Origin: Hypholoma sublateritium FD-334 SS-4
Lineage: Eukaryota > Basidiomycota > Agaricomycetes > Agaricales > Strophariaceae
Reading direction: 5' to 3'
Assembly (NCBI GenBank): GCA_000827495.1
Contig: KN817562.1
Location: 111,037-175,036, forward strand
DNA: 64,000 nucleotides
In this document: positions 1-64,000 of the stretch, in pieces
Numbering within the stretch: the stretch's first letter is position 1
Layout of the letters: every line of letters starts with the position of its first letter
The notes under the pieces: model-generated
The model's database searches: none
Told to the model about the DNA's origin: nothing
The model's input: the letters and a program-made list of their open reading frames with translations, nothing else
Made by a program: the position numbers and the translations under genes

Positions 1-2
1 CG

Positions 3-1506
3 CGAAATACAATCGACCCCGTCATTGCCACTCTCGCATATCAGATAATCAAGCTCTTTCCAGAGACCAAGGAGTTTATCGTTCGCTCAATTGAATCGGA
101 TCCTTTGATCTTCGAGCAGACTTTTGCAACACAGCTGGATGTTCTCATTGTCACTCCCATCCGCCGTCTACAGGTCTCTGGAATGAATTTGACGCTATTA
201 CTTATCGTGGACGGTGTCGACGAATGCACGGACGACGCCACACAAGTGGACCTCATCCACACATTTTCCAAGCTTCTCCAGCACAGAGATCTCCCACTCA
301 TCATTCTCTTTGGTAGCCGCCTTGAAAGCCAGCTCCAGATGGCGTTCAACACATGGGACATGGGCGGTATCCTCAAGACGCTTCCTCTGGACCACAGATA
401 TCAGGCGGAGGACGACATCCAACACTTTCTTGTCGAAAGCTTCGACAACATCAAGCGGACCCATCCGCTGCGCAAGCGCCTTGCGACCGCATGGCCTGCC
501 ATGGAGCATGTGGAGCAGATCGTCGAGAAGTCGTCCGCACAATTCATATACGCCTCTGTCGTGGTCAAGTTTGTCTCTATGCCATCTTCAAATCCGTCGA
601 CGCAGCTAGACATAGTCCGCGGACTACGCCCCGCTGGACGCGCGACACCATTTACGGAGCTCGACGCACTGTACCTCCATATTTTCTCCCGCGTGGCCGA
701 CATTGCGACGGTGCTTAAAATCCTTGCATACGCCATACTTGTGTCCTTTCATTCCGTGCGAAAATTGTTGTATCTACTTGACATCACGGCAGATGATGCG
801 GTGTGTATATTAGCGCCGCTGGCATCCGTTCTGTCCTGCAACGTAGAAGCGGACCAGATTATCTTTCACCATGCGTCTCTTGCCGACTTTCTGTGGGACA
901 AGGAGAGATCACAGCAGTACTGTATCTCTGAAAAAGGCACGGATCTTTCTATGTTATGGTTCAAAAATGCGGCCTCTGGGAGATTTAAGGCCTTGTCAGA
1001 TTGTAAGTACCCTCTCCTTAATGCACCACTCATAATATACTCGATTCTTATTGGGATTTAACCAGACGAGCAAAATTTAGACTTGGATAAATTCCTTGCG
1101 TCCTCAAAAGCCTGTCCCCGTCTGCGTGCGATGATTCTGGATTATGCGCCGCTGCAAACCCCTTGGGCATATGCCAAGGAATTTTACCCAGGAGCTATCC
1201 TTGGATCGATTCGCAAATTGGTATGCACCCTTTTTGCTAAATTGGTCACCTGTCTCACTTCTTTTTCATAAGGACTTTGAAGACGATGAAGAAGTCTACC
1301 GCATACTGTCTGACCGCATGATACGCTACATGAGAACAGAGTTCCCCGATTTGCTGCCATACATCGCGATGGAGTTCACCACATTGACCCCAGAAGAGAT
1401 GCTCCAGCCAGCAGAGAAGTCCACTCCGACGAAGTCATCGATGCGGTCGAGACTCAGAAAGTGGCTCAACGGGCGTAGAAGTGTGCGTTTCAAGCACGCA
1501 CAGTAA
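3..1506 (+). CDS. NACHT NTPase, copy 1 (5' end outside window)
   Basis: This is the 3' part of a fungal NLR-like (STAND) NTPase. The frame is open from base 3; the P-loop lies upstream of the window. Visible are the Walker B stretch LLLIVDGVDEC, the sensor-like LFGSRLES and the family signature FHHASLADFLWDKERSQQYC. Likely exons are 3-1002, 1066-1220 (155 nt, as in every paralog) and 1273-1506, joined by GT-AG introns in the same places and phases as the other copies. The protein belongs to subfamily A with copies 5, 6 and 7. Its last exon ends in a basic tail (RSRLRKWLNGRRSVRFKHAQ). Family knowledge: such proteins are thought to act as intracellular non-self or innate-immunity switches. The ligand is unknown and no sensor repeat domain is present. 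Confidence 0.85.
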
Positions 1507-4470
1507 TTGTTGATGAGCCCGCGCTCACGCCAGCTAGGGCGGAAGCCGACCTGTATAGGAGGATAGCATGATATCGAGCATTGCTCATATAGAGAACGGC
1601 CACCGGTCTACACGCCAGCCACGAAATTCGACGAAGTTCATTCGGTCACATGACTTGTTCCCGCGCCCCACCGCCTCTCGAGTCTCGACGCCCATCGATA
1701 CACAGCCCCGTCGCGCGTTTCAGCTTCACAATTTGAACCTCCTGCCGCAGTATTTCTGGTTTTCAACCTCCTGAGCTCGCCATACCTCTCTGACACACCA
1801 ACGCGCAGCTTTTTTCCCTCAACATGAATATAGACACCCATATTTAGTTTGTATTTAGTACACACCTTATGCTCTCCCTCTCGACCGCCTTTTCTTGTTC
1901 ACTTTTTCTTGAAATATTTCCGGTTTCATATTTTGCGACATTCTACTTACCCAGCTTCCTCCTTCTTTACCATATGGTCATAAGATTTTTATCTACAAAT
2001 TAGAGTACACAAAGTAGGTATAAAAACTGTGTAGAATCATGTACAGAAGACAATGAAGAACAATTCATTATGCTCTAATTTCGTCATTTTACCTCTCGTA
2101 CTCGCTCTCGCACTCGTATACTTATCGTCACATACCATCGTCGCACACCAGAGTGGTTCGAAGCTGATGCCGCAGCTTACGCTCCATCGATTTCGGTTCC
2201 CAGTTGGCTAGAAGCCGTGTAGGAACACCCTCGCACCCCCACGCACTCTTCGTCAAGCTCTTGCGTATATCGTTTCGTTTTTGTTTCGTTTTTTGTTTGT
2301 TTGCTCGTCGCCGTTGTTCGCACGCAGGACGCTTGCCAGCGTATCAGCGTACACCCTTTTTCACTTCTTGGTATGGTATGACAAAACCAGTATAATAATT
2401 AGCACAGAGGTATACCTGGTATTCACGGCAGGCTCAATCGGAGGTAGAATCAAAAGCACGAACAATTATAAATACCGCATTCTGTAAATATGTAGGCGCG
2501 CGGGCGGAGCGGGAGGGTCGGGTATGAGGGGCGTGATACGAGGCAGGGCAGGCGGGCCCGCGGACACCGGAGAGAAGGCGCGCGTGCGGAAATCCGACCT
2601 GAAAAGACATAGCGCATCGCTAGCGACGCGTGTCTCGTTGGCGGAACGCCCGCGCGTAGGCGGCGGTGCGTTGTACGGTACGCATAGGCGAGCCAGCGCG
2701 CGACTTTCTTCATCGGCGTCCTTCCCCCCATCTAGCGCCTATCGTCGTCCAGCAGGCGGCGCAGTTTGCGGGTGGTACGAATGCGCTGCAGGCAGAAGAC
2801 GCGATGCGTGACGTTACAGGGAACCGCGGTGCGCTGCAGAATGGGGCCTATTGCACCGCGCACGCAACCTACGCGACGCATCCGAGCGACCAAATCGTGC
2901 AAACGCCGCACGGCTGCAGAATACGCCAAGATCAAGCAAGTGCAACGGACAGATGGCGGACAGCGGCGCACACGAGCCGCAAGGCGGCGGCGAATAGACA
3001 ACTGCGGCGCAGGCGGAAGCCCAGAGCCGAATCAAATGGCGAGGAGAACGCGGCGTATTATCGGTCGGGGAGCCAAAGTATGCGCCTATCGACGTCCAGC
3101 GAAGATGGGGGATAGTTGATAGGCGGAAGGTGCGATGCGCGCCGTTTCGGGGGAACATAGAATGCTTCGAAATGGAGACACCTCTAGGACGAATGCTCCG
3201 CATCGTTGGGTGAAAGCGACCCCGTGCGGCAGACTGGGTTGCAAAATTGTCGCGTCATAGGAGAGATATCGCATTGAAAAGTGGTCTACGTACCATCCAG
3301 CGCGGGCGTACTGAAATTGGTACCCATTTCTGGCTACCGACGGGATACGAACGTCGTGCAGGCGCAGCTGGACGCAGTTGAGGGCAAGCGATAGCGTGTG
3401 ACTGACCTGCGGTGCGCGAAGGATGCGAGGGTGGGCTTAGCCATGCGAAGGCTGAAGAACGCACGGACCAGGTCTGTGTCACAGTAATGTCAGCTGTGCG
3501 ATTCGCGGTGATGAGGGAGTGCCTCGCAGAGAAAGGAGACCTGCGGGTAGCGCGACGCGACATTATCACGGTAATATCGATACGGCAAGCGGTAGAATTG
3601 GAGCGCGACTTACCCACATGGATTCTGAGGAGCGCTAGAGGAGCTTGACGCGTCGCGGGCGAGTAGACCGAGGACGCGCGACAGCGGAAAGTGGCACATG
3701 GCCGGCTGTGCAGAGCGGAAGCGCTGTCGAAGGCATACAGGGAGGCGAAGCGGATGGGGACGACTGGGCCAAAACGCTGGTGAATGTTGCGTGAACGTAG
3801 AAGACAAGTTCAAGTACACGTAATCTGTCCTGACGACAGCATATTCCGGCCCGTGCACCCCTCGCGAAGCGCCGCTCACGCATCATATTCAACAAGTATT
3901 GCAGAACGCTGGTACTCAGTACTCAGTACTCAGCGCTCAGCGTTTCCGGAGCGTGGACCGATAGACTATACACCTCGCGCATGAAAAAACACAGCATCCC
4001 CACGGGCGCTCTCAACACCAAACCACCGCCGAACGCACGCGTGCACACCCATCTGAGATGGATGAGTGGGTGGGGAAGAAGCGGGCGGGGAACACCGCGA
4101 AAGCACTGGGGACGCACGTCGACGCATTGGCGCCTGAAGCCGGTATATGTACATGCACTGCCCGCGCAGCGCCCCCTTGTATGCGTCTGGGCACGCGTCG
4201 CGAGAGTTGCACGAGGACCGCGTGGGGTGGTCCATCGCCAGATTGTGGGCCGCACGGTGGCCTATGATTATCCTTCTCCCGGTGGCCCTGCGCGCGCCGC
4301 GCTACTCACACGTGGTCGCTCAGTGCACCGACGAGCGGTGGATAGTGTATTGCATTGGTAACCTGTCGCTGAAGTTCCAAAGGCCCACGTCAACGTCATT
4401 TAAATTACGATGAAATAATACGAAATAAGATAGTTCTATAGCAAGTAATTCGGAATCGTAGCGCTCCTGG
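1507..4470. other. intergenic, AT-rich then GC/CpG-rich, no convincing gene
   Basis: Positions 1507-2480 are AT-rich and contain no supported gene. From about 2480 the base composition changes sharply to a GC- and CpG-rich stretch up to about 4330. That stretch is full of overlapping frames with no recognisable protein and no consistent splice pattern, so I treat it as non-coding or decayed repeat DNA. A short ACTCAGT repeat lies near 3909-3940. Confidence 0.55.
3741..3880 (+). repeat. direct repeat, unit 1 (partner at 8458-8585)
   Basis: This stretch resembles 8458-8585 in the same orientation. Both start with GGAGGYGAAGC, share a middle part around CACGTAATC and end in CCGGCCCGTGCACCCC followed by CGCGAAGCGC. 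The two units lie on either side of NACHT copy 2 (4471-6613). I infer an old dispersed repeat or segmental duplication. Confidence 0.6.
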
Positions 4471-6613
4471 TTATTTCTTGGTGTGAGAACCGCCCAATTT
4501 GCCGAACCACGTTTTTGGTGCCCATACCCTCTTGTTCGGGGGAGACGTGTGCGCCAAGAGCGATCCATGCGAAGGCGTTGGAATCGCGTCTACGGTACCA
4601 CGAGAATCTACAGTTGGAGAGATCTTAACAATGGGCTGGCGCGCGTTGTCGAATTGGGGTGAGGTCGAGGCCTGTGGTACCTCGTACTCTACAGATGCAG
4701 AGTCCGTATCGGCGGGCGCGTCTGGTCCTGGTAAAAGGACTGCTTCTTCCTCAGCAGCCAACTGCGCCAGAATTCCAGACACGTCATGCTTTTCTTCGAG
4801 GTATTCCAGCTTCATGGGAAATTCCTTCCTGACGTAGCGTACGATAGTATTTAATAGACTGCTGTAGAGCTTCCCGCCGTCGCGCAGGTCCTATTTAATG
4901 ATGCAGGTCTGTTCAGCCCTCCGTAAAGATAGTCGCACTTACCATATCGTGAATTACCTTTAAAAGGGATTTTGGAAAATAACCCCGGCTATATGCTGAG
5001 TGGTTCTGTGATGGCGCGTATGCAACCAGGCTGGCGTACAGCTCATCAGTGATTTCAGCATGCTGCAGCAAGTCAATGATGTCCTCGTTTTGCTCCTCTA
5101 TCATCCAGCAAAATCAGTTAATAGCATTCGAAGTGTGGTACCTGCTAACCATATGAGAGATCTCTGAAACGCCCGGCCTCTGCTGCCTGGAACCAACGGA
5201 TGCATAAGGGAGTAGCAAACCGGTTGATGCAATACTCTCCGGACCGCCCTTGATCACAGAGGAAGTCCGGAAGGGAGGCATGTCGAAAGGTGATCCCATT
5301 TGTATCCAGATCACAGAGGAAGACAGATGTCAGTGGTGCAGAGATACTCTGAGCATCGGCATCCCCAAATTCAAAAAAATGCAGGGTAATGCCGATGTTG
5401 CCTGTGTCCCCGAAGATCAAGTATGCTAAGAATTCGAGAGTCGTAGAGATACCGTCCACCTGGGAGAATACATAGCTGTACAATGCATCGAGTTGAGCAA
5501 ACGGCGTCAGCCTTCCAGATGGACGTAGCCCCCGGATGATCTCCAGTTGACTGGCCGGATGTGCTAAGGGGGCAGACAGGAAATTGATCACCACAGAGGC
5601 GTAAATAAATTGACCCGACGATTTCACGACGATTTCCTGAACATGTTCGGGCAAGGGCCAATCGGTACCGAGACGTTTCCCGAATGGATGTGTCTGCTTT
5701 ATCTCGTCGAAGCTGTCGTTCAGGAAGCGTAGAATGTCTTTTTCAGGCTGGTAGTTGTCGTCCAGCGGGAGCTGGGTCAGATTTCCAGCCATATCGCGGG
5801 AGTTGAATGCCATCAGAAGCTGGTTCTCGCGACGGCTGCCAAAGAGAACTATGAATGGCAGATTTTTGGTGCGTAGGAGCTTCGCTAAAGTGCGTATGAG
5901 ATTCATCTGCGTGCTTTCCCCGTCGCATTCGTCCACACCGTCGATGATCAGAAGAAGCTTCAAAGCGGGGTAGGATGCTTGAAGAAGACGAAGTGGACGC
6001 ACGATAAGCATGTCGAGCTGCGCTTCGAACGTCTGCTGGAATATCAAGGGATTTGATTCAATAGCCTCAACAATGTGATTCTTCGTCTCCGGAAGTAGTT
6101 GTATGATCTGGTATGCGAGCGTGACGACTAGAGGATCGATCCTGTTTCGTGAGCTGTCGGTGCGGAAAAAGAAGAAGCTGGCAACCAAAATTCCATGTAG
6201 GATGCACCTCTCCGCTATGGATTGACAGATCGCGGACTTTCCAGCCCCAGCTGCGCCATTAAGCCACGCAATCCAAGTCTCACGAGGCACGGTCCCCACA
6301 ATCCAATCGAAAATCTCGTCAAGAACAGCCTCGCGCGTGTGTTCGTGGCATCGCGGTGGGTCGAAGCGCTCCTTCGAGTTGTGAAAGGCCGCCGTGGCGA
6401 CATGTTCCTGGAGTATCTGGAAGCCATTCTTTTGAGCTGAAAGATTCGGTGGTCAGCGCTCTGTATGCGCCGTCATCAACTGCGCCTACTTATAGAGTGG
6501 TTGATGTTCGTGAAATTCCCTCCAGTTATCATGGTGTGGCGTGCATTGGTGAAGAATTCACCAGCATGTTGTGAGACGTCCGGTTGGCGAGTGGGCTGGG
6601 AGAATACTGGCAT
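4471..6613 (-). CDS. NACHT NTPase, copy 2 (chimeric first exon)
   Basis: This is a complete NLR-like NTPase. Exons on the minus strand are 6613-6490, 6436-5150, 5097-4943 and 4890-4471, giving 661 aa. The start is set by comparison: MPVFSQPTRQP matches MPTFSRPARQP of copy 7. Exon 1 carries the motif EFFTNARHTMITGGNF. Exon 2 begins with KNGFQILQEHV and carries DPPRCH, the Walker A GAAGAGKS and the Walker B LLLIIDGVDEC, then FRHASLPDFLCDQGRS. Exon 3 is 155 nt and exon 4 is 420 nt, ending KTWFGKLGGSHTKK. The body and tail are closest to copy 4 (subfamily B), but exon 1 is of the subfamily A kind, which suggests recombination in intron 1. There is no C-terminal sensor repeat. A role as an immune-type switch is inferred from the family. 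Confidence 0.88.
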
Positions 6614-9299
6614 GGAAATGAGGAAGACAGGCGGTGGATTTGGCGTCGTCGATGATGGCGATTCACCGCCCACTTCTGCACGTGTAATCCGTGTGTGTCG
6701 GTCTACCGTTTCCGTAACAATACTAAAGGGTTCTTTGTAAAGACGACTCGCTTATTTTTAACTGAGTGCTGATCAAGGGACACACTGCAGCGTCTCTGAA
6801 CTGAACAGGTCGTTGCCAAATATGAAATATGAAATATATGCGCAGGTGGATTTGTCGTTTCAATTTTTAGAGCCCAGCAGTATACGCTGGGCTGCGTGCG
6901 GCAAGCCCGAGTATCGCGAGCACTGCGTTGCGGCTGTGCGTTTGCCCACGACCTGTCAGAAAGCAGAACAAGGAAAAACAATAGCACGCCCACATGCGTC
7001 CTAAAGCAGCCAACGACGATCCAAGATGTAATTCGCGCCGCGTCTTATATTCGTCTAAGAGCACCGCCGACGAGCGCACGCATGCGCATCCATCATTATC
7101 ACGCAGAAAGGGAGATTGGGACAAGGGAACTGGGCACGTTGCGCAGCTAGCACGGCATGAGCGTCGCGCCTTACATCTCCGCACACATAGAGGAATCCGC
7201 TTGTACTTTTAGAGCGTAGCTTCGTGGTAGCTGCAGAGGCAGATTGGTTTTCCTCTCGTCATGCCGTCATGCGTGCGGTGGGCCCGCAGAAGATGAGCCA
7301 GACGTACAATTCCAAAGCATCCTACGGGGAGCGGCGCACATGGCCCGAGACACGAGGCGCCACGAAGTGTTGTCCCGCCGCCGCCGTGCAGCGCGCGGCG
7401 TATAACGATATCTCCGTTGGATATTGCACTGCAGTGTGGACCACAGAAAGGGCGGGACCCGTGCGAAGACGCGAGACACGACAAGACGATACCAGGTATA
7501 GCGCGCCCGTTGCGCCGTCTTGTAGCACCGGACACGACGGGACCGCGTGCGCCTAAGGCACCGTGCGGCGCAGCGCAAGGACGCGCGGAGGTGGTAGACG
7601 AGCCGCGTCGAGCCGTGCGGCGCGGTTTTTGGTGTACGGGAGTGATCAAGGTGCCCGCGCGTATAGAGCGCACCGCGCGCGACGAGAATTTTGGAGAGGA
7701 AACACCGCAGAGCATATACCACGCGTCCCTACGCATATCATTCCGTGTAGTCCCTCACGCTGGCCGGGCTGTAGGTATTATTCTCCGCGAATGGGTCTCA
7801 GCAGCATGTCGAAATAAAGATTGCGACCGGAATGGGGAGCGAGGCGAGAGCGTCGTGTTTATAGCACAGCTTTACCGTGCGGCGCGCAGCGGGGCAAGTG
7901 AGTTGTGGCGGTCGGATTGAGATCACGCTGAGGCGCTGAAGCGCGAGTGAGAATCGAGGATAAGCGGAGGTAGCCACGCAACACGGGGACACCTGGATCA
8001 GGTCGGAAAGCAACGCGGAACAGTAGTGTCGAGGCAGGAGGCAGTGTACGATATTCGAAAAATGGGCGGGCGGCCATGCACGGAGCGAGGCAAGTAGTGC
8101 GAGAGTTGGGGTGAGCCAGGGAGGAGGGGCAGAAGGATAGGAAAGGTCTGGAAGCGATTGCTTGTGTATGGTCACGAGAGGAACACCCGCGCGGGGGTAA
8201 CCGGGAGAGGATTCTACGGCGCTATTCGCAGAGCGCGGCGTGGAAAAGTAGAGCGGTCCAGTCGCGGCGCGCTCAGTTATCGCGCATCGCGAATATGTTC
8301 CAAGGGCGTTCAATACGAGGGTGCGCGCGGGATCTGTGTTCCAGTAGCTATGTGCGAATCTCAGCGATAGGCGGTCAGCTATACATGAAGAGACGCCAGC
8401 AGGTCAGATGCGATATCGATGCGGAGATAGTGGGCCGACGCGTGAAGGGAGGTGAAGCAGACGGGGTCAACTTGGCCAAGACACCTGCAGTGCAAGTGCG
8501 CTGGCAGGCCACGTAATCAGTTCTGATGACGTCATACTCACCGGCCCGTGCACCCCCGCGAAGCGCTCATAGCCCGCGCTGACGCACTCGGCTGTAGATT
8601 TCACTGAGAATGATGTATTGGGCGCTCAAATTATACTGTACATAAGCTCGCTGTCCTTAACACCACATATTGCCCTAGTCGCGGCCCAAACCAAATCTAA
8701 AAGTTCCCCTCCACAGAGCCGGATCACAAGTGAAGACACGAGGATGCAGTAGTCGACGCCCGACCGGATCGGACGAAGGTACGCAGACGGAAAATCTGGC
8801 GCGCAATCTCGGAGGGTACACAATGCGCTGCGATACAGGGATAGCGATAACGAGCGCGCGGGGCAGAGCAGATGTCGCATCGAAGGAGATATATATATCA
8901 TTGAGAAACACGACGCATCTATATACCGCTGAGCGCCGACGAAGCATACCCCGAGGAAGGAGCGAACGCACGAGGATAGACGACGTCAATCCGCCCACGC
9001 GGTACGTGCGATGATATTTGTCCGCGCTGAGCTGACCGGATGCACAGCGCCAGCACGCCATCATCGGCGCGCATACGGCGGGACGAGGCGGAACGAGACG
9101 GGCGGCGCGTCTTCTCTTCGTTCAACACCAGCGCTGACGAACACTTCCATCGTTATCGAGCATAAAACAGGGGCAGGCGCCGCGTGAACTTCGTGGGAGC
9201 TATACATCGCAAGCGTACAGAAGCTAAGTATCGCTGTGGTCCTAAGTGCGCGGCGCAGCTGGACATTTCTGGGTATGAGTACGAAGACCCTACACCCAG
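6614..9299. other. intergenic, GC/CpG-rich block at about 6.9-9.1 kb
   Basis: I see no supported gene. Most of 6.9-9.1 kb is GC- and CpG-rich with overlapping meaningless frames on both strands, much like 2.5-4.3 kb. The stretch contains the second unit of a direct repeat (8458-8585). Confidence 0.5.
8458..8585 (+). repeat. direct repeat, unit 2 (partner at 3741-3880)
   Basis: This is the second unit of the repeat described at 3741-3880, in the same orientation. The best conserved part is CCGGCCCGTGCACCCCCGCG followed by AAGCGC. Together the two units bracket NACHT copy 2. Confidence 0.6.
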
Positions 9300-9545
9300 A
9301 GCCTCTCGACGGCGCAGGCTCCTCAGTGTATCAACGGGACGTATTTGGCGCTCAGGAGCTTTGACATAGTGCGTATGAGATTCACTGGCATCTGCGTGCT
9401 TTCCTCTTGGCTTTCCCCGTAGCATTCGTCCACACCATCAATTATCAGAAGAAGCTCCAGAGCCGGGTCGGATACTTGGAGCAGAAAAAGCGGGCGCACA
9501 TTTAACATATCAAGCTACGCTTCAAATGTTTGCTAGAATAAAGAC
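9300..9545 (-). pseudogene. NACHT NTPase relic, copy 3
   Basis: Read on the minus strand, this gives a piece of a subfamily B NACHT domain around Walker B: QTFEA, then LDMLNVRPLFLLQVSDPA, then LELLLIIDGVDEC and LIRTMSKLLS. It aligns with 'QTFEAQLDMLIVRPL' and what follows in copies 2 and 4. Two in-frame stops lie in the first ten codons (TAG before QTF and TAG after EA). A short insertion follows the Walker B motif, and similarity fades below about 9330. No P-loop, first exon or tail is left. It is a clear relic and shows that the cluster has lost members. Confidence 0.85.
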
Positions 9546-10470
9546 ACATGTAGGACAAAGATGCCGCGAATTTAAGTGTTCAAAGGGAAGGGAGATCTAT
9601 CACGGGACTTATAACCTATAAATACCATTCGCTTAGTGTCCAGTTCCCTCCCTTTCATCTGTCCATCACCACCTCCACCAACAGGAGATAATTTCCTAAC
9701 CACTATAGGCACTGACAACGTTGCTGTCGCAAAAATAGGTGCGAGACACAATTTTACGTCTTACAACGACTAAAAGTTGATCAATTAAGGAACAATGCAC
9801 AACCAAACTCTGCAGTATTCGCCTGGGGTGACAAACGCTCCGCGCATGAGAACAGTAGCGCTCCCAGAGCAGCTCAAAGAGGACGAAATATACGTAGCCA
9901 TGTCCATGCGCGCCAGCGCGCCAATTCGCGAAGGAACGGCCCTCGGCCTGAGCAATACGCTCACCAAGAGTACGGAGCCCGGGGTGGCACATCAATGAAC
10001 CCATCAGCAATACCCCAATCGCAAAACCGACCCCAGCCAACTGCGTTTGATCCTTCTCCGACCTCCCCGATGTTCATTAGACACGGGTCCGGCTTCCATT
10101 ATCCGTTAGGCATCTCCCTCCGTGGCTCTTTCGGTCCGGGGCTCAGCGCTAGATAGCTGCGGACGATATCCCCACGTCTCCGTCTCAGCGTGTGTTATCT
10201 ATATTTATCCCATCTCCACCCCTCCAGTTACGATCTGAGCGCCCAAGTTTCTCGCTACCGCCCAACACTCCTACGAATCCCCTCACTACGTACCTTATAA
10301 TGTAAATATACACTCCCCGTTCACAACGAATTTTCGAACCATTGTTGCTTTTTCACGCCTCAGTGAGATGGTTTCCTTACAAACAAAGACGCATTGTGAT
10401 ATAACGTTGACAGTGCATATGTTGACGCTAGACTACAGATACGGGTGCTTTACATCATTCAAGGAAGGTT
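9546..10470. other. intergenic with a promoter-like stretch
   Basis: No supported gene. A TATA-like ACCTATAAATACC near 9617 is followed by a pyrimidine-rich CCCTCCCTTTCATCTGTCCA stretch. A similar arrangement (CTATATATAAAC, then CCCCTTTCATTTGTCCA) occurs near 11611-11665, so these may be related core promoters or repeats. A minus-strand frame at 9696-10040 has one hydrophobic stretch but no recognisable family. Confidence 0.35.
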
Positions 10471-10944
10471 CTACGAGGTGAAAGGAGTGCATGCTATATC
10501 CGAGGCGATGGGGATGCAGCTAATAAAATGGTAGATGTCATGAACAGTATCTATCTGAACGCCGCGAAGGCCACTTACATGCCTTCCGGCGCGATCACAG
10601 TGCCAGATCCGGTCAACAGGGTGACGGCGCAGCAGTGGGAGCCAGTAGGACCTGTCCATTGGGCGCTGAGTAGACCATAGCATAACAGGGAGCCAAGACG
10701 TACAAGGGTCCTCCTAATTATTGTTTTAAGAAAGGTCAGTTTTTTTGTTAACGTTACCAAACTTAGCAGGACGAGCTCTAGTCAAATATTAGACGTACAA
10801 GAGTGCCTGTCGCTGTTGTGAGTGGCTTGGAGGGCATGATCAAAGAGTTTTCTTACATGATGAATCTCGCGCAATGAGACTGGGCGTCCCAATGACTTGT
10901 ATAGCCGAGGCCAAAGACACGATGAAAAATACGAAAAGTTTCAT
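10471..10944 (-). CDS. putative small secreted Cys-rich protein
   Basis: The minus-strand start at 10944 opens a typical signal peptide (MKLFVFFIVSLASAIQVIG). Exon 1 (10944-10857) ends at a GTAAGA donor. Further down are an exon at about 10713-10579 and a last exon at 10519-10471, joined by a GTAAGT...TTAG intron. They encode a Cys-bearing segment with SHCCAVTLLTGSG and a C-terminus ICIPIASDIACTPFTS. The frames join only if a microexon of about 13 nt near 10780 is used, so the middle of the model is uncertain. I do not recognise the family. The short length, signal peptide and paired cysteines suggest a small secreted protein. Confidence 0.5.
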
Positions 10945-13308
10945 AGTTGAGCTGAGGATGTAGATGAACTGTTGATTGACCTTCCGTTGAAGACATCGAC
11001 ACTTTATACCCCGTATGACGGTCTATATATACACGAATTTGTTACATTTGGCTCCGGATACGTCTTCTATTACTCTCCCGTCTATGGATAATAATCTTTC
11101 CCCGCTTTCCTCTCCGAATTTGAATTCGGAAAATACTGTGGCACCGCATGTGTGACGGGATTAATAAGAGTGCCATACTGGTTCAACAGTGTTTAAAAAA
11201 GATTAAACGTTTCAATAAAGCAATTTACTGTTTCGTGAAAGCTTGGGCTCATGGTATTTCATCATGGGGTCAAGGCTAGAATGCATCGTTGAGAAGAGCG
11301 AGTGCCACGGAATGATTGTGAGACCGCATATGATACCGCTTCAAGTTATTCTACCGCTCCATGCGCCTGAAAATATGCTATGCAGAGTAAACAAAAGGGA
11401 TATTAATCCATTCGATACTCAGTATCTGTACTACTAATACTACAGAAGCAATAAAGCGGGCATTTCATAGGATTTAGATTTACATCAGACTGTTATTAAA
11501 TTAAATCTGGTCAGTCAGAAGATGTCGGAGCGGAACAGCCGGGTACATGTTGCTGCCGAACCGCCTAGTAGGACGAAGGATAGTCAAAGGGGAATCACGG
11601 TGTTTGTCGTCTATATATAAACTTCCTTTGCGGTGAGTGGCGCCCCTTTCATTTGTCCAACGCTGCCTCCTTGATTGAAAGCAGTATACATCGGCCCTCA
11701 GACATTAGGAACTATGTAGCTACGAGAACTCGGATATACGCTCTGAGACTTATAGCGACCATGATACCTGATTAGGATCAAGGACATTCCACGCAGTCCT
11801 GGAAAACCAGAAATATATGTTGTACTTAGGCGATGAAAATCAGACCTCTTTCTGAATTCTGCAAGAACCTTCTCCTGCTTGGTAGAAAGAGAACCCGTTT
11901 CAGCCAGGCCTCGTGTACTCCCCACTTCAAAATTTCACATCAACAATGCATGTTCTGATGGATCGACAATCTTCGTAAACTATGAAAAGTGACATAACCT
12001 AGCGTCTAGCCATGGAATTTGCACGCACACTAATTCTAGAAGAACGCTGTACCCAACGACACATTTCCCATTTCGGGGCCGCCTATGTACACAAGGCCGC
12101 GCCACGACAACGCACGACAACGTACAATTAATTACACAGGCGCATGAATTGAAATCAGTGGGCTTGAGGATTTTATAGAAAGAAATGTGATTTTTATCGT
12201 ATGAGTTTTCATGAAAGAGAGCGGACGCAATCGAGTTCGGAAGCCAGTGTCTTCGATACGCATTTGCGTAAACGTAACCGTGTGAATGATCCGGAACCGT
12301 CCGTGCGTCCGTGCACGTCCGTGGGAATCTGTGAAAAGTGCGCGCACATTCGAGCAGTGCGGCATTCGTGGTCGAAGAGAGCGACCGTCTCGCTTTCCAT
12401 ACCATTACGCATCATCGCGTCCGCCGTGGACCGCCATCCGATATCACGCGGGGCGGCGCGCTGCCTTTTCCTCAACGCCCCCATCCTCAGCGCTCTCCCA
12501 GCCGCGGTCCGCTACCCACTATCCCATCCCGTCGTGTCATCACACACGCGACTCTGCCATCCAGCCGGATAACGGCGCTTACGGCACCTCCCCTCCTCTC
12601 CTGGCCCTGCCCTGATCGCCTTGCTCCGCAGAGCCGCGCCAGCACGCTGCGTGGAACCGTGCACACGTGCGGCGCATTATATTGGTGCCGCCTGTGCACC
12701 CACCGCTGGGCATCTGTGTTCATTATCCATCGGCGCGAAAGGGAGAAGCTGCTTTCCGGTCGTGCCCTCGCAGCCTTCGATTATGTGACTTGACCCAGCG
12801 CATGCGTACATGCCCCCATCACCGCGTCCCATACTCCGCCGTCCTTCGGCGCGTGCGCTGCTCTCGTTTATCGCATGCCTTGAAGCTTTCCGTATGTCCT
12901 CATCCTACTCACCATCTGTGCCTCTCATCGATCACGCACCGGCCTTCGTCCTCGCTTTAATTTATCGGACGTTCTTGCCTCGCCGACCCTGCCAATACGC
13001 GCGTCACGCATTCAGGCCAGACGCGGCGCTGCACGCCCGCCTCGCACCTCGTCCTGCGTTGACTGCTCACGAGCGCCGTTCTCTATATGCCGCCCATTTC
13101 GGCCCCTGGGGATGGCCCCTGCGAGGCCTCCTACAATGCTCTGCGCGCGGGGGCACCCGGGCGGTGAGGAGACTCCACGCTTTCCCGTTGCTCAAAGGGA
13201 GCATCAGCATCAGCCGCAACGAAATACAATAAAACAAATAATTGCAACACGACAATGCGGCAGTATCGGTATGTGGGGGAGATAATTCGATTTTAGTGGT
13301 CCTGCCAG
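10945..13308. other. intergenic, GC-rich from about 12.2 kb
   Basis: No supported gene. Positions 10.95-12.2 kb are AT-rich. From 12.2 to 13.2 kb the sequence is GC- and CpG-rich with overlapping frames and no protein I recognise. It includes the shared short repeat CAGCCGGATAACGGCGC at about 12562, which recurs near 41281 and 50668. Confidence 0.5.
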
Positions 13309-15471
13309 TCATTTTTTGGTGCGCGGACGGCCGAACTTCGCAAACCAGTTTTTGGGCTTTGGTTTCGTCGTTTGGCGGGCCGTTTGAGCGGGGGTCGGTC
13401 CCAGCGGATGCGGTGTACTCACGGCTGCAGTCTCATGGGCAGTCGGGATCTCCTCGAGGCCGCGCACGTCGTCGACGGACGATGCGGCGGCTAGCACGTT
13501 GGGTGCATTCACCTCTGAAGCTGTCCCCGCCAACATAGTGCCCGTATCGGCGGCCGGCGGTGGGCTTGGTAAAGGCTGTGCCCCCTCCTCGGACGCCAGC
13601 TGGGCGAGCACCTGCGAGACGTCGTGCTCCCCCGCGAGGTACTCCATGTTCTCGGGAAATTCTTTCTTCACGTAGCGCACGATGGCATTGAGCAGCGTGC
13701 GGTACGCCTCCCCGCCGTCGCCGAGGTCCTGCGTGAGGCCGCGCCGTCAGCACGCCTGTGCATGTTATGTGAAGACGCATCGCGCGCACCCTTTTCTGGA
13801 TTATAGTCAAGAACGTTTTAGCGAACGCGTTCCACTCGTATGCCGTGCGGTGCTGTTCCGGCGCATATGCAATGAGGCGCGCGTACAGCTCCGCGGTGAT
13901 CTCAGCGTGCGGAAGCAGCTCGGGGATGTCCCCGTTTTGGTCGTCTATCGCCCCGCAGCGTCAGACAACATTATCTGGCGTGGGGTATCTGCTCACCGAA
14001 CGACAGGTCCTTGAAGCGCCCAGCCCGCGCTGTATCGAACCACCGGATGCACAGGGGGGTGGCGAGAGCGTTGATGCAATACTCCCGGGACCGCCCTGCA
14101 TCGCGGAGGAAGTCCGGGAGGGACGCGTGGCGGAAGGTGATCTTATTTGCGTCGCGGTCGCAGAGCAGGACAGACGCCAGGGGCGCCAGCAGGGCCTGCG
14201 CATCGGCGTACACGTAATCAAAGAAGTGCAGGATGAGGCTGAGATACTCCGGCTCGCCGAAGATTAGATACGCGAGGAACTCGAGCGTCGTCTCGATGTC
14301 GTCCACCTGCGCGAAGATGTGCCGGTACAGCGCGTCGAGCTGGGCGAACGGCGTCAGTCTCCCGGACGGGCGTAGGCCGCGGATGATGTCCAGGCGGGCG
14401 GATGGGTTGGCCGAGGGCACGGACACGAAATTGATCACCACGGAGGCATATATGAACTGGCCAGACGATTTGGTGACGATTTCTTGAACGTGGTCGGGTG
14501 AAGGCCAATCAGCGCCAAGGCTCTCACCAAACGGATGCGTCTGCTTGATCTCGTCGAAGCTGTCATTCAGGAAGCGTAGAATGTCCTCATCAGCTTCATA
14601 GTTATCATCCAATGGAAACTGAGTAAGAGTTCCCTCCATGTTGCGAGAGTTGAACGCCATCAAGAGCTGGTTCTCGCGCCGACTGCCAAAGAGGACTAGC
14701 AACGGGAGATTTTTGGTACGCAGGAGCTTCGCTATGATGCATATTAGATCCATCTGTATCTTCTCACCGTCGCATTCATCCACGCCGTCGATTATTAGCA
14801 GCAGTTTCCAAGCAGGGTCGAATACCTGAAGATGGAGCAGCGGGCGTACGATGAGCATGTCGAGCTGTGCTTCGAGGGTCTGCTGGAATATCAGGGGATT
14901 TAATTCGATGGTCTCAAAGATATGCTGTCTCGAGTCCGGGATGAGCTGGATAATCTGGTACACCAGGGTCGCCACAAGCGGATCGATGGTGTTTCGTGTG
15001 CTGTCGGTGCGGAAGAAAAAGAAGCTCGCGACCAGAATGTCGTGTAGGATGCACATCTCCGCGATTGATTGGCAGATCGCGGACTTTCCAGCTCCCGCGG
15101 CACCGTTGAGCCAAGCAATCCAGGCTTCCCGCGGCTTGTCCCCCACAATCCATTCGAAAATCTCGTCCAGCACGGCCTCGCGCGTGTTCTTGTGGCATCG
15201 CGGCGGGTTGAACCGGTGCTTCGAATTGTGGAAGGCCGCTGCGGCGACATGTTCTTGGAGTATCTGGAAGCCACTTTTGTCTATAGGGATATTCACAGGC
15301 GTTCAATGAGCCTTCTGATACCGTGACGGGGAGGGGAAGGATGTACTCACCTTTCGTGCCACCGATGCTCGTGAAATTGCCTCCGTATATAACAGTGTTA
15401 TCTGCGTTGCCGAAGAGACCTCCAGATTGATTCTGGTGCCGAGATGGTTCTGGAGGACGACGTCCGCTCAT
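13309..15471 (-). CDS. NACHT NTPase, copy 4
   Basis: This is a complete NLR-like NTPase of 659 aa. Minus-strand exons are 15471-15351 (121 nt), 15280-13997 (1284 nt), 13944-13790 (155 nt) and 13728-13309 (420 nt). The start MSGRRPPEP is chosen because it gives the same first-exon length as copy 8; a Met 20 codons upstream is also in frame. Exon 1 holds GLFGNADNTVIYGGNF. Exon 2 holds KSGFQILQEHV, PPRCHKNTRE, the Walker A GAAGAGKS, the Walker B LLLIIDGVDEC and FRHASLPDFLRDAGRS. Exon 4 has a Pro/Ala-rich linker and ends PKNWFAKFGRPRTKK. The exon 3 and 4 lengths are identical to those of copy 2, and the sequence is its closest relative in the window. The role as an immune-type switch is inferred. 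Confidence 0.9.
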
Positions 15472-16826
15472 CAACGTCGTGGTAGGGGTGGCCAAGAAGG
15501 TGTAGCGACAGCCAGCGCATGCTCCCACCACGGTGCCATTTCCACGTGTTTCCTATTTATGTGTGTTATTTTAAAATAAACATGCAGGTATTTCTTGGGT
15601 ATTTCCGTCTAAGTAATCTCAGGCGCGTTCCCAACGCGTTCCAGTGTCCATGGTCCGGAGGGCGGATAAACGTGGGTGTATACACCGTCGGACGGTACGC
15701 GAGTGTGCATGCGAAGGACTCATGAGCGGACGGGAGGCTGAGTGAACGGAGCGTGAGAGGTATACGGTGCGTCAGGGTGCGTGGATTGGTGCCCCTGTGT
15801 GCGTGTACGGGCGAGACGGCGAGCGCACAGCGCATACTATTAAGGTGCAATGAATGAAACATGATCACCTGAGATACGTTCCGCGGCCTGCGATGTGTGC
15901 CCCTGCCTCGCGCTCTCCTAATGCAAATGCGAAAAGGTCTATAACGAGCGTTCCGTTCTCGGCTTGTTCTCGGCTAGAAGATGACTGTATTAGCTGAAAA
16001 ATACGAGTACAGAGAGCAGGTATATAAGTTTTCGACTGACAATTGCTTACCTCGATCAATTCAATTCGCGTAGATAAACGAGCAGAAGGATGGCCGTGGC
16101 GTGCGCTATATTTCGCAGCTGTGTCTGCTGTGCCTTCGCTTTCCGCTGCGCGGAGGGTACCGCACGGGGCGTAAGACATTCCTAGCGCCTTTTCTTGCGC
16201 GCGACACGAGGAGGGAGACGGCGGTGGTCCCGCCAGACGGAGCGCTATGATGTCCGCATCTGGCGCTGCTCGCGCTGTCCACGCGCACGTTGGTGGTGTG
16301 CATTGGCCGTTTTCTTCTCAACGTGATTTAATTGTCTTCCCTTTGGCCTAGCTCTCAGTGCAGCGCACGGCCCGATGAGGTGCCGGCATCCATCAGGTGC
16401 ACCGCTGCCCGCCGCACCTTTGGTGGTGTACCGTGCTCTCACGGCCACCGCGCTGTGAAAGACCCGCCGAATCTTTCCGGCTCCTGACACTAAGCGCTCC
16501 CCTCTGGTACTGAACGCGGTCCGAGTGGCACTGCCTAAAGCTTACTGGACAGTGGGAGACATCACTACGAGCGACGCGCATCTTTCCATAGCTGTTTGAT
16601 GTATCAATTCTCAGTCTACATACCAAAATAGATCTACCTTCTATTTTTTTTGTTGAAGAACAATTGTTGGCTCCCAGCTACGAGTCTATACTCAGGGCCA
16701 AAACTACACCGCGAATATGTAGTTCTCCACAGCTATTAGGACACCGCCTTATTGATGGCGCAACTGACAAGCTATGCATGGCTCCCATATAAACCGGACT
16801 CAATTCAAAACTCCATCCCCACATCC
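15472..16826. other. intergenic between divergent NACHT copies 4 and 5
   Basis: This is a shared upstream region of two divergently transcribed NACHT genes. I see no supported gene. A TATA-like CCATATAAACC at about 16787 lies some 40 bp before the copy 5 start and may be its core promoter. Confidence 0.4.
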
Positions 16827-18923
16827 ATGGCGTCGTCTGCACCCTCCCAACACACCGTTGAATTCTTCAGAAATGCAGCCCACACAGTTATACACGGGGC
16901 CAATTTCATGAGCATCGCCAACTCGGCAAGTAAGCCCTGCTGATACCTACGAAGCGCGCAAGATTTGACCCCCGAGCCGTGCAGCGCGAAAGGACGGCTT
17001 TCAGCTTCTCCAAGAGCACGTCGCGCCCGCCGCCTTCCACAACTCGTGGCAGCGCGCTGACCCGCCGCGCTGCCACGCGCACACGCGGGAGGCCGTGCTC
17101 GAGGAGCTCTTCGACTGGATTGTGGGGCACATACCGCGCGAGGCGTGGATGGCGTGGCTCAACGGCGCGGCGGGCGCTGGGAAGTCCGCGATATGCCAGT
17201 CCTTCGCGGAGCTGTGCATCGCGCGGGGCGTCAAGGCGGCGAGTTTCTTCTTCTTCCGCACGGACGCCTCGCGAAACACGCTCGACCCAGTGATTGCGAC
17301 CCTCGCGTATCAGATCATTCAGCTCTTCCCAGAGACGAAGGAGCTCATTGTGCGCACCATCGAAGCGAACCCGCTGATCTTCGAGCAGGCGTTCGAGACG
17401 CAGCTCGACGCGCTCATTGTCGCGCCCATCCGCCGTCTCCAGCAGGCGGACGCAAGTTTCACGCTTCTGCTCATCATCGACGGCCTCGACGAGTGCACAG
17501 AGGAACGGCCCCAAATGGTCCTCGTCGAGGCGTTCGGCAAGCTGCTCCGGAACAAAGACCTCCCGCTCCTCGCGCTCTTTGGCAGCCGCCGCGAAAGCCA
17601 CATCCAGATGACGTTCAACGTCCGGCACGTGGACGGCATCCTCAAGCAGATGCCGCTGGACAACAACTACCAGGCGCCGGCAGACATCCGCCGTTTTCTG
17701 GTCGAGCGGTTCGCCGACATCAAGCTCACCCACCCGCAGAACAAACGCCTTGATTCCGCGTGGCCCGCCGCAGACCACGTGCAGCAGATCGTCGAAAAGT
17801 CATCGGGGCAGTTTGTGTACGCCTCAGTCATCGTCAAATTTGCCTCGATGCCGTCCCCGAATCCGGCGACGCAGCTGGACATCGTCCGTGGGCTGCGCCC
17901 CGCCGGGCGCACGACCCCATTCGCGGAGCTCGACGCACTGTACCGCCACATTTTCTCGCAGGTGAAAGACATCGCGCCTGCGCTCAGGCTTCTGGCGTAC
18001 AATATACTCGGGTCGGTGACCTACGTGAAAAGGGCGTTTTATTTCTTTGACATTAGAGAAGACGAGGCGGAGAGTATATTTGCCCCCCTGGCATCTGTCC
18101 TATCTTACGATGCGGAGACGGCCCGGATCACCTTTCACCACACATCTCTCCCCGACTTTCTGAAGGACAAAGAGCGCCCACAGGAGTACTGTATCTCTGA
18201 GATGGGCACTGACCTGTCCATACTATGGTTCAAAAATGCAATCTCAGGGCGCTTCAAGGACCTGTCGGAAGGCACGCAACTGCTCCACAAAGACATATTC
18301 ATTATTTGCTCATTTCCTTTTTCTAGATGATCAAAATTTTGATATTCTTAGATTCCTCGACTGCGCAAAAGGCTGTCCCGACCTGCGTGCTTTGATTCTG
18401 TACTACCCTCCGCCTCAAACCCCTTGGGCGTACAAAACCGATTTTTTCCCGCCCGTCATCCTGCGTCGCATCCGCGAAATCGTACGTGCTCATTTATGAA
18501 TGTAGCTATTCCACCACAGTGATTTTGCAGGACTTTGGCGACAACGGGGAAGCGTACCGCACCATTTCCGACCGGATAGTCCGACATGTGGCAGAAGTAT
18601 ACCCCCATGTTCTGCCGGACCTCGCGGCAGAGTTCACCACGATGACCAGCGACGAAAGGGTCCCGACAGAGATGCGCGATGGGCCAGAATCGGCGCCGGT
18701 GTGTTATGCAGATAGTGTTCCAAAGTCGCCGATATTATGGCTGCCGCTCAAAACGCTCGATGGACGAGCCACGGTAGCAAACGCAGCCTCCCTGCTTACA
18801 TTGTGGGGCACGCTTCCTGCGGGCTGTTTCAACTTATTCCATCGCTGGTATACCTCACCAAGTTGGCCCCACCCAACACCAGGGTCCCCGGATACACTGG
18901 AGGATGAATACGAGGGTGTCTGA
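16827..18923 (+). CDS. NACHT NTPase, copy 5
   Basis: This is a complete NLR-like NTPase of 645 aa. Exons are 16827-16929, 16985-18271 (1287 nt), 18327-18481 (155 nt) and 18531-18923. Exon 1 holds EFFRNAAHTVIHGANF. Exon 2 holds RKDGFQLLQEHV, PPRCHAHTRE, the Walker A GAAGAGKS, the Walker B LLLIIDGLDEC and FHHTSLPDFLKDKERP. It is subfamily A and has high GC at third codon positions. The exon 2/3 junction needs a GC donor (AAG|GCACGC) because no GT lies nearby. If that intron is retained, translation stops 19 codons later, without exons 3 and 4. The C-terminal exon is unlike the others and lacks the basic WF tail. Confidence 0.87.
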
Positions 18924-19215
18924 ATCTTGGCTTTTGTTCACGTTCACGCGACTTTGGGGCTATTTTTCGGAAATTTGTCCGTTTAGTCCACGGCCTTTTC
19001 GACGTAGCCCAGGGCGCTAAACCAGCCCGTGATTTTAACTCGTATTATTCAAGTTTAGTCACTGCGTGCCAAAAAAATTGCTGGTATTCGAAGCGTTGTC
19101 TGTTGGCAGCTAAGTCATACTCCGTCACAGACTTCTTTCGGTGCTCATCAAAGTGCATCCATAAGCATGAGAAGGAGGTAAGAGGGAGAGTTTGAAGGCG
19201 ACACGGGCATCTGTA
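18924..19215. other. intergenic up to the 8.7-kb element
   Basis: This is the 3' flank of NACHT copy 5. Nothing is recognised in it. It ends in CTGTA just before the left terminal repeat of the mobile element. Confidence 0.4.
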
Positions 19216-19241
19216 TGGCAGTTATATTGTAAAATAAATAG
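19216..19241 (+). repeat. left terminal inverted repeat
   Basis: TGGCAGTTATATTGTAAAAT and the bases that follow match the reverse complement of 27924-27949 at about 21 of 25 positions. The preceding bases are TA. Confidence 0.65.
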
Positions 19242-19259
19242 AAATCCACACAACCAAGC

Positions 19260-19520
19260 TCTTTTTGCATATTTTGACACATCTTAGTGCCTCATTTCAT
19301 AATTTAACGGAAGTTCCAACTGCGATTATTACTTTTCACATGTTCAATAATTTCTTACACAAGTTTGTAACATCCGCCAATAAATCACATATGTTCTACC
19401 AAAAAATACACATGTGGTGATTTCCAATAAGTTGCACAGGATAGTTCAGAAATATCATTTTACACTTGTTGGCAATAAAAGTTACACATGTTTAATATTC
19501 GAAATATATGTTGCGCAGGT
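19260..19520 (+). repeat. left subterminal ACACATGT motif cluster
   Basis: About six variants of the motif YACACATGTT occur here (for example TTTCACATGTT, TTACACAAGTT, ATACACATGTG, TTACACATGTT). Their reverse complements cluster at 27670-27900. Such mirrored subterminal arrays are typical transposase-binding sites in DNA transposons; that role is inferred here. Confidence 0.65.
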
Positions 19521-19864
19521 ATGGTACCTAAGGATTTCGGCGTCGGTGAGGCTTGGCAAAATGATGTAATCAGCTCTTGGCTATTTCTATTGGTACGTAT
19601 TTCGGTCTTTGTTATTCTCCAAAAGGGATTCTTCAGTCTTTTATTGGATTGATTTGATTGCCAGGTCTTTATGTACCCGCCTTTATTTTATGGGTGCTCT
19701 ACCCGCACTGAGTGGGTCTGGATGAGCATTTGGGAGCCCCAGTGCTTACTTTTATCAAGGTTAGCCTCCGTCGCCCAATCCAACCCAGTCGATCAAACCT
19801 TAAATGTTTTGCGGCATCCACACAACATTTGACTGTCACAGGGTCAACAACTCCTTTCTACAAA

Positions 19865-22748
19865 ATGGTCGAGTGGACTGACCTCGGTAAATGTTCCAAC
19901 CCTCGGTGCACAGATGAAGGATCCTGCTTGTCATTCTATCCAGTCACTGCCGAGGAATATGTCAATCCAATGCCACAAAAATGTCTGTGCGGCTGTCGTG
20001 GAAACCAGCATTTGCGTTTGGACGCGCCAACAACAGCCAGCACAGCTGAGTTGCCCTCCGAAAATGGCCCATCAGCACCACCCCCCGGCAGTGTGCCAGC
20101 TGTGCGCTCAGTATTTCTATTTGATCAATATAAACATTTATCTAAAAATATTCCGTTCAGTTCACACCAGTTCCCACCACAACAGCGTTTCCTGAAATAA
20201 ACAATGCCACTTCCAAAGCTAAGAATCCACCTGTGAAATCATTCCTTGATATAGCAAAGGAAAGGAGTGCAGCTAAGCAGCGCCGCGAGTCCATGAATAC
20301 ATCAGGACCCGGAGTCGGAGATAACCCCAGCTCAAAGGGTATCCCATTTGATCCTTCGTCAAAAGTTTGTCTTTAAATTTATCGATGATTTTGGTGATCT
20401 CAGTGCTCGGAACTACTATAGATAAACGAACAGGAGTGGACAAAGCAGACTAATCAAGCCCCAAAGAAGAAGAAAAAGAGCTCTTTGAAATCCCGCACCA
20501 CATCTGCTTCCAGTGCTTCGAGGGCCTCACAAACGAAGAAAGTTGGGGTCAAAAAGCCATGGAGTGTCAACCTGTTTCCGGTGGCGTCAGCTTTCAAAAC
20601 GAGGGAAACGTCAATTATCCAGCCGCGAGAACCACAGTAAGTCTATTTATTGTATCCCATGATATACCGAGTCTAATGTTTACTAATATGAACTTGTGTC
20701 AGCATGGACAGTTTTGCGTTTATGGGCTATTGTAAAACCATCGAGCTATATAGCAAACCTACGTCTGCCGAAATCTATGATGCTGTGGTGGCAGCTTTCA
20801 GCCCAACCTACCCGATGGAGAACTGGCGGCTTCTGTTCCGACAAGGGATGGGAAGGGGTACAGATGGGGTCCTTCGTCTCTCTGCAGAGAATTCAAAGTC
20901 TCTGACACTCGCAAATATCAACCAGTAAGCACCTCTGTCTGGAATAAATATTTACGCGATGTTTTGATCATTTTTAAAAAATATAGGGCATGCGCAAAAT
21001 ATCGTGCATCACAGTTCAAGCGCGCAATATTCATCCTCCTTGCTGCTGGGTGCCCGGATCTGCCTCTTGACAGCATGGGTCACTTTGAACCAGTCGAGTA
21101 TGAGAAGGAATCAGCTGGTGATAAAAGTGAATCAGACGCGGTAAAAGGAGAGTCTGGAGATGGCGCGGCTGATGCTGACAACAGCCAATTTGTAAGCAGC
21201 ATCCATACAGCGCACTGCTTTCATTGACTGTCATCCTCCCTCTCCACCCAGACGTACTCAACTGGTCCTTCTGGCACCGACAACCAAGCTGACAATGCCT
21301 TCCCACATGCCGCTTCAGACTGGGGCGGTGATGCCACTCCCGAACTGTCTAAGGAAGAAATACTAGAGAATAATGAGATAAAACGGCAGGGAGATCTTCG
21401 AGACTTTGGTGAGATTTTGTCTGAGTTTTGTCTCGTTGTATTCTCAATAATTGGGTGTGAAAGAAATGTCGTCAAGAGTTTGTTCTCTCCAACGCCTTTC
21501 AATCAACATATGTGAACCGAGATGGGAAACAGATTTGAAACAAGAGCGTACTGATTGGGTGAGTGACAATTTTTTTTCTAAATGATACCCTTCTGACCAA
21601 TGTACTACAAGTGGCCAAGCCGCTCAATGGGCGCGTACTCAAACATTATGAGCCAGCTTACAGTTTTCAAAACAAGAATGGCTCAAATACACGATAATTT
21701 TCTGTCCGACCCATCGCGCTCTTTGATGGTACTGTGCGAAGAGAGTGTCAACGTCCTTCAACCCTCATTCCACTTTCTCTTTAACCTCGAGAAGCTGAAG
21801 AGATCCGGTGGAAGTTCCAATGACTTCTACAAGCATTTATCCACCGATTTCTGCCTTGGGCCATGCGGACTTGGCCCTATCATCAACTACCTGTCCCAGT
21901 TGTATGATTCGATAATATCGGCCTTTGATAGGCGCTGCATGGTTGCTGATGAGGTCAAAATTTGCATAACGAAGATCAACATCATTGCTGGACCTCTCGA
22001 AGCTCTTCTTGTCGCATTTCGGTCATCCATTCCTCGTGCCCTTTACGATCCTAAAGGCTTCTCCGACCTTCAAGACGCAATCAAAAACCATAGGGCTTGC
22101 TTTAGTGTTCGTTTTCTATCATCATCTGTAGACTGTAGTATATGTTGACTGACTTGCCCTCATAAACTCTTAGGCTGCAACCGAGGACGACTTTCTCAGT
22201 GTTCTCAAGCTTTCTCTCATAGGCGATACTGTTAACTGTTTTCGGGCAGCACTGGTGACCGACTTCGGCTCTGTCACTGACTACAGTGAAATAGGTACTG
22301 ACAGGTTCTTCGATGGGGAAAATGGCCTTGATGGGCTGTTGAATCTCTTTGAGGAGGTTGTGGATTCGTTCCCAACCTCAGACAGTCGCTATGACGAGTA
22401 TATGCTTCTATTTGCTCGATTTGGAGAGATTCTAGCGCAGAGAATTGTGAATTTCACCGAGGTACGCATATACCTCTGAGCTTAATTCACGATCTAAACA
22501 AACCAATCTTCCAGAGTCACAGTCCTGGTGGCAAACGCAAATACCATTGGCAGGAACCTGACAGTGATGCTACCGATGACCATCACACGGTAAGGTTTAT
22601 ATCCATCTACGGCTGCAAAACATTATTGACCATAGCTCATGATCTTTAGAGCTCGCCAAAAAGGCCCAAAAAAGAGGGAAATGAAAAGAAGGGAAGTTAT
22701 AATACCCGTAGCAGAACTCACAAAGGAGACAAGTCGGATGACCAGTAA
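19865..22748 (+). CDS. unrecognised 11-exon element-borne protein
   Basis: Eleven exons with GT-AG introns read through in one frame to a stop, giving about 761 aa: 19865-20110, 20161-20364, 20422-20636, 20703-20924, 20987-21191, 21252-21408, 21479-21558, 21612-22106, 22174-22461, 22515-22589 and 22650-22748. The N-terminus has closely spaced cysteines (CSNPRC and CLCGCRGNQH), possibly metal-binding. Exon 3 has a lysine-rich PKKKKK nuclear-localisation-like stretch. The middle is globular and mostly helical in character (MDSFAFMGYCKTIEL, FLLLAAGCP-type segments), and the C-terminus is charged with KRPKKE. I cannot name the family. Its place inside a TIR-bounded element, next to an integrase and with an intact frame, suggests a conserved element function, perhaps DNA binding or transposition accessory. 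Confidence 0.7.
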
Positions 22749-22793
22749 TATCTGATTATCTATCAACGCTGTTCATTATCTCTGATTCATGAA

Positions 22794-23537
22794 ATGATGT
22801 CCAATAGACCCGAATCCATGGCGAGTGAAAATGATTCTGCATTGTCATCGGAGGAGTCGATATATGAGTATAAGCCTTGTAAGTTCTCATGCAATACCAT
22901 GTGGAAATGAATTTTCAGCCACCGGTACTCTTTAGCTGCGGACCAAAAGACCAAGTTTGAGAAGGACCCTTTGGCAGATTTCGGCTCCGATGATTTCGTT
23001 TTTCCAGATATGTTCCCTCCCCCCGAGTCAGCTCCTAACGAGCCAGCTGCTGACGAGCCAGCTCCTGCTGAGCCCACTCCTCGAGAACAAATGCCATATC
23101 CCCAAGCAGAAAACCGACGCGAATATACTTCGCGTGATCCTCCCGCACCTAAGCAAGCGCCTAGGCCGAAACCACGCCCCAAACCGCGCAAAGCAGAAAG
23201 TCCGAGCCCGAAACAACCCTCCATTGCCTTTGTACCGCAAACCTTGACGCGGTTTGAGCGAATGATGAAAATGTCCCTTCCGAGCATTTTGAGGGAGATT
23301 GTCAGGTCATTACCAGAACCAAAGGTGTCATGGGATACCTTCCAAAAGGAATACCCCACAGTTCGAGAACAGCGTAGGCAGCTGCTTCGGGTGCGTGTTT
23401 TGGTGTCACCGATGTTGGTAGCTTTACTCATTATCGCTATATAGTGTTGTCACCCTGATAAGACTGTCAATCAGCCAGCTGCGTGGATCGAGTTGGGAGG
23501 CGATTTCACTCGTGTTTTGACCTGTAAGACATCATAG
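22794..23537 (+). CDS. small Pro-rich acidic/basic element-borne protein
   Basis: Three exons (22794-22878, 22936-23390, 23445-23537) give about 210 aa. The order is an acidic Ser/Glu-rich start, a Glu-Pro-Ala repeat (PNEPAADEPAPAEPTP), a Pro/Lys/Arg-rich stretch (PRPKPRPKPRK) and then a helical segment (TRFERMMKMSLPSILREIV). It begins only 45 bp after the stop of the preceding gene, on the same strand, so the two may be co-expressed. The last exon ends right where the GC-richer captured block starts, so the original C-terminus could have been lost. No family is recognised. Confidence 0.55.
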
Positions 23538-23619
23538 CTTATTGTACCAAAATCACTCCTACGAAAACTGTGGTACCACTAGAAATACATGCGCTAGTGC
23601 TACCACCATCATCCTGGAT

Positions 23620-24386
23620 TCACGCTATCGTGAATGTGCTTCGCCGCCTGCGTGCGCGGCCCTTGCTCTGCGCCCAGCTCGCCATGTTCTGCGGCAAATT
23701 CCAGCAAATGACGCTCCCGCAAGCCTGGATATCGATACCCTCCTCCGCGACGGCCGTGCTGATGATCAAGTTCCTCTCGCCCGACTTGAAGTCCGCGAGG
23801 ACGACCTCCTGCGAAACCTCGCGCACAAGCCCACGTGTGATGTCCATCATCGAATGGCGGTGTGTCGACTCAGACGTGCCGAGCAGCGTGCCCGTGCTGA
23901 ACACATCGCGCGTCGCGGGGTGGTGCGCGAGGACCTCTGCGAGCGCAAGTACCGCCGCTGAACGAACACAATACAGCTGTACGTCTCGCCCTCCGCCTCC
24001 GCCGCTGCTTTCTCCGCGAGCAGACACGCGATGAGCGCCCGCGTCTTGTCCGACAGGTCATCGATGATGTCTGGTCCGTAGTACGACACGGGCGATGCGA
24101 CTATCTGGTCAAGCACGCTGAGGAGGTACCCCTTCTCGGATTTCTTCCAGGTGACCATCATGTTGTTGTACGGGTTCGCGGCGGCGCGCACACGGTCGAG
24201 CACGCGCGAGACGAACCAGTCCGCGGCCCAGGGCCCGATGTCCGTGCAGATGTCTATAGTACTGTCCAGGTTTGTTTCAATTTCAGTGTAAAATTCGGTC
24301 ATTATTCGATTATATGGGTGATTGTCGACAGCGTGAAACTTGAGGTGTCGACATCCCGCCGTGGTGTTGGAGTTTAGTTGATACAT
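23620..24386 (-). pseudogene. Dicer-like helicase fragment, frameshifted
   Basis: On the minus strand, 24386 down to about 23960 encodes a segment that looks like the insert between the helicase lobes of a fungal Dicer (LDSTIDICTDIGPWAADWFV, then YSCIVFVQRR). A frame change near 23957 leads into helicase motifs V and VI: NLIISTAVAEEGIDIQACGS, then VICWNLPQNMASWAQSKGRA and RRRRSTF. An in-frame stop follows at once. The DEAD lobe, PAZ and both RNase III domains are missing, so it is a non-functional fragment of an RNA-interference gene. It lies antisense to the transposon genes. The Dicer assignment rests on the motif order and on the RGRA-type motif VI; another SF2 helicase is the less likely alternative. 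Confidence 0.75.
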
Positions 24387-24517
24387 AGCAATTTCATGTA
24401 TGTATGTATGTACATTGTACAGTACATACTACATAGATTCTCGACGTCAGCGAGCTCAGCGCAGAGCCAAGGTGTCCTCTCACCGCTCCTGACTCAGATG
24501 TGCCGATCTCGGGAACA

Positions 24518-24735
24518 CCTCTGGCGCGGCCCACGGCGGCGCTGAAACGACGGTCAGTCAGCATGTTACATAAAACTTAGCTCAACGGCACTCACGAACG
24601 GGGACAGGAAGATATCCGCGAAAATACCTCTGCCGCGGCCCACGGCGGCGCTGAAACGACGGTCAGTCAGCGTGTTACACAAAACTTAGCTCAACGGCAC
24701 TCACGAATGGGGACAGCAAGATATCCGCGAACGAA
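24518..24735 (+). repeat. two-unit tandem duplication, period 109 bp
   Basis: Unit 1 starts at 24518 (CCTCTGGCGCGGCCCACGGC) and unit 2 at 24627 (CCTCTGCCGCGGCCCACGGC). They are nearly identical up to GATATCCGCGAA. A short partial repeat, AACGAAGATATCCGCG, follows unit 2. Confidence 0.85.
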
Positions 24736-26012
24736 GATATCCGCGAACGACTGGCGCAGCGTGGCGCTGATCGGATCGTGCGGCGGAGTTCAAGTAAGTG
24801 ACGAGGTGGCAAACGCGGGGGCCGCCGCGGGATGCTGCCACGGAGAGCTTGACGGAGAGGAGTGCAGCAGCACCCGAGAGAGAGTAGCTCGCTCTGGCGC
24901 CGCTGTGCGAACTGCCTGTGAAAGATGTAGTTAGATCTAACATTGTACGGTTTACGATGCACCCAAGTCCAAAACTACCTTGTCGCACAGCGACGCCTTG
25001 ATGTCGCAGAAAGCATTGGAGAGTGGCGGGGTGGTCAGCAACGAGGAACCTGCGCAAGTGACAAGGCCCACACTCTGCAATTGCGGCCAGGGGCACAACA
25101 CTTCAAGATCCGGCATGGCCAAGATGAGACGTGCTGTACCCCGGACAAGCAAAGAGTCGCGCGGGCTGCGCAGCGTTGCAAGGACCAAGGTTGAGGGGTG
25201 CAGGAAGGGTAGACGAAGTGAAAAGACCACGTCACTGCCACGTGATATCCGGGCCGGGCCAGTTCTCGCGCAAAGTGAACTTTTGTAGCATTTGCAGTAG
25301 ATCATGATGCATTTAATGCCGCCCATCGCGGCGCTGGAAGCGTCGCCGCCCCTCATGAACCCTATCTGCGGCCAAAAAGTAGCAAGCCCGCCTTCCCCAC
25401 CCATTGCTACTCAAGCACATGAATCACCCGTCGCCGCCGCCGCCCATCGTGAACACTACACCAGACACGCGTCTAAACCGGAGGGCTGCAGCGCGCATGT
25501 TCAAGATCTGCAGCTGGGTCGTTACATACGTAAGCCCGTGCTCTGCCTCTTTATTCGCGCCGCTCACTCGTATGCGGTCGGCGCACTATGCGCATGGGAT
25601 TCGACACCGACGGCGCAGATGAGTCGGGCGTTGGCGAGTGCATCATGAAGTTGACGTCGTCTGCGTCCGACACACGCATCTGGGTCTGGGTGCGGGTTAT
25701 GGTGATGGGAGTAATTGGCGGCATGCGGCGTATCATAGGTGAGCCAGTGACGTGGTGGTCCAGTGGCGGTGGAATGAAGGCAGGGCTGTACTCGGACGCA
25801 GGAGACGAACGCTGAAAAGTGTCGGCATGCTGGAGGTGCTAGTGTTCATGGAGATATCATTGCCAGACTTTGTGTGTTTGCAGTGTATTGAATATAATGA
25901 GAAAAGCCTACAGCAAGAGTACGCGCCAATTTTAAGCCAAAAATAGAAAGCACGCACTCGGCGAGGTTTGGGTACAAAATTACGCGCTCGGCCCTGTCTC
26001 CTCTTCACCACG

Positions 26013-27667
26013 ATGACTTCAACCCCCAATGAAACCGATGATGTACAACTCTTGCTGCTTCACTGCGGGGAAATTCTCAAAGAGGCTCGCTTTATACTAT
26101 CATCCATCCCAAATGTAGACGAATCAAGTGTTGAGGGAATCCTTCGAAAGATGCATTCTGTCCATCAAATTTTAGAAAAATTGGAAGATCCATGGATAAC
26201 AAAGGCCAGTATCGACGGGTTGATTTCCCTCGTACTTGATGTCTCAGCCCCACTTCAAGTATGGCTCGACACTCCCCGTCCCAGCTACCAACCACCCCGA
26301 TGTCCACAAACTCCAGGTCGAGGCCGGCCCCGCTATGATATCGACCTTGATCGGGCAGCTGAGTTACACGACATGGAACTGTCCTGGCAACAAATAGCTT
26401 TGGCTATGGGGATCAGTAGGCAAACACTGTACAACCGCTTTGTCGCGAGTGGTCGATCCACAGCACGAAGACCATTTACAGACATATCTGACGACGACCT
26501 CAATACACTTGTGATTGACATTGCACGCCAACATCCACTCTCAGGATCTGTGGTCATGCGGGGCCATCTGGAGTCCATTGCAGTTCATGTCTCCCTAAAC
26601 CGAGTGAAGGAAAGTCTTCGGACAGTGGATCCTATTGGTGTTAGCCTTCGGTGAGCTTCATATCTTCTCATAGCCGCTACATCATTACTAAACTATGTAT
26701 TGTAGCTGGAGTACAGCAATCAAACGCCGTGTATACAAAGTTCGGGGAAGTAACGCCCTCTGGCACCATGATGGAAATGAAAAGTTGCGACCCTGGGGTT
26801 TTTACGTCCATGGATGCATTGATGGCCACTCGCGCCTTGTGATATACCTGAAATGCTCCAACAACAAGAAAGCTCGAACTGTAGAACAATTCTTCACAAT
26901 TTCTGTGGGTGTCTATGGATGGCCGAGCCGCATCAGAGGAGATTTTGGGACCGAGAACAACGGAGTAGAAAGGAAAATGATTGCGAAGTGGGGTGAGCGC
27001 CATCGGGCTTATCTGCGTGGAAGGTAAGCAGTATATGTATCACTGCCTTGGTAACTTTACTAATAAAAACAAATCTAGATCAATTCATAATGTTCGGATA
27101 GAAAGGCTTTGGCGTGATGTCCGGCGGGACACCCTGGAATTCTTTCGAACAATATTCCTCCATCTCGAGAAAATCGGCCTCCTTGATATGGAATCCGATG
27201 TACATCGTGTATGCCTGTTTCTCACCTATCACCATCGCATTCAACACTCTCTCGATGAAACTGTTGCTTCATGGAACCTCCACAAGGTCAGAACAGCTGG
27301 GAACAAGACACCTCTCGCCCTGTACCAGCTTAGCCGTGAGAAAGCGATCAATCAAGGATACTGGACGGGTGATCCAGGAGACAATGTAGAGTCTGTTAGA
27401 GACAGCTATGGGGAAGATCCAAATGAAGGATTCTCCCCTGCGGACGAGCTTGCAGCCGACCCTCAGGCAGCAGATTATCGTGACTTTGAAAGTGACATAG
27501 AGATGGAGCGCGAGGCAGGTATATTTGTGAACGATGATGAAGAAATACGGGCAGCAAAGGAGTGTCTTGATGGATATGAATTTGAAGCTGATGATGGAAA
27601 CTTTGGGATAGATATATATTGTAATTCTGTAGCCTGTCTAACAGCTCTCATGTACCCAGAAGTCTGA
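26013..27667 (+). CDS. DDE integrase-like transposase
   Basis: Exons 26013-26650, 26706-27023 and 27079-27667 give 514 aa. After a helical N-terminus comes a helix-turn-helix (about residues 125-150, SWQQIALAMGISRQTLYNRF). An integrase core of the retroviral-like fold follows: LWHHDGNEKLRPWGFYVHG with the first Asp, then IDGHSRLVIYLK, RGDFGTENN with the second Asp, and HNVRIERLWRDVRRD with the catalytic Glu. The C-terminal part is acidic. This kind of core is found in many eukaryotic genomes as a stand-alone integrase family. Its likely job is cutting and joining the ends of the 19216-27949 element. All three catalytic positions and the frame are intact, so it may be active. Confidence 0.85.
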
Positions 27668-27669
27668 TA

Positions 27670-27900
27670 GCAACATGTGTAATAAATTGACATGACATGT
27701 GCAAAAAAAGATGATTGCTACTTGTGCAACTATTTTCAACATATGCAATTTTTTTTGTAAATATATAGAACTTGTTGAGAACGTGTCAAGACCTTGTGTA
27801 CATTTCTGAAATTAGCTTGCGTAAAATCTCTGGGCGATTGCACAATTTACCATCCTACTATTCTCTACATGTGTCAAATATTTACATGCGCGAAAATTCA
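27670..27900 (-). repeat. right subterminal ACATGTG motif cluster
   Basis: Variants of ACATGTGYAA recur (AACATGTGTAAT, GACATGTGCAAA, TACTTGTGCAAC, AACATATGCAAT, TACATGTGTC, TACATGCGCG). They mirror the cluster at 19260-19520 in inverted orientation. Confidence 0.65.
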
Positions 27901-27923
27901 TTTGATATGCGCTAAAAAATGCA

Positions 27924-27949
27924 ATACTTTTTTTACAGTATAACCGCCA
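27924..27949 (-). repeat. right terminal inverted repeat
   Basis: Its reverse complement, TGGCGGTTATACTGTAAAAA, pairs with 19216-19241. TA follows directly at 27950-27951. Confidence 0.65.
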
Positions 27950-28300
27950 TAAAATTACCACTGGAAAACAGCCACAAAACGGAATATATTTCCCTCTCGT
28001 CTCGACGCTCGTTGACTAAACAATTTCCCAACCACCACACGCCTGTTTATAGTATGCTCAAAAGTATTCGGCGCTTCTTTTACTACCTGTCACAGGAAGC
28101 TCCGTATAGTCCTGAACTGCAGACGCAACAGGCTGGTCTGACACAGCAACCTGGTCAAGGAGGATATAATTAATTTCCAACATCCCTCCATTGGCCGGCA
28201 AATTTCTCCGCACAGTGCATAGGTATTCGAAGCCTTATTATGCTTATCATATATTTTATTGAGTATTACTTTGGACAACCTGCGTTACGAAGGAGCAAGC
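27950..28300. other. intergenic between the two mobile regions
   Basis: No supported gene. It separates the right end of the 8.7-kb element from the repeat array at 28320. Confidence 0.35.
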
Positions 28301-28319
28301 GGGACAAAGTTACGGAAAT

Positions 28320-28480
28320 ATGCAGAAAGTTCTCAAGTTAACTTGTCCGTGAAAGCTAAGTAAGTAAAGCTAGCTTGTGTGAAGAAGCTAAGTAAGTAAA
28401 GTTAACTTCTGCGTGAAAGTTAAGTAAGTAAAGCTAACTTGTGAGTGAAATCTAAGTCAGTTAAGTTAACTTATTGATGC
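28320..28480 (+). repeat. degenerate tandem array, about 40-bp unit
   Basis: Four diverged copies of a unit containing GAAAGCTAAGTAAGTAAAGY followed by TAACTTGTG are visible. Related words (GCTAACTT, AGTGAAAG, AAGTAACTT) appear inverted at 40100-40190. Confidence 0.7.
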
Positions 28481-28633
28481 ACTACAGACTCCATGTACAT
28501 ATGAAGTGCATCCGACCCACACATCTAATGAAAGCGGGACGGTCGCACATGAGATTCACACGGCCGCAAGATCTCTGTTCTGGATGAACAGTACCAATAC
28601 AGCTGCCCATAAGCACGAGATACCCAAATGAAT

Positions 28634-28955
28634 GATTGGAATCTGTTAAGGTGTCTCTGAAGAGCGCATTCTTAGATTTTCTAATAATACTGGTCCCTAT
28701 GGGTCGAGCTACAACATGAATTAGCATCACAGACACCCGGGAGGAGGGTCACACGACTTTGAGTTTGCGTACACCTCTAAGATCTGTACTTCCAAGTACA
28801 GCTTCCGATAGACACCGGCTGCTCAATCAAACTACTAGAACCTATTGAGGTGGTTGTAATTAGTAGATACTATTAATTTCATATAATACTGGTTCATAGG
28901 GGATGGGCTACAACATGAATTAACACAAGAGTGGGCATTAAAGCGGCTCAAGAGG
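28634..28955 (+). repeat. two diverged direct repeats of about 110 bp
   Basis: Positions 28634-28745 and 28842-28955 share ATAATACTGGTYC, then GGGCTACAACATGAATTA and flanking similarity. No coding sense is seen. Confidence 0.55.
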
Positions 28956-29532
28956 TCGCGCGAGCTGGTTATAAATTTCATGACGTGCTCCAGCCATCTT
29001 GACAATCATTTCTGTTAGTCTACATGCTGGACTACATATATAGCTCACTGGAGAAGTTGGCCCATCTGCATTGCAGATATCGCGCTCTCATTATGGTGGA
29101 AATTGGTTGTGAGAACATATAGTACACAAGTTAAATTGTCAAAGCGAAATGTCGGAAAACTAGAAAGTACATAATCAGCTAAGTCCATAAACGGGAGCCA
29201 TTTTCCCATGATTAGGACAATGATTATGACGTTTTTCGTGATCACTTCGACCCTACCAATAATCAGACTACGTGGGGTCTGATTAGAGCGTGCCGGTCCT
29301 GATCACGCGATTAGATTGCATGATCAGATTTTCTATAAATAGATATTAATACACATTGACTGAATCTGAAATCGCCTAAGATTTGTTTCTGAATCTATCA
29401 GAATCACAATGGCAAATATATCTATTAGGTGAAGGCTCTGCAAACAGGCATCCCATAAGAACAATGTCACACTTGAAAACCAAACATATTCAAAATATAT
29501 GATGAGCAAATTGCAGTGCACGATCAGATGTG
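28956..29532. other. non-coding, with TGATCA-rich part
   Basis: AT-rich DNA without a supported gene. Positions 29240-29340 hold several TGATCA/TGATTA words (CTGATTAG, CCTGATCACGC, GCATGATCAGATT), like those at 39880-40030. Confidence 0.4.
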
Positions 29533-29928
29533 TTACATCTTCAACTTGGCCATTTCCATCTGCAGCTTCTCCATTTCGGCCTTCAATCCTGCAATGTCAC
29601 TTTGAGCTTGCGCGACCGCCTGACAAGATACTAATGCGTGAGATAAACTGCAACTGATAATAGCTCATAGTAATACCTCTTGTAATGATTGCTCGATGAC
29701 CACATCAATCAGCGGTGACAAAGTAGTGAGGACAGCGGAATCTATTACACTCCGGCGCCGCGGGGTAGTGGAACCATCCGTTGCTGCGTCGTCAGTTCCA
29801 TTTTGAAGGCGTGTGGGCGTGGAGTCCGGATTGGGAGGCGGAACAGCCACGCTGGATGTAGCCATGCCGGCCCGACGCACAGGGATGTCGACGAGAGGGT
29901 ACTCAGAAGACGTGCGGAAGAGTGGCAT
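29533..29928 (-). CDS. small protein with C-terminal coiled coil
   Basis: Two minus-strand exons, 29928-29677 and 29619-29533, joined by a GTATTA...TCAG intron, give 112 aa. The N-terminal half is Pro/Ser/Thr-rich. The centre is TPRRRSVIDSAVLTTLSPLI, and the end is a strong short coiled coil (AGLKAEMEKLQMEMAKLKM). No family is recognised. It lies between repeat arrays and a Plavaka transposase gene, so it may be an accessory gene of that mobile region or a host gene. Confidence 0.55.
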
Positions 29929-31436
29929 ATTATTCGAGTGGGGTGGTCCGTGATTGAACTTGTGGTATTTATGGGAAACAATACAATGACATGTGTTGTA
30001 GCCTCGTGGAGTGAACGGTATATTAAATGCGCTGACAGCAACGGCCCTGGTCTTTAAGACAGTGCTTGATACGCATACAGACGTATTATACACTGCTGCT
30101 GCAGCACACATGCGCACACTCGCACACGGCACTCTGCATACGCGAACACAATGCTGCGCATACACGTGACACGCGGAGAAATATCATGCTGCCGGACAAT
30201 AGCACATTGGCCTGTTATTGTTACTGCAACGCGGTATTAGCTACGCGAGAACGCCGCAAGGCAGACAGACCCTTTGCACGTCAACCAAATAGCTCAGTTA
30301 TTAAATATTATGCGCAGCACACCCTCTCGCAAGCGTCTCTTCAGCTGCCAGCGGCGGCGGGGGGCGTCCATCGCGCAGCCTGCGGGCATCGAGACATCAC
30401 TGCCTCATTCCCAAAAATTATATTATTTTTACTCCTAAAAGATGTCGCATAAGCACCGTGCCGTCGTGAATTGACTGATGAGGGTAATACACGGCGTCCT
30501 TGAATACGGAAAAGGTTAGTCCAGCATTTGTTCCTCGCGCGTCGCAGTCACTTCTGCAGCATGGGCACAGCGGCGCGTGAATCCCCGGACCTTCCTCAGG
30601 CCTGGAGGTGGGATTTCCATAAAATTAGGAGACGACAATTTATGACGCGTGCCATTGTACATTCCTAAAGTATATTAGGAGCCCGTGTCAATGCGGCGAA
30701 GCAGGTGCAGATGAGAAGTGCCCACGGCGTTCGACATATGTCTGGCCGTATGCAGCACATGGTGTAGTAATAATAAGAATGTTCATCGCGTCGGTGAAGG
30801 CATGGCCGCAGCGGTCACTCTAAGCAATGATTCAGAGGCGCAGCGCGCATTCCCCAACATGTCATCGCATTGTTTACTTGCGTCCCCGAGAAGCTATCTT
30901 TTGAGAAGTTGAAGGTCAGCGCATAATTGCACAGAATTAAGATGCGCCTGTCAGTCTAAGAGTCAGTTTTTCCTAGCTTGATCAGTAATAGTTTACATTT
31001 ATTTCATTGTGCACGTCCTCTGAATTTTGCTCGCGTACTAATCATGACATTAACACGGGCAATGCTAGATCTAAATAGATTCAGAAAGCTTGAATACAGT
31101 CAGTCTATTAAGAAGTCTAAGTGCGATTCTACTGTTCAATATACAAATCTATTGCGCATTTCGGCTCTCTGAACAATGGCCAACTCAGAGAGCATATTCT
31201 AGAGCCATTTGAGATGTTATTGGTGTAGAAAAGTACATCTTCTATCGTACTAGAAGTGAGAGAAGTATTTTTTAGCATTGTCAAACTGTCCGTCGAGAAC
31301 CTAGATCATCTCCTAGAGGTTTTTAGAAGCTCTGTGTCGTATTTCTAGTTCAAAAGGTATAACAACATGCTAAAGCTCAAGATGTATAAAATGAACAGAC
31401 ATTTGGCAGTAGTAATAATCAATACAACACTCCAAT
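29929..31436. other. non-coding stretch before the Plavaka gene
   Basis: No supported gene. Frames on both strands at 30066-30452 have no recognisable product. The last 500 bp are AT-rich, with short inverted words (CTAGAAGT, AGTCTAAG) and no clear terminal repeat. Confidence 0.4.
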
Positions 31437-34400
31437 ATGTCCAACCGACTTCCAACACTAGCCACTCGAGACTGCCGCTACTGCGGTAAAACTCTGCGTG
31501 CAAGGGGTATAACATCTCATGAGACGCGATACTGCCCGCACCGCCCAGCAGTTCAAGTAGACGAGCAAGTAGCAAGAGGTGCTCAAGCAAATCACGAAGA
31601 AGCAATCGCAGGATTTATTCTACAGACAGACGCTGGTGCAGGTGTGCCGATACTCTCAGAACTAATTGACATTCAATCTAGACTAATACACAAATATTTT
31701 AGGGACAGGGCCGCTGTTCGCTGCATTAGCTTCCGATGTCCCCTCTACCTCGGGACGTACAAGAATCAATCGCGGTCAAAGCAATAATATTACTGAAGAC
31801 GAGATTACTTCCGATGTTGGTGTTGATGACTTACAGTTAGAAGGTACTTTTGATATCATTCCTATGGCTGTTTTACTAATGCTAGGCTAATATTCTCGTT
31901 ATAATAAACAGAGTCTGATGAGGCCGGGCATATCAATGCCGATCACCCACAATCTACGGCGGAATATGGCGGTGAGGCAGAAGCCAACAGTCCAGAGTCA
32001 GTCACAACTGCTACCCTGGACGACATCAAGATCATCTATCACCCTTCGTCAAACCGACAGACCGATAACTACAGCTTTGAATTCTATTGCAGTGGGCCAA
32101 CGGAACAGACTGAAAGCACCGACGTTGATCCTGCTAATAGTTCCGGGACGTCAATGGGGCCCGATTCCAATAAGCGCCCGTGGCACCCATTTCCCACGCG
32201 CACTGACTTCAAGCTTGCAGAAGTGATGCTCGACGCTCATTTAAACCGGGGACAAATCGAGAGAATTTTATCCATTATATGGAAGGCAATGAACGGGTCC
32301 AAAAACTCCAATGAGGCAACCGACAGAGTCACCATCCAGAACACAGCCGACTTGGACAACATCTGGGACCACGCGCTTAGGGCGCGAGCAACCGGGGTAT
32401 TTAATTTATTGACTCTTGAAGCGTATACATTACTGATTGTATTATCTGTACATTAGTTTGAGAAGCGTACATTCTCTGTTGCGTACAAACAGCAGAATCT
32501 AGTTTACGATGTTTGGTTGCGGCCACTCTGGAGCTGGTGCCGAGAACTTCTTTCAGACCCAGTCCTCGTCAACGAGTTCCAGTGGCATGCAGAGAAGCTA
32601 TACAAGTACAATGGGAGGATATTCGAGAGATTTATAGATGAGCCCTGGACCGCAAACCTTTGGTGGATTGCTCAGGTACGTCAAATTCAACTCTTCTCAA
32701 TAACCTTTCTCTAATTCAATGTTATTACTTTTATCTTTCAAAATGATAGGATAATCTTCCGCCAACAGCATCACCTTTTTTTATCATCCTTTACGCAGAT
32801 AAGACTCGGTTATCATCCTTTGGGACTGAGAAAGGATATCCCGTACTTGCTCGTTGTGCAAATTTACCAGTCTCAATCCGGAACGGAGAAGGCCCTGGAG
32901 GAGGTCGTCTTGTTGGGTGGTTACCTATTGTGCGCATTTTTATTTTATTAATTCACCTGTTATTAATTTACTATTACTTTAGCCGGAATCCCAAGAGGAT
33001 GCGAGCAATACGGGGAAGAAGGATTTTGTCAATGTGAAAAGAACCGTGTGGCACACAGCATTCTATGAGATTGTCCGATCAATCGAGCAGTACACAGAAT
33101 TGGGAACTTCGGTTCTGTGCGGAGATCAAGTAACGCGTCATATATTTCCGCGTGTTTTAATTATATCTGCCGATTACGAAGAGCAGTAAGTAAATTGCCT
33201 TCTAAACTATCTTGAAATTGTATGTAATATTTATTGATTCTACAGATCGATGATTACATGCATACGGGGTGGAGGGAGTAACCATCCGTGCCCAATTTGC
33301 CTTATCCACAGAGACAACATCCCAGATCTTCCTCATGATGCCAATTCAGACGAATGTCGTCTGTGGACTACTGCCAACATGCAAGAAATTTATAATCAGG
33401 CTCAAGCAATCAATAACAAAAAAGAGAGAAATGCGCTCCTGCGTGACCATGGTTTGCGAGAAGTAGAGGTCTGTTTAATTTAAGCTGATTAATAATTGAT
33501 AATAGACTGACGGCCCTATTTCTACTACTACTGCAGAATGTCTTCTGGCACTTAATGGGGATGGACGTATACAATGCTGTGTCATGGGATCGGCTGCACG
33601 CTTACCACGGTGGCTTATTCTCTGATCACTTATTGGAGGAACTGAAGGATGTGATTGAAGAATCGCGTGGGCGTAAGATGGCAGTTGCTATTGATGACGC
33701 GTAAGTCCAAATGTTGGCTTTAGTATCACTACAACCCATCATATGCATGTCAATTTTGATACGAGAATATTATCCTGCAGCCTTTCGCATATTCCTTCCT
33801 GGAGTGGATTGAATCATTTTACCAAACTGAAGGCAACTGGAGAATTTGCGGATGGAACAAAATATGAAGACCTTTCTAAGGCAAGTTTCGGAAAATCTGG
33901 GCGCTTATTATGATTAGTAATAATATTAGGTCATATTATTTGCCGCCCAGCATGTTCTTTCAGAACATGGTGGATCAAAACGGGAATATATATTGATGAA
34001 ACTTATCCAAAGTTATCTCGAATTGGATATGTATGCCGGTCTCACTGTTCACACGGAATTGACAATTGCTGCAGGTGAAGCTGAACTGCAAACATTTGGG
34101 AACATTCTACGGGTACATCTTTACCGTTTAAATATTACATCATTACACTCACTGGCACACCAATTCATATATTCAGGAATATCAAGTTGTCCATCCGGAT
34201 AAGTCCTGGGATTTTCCGAAGGCACACACACATGAGCACTTGTTCCAGGATATCCGAAACAAGGGAGCAACCAGGAATTACAATACAAAACCGAGCGAGA
34301 AGGCCAATGGTCCATTGAAGAAGTATTACCAAAGGCACACAAACTTCAAGGACGTCGCAAAGCAGGTCAGTCTTTATTATGAGGAGCAGACAACAGAATT

Positions 34401-35069
34401 ATTAGCTTTTGGACTGACTTGTTTATTGTTATGCTTATTTTTATATTAATAGGTCCTTCGCGTAAGCGAAATGGATCTGGTATCTACAATGATTCGCACA
34501 GATATTTCCATTTTTGATGATGCTACTGAACTCCAAAATGCAGCAGACACGACGCCTCAAGACAACGAGGAGTCTGACGAAACCGAAGCCTTATCGCCAC
34601 GGATCATTCACGGATCACCGCTTGCTCCGTGCACACTTTCTAAGCTTGAACTCGATCATTCCGATGACGCCGCTTTCAGAAATGCTAGGCGCAAGCTATC
34701 AAGTGCACTTGCCGCTTTGTTAAATATTGCGCGAGTGACCTTGAAGGCCTCAGATACGGTGAGATGAATCATTAACAAACTTGAATTAATGTGTCAGGTT
34801 CTCTAAAACATGTACGATGCGGCTGACCAAATTAGTTAATAGATCATTCCAATTCAAACGATCAAAACATATTTCACATCCGTAGTCGACTGGTCCACCA
34901 GCTGCAACATCCTCCGCGCAAACCCAAATTTCCATCACAAGCCAAGATTTGACTACGCACTCGTCAAAGTCCACGGAAATCAATGTATTTTTGTCCAAAT
35001 ACTGTACATGCTCCGTATCACATACAAAGATCAGGACTACCACATGGCTCTCATACTACCATTCGACAT

Positions 35070-35254
35070 TGACAAAAGTTGTTAAGTAAGCGACGCCTGT
35101 GCGCACATGCGGCTGACGTGCGCATGCAGCAAGGCAGCTCATTTATATAGCTCGTATGTATGGTAGTTACTTCCCCACGCGTTTGGACGGGTATATTCGA
35201 TATACAGCTTTTCTGGCTTGTTGCACGTCCGGGCCCCATCTCTGAAAAGCTACA
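35070..35254 (+). repeat. 5' LTR
   Basis: 185 bp, starting TG and ending CA. It differs from the 3' LTR at four positions, each of which is TG or CA here and CG in the 3' LTR. It contains a TATA-like ATTTATATAGC. Confidence 0.9.
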
Positions 35255-35409
35255 CAAACGCGTTTATCTATACCTCGTCTGGTTGGCTGGCTGTCTGTTG
35301 GTTGGTTGGTTGTTGGCTGGTTGGTTGGTTGTCATTCACTTCTCGCTTTATTTCTGCCTCGTCGTTCTCGCTCTATTATAATCTCTCTACTGCTATCTAC
35401 GTCCGCGGG

Positions 35410-36276
35410 ATGTCTACCGACGAGAACCGGACGCTATCTGCACACTTCCCACGGCTTAACGAGACGAATTACTCCGAATGGTCGATCCGAATGGAAGCGC
35501 AATTGGTCCGCCTAGGTCTCTGGGATCAAGTCGTCTGCGATGTCGAGCCCACAACACCGGAAGACGATGCAAAGGCAAAGGACACATGGCTGAAGAAACG
35601 GAAGGCGCCCAAAATGGCAGAGGCTCGTGCCGAGATTATTTTGCGTGTCGAAGACTCGCAACTTGCGCACATGCGGAGCCGAGACCCGATGGAGATATGG
35701 AATGCGCTCGCTCGCTTGCACATTGCACGTGGTTTCGCGACTCGCCTTGCATTACGTCGGGGCTTCCTGCGGCTGGTGAAAGGGAATGATGAACGGATGG
35801 CGGCATGGATTGGAAGGGTGAAGGCGTTTTCGTTTCGGTTGCAGGACGTTGGAGTGGAGGTGACAGATGAAGACCGTATTTTGGCGCTGACGAACGGCCT
35901 AGACAAGACCTACGAGGCGTTCCTGATTTCGCTTGATGCCACTCCGCCGGAACTGCTATCTCTAGGACACGTGACTGATCGCTTGCTGAACGAGGAAACG
36001 GGCCGGGAAAATCGTGCGGCTATGAACTCGGGTGAAACGGCGTTCTACGCAGCGCGCGGTAATCATTTGGGTAGTGGTCAAGGTGGTGGACAGAGCAGTG
36101 GTGGTCCCCCAGTGTGTTGGCATTGCGGAAAGGCTGGTCACATCAAGGCGTTTTGCAGGGAAGAACCGGTTAACGGCGGCCCGAGCGCGGAGCGATCCGA
36201 GCGGGAGAAGAGCTACTATGTAGCAAGCACCCAACTGCGCGATCTTGGTGAACGGACGGTTGGGACTCTGTATTGA
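35410..36276 (+). CDS. Copia-type Gag polyprotein with zinc knuckle
   Basis: A single exon encodes 288 aa starting MSTDENRTLSAHFPRLNETN. The N-terminal and middle parts match the Gag of Copia-type elements: LNETNYSEWSIRMEAQL, then MEIWNALARLH, LRRGFLRLVKGNDERMAAWI and ILALTNGLDKTYEAFLISL. The C-terminal CCHC zinc knuckle CWHCGKAGHIKAFC (CX2CX4HX4C) is intact. The frame stops 58 bp before the 3' LTR. Family knowledge: Gag packages element RNA in cytoplasmic particles. It could serve this element alone or in trans. Confidence 0.88.
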   Translation: MSTDENRTLSAHFPRLNETNYSEWSIRMEAQLVRLGLWDQVVCDVEPTTPEDDAKAKDTWLKKRKAPKMAEARAEIILRVEDSQLAHMRSRDPMEIWNALARLHIARGFATRLALRRGFLRLVKGNDERMAAWIGRVKAFSFRLQDVGVEVTDEDRILALTNGLDKTYEAFLISLDATPPELLSLGHVTDRLLNEETGRENRAAMNSGETAFYAARGNHLGSGQGGGQSSGGPPVCWHCGKAGHIKAFCREEPVNGGPSAERSEREKSYYVASTQLRDLGERTVGTLY

Positions 36277-36334
36277 TTTCGGGATGTCTGTTCGAGGGGG
36301 TGCGTCCATGTGCGCCCTAGTTGTCGAGGGGGTG

Positions 36335-36519
36335 TGACAAAAGTTGTTAAGTAAGCGACGCCTGTGCGCACATGCGGCTGACGCGCGCATGCAGCGAGGC
36401 AGCTCATTTATATAGCTCGTATGTACGGTAGTTACTTCCCCACGCGTTTGGACGGGTATATTCGATATACAGCTTTTCTGGCTTGTTGCGCGTCCGGGCC
36501 CCATCTCTGAAAAGCTACA
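36335..36519 (+). repeat. 3' LTR
   Basis: 185 bp, the same length as the 5' LTR, with 181 of 185 bases identical. It is followed by the GACAT duplication. Confidence 0.9.
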
Positions 36520-36756
36520 GACATCCCTCGAGCTGCATCAAACCGTCAACGAGACAGGGAACTTTGTTTCACACGAGTTCATCCTCGTGCAAGAGCCCAA
36601 AGCACATTCATAGATACAAATGCTATTATACGAGGCGCCCTACTAGCTGAAGATGGTTTATCTGAAGAGGGAGAATATCTGGTGGTCAATTTCATTGACC
36701 AGGATATGTGGGCGCGGCTCAAAACAATAGAGCTCGTTAATCACGCTCGGATCTAG

Positions 36757-37083
36757 TCTTTTTTTAGAAAGATAACTGTAATATTAAACGTCAGTATGCT
36801 TGTGTAAGATGTATCCGATTTATATGTATTAAAGACTCCAGATCTTGAATATTAGACGGACGATGTATCACTGCATTGCGACGCTAAATATTCCAGTAAT
36901 AAGATCTCAGATATGCGGCCTCATGTCATAACCAATTGCAACGCTTAAATAGCACCTCAGGAAGTGCTCATAATTTTATTAGAAAATACCTGTATCATCC
37001 TCACACAGTTTCCCAGTTGTTGTAAGGTGAGTATCATCTTTTTACATCGTAATAATCCTACATGTGTTGCAGTGAGCAACAGC
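36757..37083. other. spacer between Plavaka and companion gene
   Basis: AT-rich spacer of about 330 bp between two genes on the same strand. No other feature is seen. Confidence 0.4.
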
Positions 37084-39455
37084 ATGTCTCGTCGGCGTCT
37101 CCCACCTTCGCAGTCTAAGGCAAATGCATCACCATCGCCGAGTCTTGGTTCGGCGAGCACCAATGCAACACCCTCGCTCTCTACCTTATCGAGGCCCGTT
37201 TCTACGCAGTGAGCTTCAGGTATTTTCCGGCGCTCAAATTTTGATCTGATTTATAATATTTAGTAGTCAATATCCTGGACCCGGCCGCAATGTTCCTGAC
37301 GATCGCGACCCAGAATCCGATTCTCCCTCCGGCACTGAATCTACGGCACCTTTTCAGGTACCTAGATCGCTGATCAACTCGCCAGAGAAAATATATCAGG
37401 TGCGCTGAATGTCTCAATAAATATAGTTGATTCTCGTCTAATACATGTTTATTTATATATCAAGATGTATTTAGCGAGTGAAAGAAAGGTGTCGCAGATG
37501 GAGGCTGAGCTCGTCAAGCTGAGAACACAATTGGCAGAGTCAGAAATTCGCTTTGTCGCCGCGTCATCAAAAGTTCGTTCGGGAGCAATGAAGCAAGCAG
37601 TGAATCAGATTGCTGAGCAGGACCCTTCTATCCTCGACACAAAAACGGTCATGAAACTAATACAAAAACTAGGAAGTCATTTCCAGGTGTTTTTCTGTCC
37701 GTTCGTCAAGCCAAGACACTTCTCCACTCCTCGGCCCGATTTCGAAGCTTATGAACTTGGAAGATATGCGACTGGAAATAACATCAACTTAGGGATCACT
37801 GCGGATCTCTACGAATGTATTCCGGACAAGTTCCATAATCTTCTTCTATCTCCTAGCTCGGAACTCTTTTCGGAAAAATATACCATTGCGGTAAGTCAAT
37901 ACATTTTTGCTTTGACAGCTACTTTATTCATACGGACTGATGTATTATTAGTTTCGCAAAGCTGTCATGGTCAGCAGGTTGAACTCTCTCAAATCTCTTC
38001 GCGAATCGGCCGCCGCTATCTTTGATCTCCCTGCTGATTGCTTCTCAAGCGAAAGCACAGCACTGCGAGATAGGATGCCTGAAATACAACAGCTCATGGG
38101 CTGCTTCTACGACGACGATGGTAACCTGACTTACATGCGCATTGCTCCTGTCATTTGTCGTGACGGCGACACGGTCGATCCCTCCAAATACTTCCTCAGT
38201 CCTTACCTCTTCAAGGTAAGTATTATCACATTTAATTATCTTGTCAAATAATGGTGCTTATATCTGATTAAACATGTTCCAGATTGCCCGTATAGTCTTG
38301 TTTGGGAAATCGGCCATAAGTAATACCAGTCGCGCAGTGTCTCGCTCCGTCAGCCAGTTCCTACGCACGGACATCGCTGCAGAGACCACATTTGGCCTTA
38401 TCGCATGGGTGTGTATGATGGTGCGTGCTATTTTTGAACTAGTATGATTAGATCTCACATCTCGTTAAATGACAGGCACGCTATCTTCTGTCAACAGACG
38501 CTCAATTCGAAAACAATGGCATTGGCGCTCAGACAAAGATCCCCTATGGCGAGGACTTTGCCTTTTACAAATGCCATATGATCGAGTACTATCATGGAAC
38601 TGACACTACTGCCTTGATTCAGTCTCTGCTCGAAACATGGGACCGTGAGGTTTTCTCGAATCACAACAAGCAAAAAGGGCACGCGGGTGATGAAGATGCC
38701 GAGGTAATCGACATGGACGCCGATCCCGATGGATCTGAGATTGCAGCAAGCTTGGCGAGGCTCCGCCTTCAGAGCGCAACTCGGGCCAACACACCCATTC
38801 ATACCGATTATCCTCCCTCGGTATCCTCTCGCCCCATTCCACAGCCAATTACACACGAGGACATTACTGATAGAGATGACTCCGAAGACATCTATGGCGA
38901 CAAGGTTCCACCATCTCCCGACAGTCCTATACCTGGACTGGCAAATCTTCCTATCGCTGCGCCAGCTGCGTTAAATCCGCCGGCCGCCTCCAATCCAGAT
39001 CCAGGTGCGCCGATGTGCTTCCGTTTAATCTTTCCACTATCAGATATCTAACAATAACCTATGCAGTTCTCATCCCACGCCCGGAAGAACCTCAGCATAG
39101 TTCTGATGGAGCGACGTCCGCTGCTAATCCAACTACTGAGACTTTCCCGGCTGGTCCTAAACCCCGCCACGCCACCCAGAAACCGGCCCCCATTCCAAAG
39201 GCTACGCGTAATAGTAAGGGCGCCAAGGTCAAAGTAAGCGCTCTGACTGCATTTACCGCTTAATTATTACTGACAAGATGATTAAATACACAGCCCGTTG
39301 ACGACGATGAGCCATCGGATAAGATTGACATCATTCACATCTCCCAACCATCGACATCTCGATCTCAACCTGACAGTTCAACCTCTAACGCACCAGCTAC
39401 TAGGCCTAAGCGCCGTACTGCCAATTACAAGCAGCCGACGACGGGAAATGTTTAA
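37084..39455 (+). CDS. DUF6698-like protein, probable companion of the Plavaka region
   Basis: About eight exons with GT-AG introns read in one frame from ATG 37084 to TAA 39455. A Ser/Pro-rich start leads to a short coiled coil (ASERKVSQMEAELVKLRTQL). A conserved-looking core follows, with FRKAVMVSRLNSLKSLRESA, YFLSPYLFKIARIVLFGKSA and then FGLIAWVCMMARYLLSTD and IEYYHGTDTTALIQSLLETWD. A Pro/Asp-rich tail ends with basic residues (RPKRRTANYKQ). The order of the core resembles DUF6698 proteins of Agaricomycetes; this assignment is tentative. Its intact frame beside a transposase suggests an accessory role, but that is inference. Confidence 0.65.
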
Positions 39456-39685
39456 AATTATTGCTCTTCGCCGAGAGCTGCTTCTCTCATCTGCGCTAGG
39501 GACTTCATTCTGTATTTAAATATGTACATAATGGCCGTTTTATTATTTACAATGCACTTTATATTAGAGTCGATGGTTACGGACTATTATCTCCTTGTGA
39601 AAGTGTCTCGTTGGATGAGTATATATTACTTGTTAATATGATGAGCGAACGACAGGCCATATTAAATTCAGCTCAACTGTTATAA
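39456..39685. other. non-coding 3' flank
   Basis: AT-rich, no gene seen. Confidence 0.35.
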
Positions 39686-39775
39686 ATGACTTCGTGGTGT
39701 AGTGGGTTTTGGCGCAACTAAATGATTAGGTAAAGTAAGTAAGGTAGGAGTTCGATTCTCTCTGGTTGTATCAAT
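39686..39775 (+). other. tRNA-like / SINE-like stretch with Pol III box motifs
   Basis: TGGTGTAGTGGG (about 39691) fits an A box and GAGTTCGATTCTC (about 39752) fits a B box, about 57 bp apart as in tRNA genes. The acceptor and anticodon stems do not fold convincingly, and a GTAAAGTAAGTAAGG stretch sits between them. It could be a decayed tRNA or the head of a SINE. Confidence 0.35.
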
Positions 39776-39879
39776 TAATTGAAAAATTCGAAGCCGTTGT
39801 AAGTACCAAGTCGTATAATCAGGGTTTCGGGCCTTCAGTAGTATCTAATCTACGAGTAATGTTTTATCGTCATTATTTA

Positions 39880-40200
39880 GCTCATTGATCAGAGTGTCTG
39901 ATCAGTATGGCATTGATCAAGTGGGAGGCGCCTGTTCAGGGTGACTGATCAGCACGGCTTCACTGATCAAGCAGCGCCTGATCACACTCGGGCCGATCTG
40001 ATCAGCACAACTTGTCCTCTGGCCAGGCCTGGTCAGCGCCTCACGGCATAATCGGCATGATCGGCATGATTATGCATCTAGGAGATTTCCGACACGTGGG
40101 AATAAGTTAGCGAAGTAAACCTACCTTTCACTCAGCACAGAAAGTTAGCCCAAGTTACTAAAGTTACTTTGCATAAGTTACTTTATATGCAGTCAAATTT
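39880..40200. repeat. TGATCA-rich repeats and GTTAC/AAGTTA repeats
   Basis: Positions 39885-40030 carry six TGATCA words with shared flanks (CTGATCAGYAYGGC, CTGATCAAG). Positions 40105-40190 repeat AAGTTACTTT/AAGTTAGC. Both kinds of word also occur at 28320-28480 and 29240-29340, with the second kind partly inverted. Together they may mark the two ends of one large mobile region. Confidence 0.45.
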
Positions 40201-40299
40201 CCAGGGTGTTGACACGATCCATCGCATTAATAACGCATGCGATATATGCCCGGTTCATTTATCTCGGGACAGGGCGCAGTGGATAGGTATTTTATATCT

Positions 40300-42600
40300 T
40301 TACTGCTCGCCATAAGTACGCGACCTCGGCGCGCCCCGCGGGCCGCAGTGTCATCATTACAGTCGACCACGTGGCTGTTGTGGGCAAGTTCAGCGCCTTT
40401 CAGCGCCCGCTTTCTTTCTTGAATCTTCCACTCACCCGTCATCGTGTCCACCGCCCTCTTCAGCGCTCCTAGGCACCGTCTCAGCTCAGCGTTTCCTCCA
40501 ATATCGAATATTCGCGTCATGGTGGACAATCACACAGTTGACGCAGGGCATGTACGCGCGTTCGTCTCGCGTGCTGGCGCAGCTGCGTCGCTGTAGAATG
40601 TTTCTGCGGCCCCCGTTCTGAGCAGGAAGCTAGAACACGCCGAGGACCCGAGAAGCGCTGGCTCCTGTCCAACCGCGCCCGCGTAGCGTATGCCTCCTCC
40701 CGGGACCCGGCTCGCTTGTCCACCCCGACCGCTGAGCGCTCCACGAAACCCAGACACGCGACATCGCCTCCTTTGGCCTCGGCATTCACTTCTACCCTCG
40801 GCGCGCCTCTTCCCCCCCGCCCTTTCAATGACCTGCGCCACGCCGACTCCGCCCGTCTGCGGCCAGCGCCGTTGGGTTATACCCATACATGCGCTCTCGC
40901 TCGGGAGCCCACCCATACTGCGCCCAATTTCCGTGGGGAAGCACGTCCGACATTACTATGAACGCATGACCGGAACCACCCACGCTTCTCGCTCCATCGG
41001 CTGCCGCCACGGCGAGCGCTCCAGCAGCTCCCCCGTCCCCGCCCCTTCTCGCCACGCCGACGCACGTGCCATCTCCCCTCGACCCCCGCCGCCGCGCCGC
41101 GCCCGGGTTATCGTGTCATCCCCGTCCGCCTCCTGTCCGCATCTCACCGCGTACAGTCACCCTTCCCCGCCCCGGCTGCGCGTTCGCCTACCATCCGCCG
41201 CGCACCGCACCTTCCGCCGCTGAGCGCCATCCCATTCCGCGCCGCAGACGCCCGCCTCGGTGCCCGCTCCCTAGTCTGTCCAGCCGGATAGCAGCGCGCG
41301 GTACTCTGCCTCCCCCCGCCTCGCCCCGCCTCCCTGGCCCGCGGCGCGCCGTCACCGGCACAAATTGAAACGCACCCTTGTCCAGCCGCTCTCGGCTGCA
41401 CGCCGCGCGCGATCTGGGTCTATCTCGCACACAGGATCCTCCAACCGCGCTGTGCCTCCCGGCATTGCGCATATATACTGCCTCAGGGAGACTGCGCGTC
41501 AAGTGCTGCGCGGTGGGCGCGTCCAGCCGGTGCCGCTTCGGGCTGCGGGGGGAGCCACGCGCGCTGGAAGCCTGGGTTCCTCCGTGCGCGCCGTGTGCTG
41601 TACGCTGCGTGCGGATGAGCGCCAGTGCGCTCCTTATCTCGTCATATACGTGCGCTCGTCGCCACGAACAGCTGGTTCCCCGGTCCCGTCTCCCTCGACG
41701 CTCGCGCTGCCGCCCCACCGCCTCGCCGTCTAAGCGCGGCCTCTCGCCTCTCGTGCATGCATCTGTTGGGATCAGCCCGCCGCACCTCGGCGCACAGAGC
41801 ACGCCCTGGCGCATCGCTCTCTATGCGCCGCCGTTCGCCGTAGGGGCAGCGTCTCCGCCCGCCCTACGTCGTCGCGTTCCGTCGCGATGATCCCACGCAC
41901 CGTGTGCCCCATAATACATGGCGCACGCCGATTCGTATCAGCCTAGCTCGGGATCGCGTCCTGCGCGTCGCGGAGGGCGCACGTGCTTGTGTGCAGACGC
42001 GGGCGGGGGCGTATTGTGTGACAGGCGCTCGGCGGGATGCGGAGGGATGCACGAGGACGGGAAAACGCACAGCGGTGCATCTGCGCGCGTCCCACGTTGG
42101 ACGCGGCCCGCGCGCGGCGCTGTGTGTCCAGCTTCGCGCATCGGCCACGCGCGCTGTCCGCGCCCCGCGTATACGCGGCGCTGGATGAGGGCGCGCGCTG
42201 TGCGCTCTTCACGGAGCACAACGCGGGTGCCGATCGGATGTATGCGTGGAAAGGGCATATAGGTGGCTTATCGTCGCTCTGGATCGTGCGACCGCTCTGC
42301 GCGTCCCCATTCCGGGTGTGCGCTGTCAGGGAGACTCTGCGGGGTGATATGCGGAGTCCGCCAAGCGCTGTATGGTGCGCACGCTGCGGTGCGGTGGCGG
42401 CCGTATGGGCGCGTCCGCCCATGGCGCGCTACGAGACGCGGGGGAAATCAAGCGCGCTGAAAGCCCGGGTGCTACGGGATGTTGTTCCTTATGCGAGCGA
42501 GACATCGCAGCCGCACGATTTTTTGTAATGACTCTGTCTGAGGAACGCGAGGTCCAACCGCTGCGTTTCTCTCTATGCGGTTCTCGTCCCAGCTAGGGTG
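40300..42600. other. GC- and CpG-rich block without gene
   Basis: A sharply delimited block of very high GC and CpG content in which all six frames are open for long stretches. None gives a recognisable protein, and splice signals are not consistent. It contains CAGCCGGATAGCAGCGCG at 41281, shared with about 12562 and 50668. I regard it as repeat-derived non-coding DNA. Confidence 0.5.
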
Positions 42601-42964
42601 CATGGAATGAAATTACCAGTATTCTATGTTTGTGTCGCTGTCCTACAAATCGTTACCAAAATATTCTGGCATAGCGTGCAACTACTTTGGTGATCCAGGC
42701 GATATGATCAATTCGCATCGCATGGACAGCTCAACCGAAGTGTATATTAATGATTTGCATATCGTCAAAGCTTATTTGGCGATCCCCATGACCATTTATC
42801 GAGATTATTTCAGTTACATTCATTATACTATTGGCCTATATATATTACACTATAGCTTTTCTACCTTAGTGTGGATACGGAGCACATATATGGACACCCG
42901 CGTACATTGCACGCGCACGCGTAAGCGCAAGTCACGCACATTTCCGGTGGCTCCTACAGGGGCA

Positions 42965-43774
42965 CTACAACGACATTGATCGAGGCTTGTGCTTAGTGTA
43001 AGGCATGTGCAGCGTGCACGCGCTTTCTCCCTCCGTATTGGGCGGGGGCTGCGGGAACGGCGGGCGCATAAACAGCAGCGTCCAGCTGTTCTTCATCGGA
43101 ACAAGCCCGACGAAGCACCGGCGCTTGCCGAGGAAGTCGATACGCTTCAGCCCCTGCGCGCGCTCCGCCTCGCGGAAGGCCGGACGCTCGCGCGCCACAC
43201 GCGCATAGAACATGGCGGTTGCGGCGTTGCGGTATGCGTCGGACGGCGCGAGCGCATACTCCTGCTCGGTCACGCTGGCGCGCAGCGAGCGGTATATCGT
43301 CGTGAAGACGTCGCCGACCGTGACGCCCTGGGCGTTCTTGGCGCTCGGGGAGACGCTGATCTTCCACGGCAGCTCGGGGCAGTGGATTTCGAATACGGCG
43401 ACGGGCGGGAACACGGCCTGATGTGTCAAAAAGTTTTCGGGAATGGCGTAGGCGAGGGGGAGTATGGTGTCGGGCGGAAACGTGAGGTCATACGCGACGG
43501 GGGGCGCAACTGGATGCACGGCGAGGATTGGGTGCAGCATGGCGGGGATAGCCGGGAGCGAGAGGGGCCGGCGTGGCGCACTGAAGCTAAGCTCGAGGGG
43601 AGACTGGGGCTCTACGGACGAGGATAGTGTCGGGGAATCAAAGGTAGGCGACGGAGGAGTCTGGGCCGCGGCGGAAGATGGCAGATTAGAGGCATATGAG
43701 CTAGGTGACGGTGTCGCGGACGAGGATGCGTGCTGCGCGACAAATTGGGTGTGCTTTCCTGGCATCGTAGTCAA
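42965..43774 (-). CDS. DUF6699 domain protein
   Basis: A single minus-strand exon encodes 269 aa (first Met at 43774; a second at 43765 is also possible). A Ser/Pro/Ala-rich N-terminus of about 85 aa precedes a domain running from LHPILAVHPVAPPVAYDLTF through FEIHCPELPWKISVSP, VTVGDVFTTIYRSLRASVT and the ERAQGLKRIDFLGKRRCFVG stretch. This order (LHP, YDL, W-I-V, VTVGDV, RID-L) is that of fungal DUF6699 proteins. Function is unknown. Nothing suggests damage, and it has no obvious partner. Confidence 0.8.
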   Translation of the reverse strand: MTTMPGKHTQFVAQHASSSATPSPSSYASNLPSSAAAQTPPSPTFDSPTLSSSVEPQSPLELSFSAPRRPLSLPAIPAMLHPILAVHPVAPPVAYDLTFPPDTILPLAYAIPENFLTHQAVFPPVAVFEIHCPELPWKISVSPSAKNAQGVTVGDVFTTIYRSLRASVTEQEYALAPSDAYRNAATAMFYARVARERPAFREAERAQGLKRIDFLGKRRCFVGLVPMKNSWTLLFMRPPFPQPPPNTEGESACTLHMPYTKHKPRSMSL

Positions 43775-45017
43775 ATTGTAGTGATGTTTGCCAGTTTTCG
43801 AGGTTGTGACGCGCTGTTATATGCATATCCGATAGATAGTAGATTAACTCAATACCGAATTTGATTCGCCCACATACATGCCACAAATGTCACTGCCCTG
43901 GAATTCAAGAAGGACATAGCTCTCCCACACGTGATGCACCGCCCGCACTGCCTTCGAACATTTTCCCACCGTCGTGCTCAAAATCAGGGGAGTGCGCGTT
44001 AAAAACTTATGTGCGCTACTACTAATATACGTTTGTATCGTTTGATCATGGCCCTTCATTAGCTTCACTCACCTTGCTTCACCACAAAAACACTCGTACA
44101 GTACTTTAGTCTTTCCAATTCTGTATCCGCTGACCTCTGAATCGGAGAGTGAATGCAACCGCGCGTTGTTCCCACAGAATTGCTCACACCAGAATAGGAC
44201 TATATAGGTATGTCGAAGCACTGCGCGAAGTCATATTTTTGTCGTTGACATCGCGGAATACGATCTCCGACCTCGAGCGCTTGAGCGTCTGTTATCGTCC
44301 TCTTCCTCGAGTAATTGAATGTCCTACTGTATAGTAATGCGTACGTCTGCGTCATGTACCTATAAATGTTGCTACTAAAAAGTGTCTAGTACCTTTCAGC
44401 CGCCTGACAGGTCTCCTACTTCGAACCCGCGCTAAATTCTGCACCGCCCTCCCGATGGCCAGTGCGTTCGCCGCAGTTCACCAGATAAGCAAACAGGCCA
44501 GCTGGACGCATTGCAGGCTGACGGAGAAAAAATTGGATCGCGATCCACTTTTACCACAACTACCTTTCCCACAAATGGGAGTCAGATGGACAAAAGCAAA
44601 ACGGCGTGCGAGTGTGCATTGGCGTGCACCGAGCGTGCACATTCCCATTCGTTACCCATGAATGTCGAGCTATGCATGAACTTCGCAGCTCAGTTTACAA
44701 CATGCAGCGACTTAAAAATCCCATAAAATTGGGCCACAGCAGGCTATATACTGAGTAATTTTGCAGTGCACTCTGCCGTTTCTTTCCTAGAGATCTCATT
44801 GATCTTAACGGGTCACTTACAACACGATATGGCTATGTTGTTTTTGGTCCGGCAATTCTGTGTCGTAAGCAAGTACCGCGTTATTATTGGTGATGAAAGC
44901 TGTGTCACCTACTTGACAGGTTACTAGTACCCATGCATTGCGCCGTTGCGCGTATAGAAACTGCCCCATAACTTGTCTTATTCCACTCCTTGCTCGATCC
45001 CTGCCTTCTCCCTCTCT
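43775..45017. other. intergenic
   Basis: No supported gene between the DUF6699 gene and NACHT copy 6. Short frames at 44150-44730 give no recognisable product. Confidence 0.4.
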
Positions 45018-46885
45018 ATGCCATCATTCTCTAAGCCTCTACCAGAGCTCCCGACTCGGAAGCATACCGCTGAGTTCTTTAGCAATGCGGTCCACCCCGT
45101 GATAAATGGAGGCAGTTTCATAAACACCAACAATTCACCAAGTAGGCACAGCCGCCGCCGACAAGGAATGCTCCATGCTAACCTCCAAGTTTATCAGCTC
45201 CAAGTCAAAAGGACGGTTTTCAGATACTCCAGGAGCACGTCGCTACGGCAGCCTTCCACAATTCGTGGCAGCGCGCTGACCCGCCGCGCTGCCACGCGCA
45301 TACAAGGGAGGCCGTGCTCGAGGAGCTATTCGACTGGATCGTGGGGAATGTGCCACGGGAGGCTTGGGTTACTTGGCTCAATGGAGCGGCTGGAGCAGGG
45401 AAGTCTGCGATCTGCCAGTCCGCTGCGGAGATGTGTATTCAGCGAGGCATAAAGGTGGCGAGTTTCTTCTTCTTCCGCACCGATGCTACGCGAAACAAGA
45501 TAGACGCAGTCATTGCAACTCTCGCTTATCAGATCATTCAAGTTCTCCCCGCGACCAAAGAACTCATCATACAATCCATTGAGTCGCATCCTCTCATCTT
45601 CAGCCAGACGTTTGCGACACAGCTGGATGTACTCATTCTGACTCCAATTCGACATCTCCACCATCTCGACCAAAGAGTAAAGTTACTTCTTATCATCGAC
45701 GGCGTCGACGAATGCTTGGAATACAGCGCACAAATGAACCTCATCCACACATTTTCCAAATTACTCCAGCACAGGGACCTCCCGCTCACCGTTCTCTTCG
45801 GCAGCCGCCGCGAAAGCCAGATCCAAATGGCCTTCAATGCGCGGGATATGGACAACATCCTCAAACAGCTCCCGCTAGACAATAACTATCATGCTGAAAA
45901 TGATATCCGGACTTTTCTTGTCGAGCGCTTCGACGACATAAAGCGCACCCACCCACAGCGAAAACGCCTTGGTCCTGCTTGGCCTGCCGCAAAGCATGTT
46001 CAGCAGATCGTCGCCAAGTCGTCCGGGCAGTTCATCTACGCCGCTAGCATTGTGAAATTCCTCTCCATGCCGTCTTTGAATCCGTCGACGCAGCTGGATA
46101 TAGTCCGAGGACTTCGCCCTGCCGGGCGCGCGATACCCTTCGCAGAGCTCGACGCACTGTACCGCCACATCTTCTCCCAAGTGGACGACATCGCGACTAC
46201 ACTTGGATTCCTTGCATACGGAATTCTTGTGCCTGACCACACCGTGCACGAAATTATGTATTTTTTTGACATCACCCCAGATGACGTGGAGAATATATTG
46301 GCCGCACTGACGTCTGTCCTGTCCCGCGACATGGGGCAGGACAAGATTGTCTTTTACCACGCGTCCCTTCCTGATTTTTTGATGGACAAGGAGAGATCAC
46401 AGGAGTACTGTATCTCTGACATGGGTACTGATCTGTCCTTATTATGGTTCAAAAACGCGGCCTCCGGTCGCTTTAAGGACCTGTTGCCACGTAAGTAATC
46501 ATTTTACCGCGAAACGTTCATTATTTTCTCATTACCTATTGGCATTTATCAGCTCTGCAAAACGTAGAGTTGGACAAATTCCTTGCCTGCGCAAAAGCCT
46601 GTCCCAATCTTCGTGTGTCGATGCTGAACTACACTCCCTCCCAAACCCGTTCGGTGTATGCTCTATATTATTTCCCACGAGACATCCTGAAGTTGGTCCG
46701 CGCCATGGTATGTGCATTATACCCTACTTATGGTAGCTATCTAAAATGCACTTCTTTCGTATTTTTAGGACTTTGGCGATAACGGGGAAGTTTACCGCAT
46801 CCTGCGTGTCCGCATAGTTCATTATGTGCAAGAAGAGTTCCCCCATATGATATCAGGCCTACAGTCTATAATATTGGCCCAATAA
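45018..46885 (+). CDS. NACHT NTPase, copy 6 (short C-terminus)
   Basis: Exons 45018-45141 (124 nt), 45198-46490 (1293 nt), 46553-46707 (155 nt) and 46769-46885 (117 nt) give 562 aa. Exon 1 starts MPSFSKP and carries EFFSNAVHPVINGGSF. Exon 2 carries QKDGFQILQEHV, PPRCHAHTRE, the Walker A GAAGAGKS, the Walker B LLLIIDGVDEC, FGSRRES and FYHASLPDFLMDKERS. It is subfamily A. The last exon keeps the conserved DFGDNGEVYRIL start but stops after 38 codons (ending SIILAQ). It therefore lacks the linker and basic tail of 80-140 codons found in copies 1, 2, 4 and 8. Role as an immune-type switch inferred. Confidence 0.88.
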
Positions 46886-48404
46886 TAACTGACCGGGCGA
46901 AGAGACGAATCCACTGATCTTAGATATATCTTTTACTTTATTTCATCGCTCAGAACATTTATTAGTAACGCAGAAGGGCGCGCGCCTATCGCCGCACTCC
47001 CACTACTCCCCGATGCACCGCCCGACGCCGCCACTGCGGGTTTCTCGCGTATTCCATTCCATTCAACTGCATATTTATATTATATACACCTCCAATATCC
47101 TACGCAGTTACTATCGCTGCGCGCTTCGAGATACACAAGAGCGCTGCGATTTATCACACTGTTACATTTAGACGCTGGCAACGCACTGCCTCTTCGTTTA
47201 AAATATTGCTCTCATATTGCATTTCAGAAATATACTCTGCTACTTATTCTCTTTGTCTCTTTGTGCATTCCTGGAAATATTAACATGCAATTTAAAGTAC
47301 ACAACGTAATCATAGGAACGCTCTCGCACCCTTCATTTTTCATCTTTGAGGAGCCGGGCACCCTCTCCACTCAGCCGCGACGGCCTAGAGCACCGAGCGC
47401 GCTCTCCTCTGCGCGCTTCGTTTCATTTTGTTGACGCTCCGAGGCTCAAGTAGCCGCGTAGCCCCTCGCTAAACGCCCCGCTCTCCCGCTTCGCTATTTT
47501 TGAGTCAATGGGAGCATGAGGTCTGCTGTGCGCCGCACTCCGTTTTTTGACTTGTTCTTCGCTGTTCACGCTGTGGCGGTGCTGGGAGACCATCGGGCCG
47601 GGCGAGGCCTAGACCTTCGGAGATCACCGGAGGAGCTAGAATCATGTAGGATACGCGTCGTGTCGTAGCCATTGGGTTTTCCTGCTCGCACCCACCCGCC
47701 GCGGCTCCCTCCGAGCCATCTCCGAGTCCTGGACTGCATCAAACGCGCCTGCACGGTGCATCCGTGCATTACTTTGTCGTTCGCCCTGGCGAGTAAGACT
47801 GCGGTTTATGCCCTCTGACTGTCGCCGCTCCCGGACCAGGGACGCGCAGTACTCTGCATCGCAGAGGCTCGCACCATTCTCCCGGCTGGACGATCCTTAT
47901 CCGCACTTAGCCCCCGCGCGGATGTTGTCAGCGAGGTACTTACAGTACAAAAGGTTGCTACTACTCGGCGCCTCATCTTTCTTGACTTTGACGACGACGC
48001 TGCGGATGGAGATGGGCTACTTTAAGCTTCATATTTTGTATTTCACTGCATTTTCTGATGCTCACGCATTGTTCTCCTAGTAGGCAGAGCGCTCGCGAAG
48101 ACGCGATAAGTAATTGAGTTGTGGCATTTAGAGTATGTGACAGTTCATTGTGAAACTATATTTGACGGGAGGCCTTTAGGCGGCTTTACATGACGACCAT
48201 CCGCCCGACTTGACATTTCATTGTTCGCAGCAGTGTGAACTGATCAAGTACGCGGTTGCTCTTTACATACTATCACGTTAAGTATTAATACAATGCTATT
48301 GTAAAGCTCTTCTACTTGACAGGCACTGACAGGCTGCTCACTAGCTATAGGGCGAAGGTAAATCCGCTTCATCTGGGATTCCGCTTCTTTCCTTGCATAC
48401 CCCT
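46886..48404. other. intergenic
   Basis: No supported gene. 47.3-47.9 kb is moderately GC-rich with meaningless frames; the rest is mixed. Confidence 0.4.
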
Positions 48405-50402
48405 ATGCCAACGTTTTCCAGACCCGCTCGTCAACCACATCTCTCCCAGTATACCTCAGAGTTCTTCAGCAACGCACACCGCCCCGTGATAAACGGAGGC
48501 ATCTTTACGAGCGTAAACAACTCAACGAGTAAGCACAGCTGATACCGACCCACGAAATGCGCTGACGCCCTAGGCCCCCTGATCTCAGCTCAATTGGCGC
48601 AAAAGGACGGCTTCCAAATACTCCAGGAGCACGTCGCCCCGGCGGCGTTCCACAACTCCAAGCAGCGCGTCGACCCGCCCCGCTGCTACGCGCACACGCG
48701 GGAGGCCGTGCTCGAGGAGCTCTTCGACTGGATCGTGGGGAACGTGCCGCGTGAGGCGTGGGTCGCCTGGCTCAATGGCGCGGCGGGGGCGGGGAAGTCT
48801 GCGATCTGTCAATCCATGGCGGAAATGTGCATCCTGCGTGGCATCAAGGTAGCGAGTTTCTTCTTCTTTCGCACGGACGCCACGCGAAACGCGATCGACC
48901 CAGTCATTGCAACACTTGCGTATCAGATCATCCAGCTCCTCCCGGAGACGAAAGAGCTCATCATTAGCTCCATTGAATCGCACCCGCTTATTTTCGAGCA
49001 GACATTCGCGACGCAGCTGGACTTGCTCATCGTCACGCCCATCCGCTGTCTGCGCGTATCTGATCCGGGCTTGACGCTGCTACTCCTTGTAGATGGCGTC
49101 GACGAGTGCATTGGAAACAGCTCACAGACAGACCTCATCCACACATTCGGTAAACTGCTTCAGAACAGGGACCTCCCGCTCGCCGTCCTCTTTTGCAGCC
49201 GCCGCGAAAGCCAGATACAGATGGCGTTCAATGCGCGTGATATGGACGGCATCCTCAAGCAGGTGCCGCTGGACAATAACTACCAGGCGGAGGCAGACAT
49301 TCGGCACTTCCTTGTCGAGCGCTTCAACGACATCAAGCTGACCCACCCGCAGCGCAAACGACTCGACGCGGCGTGGCCCGCCGCGGAGCATATTCAGCAG
49401 ATCGTCTCCAAGTCTTCGGGACAGTTTATTTACGCTGCTAGCGTGGTGAAATTCCTCGCTATGCCGTCTTCGAATCCTTCAACGCAGCTGGACATCATCC
49501 GCGGACTACGTCCCGTCGGGCGCGCGACACCCTTCGCGGAGCTCGACGCACTATACCGCCACATATTCTCGCACGTGGAAGACATCGTGACTACGCTGCG
49601 TTTCCTTGCATACGCCATACTCGCTCCCGTTCACACCGTTCAAAAAATGTTGAATTTCTTCGACATCACAGAAGATGACTGGGAGTGTATATTGGCACCA
49701 CTGACGTCTGTCCTTACCTACGATATGTATTACGACCCAGACAAGATTATCTTTCACCACGCGTCTCTTCCTGACTTTTTGAAGGACAAGGAGCGATCCC
49801 AGGAGTACTGCATCTCTGAACAGGGTACTGAGCTGTCCATATTGTGGTTCAAAAATGCGGCCTGTGGTCGCTTTCAGCCCTTGTCAGAATGCAAGTTGCT
49901 ATTTCACAGCGAAATGTCCGTTATTCGCTCATGGCTGACAGGTCTTTATTAGCCGAACAAAACACCGACTTGGTCGAATTCATTGGCTGCGCAAAGGCCA
50001 GTCCTGATCTGCGTACTTTACTTCTGGACTACACACCCCTCCAAACCCCTTCAGCGTATGCCTGGGACATTTTCCCCTCAATTATCCTGAATGATATCCA
50101 CCAAATGGTACGCACCCATTTCTTTATAATAATTTATATTCAACGCACCTCTCCCGTAGGACTTTGGTGATGACGGTGAGGCCTACCGCATTGTGTCTGA
50201 CCGCATTGTCCGATATGTGAAAAAAGAGTTCCCGAATTTGCTGCCACAGATCGCGCTGCAGTATACCACGTTGACCGAAGAAGAAATGCTCCAGGTAGCG
50301 GACCAATCTACTCTGACGCAGTCATCAATACGGCAGATAGTCAGACGGTGGTCGTCAGCAATGTTGGATTTCTGTAATAGCGCTGCATACCTTTTTTATT
50401 GA
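48405..50402 (+). CDS. NACHT NTPase, copy 7
   Basis: Exons 48405-48528 (124 nt), 48589-49890 (1302 nt), 49953-50107 (155 nt) and 50160-50402 (243 nt) give 607 aa. Exon 1 starts MPTFSRPARQP and carries EFFSNAHRPVINGGIF. Exon 2 carries KDGFQILQEHV, the Walker A GAAGAGKS, the Walker B LLLVDGVDEC, FCSRRES and FHHASLPDFLKDKERS. The exon 2/3 intron has a GC donor (AAT|GCAAGT). Retention would add a few tens of residues and stop at 49952. The last exon ends in a mixed basic-hydrophobic tail (IRQIVRRWSS, then AAYLFY). Subfamily A, GC-rich codons. It is the likely donor type for the first exon of copy 2. Confidence 0.88.
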
Positions 50403-52509
50403 GAATGTACTACTTACTTGGTATTCATGGCCGCCGTAAGCCCGGGTCCAATATAGGACTATACAGGACTACACAGGACTACGTACTTCTGCAGAATTTG
50501 ATACATACTAATTCATGGTAATTCAGCGCGTTCCACCTGGCCTCTCAGTGCAGTGTGGGCATCCTGCGTGTCCACTGCACGCTCGTATGTACACGCCCAT
50601 CGGGCGTCGCTCCGTCCGCCCCGGACCGCCGTCCCATTTCACACACCGCCGCACCGAATCCGGCGTTCAGCCGGATAAGTAGAATCGCGTGCAGCGCCTC
50701 CCCTCACTCCCCCACTGAAGTTCAATTCGGGCGTTCTGGTGGATTTTCGGTCGATTACTGACTTGGAGTGGGTGGCGTCGTCGTCATGTGACCGTGGTAG
50801 ACATGATTGTTCAGTAACCTCCCGGGAGTTACCGTAACGTAGACCTAAACCACCGTGACCGTCCCCCGAGCCAGAAAAAACGACCCGGCTGTCTCCATTA
50901 TGCGTGCCCCGACGCGAGCCCCGCGATTCAGACGCCCTCCCCGCCAGCCGCGCTGCTGCCCGCGCGCGAATCTGTTCTGAATCCCTCTCCTGTCCCCTGT
51001 GGGCCCCACCAACGCGCAGCACAAAACGCCACCCCTCCGGAACGCCGCCCGCCTACGTGCACGCCCGCCGCGCATTTCCACCAACGCACCCCATCTCCCC
51101 TCGCACCATCCGGCGGCGACTACGACGAGGACTCGTCCTGCGGCGAACGGTACCCAATGCCCCACGGCGCAGAGAAATTTCGTGACCTGCGCGTCCAGCT
51201 CGATGGGATGCCTCGGGCGCGAGGAAGCCGTGCGGACTACGGCCTGCGTGACTCTAGGGTATAATACCCGGGGATGTGTGGAAGCCGACTGACCTGACGC
51301 GGGCATGTGCACGCGGGGGAGGAGGCGCGCCCAAGCGAGGGAGGGCGGTGAGGCAGGAGGTGGGGTGCGTATATGCGCAAGGTGGGCGTACGGACAAACG
51401 GCGGGGATGGGAGGGCGCATATGCATGGCGAGAGTGGAAATACCGGCGGTGTATCGCGCGCTGGAATTGGCCCCGCACGGCATACGATGTGCTTCCAGTC
51501 TCAACCATCTTACACGCGCCGCGCACCCTTTTCACACCTCCGCAGCGGCTGACGTTACCAAATACGCACTCGCTTCGCACGTCGTCTGCGCGCTTCGTTC
51601 ACGAGGTACCGATTGGGCGCGTTCGCGCTGCACGGCGCATCTCGCACTCTCGACGGAGCGCCCCCCGCCCGCGTCCTCGCGCTTCCTTTCGTCGACGCTC
51701 CGAGGTATTGAAGGACCCCACATTCCTGGACACCATATATGCTTTCTGATGGACTATCTTAGGCTGCTCAGTACCTCGCTGTCTCTCCCGTTGGCATAGC
51801 GCCCTCCTGGTCTTCTGATGTCCCGGTTCTGTTCAATCCTACTGTTTTAATCGCACTCCTCGATTTTTGGGTCTCATCTTGCTCGCTGTACGAAACGCTG
51901 CCTCTTCCTCTCGCCTAACGGAGTAGGGTGATATCGTTCTGGGAGTGTGACTTTCAGCGTGATTTCTCTGATATGCACTGTACGAATATCCTCGACTCTC
52001 GCCTCTCGCTGCCTAAGAATGTTGATGCTCCTCTGTATGCTATATGCGCTTTTCCGGGCTTTCCGGGCCAGTCTCGAAATCACCGTCTACGACTAAGGGC
52101 GCTCCGGCTATTTTCTTTGATTTTCCTGGTGGCAGCGACTGATCTTATGTCTGCTGGATGAAATTTTCGTGTCCCTTTACCTTGCGTATACTCCGAAAAG
52201 GCCGCCTGGTACTACGCGCTGTGTAGAGGATCCGACAAAAGAGGACGTATCATCTAATTGTATCGCGTTGGTGCGCTACAACGGCCGTCTTCTACTCCTC
52301 CCGCTTCCAGGCTCCACCCCCGGATTGCGATCCGGTATCGCTTTGGATGTGGCGTCGTAAATACCCCCAGTGAGGCGCACATTCTTTACCGGTGAGCTTC
52401 AACCTCGGTTCAGATAGAGATCTTCGGGGCTAATGTTATGTACATAGTATGGAGCGCGATATCTATCATAAGCCGCGCAGCAGGTACATGTATTCCCCGC
52501 CACGGCACG
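50403..52509. other. intergenic, GC/CpG-rich at 50.5-51.7 kb
   Basis: No supported gene. A microrepeat of GGACTAYAC words lies at 50450-50490. The GC-rich part carries CAGCCGGATAAG at 50668 and long open frames on both strands with no recognisable product. Confidence 0.45.
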
Positions 52510-53051
52510 CTAGCTAATGATCAATGTAATGTTATCGATCTCCACAAACGGCTCGGGTCCAAGCTACCCCACCGCACTCAGTCCACACGCTCCTAAGAAT
52601 AAAAAACACAACTCACCCCGATGAGCGCGACATGGAACACGGCGAGCTGCGCCGGGCCCGCAGGGAGCGTCGCGGGGAGCTCCAGCGTGAAGTTCTGGAG
52701 CGGCCCAAACGGCGGGCTCGTCTGGAACTGCGGGTCCCACGGGCCGTTGAACAGGATCGTCCCGAGCGCGTCGCCGGGCGGATTGTGGCACGGGCCGCCG
52801 CACGGGTTCACGGCGATGACGAGCGCGACCTCGATGGACACTGGGCTGAGCGAGTCCTGCGCGGGCCTCGGGTGAGTTCGCGCGTGCGTGGGGGTGAGGG
52901 AGATGTGACGTACGGGGCGCTCGATCTCGACTGTTATGGTGGAGCCTGCGGCGGCAGTCGTTCCGTTGGCGGGGAACCCGATTTCGATGGCTTGCGCCGA
53001 CGCGTAGCCCACGAGCAAAGTGGCGAGCATACCGAAGAGTGCGAGCCGCAT
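52510..53051 (-). CDS. small secreted protein, paralog 1
   Basis: Minus-strand exons 53051-52914 (138 nt), 52856-52617 (240 nt) and 52563-52510 (54 nt) give 143 aa. A signal peptide (MRLALFGMLATLLVGYASAQ) precedes a mature protein with GFPANGTTAAAGSTITVEIE, PCGGPCHNPPGDALGTILFN, LPATLPAGPAQLAVFHVALI and GPEPFVEIDNITLII. This is a small secreted beta-rich-looking protein type common in Agaricomycetes with no known function. The gene at 58635-59172 has identical exon lengths and is a clear paralog. Codons are GC-rich here and AT-richer in the paralog. Confidence 0.85.
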
Positions 53052-53756
53052 TTCTTGATGTCAGTTAGGTGGGTGGATATTTGGACTCTGGTTGGGGCTT
53101 CGAGCTTCGAGGCTCGCCTTCGTATTTTTATATCGAAGTAAGGTGGATGATAATCACACCTAATTTTAGCGGAATGCCCATGGCGGATACTGCCAGACTA
53201 GGAAAGCAAGAATAGCACGCTGTCCATCATATCGTCTCAGTAAGAACGATGCTGATGCCACCTTCGGGAAGAAATAGAAAGAATGGAAGCCAGCAGATCC
53301 ACTGCCAATAGTAAATCAACCCGCTCTACGCAGACCATCTACTCCATAATATCAGACGACCTATTTATTCCGCTTTAGATATATATCAAAGTCTGTGCAG
53401 AAAGGAATTGAATCGATCGCACCTGGTGATTGTTTCGATATTTTTGACAGTCCATGACTCGGACGAACTTGGGCACGAGTTTGGCGCAAGTAGCAACTTA
53501 TATAAGATATGTCAGACTTAATATGATTATATAGTGCCTTTGAACGCTCCAGAAAAATGCTGCTCAAGGAGAGTGAATGATAAGATAAGTACTTACTGTA
53601 CTGCCTGTGGCGTACTTATTCATGTTTGCCGGGGTTCCGGAGTGGCTCCCGTTGCTTACCAAATGAGTCCCACGGGGTGCTTGCAGCTTGCAAAACGGTG
53701 CCACTCAACCGCCACTGGAACGCGGCTGCTACAAGTTGTTTCTCTTAACCTTTATA
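53052..53756. other. intergenic
   Basis: No supported gene. Confidence 0.4.
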
Positions 53757-54369
53757 ATGACACCACCCGTTATTGCCCAAGTCTCGCTCAGCGCAGATTC
53801 CTTACGCGTCGTTAATCAGCCGCCACCACCTTCGAACCCCCCCACGCTGCGGGATGTTACACGCGGCCTCCACTTGGCAGCAGAGCTTTTGACCCAGCAC
53901 AGTGAGCCACGGTTTCCTGTTACTTTGCAGTATACTCACTTTCATCGTTGTAGAGTATTCGGGCGGGGAAGGCGACGTGGGCGACAATGATGTGATCCAA
54001 GGACACATCTACAGCACGAAATTGATCAATGCCTTGGAATTTGGTATGTAGTTTATCCAAAAAAAACTCTCGATGATGACTGATGCTCTGCTAACGAGTT
54101 TAGAGCGCGCTCAACCCGTATGGGTGGCAGATTTTACGGGCACCATTTTGGCTCACATGGAAAAACTTCTCGCCCCCATCAAGGCCGACATAAGCACTAT
54201 TAAAAACGACATCGTAAATATCGAGAACGACATCGGGGAAATCAAGAACGTCCTTTATGCCATGAAGTACAACATCCAGGCCAAGAAAGTTGACATCGAG
54301 GACATAAAGGATAAAGCTCATGATATAGACAAGATTGGAGAAGCCAGGATTAACTCAAGACACTTGTAG
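53757..54369 (+). CDS. short coiled-coil protein (model uncertain)
   Basis: The 3' exon 54104-54369 is well supported: VWVADFTGTILAHMEKLLAP, then a heptad-rich stretch with IKADISTIKNDIVNIENDIG, ending RINSRHL. It joins by a GTATGT...TTAG intron to an upstream exon ending INALEF (to about 54041), which contains EYSGGEGDVGDND. The start at 53757 (MTPPVIAQVSLSADSLRVV) lies in another frame. Joining it would need a 24-nt intron near 53930, which is too short, so there is either a frameshift or a different first exon. The heptads predict an oligomerising coiled coil. Family not recognised. Confidence 0.45.
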
Positions 54370-55454
54370 GATTTGGAATTGCTTGTGAACGACAAATTTA
54401 TTCTTCCTCGCAGCATGCAGCGTAACCCGGAAGACGTCCTTACAAAGTGTATTATCTATTAATCTGCCCATAAGCTTCTGTTGGCTTGCAAAAATCAATG
54501 GTCTTGTTATACTTAGTCCTAAGGGCCGCCTGGCATTTGACTCACGAGATGGCATGCGCGGTGTCCAAGTGATATCCTTCCTGAGATAAGTTTGGACGAC
54601 AACAACCAGCTCGACATGGATATTCAGCGCTCTGACTCAAAGTGACTTGCCTTTGACTTGCCTGTTTAGAAACCGTAACGATTGGTCCCGCGGCGTGGAA
54701 CTCCGCATGACGATCAGGACGTCGACGTGTCGTTGCTTACACTCATTCCGTTGTCCAGATTTCGCGGTAAGTAAAGCATGTGTTCCATCCATATCCTTTC
54801 TGACTCCCTCTGCCACTCAAAGTGTTGCCTGATCCTGCCGAAGCATAGCGAGCAGTAGAAAACAGACTCATTGATTCGCAAACAGTGGCTGGCGGAGGAT
54901 CCGCTGCTGACGGTATAGCATACACGTCCTTTGAAAGGCTTCCTCAGGTAAGTATACTCTTGTTTGATATTCAGCGCTTCCCGCGCATTTTGTATGGCGC
55001 CGCTAGCTACTTACCTGTTCATATGGAAATTTATTCCTCGCAGGGGCGGATTACGTTCAGGAAGCGATATCCTAGCAGCTACAGTTGGTTGACGCGTCGA
55101 TGTCGTCGCGAACGCGCCATGGCACAATGATATCGTTTAGTAGCTCGGCCTGCAATTACATAGTCACATGCGACGAACACAAGAAACGCGCATGCAGCAA
55201 GACGCAGCAGTGAGCACACATGTTCACGCGTACGGTTTACTTTAATTACATTCGACCGGGAGACATATTACTGCTGTAGGGTTAAGTCATTTCGCCAGCG
55301 CAAGGGAAATAATATCTAAGTGCTTATCAGAAGCACCTAGACTTCAAATAGCCTATGGGCGAGGCGTTCAAATAGACGTGCATATATTTATATAAAGTAA
55401 AGAGTAAATATAAATAGCGGAATACGTTAGAGTAAATCGCATCAGCGACACGAC
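54370..55454. other. intergenic or decayed gene
   Basis: Positions 54650-54780 on the plus strand encode RNRNDWSRGVELRMTIRTS in an open frame and could be a further, decayed exon of the upstream gene. Otherwise nothing is recognised. Confidence 0.35.
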
Positions 55455-57635
55455 CTAGCCTTTGAACCAAGCTTTCAGCCGAGCGCGTTTCGATGGTTTC
55501 TTGGGCTGAGATACCTCCGAGTCAGAGCGCACCTGTAATGCTGATTCCATACGTAACTTCATGCTGTTATCGAAATGTGCATTTGATGACGACGGTTGTA
55601 CTGTGTTCATGGTTTCCGGAGCGAGCGGCGTTGTCAACGCCGCCTCTGGATTCTCCTCGGTGTTATGTTCAACCGACAGTGAAGATATCTTCAGTTCTTC
55701 CAATCTGTCCGCCGAGGGTTCCATATCTTTATCTGTTGGGCGCAACTGTGCCTGTTCTAGCTCGATCTCTTCTAAGACCTTCGAGATATCGTGCTCGAGC
55801 GTCAAAAAGTGGAGCATGTCCGGGAATTCTGCCTTGACGTAACGGACAATTGTATTGAACATCTCGTCATAGAATTTTCCTCCGTCGCCAAAGTCCTATA
55901 TCATTCAGATACAGTGGATAAACTCAAAGGTAGGGAACGGTGTCACAAAGAACATACCATTCGATGAAGAACAGTCAGAAAGTCTTTGGGATAGAAATTC
56001 CAACTAAACGCTGATCGGTGTTGCACTGGTTTATATGTGGCCAAACTTGCAAACAAGTCGGGGCTGGCCTCGGCATGTGGAAGCAAGTCAAGAATGTCTG
56101 AATTTTGCTCCGCTGACGCAAAATCATAATAAACAGGAGCAAATCACGTTAATGAGAATGCATACGCACATTGTTCACGGTCTTTGAACAGACCACATGA
56201 TAATTTTTGAAGCCAAAAAATGCATAACGGAGTTGGAAACGAACTGATACAGCACTCTTGCGAGCGCGCTTTGTCGCGAAGAAAGTCAGGAAGCGAAGCA
56301 TGCCGGAAAGTGATGTCATTCCCATCCACGTTACAGAAGAGAACAGATACAAGAGGCGCCAAGAGACTGTGTATGTCGTCCTCAGGTATTTCAAAACATA
56401 TGCTGTTCCCGATAACGAAGCTCGGCCAAAAATACGGTATGCCAGTAGATTAAGAATAGTTGGGAGGTCGGTTACTTGTGAAAAAATATGTCGATACAGG
56501 GCGTCTAGTTGGGCAAATGGTGTTACCCGACCGGTCGGACGTAGCCCGCGAACAATATCCAGCTGTGTGGATGGATTGGAAGTTGGAATAGAAAGGAATT
56601 TGATCACGACAGATGCGTAGATAAACTGACCCGAGGATTTGATGATGATTTCTTCAACATGTTCGACGGATGGCCAATCCCGGGGTAGACGGTTGTTGAA
56701 TGGATGTGTGCGCTTTATATCGTCGAAACTGTCATTTAGGAACAGTCGTATATCTTCGTCAGGTCGGTAGTTGTCGTCTAACGGTAACTGAGTGAGCATA
56801 TTGTTCAATTCTCTGGAATTAAACGCCATTAAGATATGATTCTCGCGACGACTCCCAAAGAGAACGATAAAGGGAGAGTTCCTTGTCCGAAGAAGTCTGG
56901 CAATGGTGCGTACGAGATTCATTTGATTTTGGTCCCCGGAGCACTCATCTAGCCCGTCGATGATAAGAAGAAGCTTCCAATTTGAACCCGGAGATTGAAG
57001 GCGGAGAAGTGGCTCGATGATTAGCACGTTTAGTTGCATCTCCAATGACTGCTCGAAGATCAGGGGGTTTGACTCAATTGCTTGGGTAATGATGTCCTTC
57101 GTTTGTGGTATAAGCTGGATGATCTGATAGGCGATTGTTGGAACAAGGGAATCAACCGTGTTCCTCGTAGCATCGGTACGGAAGAAGAAGAAACTCGCCA
57201 CCAAGATGCCGTGTGCGATGCACATTTCCGCAATGGACTGGCATATCGCAGATTTTCCTGCCCCAGCAGCGCCATTAAGCCACGCAATCGATGCCGTGCG
57301 GATGGCGTTCCCCACAATCCATTCGAATAGCTCTTGCAGCACGGCCTGCCGGGTGTTCTCGTGACAACGGGGGGGATCAAGGCGCTGCTTTGAGTTATGA
57401 AATGCAGGCGCTGCAACGTGCTCCTGTAAAATCTGAAAACCACTCTTTTCCGCTGGAAAAGATACAGTCAATTCCTCTGCATACGGTGTTGAATTCTGGC
57501 AAATTATCACATACTTTTTGCGCTTCCAACACTCGTAAAACTGCCTCCGTATATGACGGTATGGTCCGCATTTCCGAAGAGCCCCCCGCTGTACTGTTGT
57601 TGTTGAACCATCGCGGGACGCAGCTGGTCCGCCAT
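55455..57635 (-). pseudogene. NACHT NTPase, copy 8, with a 1-nt frameshift
   Basis: Minus-strand exons by homology are 57635-57515 (121 nt), 57452-56170 (1283 nt), 56112-55958 (155 nt) and 55895-55455 (441 nt). Exon 1 holds GLFGNADHTVIYGGSF. Exon 2 holds KSGFQILQEHV, PPRCHENTRQ, the Walker A GAAGAGKS, the Walker B LLLIIDGLDEC and FRHASLPDFLRDKARS. Exon 4 ends KRARLKAWFKG. Exon 2 is 1283 nt, while in all other full copies it is a multiple of three (1284-1302). The frame breaks at about 56428-56440, next to a run of five A, and HASLPDFLRD is then in another frame. This is a recent inactivation or a sequencing error. Exons 3 and 4 remain open, so damage is minimal. Confidence 0.82.
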
Positions 57636-58634
57636 TGCCAGCACGAAGGCAGATGTCAGTGCTGACGACAAGAGGGGAGTCAATAGCTCAATCTCGTGCC
57701 TGTGTCACACGGTCTGTGCACCGCTGCCAAGCTGAGCTATAAATATCACGGCGCTGCCCAACGCCCGGCGTCTCTGAAAGCGATCCTCTCTTTCTGAAAG
57801 ATTTTACAAAAAGTGCACCAACTGTAATTAATAAGATCACTTGTGTCCTCTCAACAGTCTCTGACTCCTGACTCCTAACTGACATGTAATTTGGTACAAC
57901 AATTATTAGTAATTACTCCACAAAAAAAAGGCATAACGAAATGAGGTGACCCTCATTGAGGTCCAAGTAATTGAAGTAATTTAAGTCTAAGGTGATTAGA
58001 ATTTTATGAATGCGGTAGAGCTTGCATAGGTGCTCACCGGTGCTCACCAAATTTAGGTAGAATGTCGCATGGACTCTACGAGAAAAACAAGCCGCTGACG
58101 GCATGATTTCGGCACAAAGTTGCCGTTCGGCAATTGCCTTGATGGCACCACCTTCCATTACAATGGCATGGTCATCGAACAGCAAATCTCCTTGGAATCT
58201 CCCTTCTTTGAGGAGAATGGGTGCCTAATATTTGAGCCTTGTGTTTTGGTACCTGCTAAATGTGTACAACTGTATCTGGAGCCTCTTCATCAAAAGGCCA
58301 GCTCGGTGTAAGTATCCCGTGTGCCAGTACTTATCAAAGCAGAGCTGACAGCGGGAGCAGCATCTGACCATCGGCCTTCCGTTCTAAAGTAGCCTTACAT
58401 CCGTGAAATGCAGCGATGTCATTTTTCGATGAGTCGGGGATCATTAGCCGCGGGGTTTTCAGTGTATATTATTCTTGTTCCAATGACTATAATTAGCGGA
58501 TTACATTTTTCGGTCAAAATGATAAGCATCCTATACTCGAGGTGCACATAAAAATCAGCATGAATTGAAAAGCCTCTCAACAGAAAGTCCCAATTTATCT
58601 TTCCCCCCTTTCATATTCACCTGGTAACAGCACA
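57636..58634. other. intergenic
   Basis: No supported gene. A minus-strand frame at 57913-58185 (MLFDDHAIVMEGGAIKAIAE) has no recognisable family and no supporting splice structure. Confidence 0.35.
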
Positions 58635-59172
58635 ATGGGATTTGCGCTCTGCACTCTGATTTCGACATTTTGCGTTGGCCTTGCGGCGGCCCAGGGTGTT
58701 GGTATTGTTTCTCCCCCGGACGGGTCAGCCGTCACCGCGGGCTCAAATATTACAGTGGAGGTCGATCGCCCAGTACGTCGACTATAGTATCTAGTCCACA
58801 CCCACATGAACACCCTCATAATTTTACAGGGATCGCTGTCCCCATCTATTGAGGTCGCTGTTGTAATAGCCATCAATTCTTGCAACAACATGCCATGTTC
58901 GCCGCCTGGCGATGCTCTGGGGTCCATCCTTTTCAACGGACCTTTCAATCCGCAATTTGAAAATCTCCCGCCGCTCTTTGTGCAGCATGAAAACTATACG
59001 GTAACAGTACCCGCATCACTCCCCGCAGGCCCTGCCCAACTTTCCGTTTTTCATGTTGCGTTGGTTGGCGTGAGTTGTTTTTGTTTTCTAGTGAATCTAT
59101 ATTCAATATCCATATTAGGCTGGACCCGAACCACTCGTAGAAATTAAAAATGTTACACTGGTTGTTGGCTGA
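58635..59172 (+). CDS. small secreted protein, paralog 2
   Basis: Exons 58635-58772 (138 nt), 58830-59069 (240 nt) and 59119-59172 (54 nt) give 143 aa. The signal peptide MGFALCTLISTFCVGLAAAQ precedes GIVSPPDGSAVTAGSNITVE, CNNMPCSPPGDALGSILFN, LPAGPAQLSVFHVALVGAGP and EIKNVTLVVG. Same exon lengths and intron phases as the gene at 52510-53051. Divergent orientation and 5.6 kb apart with NACHT copy 8 between them. Function unknown; secreted. Confidence 0.88.
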
Positions 59173-59318
59173 TAGTCGGAGTGTATCATCTATGCCAAAG
59201 ATAATCGCAGTACATGCTTTATTGCAAACTTCAAGGAACATTGTATGAGTGCGTACGAATTATAAACAAAAGCAAATCAAAGAGCGTAGATAGCAGGAGT
59301 GGCTGTCTACAACAAATG

Positions 59319-61410
59319 TCATATATGATTCACTAATATCTCAACAGGGGCGATGAAATCTAACTTCAGGTCCTTCCCGTTGACTACAAAATCGAAGTCC
59401 ACCGTCGCTCCTTGACTATTGATAGTTATTGTTGTTGAATAGAAAACGTAGCCTCCCACGCTGGCAATGGTTGTATCCTGTGTAAAATTGGCAGTAGAGA
59501 AAAGCGGAAGTGATATCGGGAAAGTATTGTTAATTGGTTGCCTGTCAAATATATTCAGCTGGGCACTAGTCGGCTCAATGTTACCCAGGACCTGTATTGC
59601 CTTATCAGCCATAGGTCTGAGGGAAGTGAATATGATCTCACGCCGGCCACAATATTATAATTCACCGTATCCCCGACTTGAGAGGTGGTACTGAGGTCTG
59701 GCGAGTAGATCAGTGTATCCTGCTCGATAACATATCCACCACCGCCATTGTTCTGCACGACCGTTCCCGGCACGGTTGAATCTGTGACCTCAAACCAAAA
59801 ACTTGATGCTGAGGCATTGGTGAGAGGAGCACGGAATTCGAAGGTTGAGAAATGGGTATCGAGCGCATCAGCTATAGGCGACTGGATACCAATGAAGGTC
59901 ACAATTTGTGCGGATGCGCTATTGGTATGATTCCCGGCACAGTTCGCATTCACACCGTAGCGGTCGCACCAGAAGATTGTCACATTCTTGGTGATCTGGA
60001 ATGGGTTAGGGCCTGATTGAGGTTGCGGGAGCTAATATGAATCATAGGTTAATTCTGGCAGGGGCTGGACACACGAAGCAAACTTACGCGGACCATAACT
60101 CTAAGAACAACCTGCCCGTTTATAACGGTTATCTGGGCGACGCGAATTTTGAATGGGTTGAGCTGGACCGCATCAGTGAGCTGTACACCGGTTGGCACTG
60201 TGTGAATCATGCGCGTCAGGAGGCTCTGGCAAGTGTTTGCAAATGAAGCTGGATCCGCGATGCTTGATCATAATTCTAGTTGAGCGCTGTGACGCTACAT
60301 TGTCAAAAGAGACCACCATACCTGTTCATGGTTACATTTCCGTCACTGGAGAAGATGCGCAAGTCGGAGCGACGGCTGACATCGTCAGTTACAATGAGCG
60401 GATTTTGTGTCGAATTATTCAGATATTCCGTTACGCTTCAATATTTCTTCGTGGTCAGTTGGTGTCACTTGCTCATAAGAAATATGCTTACACATTAGGG
60501 TCATAATGTTGCGTCGTATCGAACATGTTGATGATGAGCACGCCATTGGGGTCAGTGTCAACACCGGGCTCTCCCTCCGTGACAACCGTTGGGAAATCAC
60601 TCTTGCGGACTCCGCCAATGGTGTGACCACACGCAACGAGGGAGATCATCTCTGTAGGCGTAAATCCCTGGAGTGCAAAGTCTTGTGTATGCGTGGCTAG
60701 ATCTTCCTGCGGTTGAGGTACACCCGGGCGTCCGGCAGTGGTCGCATCCACGCGTCCTCCACGATACGGAATGACGGGACCACCGCAGCCTGCGACGCCC
60801 CACGCAGCTCCCATTCCGATAACATCAGATCCTGCAAGAGAGGTGGTTGGAGTGTGCTCACGCTATCAGCTTATATGACGACTTACGCGAAATATATTTG
60901 TTCGGCGTGTTGAAGAAGTCGTTCATTGAATTGACCATGCCGGCGCCGACATTCTGATGGACACAAAGAAATGAGTATGCGAAGAAAAATGGGAATAGAA
61001 ACAGGGAATATCGGACCTCATCCCTATCAAGCTCAAAGTAAATCGAAGAATCGATCCCACCTGTCCCCGCCGTTATATTGAAAGTGGCCATGTCATGGTA
61101 TGCCTAACACATAAAATGAAATATTAACTATTAGTTCCTGATCAATGTAAAACCCGCTGGCGAAGACATAACTTACCAACCTTAGCCACTCAGCCGCTAT
61201 GGGTGATGGAGAGTCGGCCGCTCGTTCGACACAGTTGGTGGCAAGGGTGGCAATGGGAAATCCAGAGAACTCGGTGCCTTCATAGAGCAATCTCTCAAGG
61301 GCGTCGATCTGGGGAGACGGCCATTTATAATCCGCAAGTACGGGGCTGGAGAGAAGTAACACCACGGGCACTGTGTTGACCAACTTCCAAAATTGGGTAG
61401 AGAGATGCAT
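59319..61410 (-). pseudogene. secreted plant-type haem peroxidase, frameshifted near its 3' end
   Basis: Minus-strand exons 61410-61177, 61103-61017, 60953-60887, 60831-60492, 60435-60322, 60262-60088 and 60031-59319 encode about 576 residues. A signal peptide (MHLSTQFWKLVNTVPVVLLL, then SSPVLA) is followed by a distal-His motif AYHDMATFN, NVGAGMVNSMNDFF, GMGAAWGVAGCGGP with PYRGGRVDA, and the proximal-His motif LVACGHTIGGV. Then come DPNVVTEYLNN and a C-terminal region with VTIFWCDRYGVNANC. All introns fit GT-AG. Near 59612-59617 the frame shifts by one base, between AGVRSYSLPS and PMADKAIQVLGNIEP. The remaining 97 codons stay open to a TGA at 59319. The start MHLS is preferred to an upstream Met because it begins the signal peptide. 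Haem ligands are intact. Error or recent inactivation cannot be told apart. Confidence 0.82.
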
Positions 61411-62472
61411 TTGAAAGGGGGCGATTCCAATAGTGTGAAGGACCGTAAGTATTTTGCCTAGCGTCGTGCAGGCCATTTTATATCAAGAGGAGCGGAACTA
61501 AATTCTAATGCCCTTGGCAGGTACAATTTCTTGACTAATGCAGCCGTGTGTACTCATGCGTGTGCCATAACAAGGGGCGCGCCTATGTCCGGTCCGTACC
61601 ACGCGCGCTAAAGGGTGTTAAAATTGAAGTCCAACTTTGAACGCATAACGGGCATCAACTGCACGGCCACAGGCGGTGTTCGTCGGGGTGGTGTTCTTCG
61701 GGAAAGACAATTGAGCTGCTGAGCGAAATTCAATGAAAGATATCTCTCTGAGAGGGGACATGTATTACACTTAGAGAAAAAATGATCTCTATCAGTAACT
61801 TCGTTTGGCACATAGACATATCTACGAGGTACGTAGAAAGGTTGAGCAAGTTACCATTCCGGGCTAGCATAGATTTCCAATATAGACCCGAGAAGGCGTC
61901 ACTCCAGGACACTCATAAAGATCAAGGGAAGATGAAGGGGAATAAAGAATTCCTTCACTATTTCTGATGAAATGAACCGTGAACGAGAACGTACGAGAAG
62001 TATTACAAACGCCGTGTTTTCAGTGTAAAAAATTCTAATAATAGCTGGTATCACCTTGACCGGCGGATGAATAAGACGCAGTGTAAGTTCTCCAAAGCAG
62101 TTAGGGGCCAAATGAAGTAAACCCCGTGGTGTTGAGTACACTTGCATAATCAAGGTTTGTGTCGGAAAAATATCGGTCTATATCCTCGACGTTTCATAAC
62201 TAACGGCCAATATACAAGAAACTTTGTACTTGAGTAGGCATCACAATTGAAGGCGACCCGGAGCCGTCTGGAGCCGCTGTATGCGAAGTCAGCGACAGCA
62301 ACATGCGTCTTCATCTCCGTTACGCCTTATTCCATAGGTCTCGGGAGTCATCCGCCTAGCAAGTTACAAATTCAACCCGGTATGCAGTTCGCACCTCCAG
62401 GGTCTGTGCCGTACAAGGCCGCATAACCCATTTGTTATACGCCATGGGGTTTGAATTGGTTGGGTCATTCAA
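61411..62472. other. intergenic
   Basis: Upstream region of the peroxidase gene. No supported gene. Confidence 0.4.
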
Positions 62473-62545
62473 TCAGATTAACCATACGCCCTCGACTTCC
62501 CGTCTATTCCAGTGTTTCCAGAACGCCCCTGTGGTTTCTGACATT
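62473..62545 (-). pseudogene. decayed copy of the methionyl-tRNA synthetase C-terminus
   Basis: The minus strand reads AFWKHWNRREVEGVWLI followed by a stop, against AFWQRWNGREVEGVKLF and a stop at the end of the intact gene at 63091. The plus strands also match (TTCCAGTGTTTCCAGAACGC here, TTCCAGCGCTGCCAGAACGC there). Similarity fades beyond about 62545. It is a partial duplication relic about 620 bp from its source. Confidence 0.7.
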
Positions 62546-63090
62546 CTCTTGCTTTTAAACGAGAACTTTCAGCGGCCCAGAAATTATGGTGGCACGGGCG
62601 AGTATCGTTATGTACCAGTTGCAGCGAGAAAGGCTTTGAAGGTCCACAGGGAGCGTTTTATATCAGTATATTCATTTGAAAGAGCAGCACGGTACGGGAA
62701 GCAATGCATAAAATCTATATGGAGGTAGTTCCCGACCTTACAGCTGGATTCATTGTTTGCTTGTCGAGCTGCTCGGCAGACACATCTGTGTGGGTATATA
62801 GTGAGCATGAATTCTATCAGAAAACAAAGCGAGACGGGGCCAGACGATAGGTTGATACGACACTGGAAAGGAGAATAAGAAAACTACAGCCGAAGACAGA
62901 GAAGGGAAGATAAAATGAAAGTATCTCCATAGGTACTCAGAAAACGGGGAGATAGCACGCAGGCTCTGTGTTTTGATAGCATAGAATAAGATAGAATTGC
63001 GTACTCAAGTATCCAGACCGGGAAACAGAACGTACTGGAGCGAGGGATCCACTCGCCGACAGGCGTCTCCTTCCCACCAATGCCGAACGA
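62546..63090. other. intergenic between the synthetase and its relic
   Basis: No supported gene. The plus-strand frame that crosses the relic (62432-62728) has no recognisable product. Confidence 0.35.
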
Positions 63091-64000
63091 TTAGAATAAC
63101 TTTACTCCCTCCACCTCCCGCCCATTCCAGCGCTGCCAGAACGCTTCCATATCTTCTGGACCTGTCCTCTGCGCTGGCGCCAGTACCTCTGACGAGCGCA
63201 CAAGCCCAGTACCGCCGTCGAGTGAAGCCAGCAGACGCGCAGCCGCCTCCGGGATGAACGGCAGTAAACACGCGCCTGCCACGCGCAACGTCTCGAGCCC
63301 GACGATGCGTGTTGTGTGCACTAGCGCAGGGGGCGTAGTACGCGCCCACGGTTCTATCTCGCTCACACTTTTATTCGCCTACGGTCATATTCAGCGTTAT
63401 ACGAGGACAAAGGAATATTGGTATACGTACGTGCTTGAGGAGCTCAATTATCTCAGCGAGCGCCGCACCCACCTCACATGTCTCCATGTGCGCTGCAACA
63501 CGGGCGGGGAGCGCACGCACCAGCCGGAGCTGCTCGTAATTGGGATCCGTGTCGGCCGCGGGCAAAGGGGGAGCGTCCGGTGACTTGAATAGTTGGTGAA
63601 GGTCCGTGGAGAGCGCTTCGTGCGCATTTTGCGATAATGGGACGGCGCGGGCGGCGATCCGCGGTGACGCCATGCGAAGGAAGTAGTTGCCAAGCTGTCC
63701 ACTAAGTTCTTTATGGTGTTTTTCGAGCTGCTCAGTGGACCAGTCTGTATAGTGTGAAGTTAGTATCCCATTGAACAAAAAAGGGGGGGCGGGATGAAGA
63801 TCATATGTGACGGTAACACCAGTACAGCTCAGCGACAAAGACGAATATTACCAACGACGTGGACAAGCAGGGAATCAAGAAGATTTGCCGGCGAGTGCGC
63901 GGAGAACAGGGAGAGACGAGTCATATTCCCTGCCTCCCAAGAAGCGACACTAAAACACGAAAAAGCAGACTGGACTGAACAATCCACTCACCGACATCAC
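63091..64000 (-). CDS. methionyl-tRNA synthetase, mitochondrial type, 3' part (runs off window)
   Basis: Two minus-strand exons are clear: 63744-63431 and 63378-63091, joined by a GTACGT...GTAG intron. They encode the C-terminal anticodon-binding helical domain of a class Ia methionyl-tRNA synthetase: DWSTEQLEKHHKELSGQLGN then YFLRMASPRIAAR, VGAALAEIIELLKHANKSVS then EIEPWA, and VGLETLRVAGACLLPFIPEA then ARLL, ending REVEGVKLF. The exon before DWS would need to end in G. A candidate GTAATATT donor lies near 63853, but the sequence before it does not look like the expected synthetase region, so the upstream part is unresolved. The single-domain tail suggests the organellar form; its substrate would be mitochondrial tRNA-Met. 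Confidence 0.8.

Follow-up and report, generated by a model that had tools for sequence, protein, structure and literature searches.

An IS3EU-type DNA transposon encoding an integrase and a large partner gene in Hypholoma sublateritium

Organisation of the element

The window analysed here, a stretch of 64,000 nucleotides from contig KN817562.1 of Hypholoma sublateritium FD-334 SS-4, contains an 8738-bp segment that is a real DNA transposon. Between its inverted termini lie an integrase gene and a larger partner gene, here termed gene A, which are separated by a spacer of 2475 bases that the preliminary description left out and that is partly captured host sequence (Table 1).

Table 1. Features of the element (positions are those of the window)
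Feature	Position	Strand	Remarks
IS3EU-type transposon, 8738 bp	19214..27951		Terminus to terminus; TATGGC..GCCATA ends resemble those of 8 other paired elements in the genome
Left TIR, TATGGCAGTTATATTGTAAAA	19214..19234	+	19/21 bases match right TIR
Left subterminal array	19337..19491	+	CACATGT at 19337, 19409, 19485, within inward-facing CACA repeats
Gene A, predicted 14 exons, 968 aa	19865..23537	+	Open frame; most introns common to C16 copy; relative P0121
Gene A exons 1-5	19865-20101, 20161-20364, 20422-20636, 20703-20924, 20987-21191	+	Predicted boundaries
Gene A exons 6-10	21252-21408, 21464-21558, 21612-22106, 22174-22461, 22515-22589	+	Predicted boundaries
Gene A exons 11-14	22650-22744, 22808-22878, 22936-23390, 23445-23537	+	Predicted boundaries
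Predicted 63-bp intron joining the 761-aa and Pro-rich genes first described	22745..22807	+	Position and phase same in C16 copy
Gene A last exon, HPDK J-domain-like end	23445..23537	+	Profile matches to J-domain chains, best E 0.0089
Captured host Dicer fragments (from C20), four pieces	23627..24435	-	Dicer sense strand is minus
Dicer pieces	23627-24254, 24255-24282, 24283-24335, 24354-24435	-	Identity 97, 100, 98, 94%
Captured fragment from C25:181580-181827	25608..25854		97% identity over 248 columns
Integrase/transposase, 514 aa	26013..27667	+	Exons 26013-26650, 26706-27023, 27079-27667
Right subterminal array	27673..27873	-	ACATGTG at 27673, 27695, 27867 (inward CACATGT), within CACA repeats
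Right TIR	27931..27951	-	Minus-strand reading TATGGCGGTTATACTGTAAAA

The inverted termini reported in the preliminary description are borne out, although its exact ends (19216 and 27949) have to be replaced by those in Table 1. Its 19-mer occurs without mismatch only at the two window ends in the 46-Mb genome, and with up to two mismatches at 12 places, compared with one for the reversed control. The terminus pattern yields 27 matches in the genome and two for the reversed control. Nine paired elements, including that in the window, carry TATGGC at 18 of 18 ends, having been located by a pattern that itself begins TATGGC and allows up to three mismatches. The C134 copy among them measures 5705 bp by coordinates and has an N stretch; its use was confined to the ends and to the sequence outside the Ns. 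Rfam gives nothing at gathering score across 18000-29000.

The integrase gene is intact in its three exons, as had been claimed. Its product matches the Pfam model PF24764 (E 2.6e-60) and otherwise only integrase and HTH models. At E up to 1, NCBIfam lists no models other than IS481 (E 2e-14) and IS3 (E 7.4e-6), neither of which reaches its cut-off. D235, D292 and E327 are the catalytic residues, and there is no HHCC motif, since the N-terminal 235 residues contain only two cysteines. Exon 1 has no match among PDB sequences, and viral contigs hold no relative of either the integrase or gene A.

Assignment to IS3EU and target sites

IS3EU is named in few papers. Passages of PMC10045372 characterise it by a DDE transposase close to IS3/IS481 and lacking HHCC, by TA..TA ends and by usually 6-bp duplications. 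Families in rusts end in TAYGG..CCRTA according to an excerpt of PMC12730594, and the superfamily has previously been annotated in the mushroom genus Ganoderma (PMC8955403, in part). The integrase described above is likewise a DDE transposase related to IS3/IS481 without HHCC. The window element is assigned to IS3EU because of its PF24764 DDE integrase, the TATGGC..GCCATA termini and the 6-bp target duplications of its terminus family. As all three features agree with what the cited passages state for the superfamily (PMC10045372, PMC12730594), this is a known kind of transposon and not an undescribed type.

A TA dinucleotide on both sides of 19216-27949 had been read as the target duplication, which would favour a new superfamily with TA duplications. 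This TA is part of the TIR itself: TATGGC is present at all 18 ends, and duplicated target sequence, 6 bp in length, lies beyond it. The empty-site alignment, proposed as a means of confirming TA, instead supports 6 bp, as the empty site at C2 holds a single CAGTGT. A TA-duplicating superfamily is thus already contradicted and retains hardly any probability.

The 6-bp duplication is perfect in seven of the nine paired elements, among them the copy at C16 (GAAAGG), and matches at five of six bases in C134. The window copy has none, its borders being CATCTG and AAATTA, and a search for its empty site found nothing. Its right flank is a dispersed repeat with an 88% match to C62 that starts at the border, while the left flank does not continue the C62 match at that site. 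These borders would suit a pseudo-composite, in which two termini from different insertions enclose the genes by chance. Such an origin is most improbable, however, in view of the 19/21 match of the window termini to each other and of the C16 copy, in which the genes are arranged and oriented alike between termini of this type, inside a perfect duplication. Instead, a subsequent rearrangement at one of its borders may have cost the window copy its duplication.

Gene A and its linkage to the integrase

The preliminary description distinguished an intact 11-exon gene of 761 aa from a small Pro-rich gene. The open 11-exon frame is confirmed, but its length to the apparent stop is 763 aa, and the predicted intron 22745-22807 removes that stop. 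In the C16 copy, the part of gene A after the equivalent intron has no in-frame ATG, and the relative P0121 from E. angulata is a fused form of both parts. Judged from the sequences, the two are most likely one 14-exon gene, with ambiguous splice sites at the first intron and, in C16, at exons 6-7. A separate Pro-rich gene was rejected on the grounds of the shared intron and the missing ATG.

Gene A begins with a Cys-rich region and contains Lys-rich stretches, which, together with linkage and selection, indicate that its protein is probably nuclear. Protein searches, with the 763 aa to the apparent stop and the last part (210 aa) as separate queries and with only the candidates sharing most words with the query being scored, returned one long relative, the similar orphan P0121 in another mushroom. 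Pfam, searched to E 10, returned nothing for gene A, and a TET/JBP or alpha-kinase partner was rejected for this reason. Exon 8 was not found in plasmids, and neither P0121 nor one C-terminal piece matched PDB sequences. The structure model of P0121 (mean pLDDT 36) is too poor for use. Exon 8 is modelled as an all-helical bundle (pLDDT 67); a Foldseek search with it, run to E 10, produced 324 matches, none of them at <=0.001 (best 0.49).

The C-terminus is J-like. The HPD motif is present as HPDK in all three gene A C-terminal sequences, and of the 42 PDB sequences that their profile hits at an E of 10 or less, 38 are J proteins, as judged by name. The Pfam DnaJ model reaches E 0.0094 on the P0121 piece, with 16.5 bits against a cut-off of 27.8, and does not match the other two sequences. 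The resemblance stems from the short HPDK region; such an end might recruit Hsp70.

Gene A and the integrase recur together at C16:398616-406760, in the same order and orientation, between matching termini and within the perfect duplication, which upholds the initial proposal of an integrase accompanied by a large selected gene. Between the two copies, gene A shows a pN/pS of 0.43 (0.39-0.48) and the integrase one of 0.12 (0.10-0.15), indicating purifying selection on both. With pS almost saturated, the split between the copies is old, yet both genes remain open in each. Gene A has changed far more quickly than the integrase, at 52% as against 84% amino acid identity. The proposed test of whether the two genes always co-occur was run within this genome, where gene A was detected at two of eight integrase loci. 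At the six others, which are distant, it was not detected, and no qualifying terminus pair was found within the 10 kb examined per locus.

This absence, and the uptake of host DNA by the element, would fit a gene A that came from the host, was trapped inside the element as a passenger and contributes nothing to its movement. That explanation is improbable: outside the two elements this genome yields no host copy, only a weak unlinked match at C56 (E 0.006) and, for the last part, another at C81 (E 0.032). Moreover, gene A has stayed open in two copies with nearly saturated synonymous sites, and the one long relative that turned up is a comparable orphan from a second mushroom. The element is probably an autonomous IS3EU cut-and-paste transposon with gene A as a co-mobilised accessory protein.

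Partner genes are also described for other IS3EU families. Excerpts of PMC12730594 describe rust and truffle families carrying TET/JBP, which in the TET+ IS3EU families is located between the transposase and an opposite-facing alpha-kinase gene. The partner found here is, in contrast, an orphan protein encoded in the same direction as the integrase, and by Pfam neither gene encodes TET or a kinase. IS481EU of parabasalids also has an integrase related to IS481, but its families, in the passages of PMC10045372 concerned, encode one protein and make duplications of about 4, 15 or 25 bp. The set of integrase and gene A was not found in the literature searched.

Subterminal arrays and captured host DNA

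The mirrored ACATGTG arrays first described are present, with three inward CACATGT in the terminal 300 bp of either side, and none of 5000 Markov shuffles reached the count of six. Their enrichment is less clear, as CACATGT was chosen after the fact and six only equals the 95% level of a control taking the best 6-mer per shuffle; no single 6-mer exceeds that level in the window and C16 termini. Over the nine elements, CACA faces inward 111 times versus 25. The net CACA excess is 12 in the window copy, and none of 91 control stretches exceeds 8; L040 (8), L049 (7) and C134 (4) are inside the control range. Short (some 1-kb) non-autonomous relatives with clean 6-bp duplications are also present in the genome. 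The arrays have a common inward CACA core and different extensions, namely CACATGT in the window and, in C16 and among the short copies, CGCACA, GCGCAC, CACGCA or CACACA. The window termini have 33% GC and a CpG o/e of 0.70, the other eight elements GC fractions of 0.44-0.46 and CpG o/e of 0.98-1.34.

In the proposed mechanism, the integrase would recognise the TATGGC.. termini and insert the element with a 6-bp staggered cut. Gene A may act with it on the inward CACA arrays, which is the leading interpretation, in the manner of transpososome-assembly or anti-silencing factors of other two-gene transposons. By this analogy, we infer that gene A is a transposition or anti-silencing accessory. 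Within one IS3EU lineage, there is thus a large selected partner outside any named family, together with strand-biased arrays as candidate binding sites. Two questions become testable, the accessory proteins of integrase-type transposons and gene capture by IS3EU in fungi.

Alternatively, gene A could be mainly a sequence-specific anti-silencing protein that binds changing subterminal arrays, as VANC does in VANDAL (MuDR) elements. VANC is a transposon-encoded second protein whose target repeats differ from one related element to another (PMC5735166, in part), and both the common CACA core with differing extensions and the faster divergence of gene A are in line with this. VANDAL belongs to another superfamily, however, gene A matches no named family and the likeness is one of analogy. 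The motif difference may come from CpG loss in the window copy, and the divergence may be plain weak constraint. This alternative is possible but rather unlikely, and the accessory role alongside the integrase is preferred.

The host DNA between its genes, the Dicer pieces included, may have entered the element in the course of earlier transposition or repair events. The C20 donor has a Dicer_dimer match and an RNase III-like sequence read by eye, and the captured pieces are antisense to the element's genes. Read-through from gene A could give rise to small RNA, or to antisense RNA, directed at the host Dicer, so that RNA silencing would be hit twice, by this RNA and by the J-bearing gene A acting on co-evolving CACA arrays. 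Such a double action is very improbable. A transposon with host Dicer pieces makes it possible to ask, on an actual example, whether the capture of silencing genes has consequences or is a matter of chance.

Sharp-edged host gene fragments inside the TIRs are also a feature of Pack-TYPE elements (Pack-MULE, Pack-CACTA), as described in part of PMC8616336. The present case differs in being an apparently autonomous fungal IS3EU element; a target duplication around the whole structure is absent at the window copy and present at C16. For the spacer of the C16 copy, the rest of the genome offers matches of only 70-84%. In the window spacer, the one ORF queried against Pfam resembles SapB_2 at 16.7 bits, below the cut-off of 21.

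Integrase, termini and superfamily

The integrase gene of the window element (window copy) comprises three exons encoding 514 aa, in agreement with the DDE integrase gene of the preliminary description. Its core matches PF24764 (E 2.6e-60) and carries the catalytic residues D235, D292 and E327, while an HHCC motif is absent. Matches to two NCBIfam models, IS481 at E 2e-14 and IS3 at E 7.4e-6, lie below cut-off. A protein search yielded 171 relatives at E <=0.001 (7999 candidates scored), the best named ones being from Agaricomycetes, with Agrocybe pediades at 68% identity. Lower among the 120 of 171 matches listed are named proteins from Rhizophagus, cod, mussel and whitefly, along with many nameless entries. 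The enzyme would catalyse movement of the element.

The 19-mer described earlier as TIR occurs in exact form solely at the two ends of the window copy in the 46-Mb genome. These inverted termini stand, with both positions shifted outward by two bases; 19 of 21 bases are identical between the TIRs when the leading TA is counted. Searching the whole genome with TATGGCAGTTATAYTGTGCA, with up to three mismatches allowed, gave 27 matches versus 2 for the reversed control. Nine elements, including the window copy, have both ends paired, and the remaining nine matches, four of them exact and five carrying 2 or 3 mismatches, are unpaired ends. TATGGC opens each of the 18 paired ends, in elements picked with a pattern tolerating up to three mismatches.

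Directly outside these ends, 6-bp duplications are identical in seven of the nine paired elements. The C134 element is flanked by GACGCG/GACGTG, and no target duplication is present at the window copy (CATCTG/AAATTA), where it would have been lost through rearrangement. When the flanks of the C122 copy are joined without the element, the resulting 223 bases align at 99% with stretches of the same length on C2 and C48. The empty site on C2 holds a single CAGTGT and the filled site two, so that the empty-site comparison proposed for confirming a TA duplication returned 6 bp instead. From the flanking repeats and the single CAGTGT it follows that the duplication is 6 bp and that the TA, previously taken for the duplicated target, is part of the element. 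The TATGGC terminus family thus inserts with a 6-bp duplication.

Features of the window copy and related elements
Feature	Location	Length	Strand	Remarks
Window copy	window 19214-27951 (C45)			
Predicted intron shared with C16 copy	window 22745-22807			within gene A
Dicer-like pieces	window 23627-24435		minus (Dicer sense)	94-100% identity to C20
GC-rich stretch	window 24436-25607			internal duplication
Right-flank dispersed repeat	window 27952-28111			88% to C62
C16 copy	C16:398616-406760	8145 bp		paired ends
C134 element	C134	5.7 kb		paired ends; long N stretch
Short paired copies (n=6)	C9 (twice), C32, C42, C122, C150	864-1009 bp		
Dicer donor	C20:473684-475568			
Second spacer match	C25:181580-181827			97%

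PMC10045372 describes IS3EU elements with TA..TA ends, usually 6-bp duplications and no HHCC, and PMC12730594 gives TAYGG..CCRTA as the ends in rusts. IS3EU sequences have already been reported from Ganoderma (PMC8955403). By these published descriptions, the window element resembles IS3EU in its TA..TA-type ends, the 6-bp duplication of its family and its HHCC-less integrase; it is therefore not the new transposon type once proposed.

The match between the right-flank repeat and C62 starts at the element border, and the left flank was not found at that C62 site. Next to two IS3EU insertions, namely at the right flank of the C16 copy (L030) and the left flank of the C150 copy (L056), stands a GC-rich repeat that carries TTGCGCGC arrays and has ..GCCATA as its end. 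It may represent another short family within IS3EU.

Structure and conservation of gene A

The exon frames of the 11-exon partner gene described earlier are present, with an apparent stop after 763 rather than 761 codons. The Pro-rich gene is most likely not separate: a predicted short intron, which the window and C16 copies share in position and phase, joins it to the 11-exon part, and in C16, which has most of the 11 exons, the Pro-rich part lacks an in-frame ATG. The joined gene A is predicted to have 14 exons and 968 aa in the window copy; the C16 model has 15 exons, of which 6-7 are uncertain, and 963 aa.

The sole long relative found is P0121 from Ephemerocybe angulata (E 1.1e-50, 25% identity; one match among 7986 candidates scored), in which both parts are fused and HPDK lies close to the C-terminus. 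The last part of gene A matches three unnamed database proteins (of 214 candidates). Invariant in the three long sequences are N-terminal residues including C10, C15, C21, C40, C42, G43, C44, Q48 and H49, as well as the HPDK. Neither part of gene A nor P0121 has a Pfam match at E <=10, and P0124 matches DUF4560 alone (E 0.13). In Pfam, DnaJ is matched by the C-terminal piece of P0121 at 16.5 bits, below the cut-off of 27.8, and not by the other two pieces. A three-sequence C-terminal profile found 42 PDB sequences at E <=10 (best E 0.0089), among them three S-adenosylmethionine synthases and 38 J proteins, which are identified by printed name or, in part, taken to be such. The C-terminus therefore appears J-like rather than a J domain, and might recruit Hsp70. 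Our impression from the sequence is that Lys-rich stretches would agree with nuclear entry.

Between the two copies, gene A is 52% identical over 938 codons with a pN/pS of 0.43 (bootstrap 0.39-0.48; 0.29-0.63 per 100-codon stretch), and the integrase 84% identical over 508 codons with a pN/pS of 0.12 (0.10-0.15); any codon containing a gap or N was excluded. As synonymous sites are near saturation (pS 0.73 and 0.71, respectively), these ratios are rough, yet clearly below one. Gene A is present at two of the eight integrase loci of the genome (C45 and C16) and was not detected at the other six, whose integrases are distant (27-41% identity). Outside the two elements, its first 763 aa give one weak match (C56, E 0.006) and its last 210 aa another (C81, E 0.032), neither at an integrase locus. 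Gene A and the integrase are linked and conserved in two copies. That the window copy is an IS3EU element with a functional, co-mobilised gene A is considered probable.

A gene set pairing an integrase with a co-oriented 968-aa orphan did not turn up in the literature searched, which leaves out most subscription journals and Repbase, nor in the available portions of PMC10045372 and PMC12730594.

Among the distant integrase loci, L034 (C173) and L035 (C59) are near-copies of each other for much of their length. By eye, sequence beside their integrases resembles TET/JBP dioxygenase and, in L034, also KDZ transposase. Another integrase lineage, L031 (C18) and L033 (C10), has collinear neighbour ORFs, including a divergent one upstream; none matches gene A, and this lineage perhaps has a different partner set.

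Subterminal arrays

The mirrored arrays noted earlier are borne out, as CACATGT occurs three times per end in opposed orientation, a count that 5000 Markov shuffles never reached; the motif was picked post hoc, and against the best 6-mer per shuffle its count just equals the 95% level. This best-6-mer test exceeds the 95% level of shuffled termini in two of nine elements (L040, L047), equals it in four (window, C16, L045, C134) and falls below it in three (L038, L049, L056). The strand bias of CACA is for this reason the firmer evidence. Across the nine elements, 111 CACA point inward and 25 outward; in five less closely related members the counts are 64 and 15 (binomial P 2e-8, for members that are kin and matches that may overlap). 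The net inward excess is 12 in the window copy, versus a maximum of 8 over 91 window control stretches, and lies inside the control range in L040 (8), L049 (7) and C134 (4).

CACA is extended to CACATGT in the window copy and to CGCACA, GCGCAC, CACGCA or CACACA in the other elements. Because base composition differs (termini GC 33% in the window copy versus 44-46% in the others; CpG o/e 0.70 versus 0.98-1.34), CpG loss may partly account for this motif difference. Gene A could be an accessory that has the arrays as its target and works through assembly or anti-silencing; any particular role is held with clearly less confidence than the element and its co-mobilised gene.

Captured host DNA

Host-like DNA lies within the element. 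Four pieces of the 2475-base spacer between gene A and the integrase match the C20 donor in order, at 97, 100, 98 and 94% identity, and a further part matches a place on C25. No microhomology was found at the three junctions of the C20 pieces, which pass over 303, 131 and 657 bases of the source; the last junction holds 18 filler bases. The donor matches Dicer_dimer (70.9 bits), as do three other places in the genome, with RNase III-like sequence recognised by eye downstream. The captured helicase ORF matches 116 PDB sequences at E <=0.01, comprising Dicer, RIG-I-like and other helicases, and the captured pieces are antisense to the element's genes. For the adjacent GC-rich stretch, no match elsewhere in the genome was found at the sensitivity used. 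The C16 spacer shows weaker matches (70-84%) at C14, C55, C41, C89, C27 and C71.
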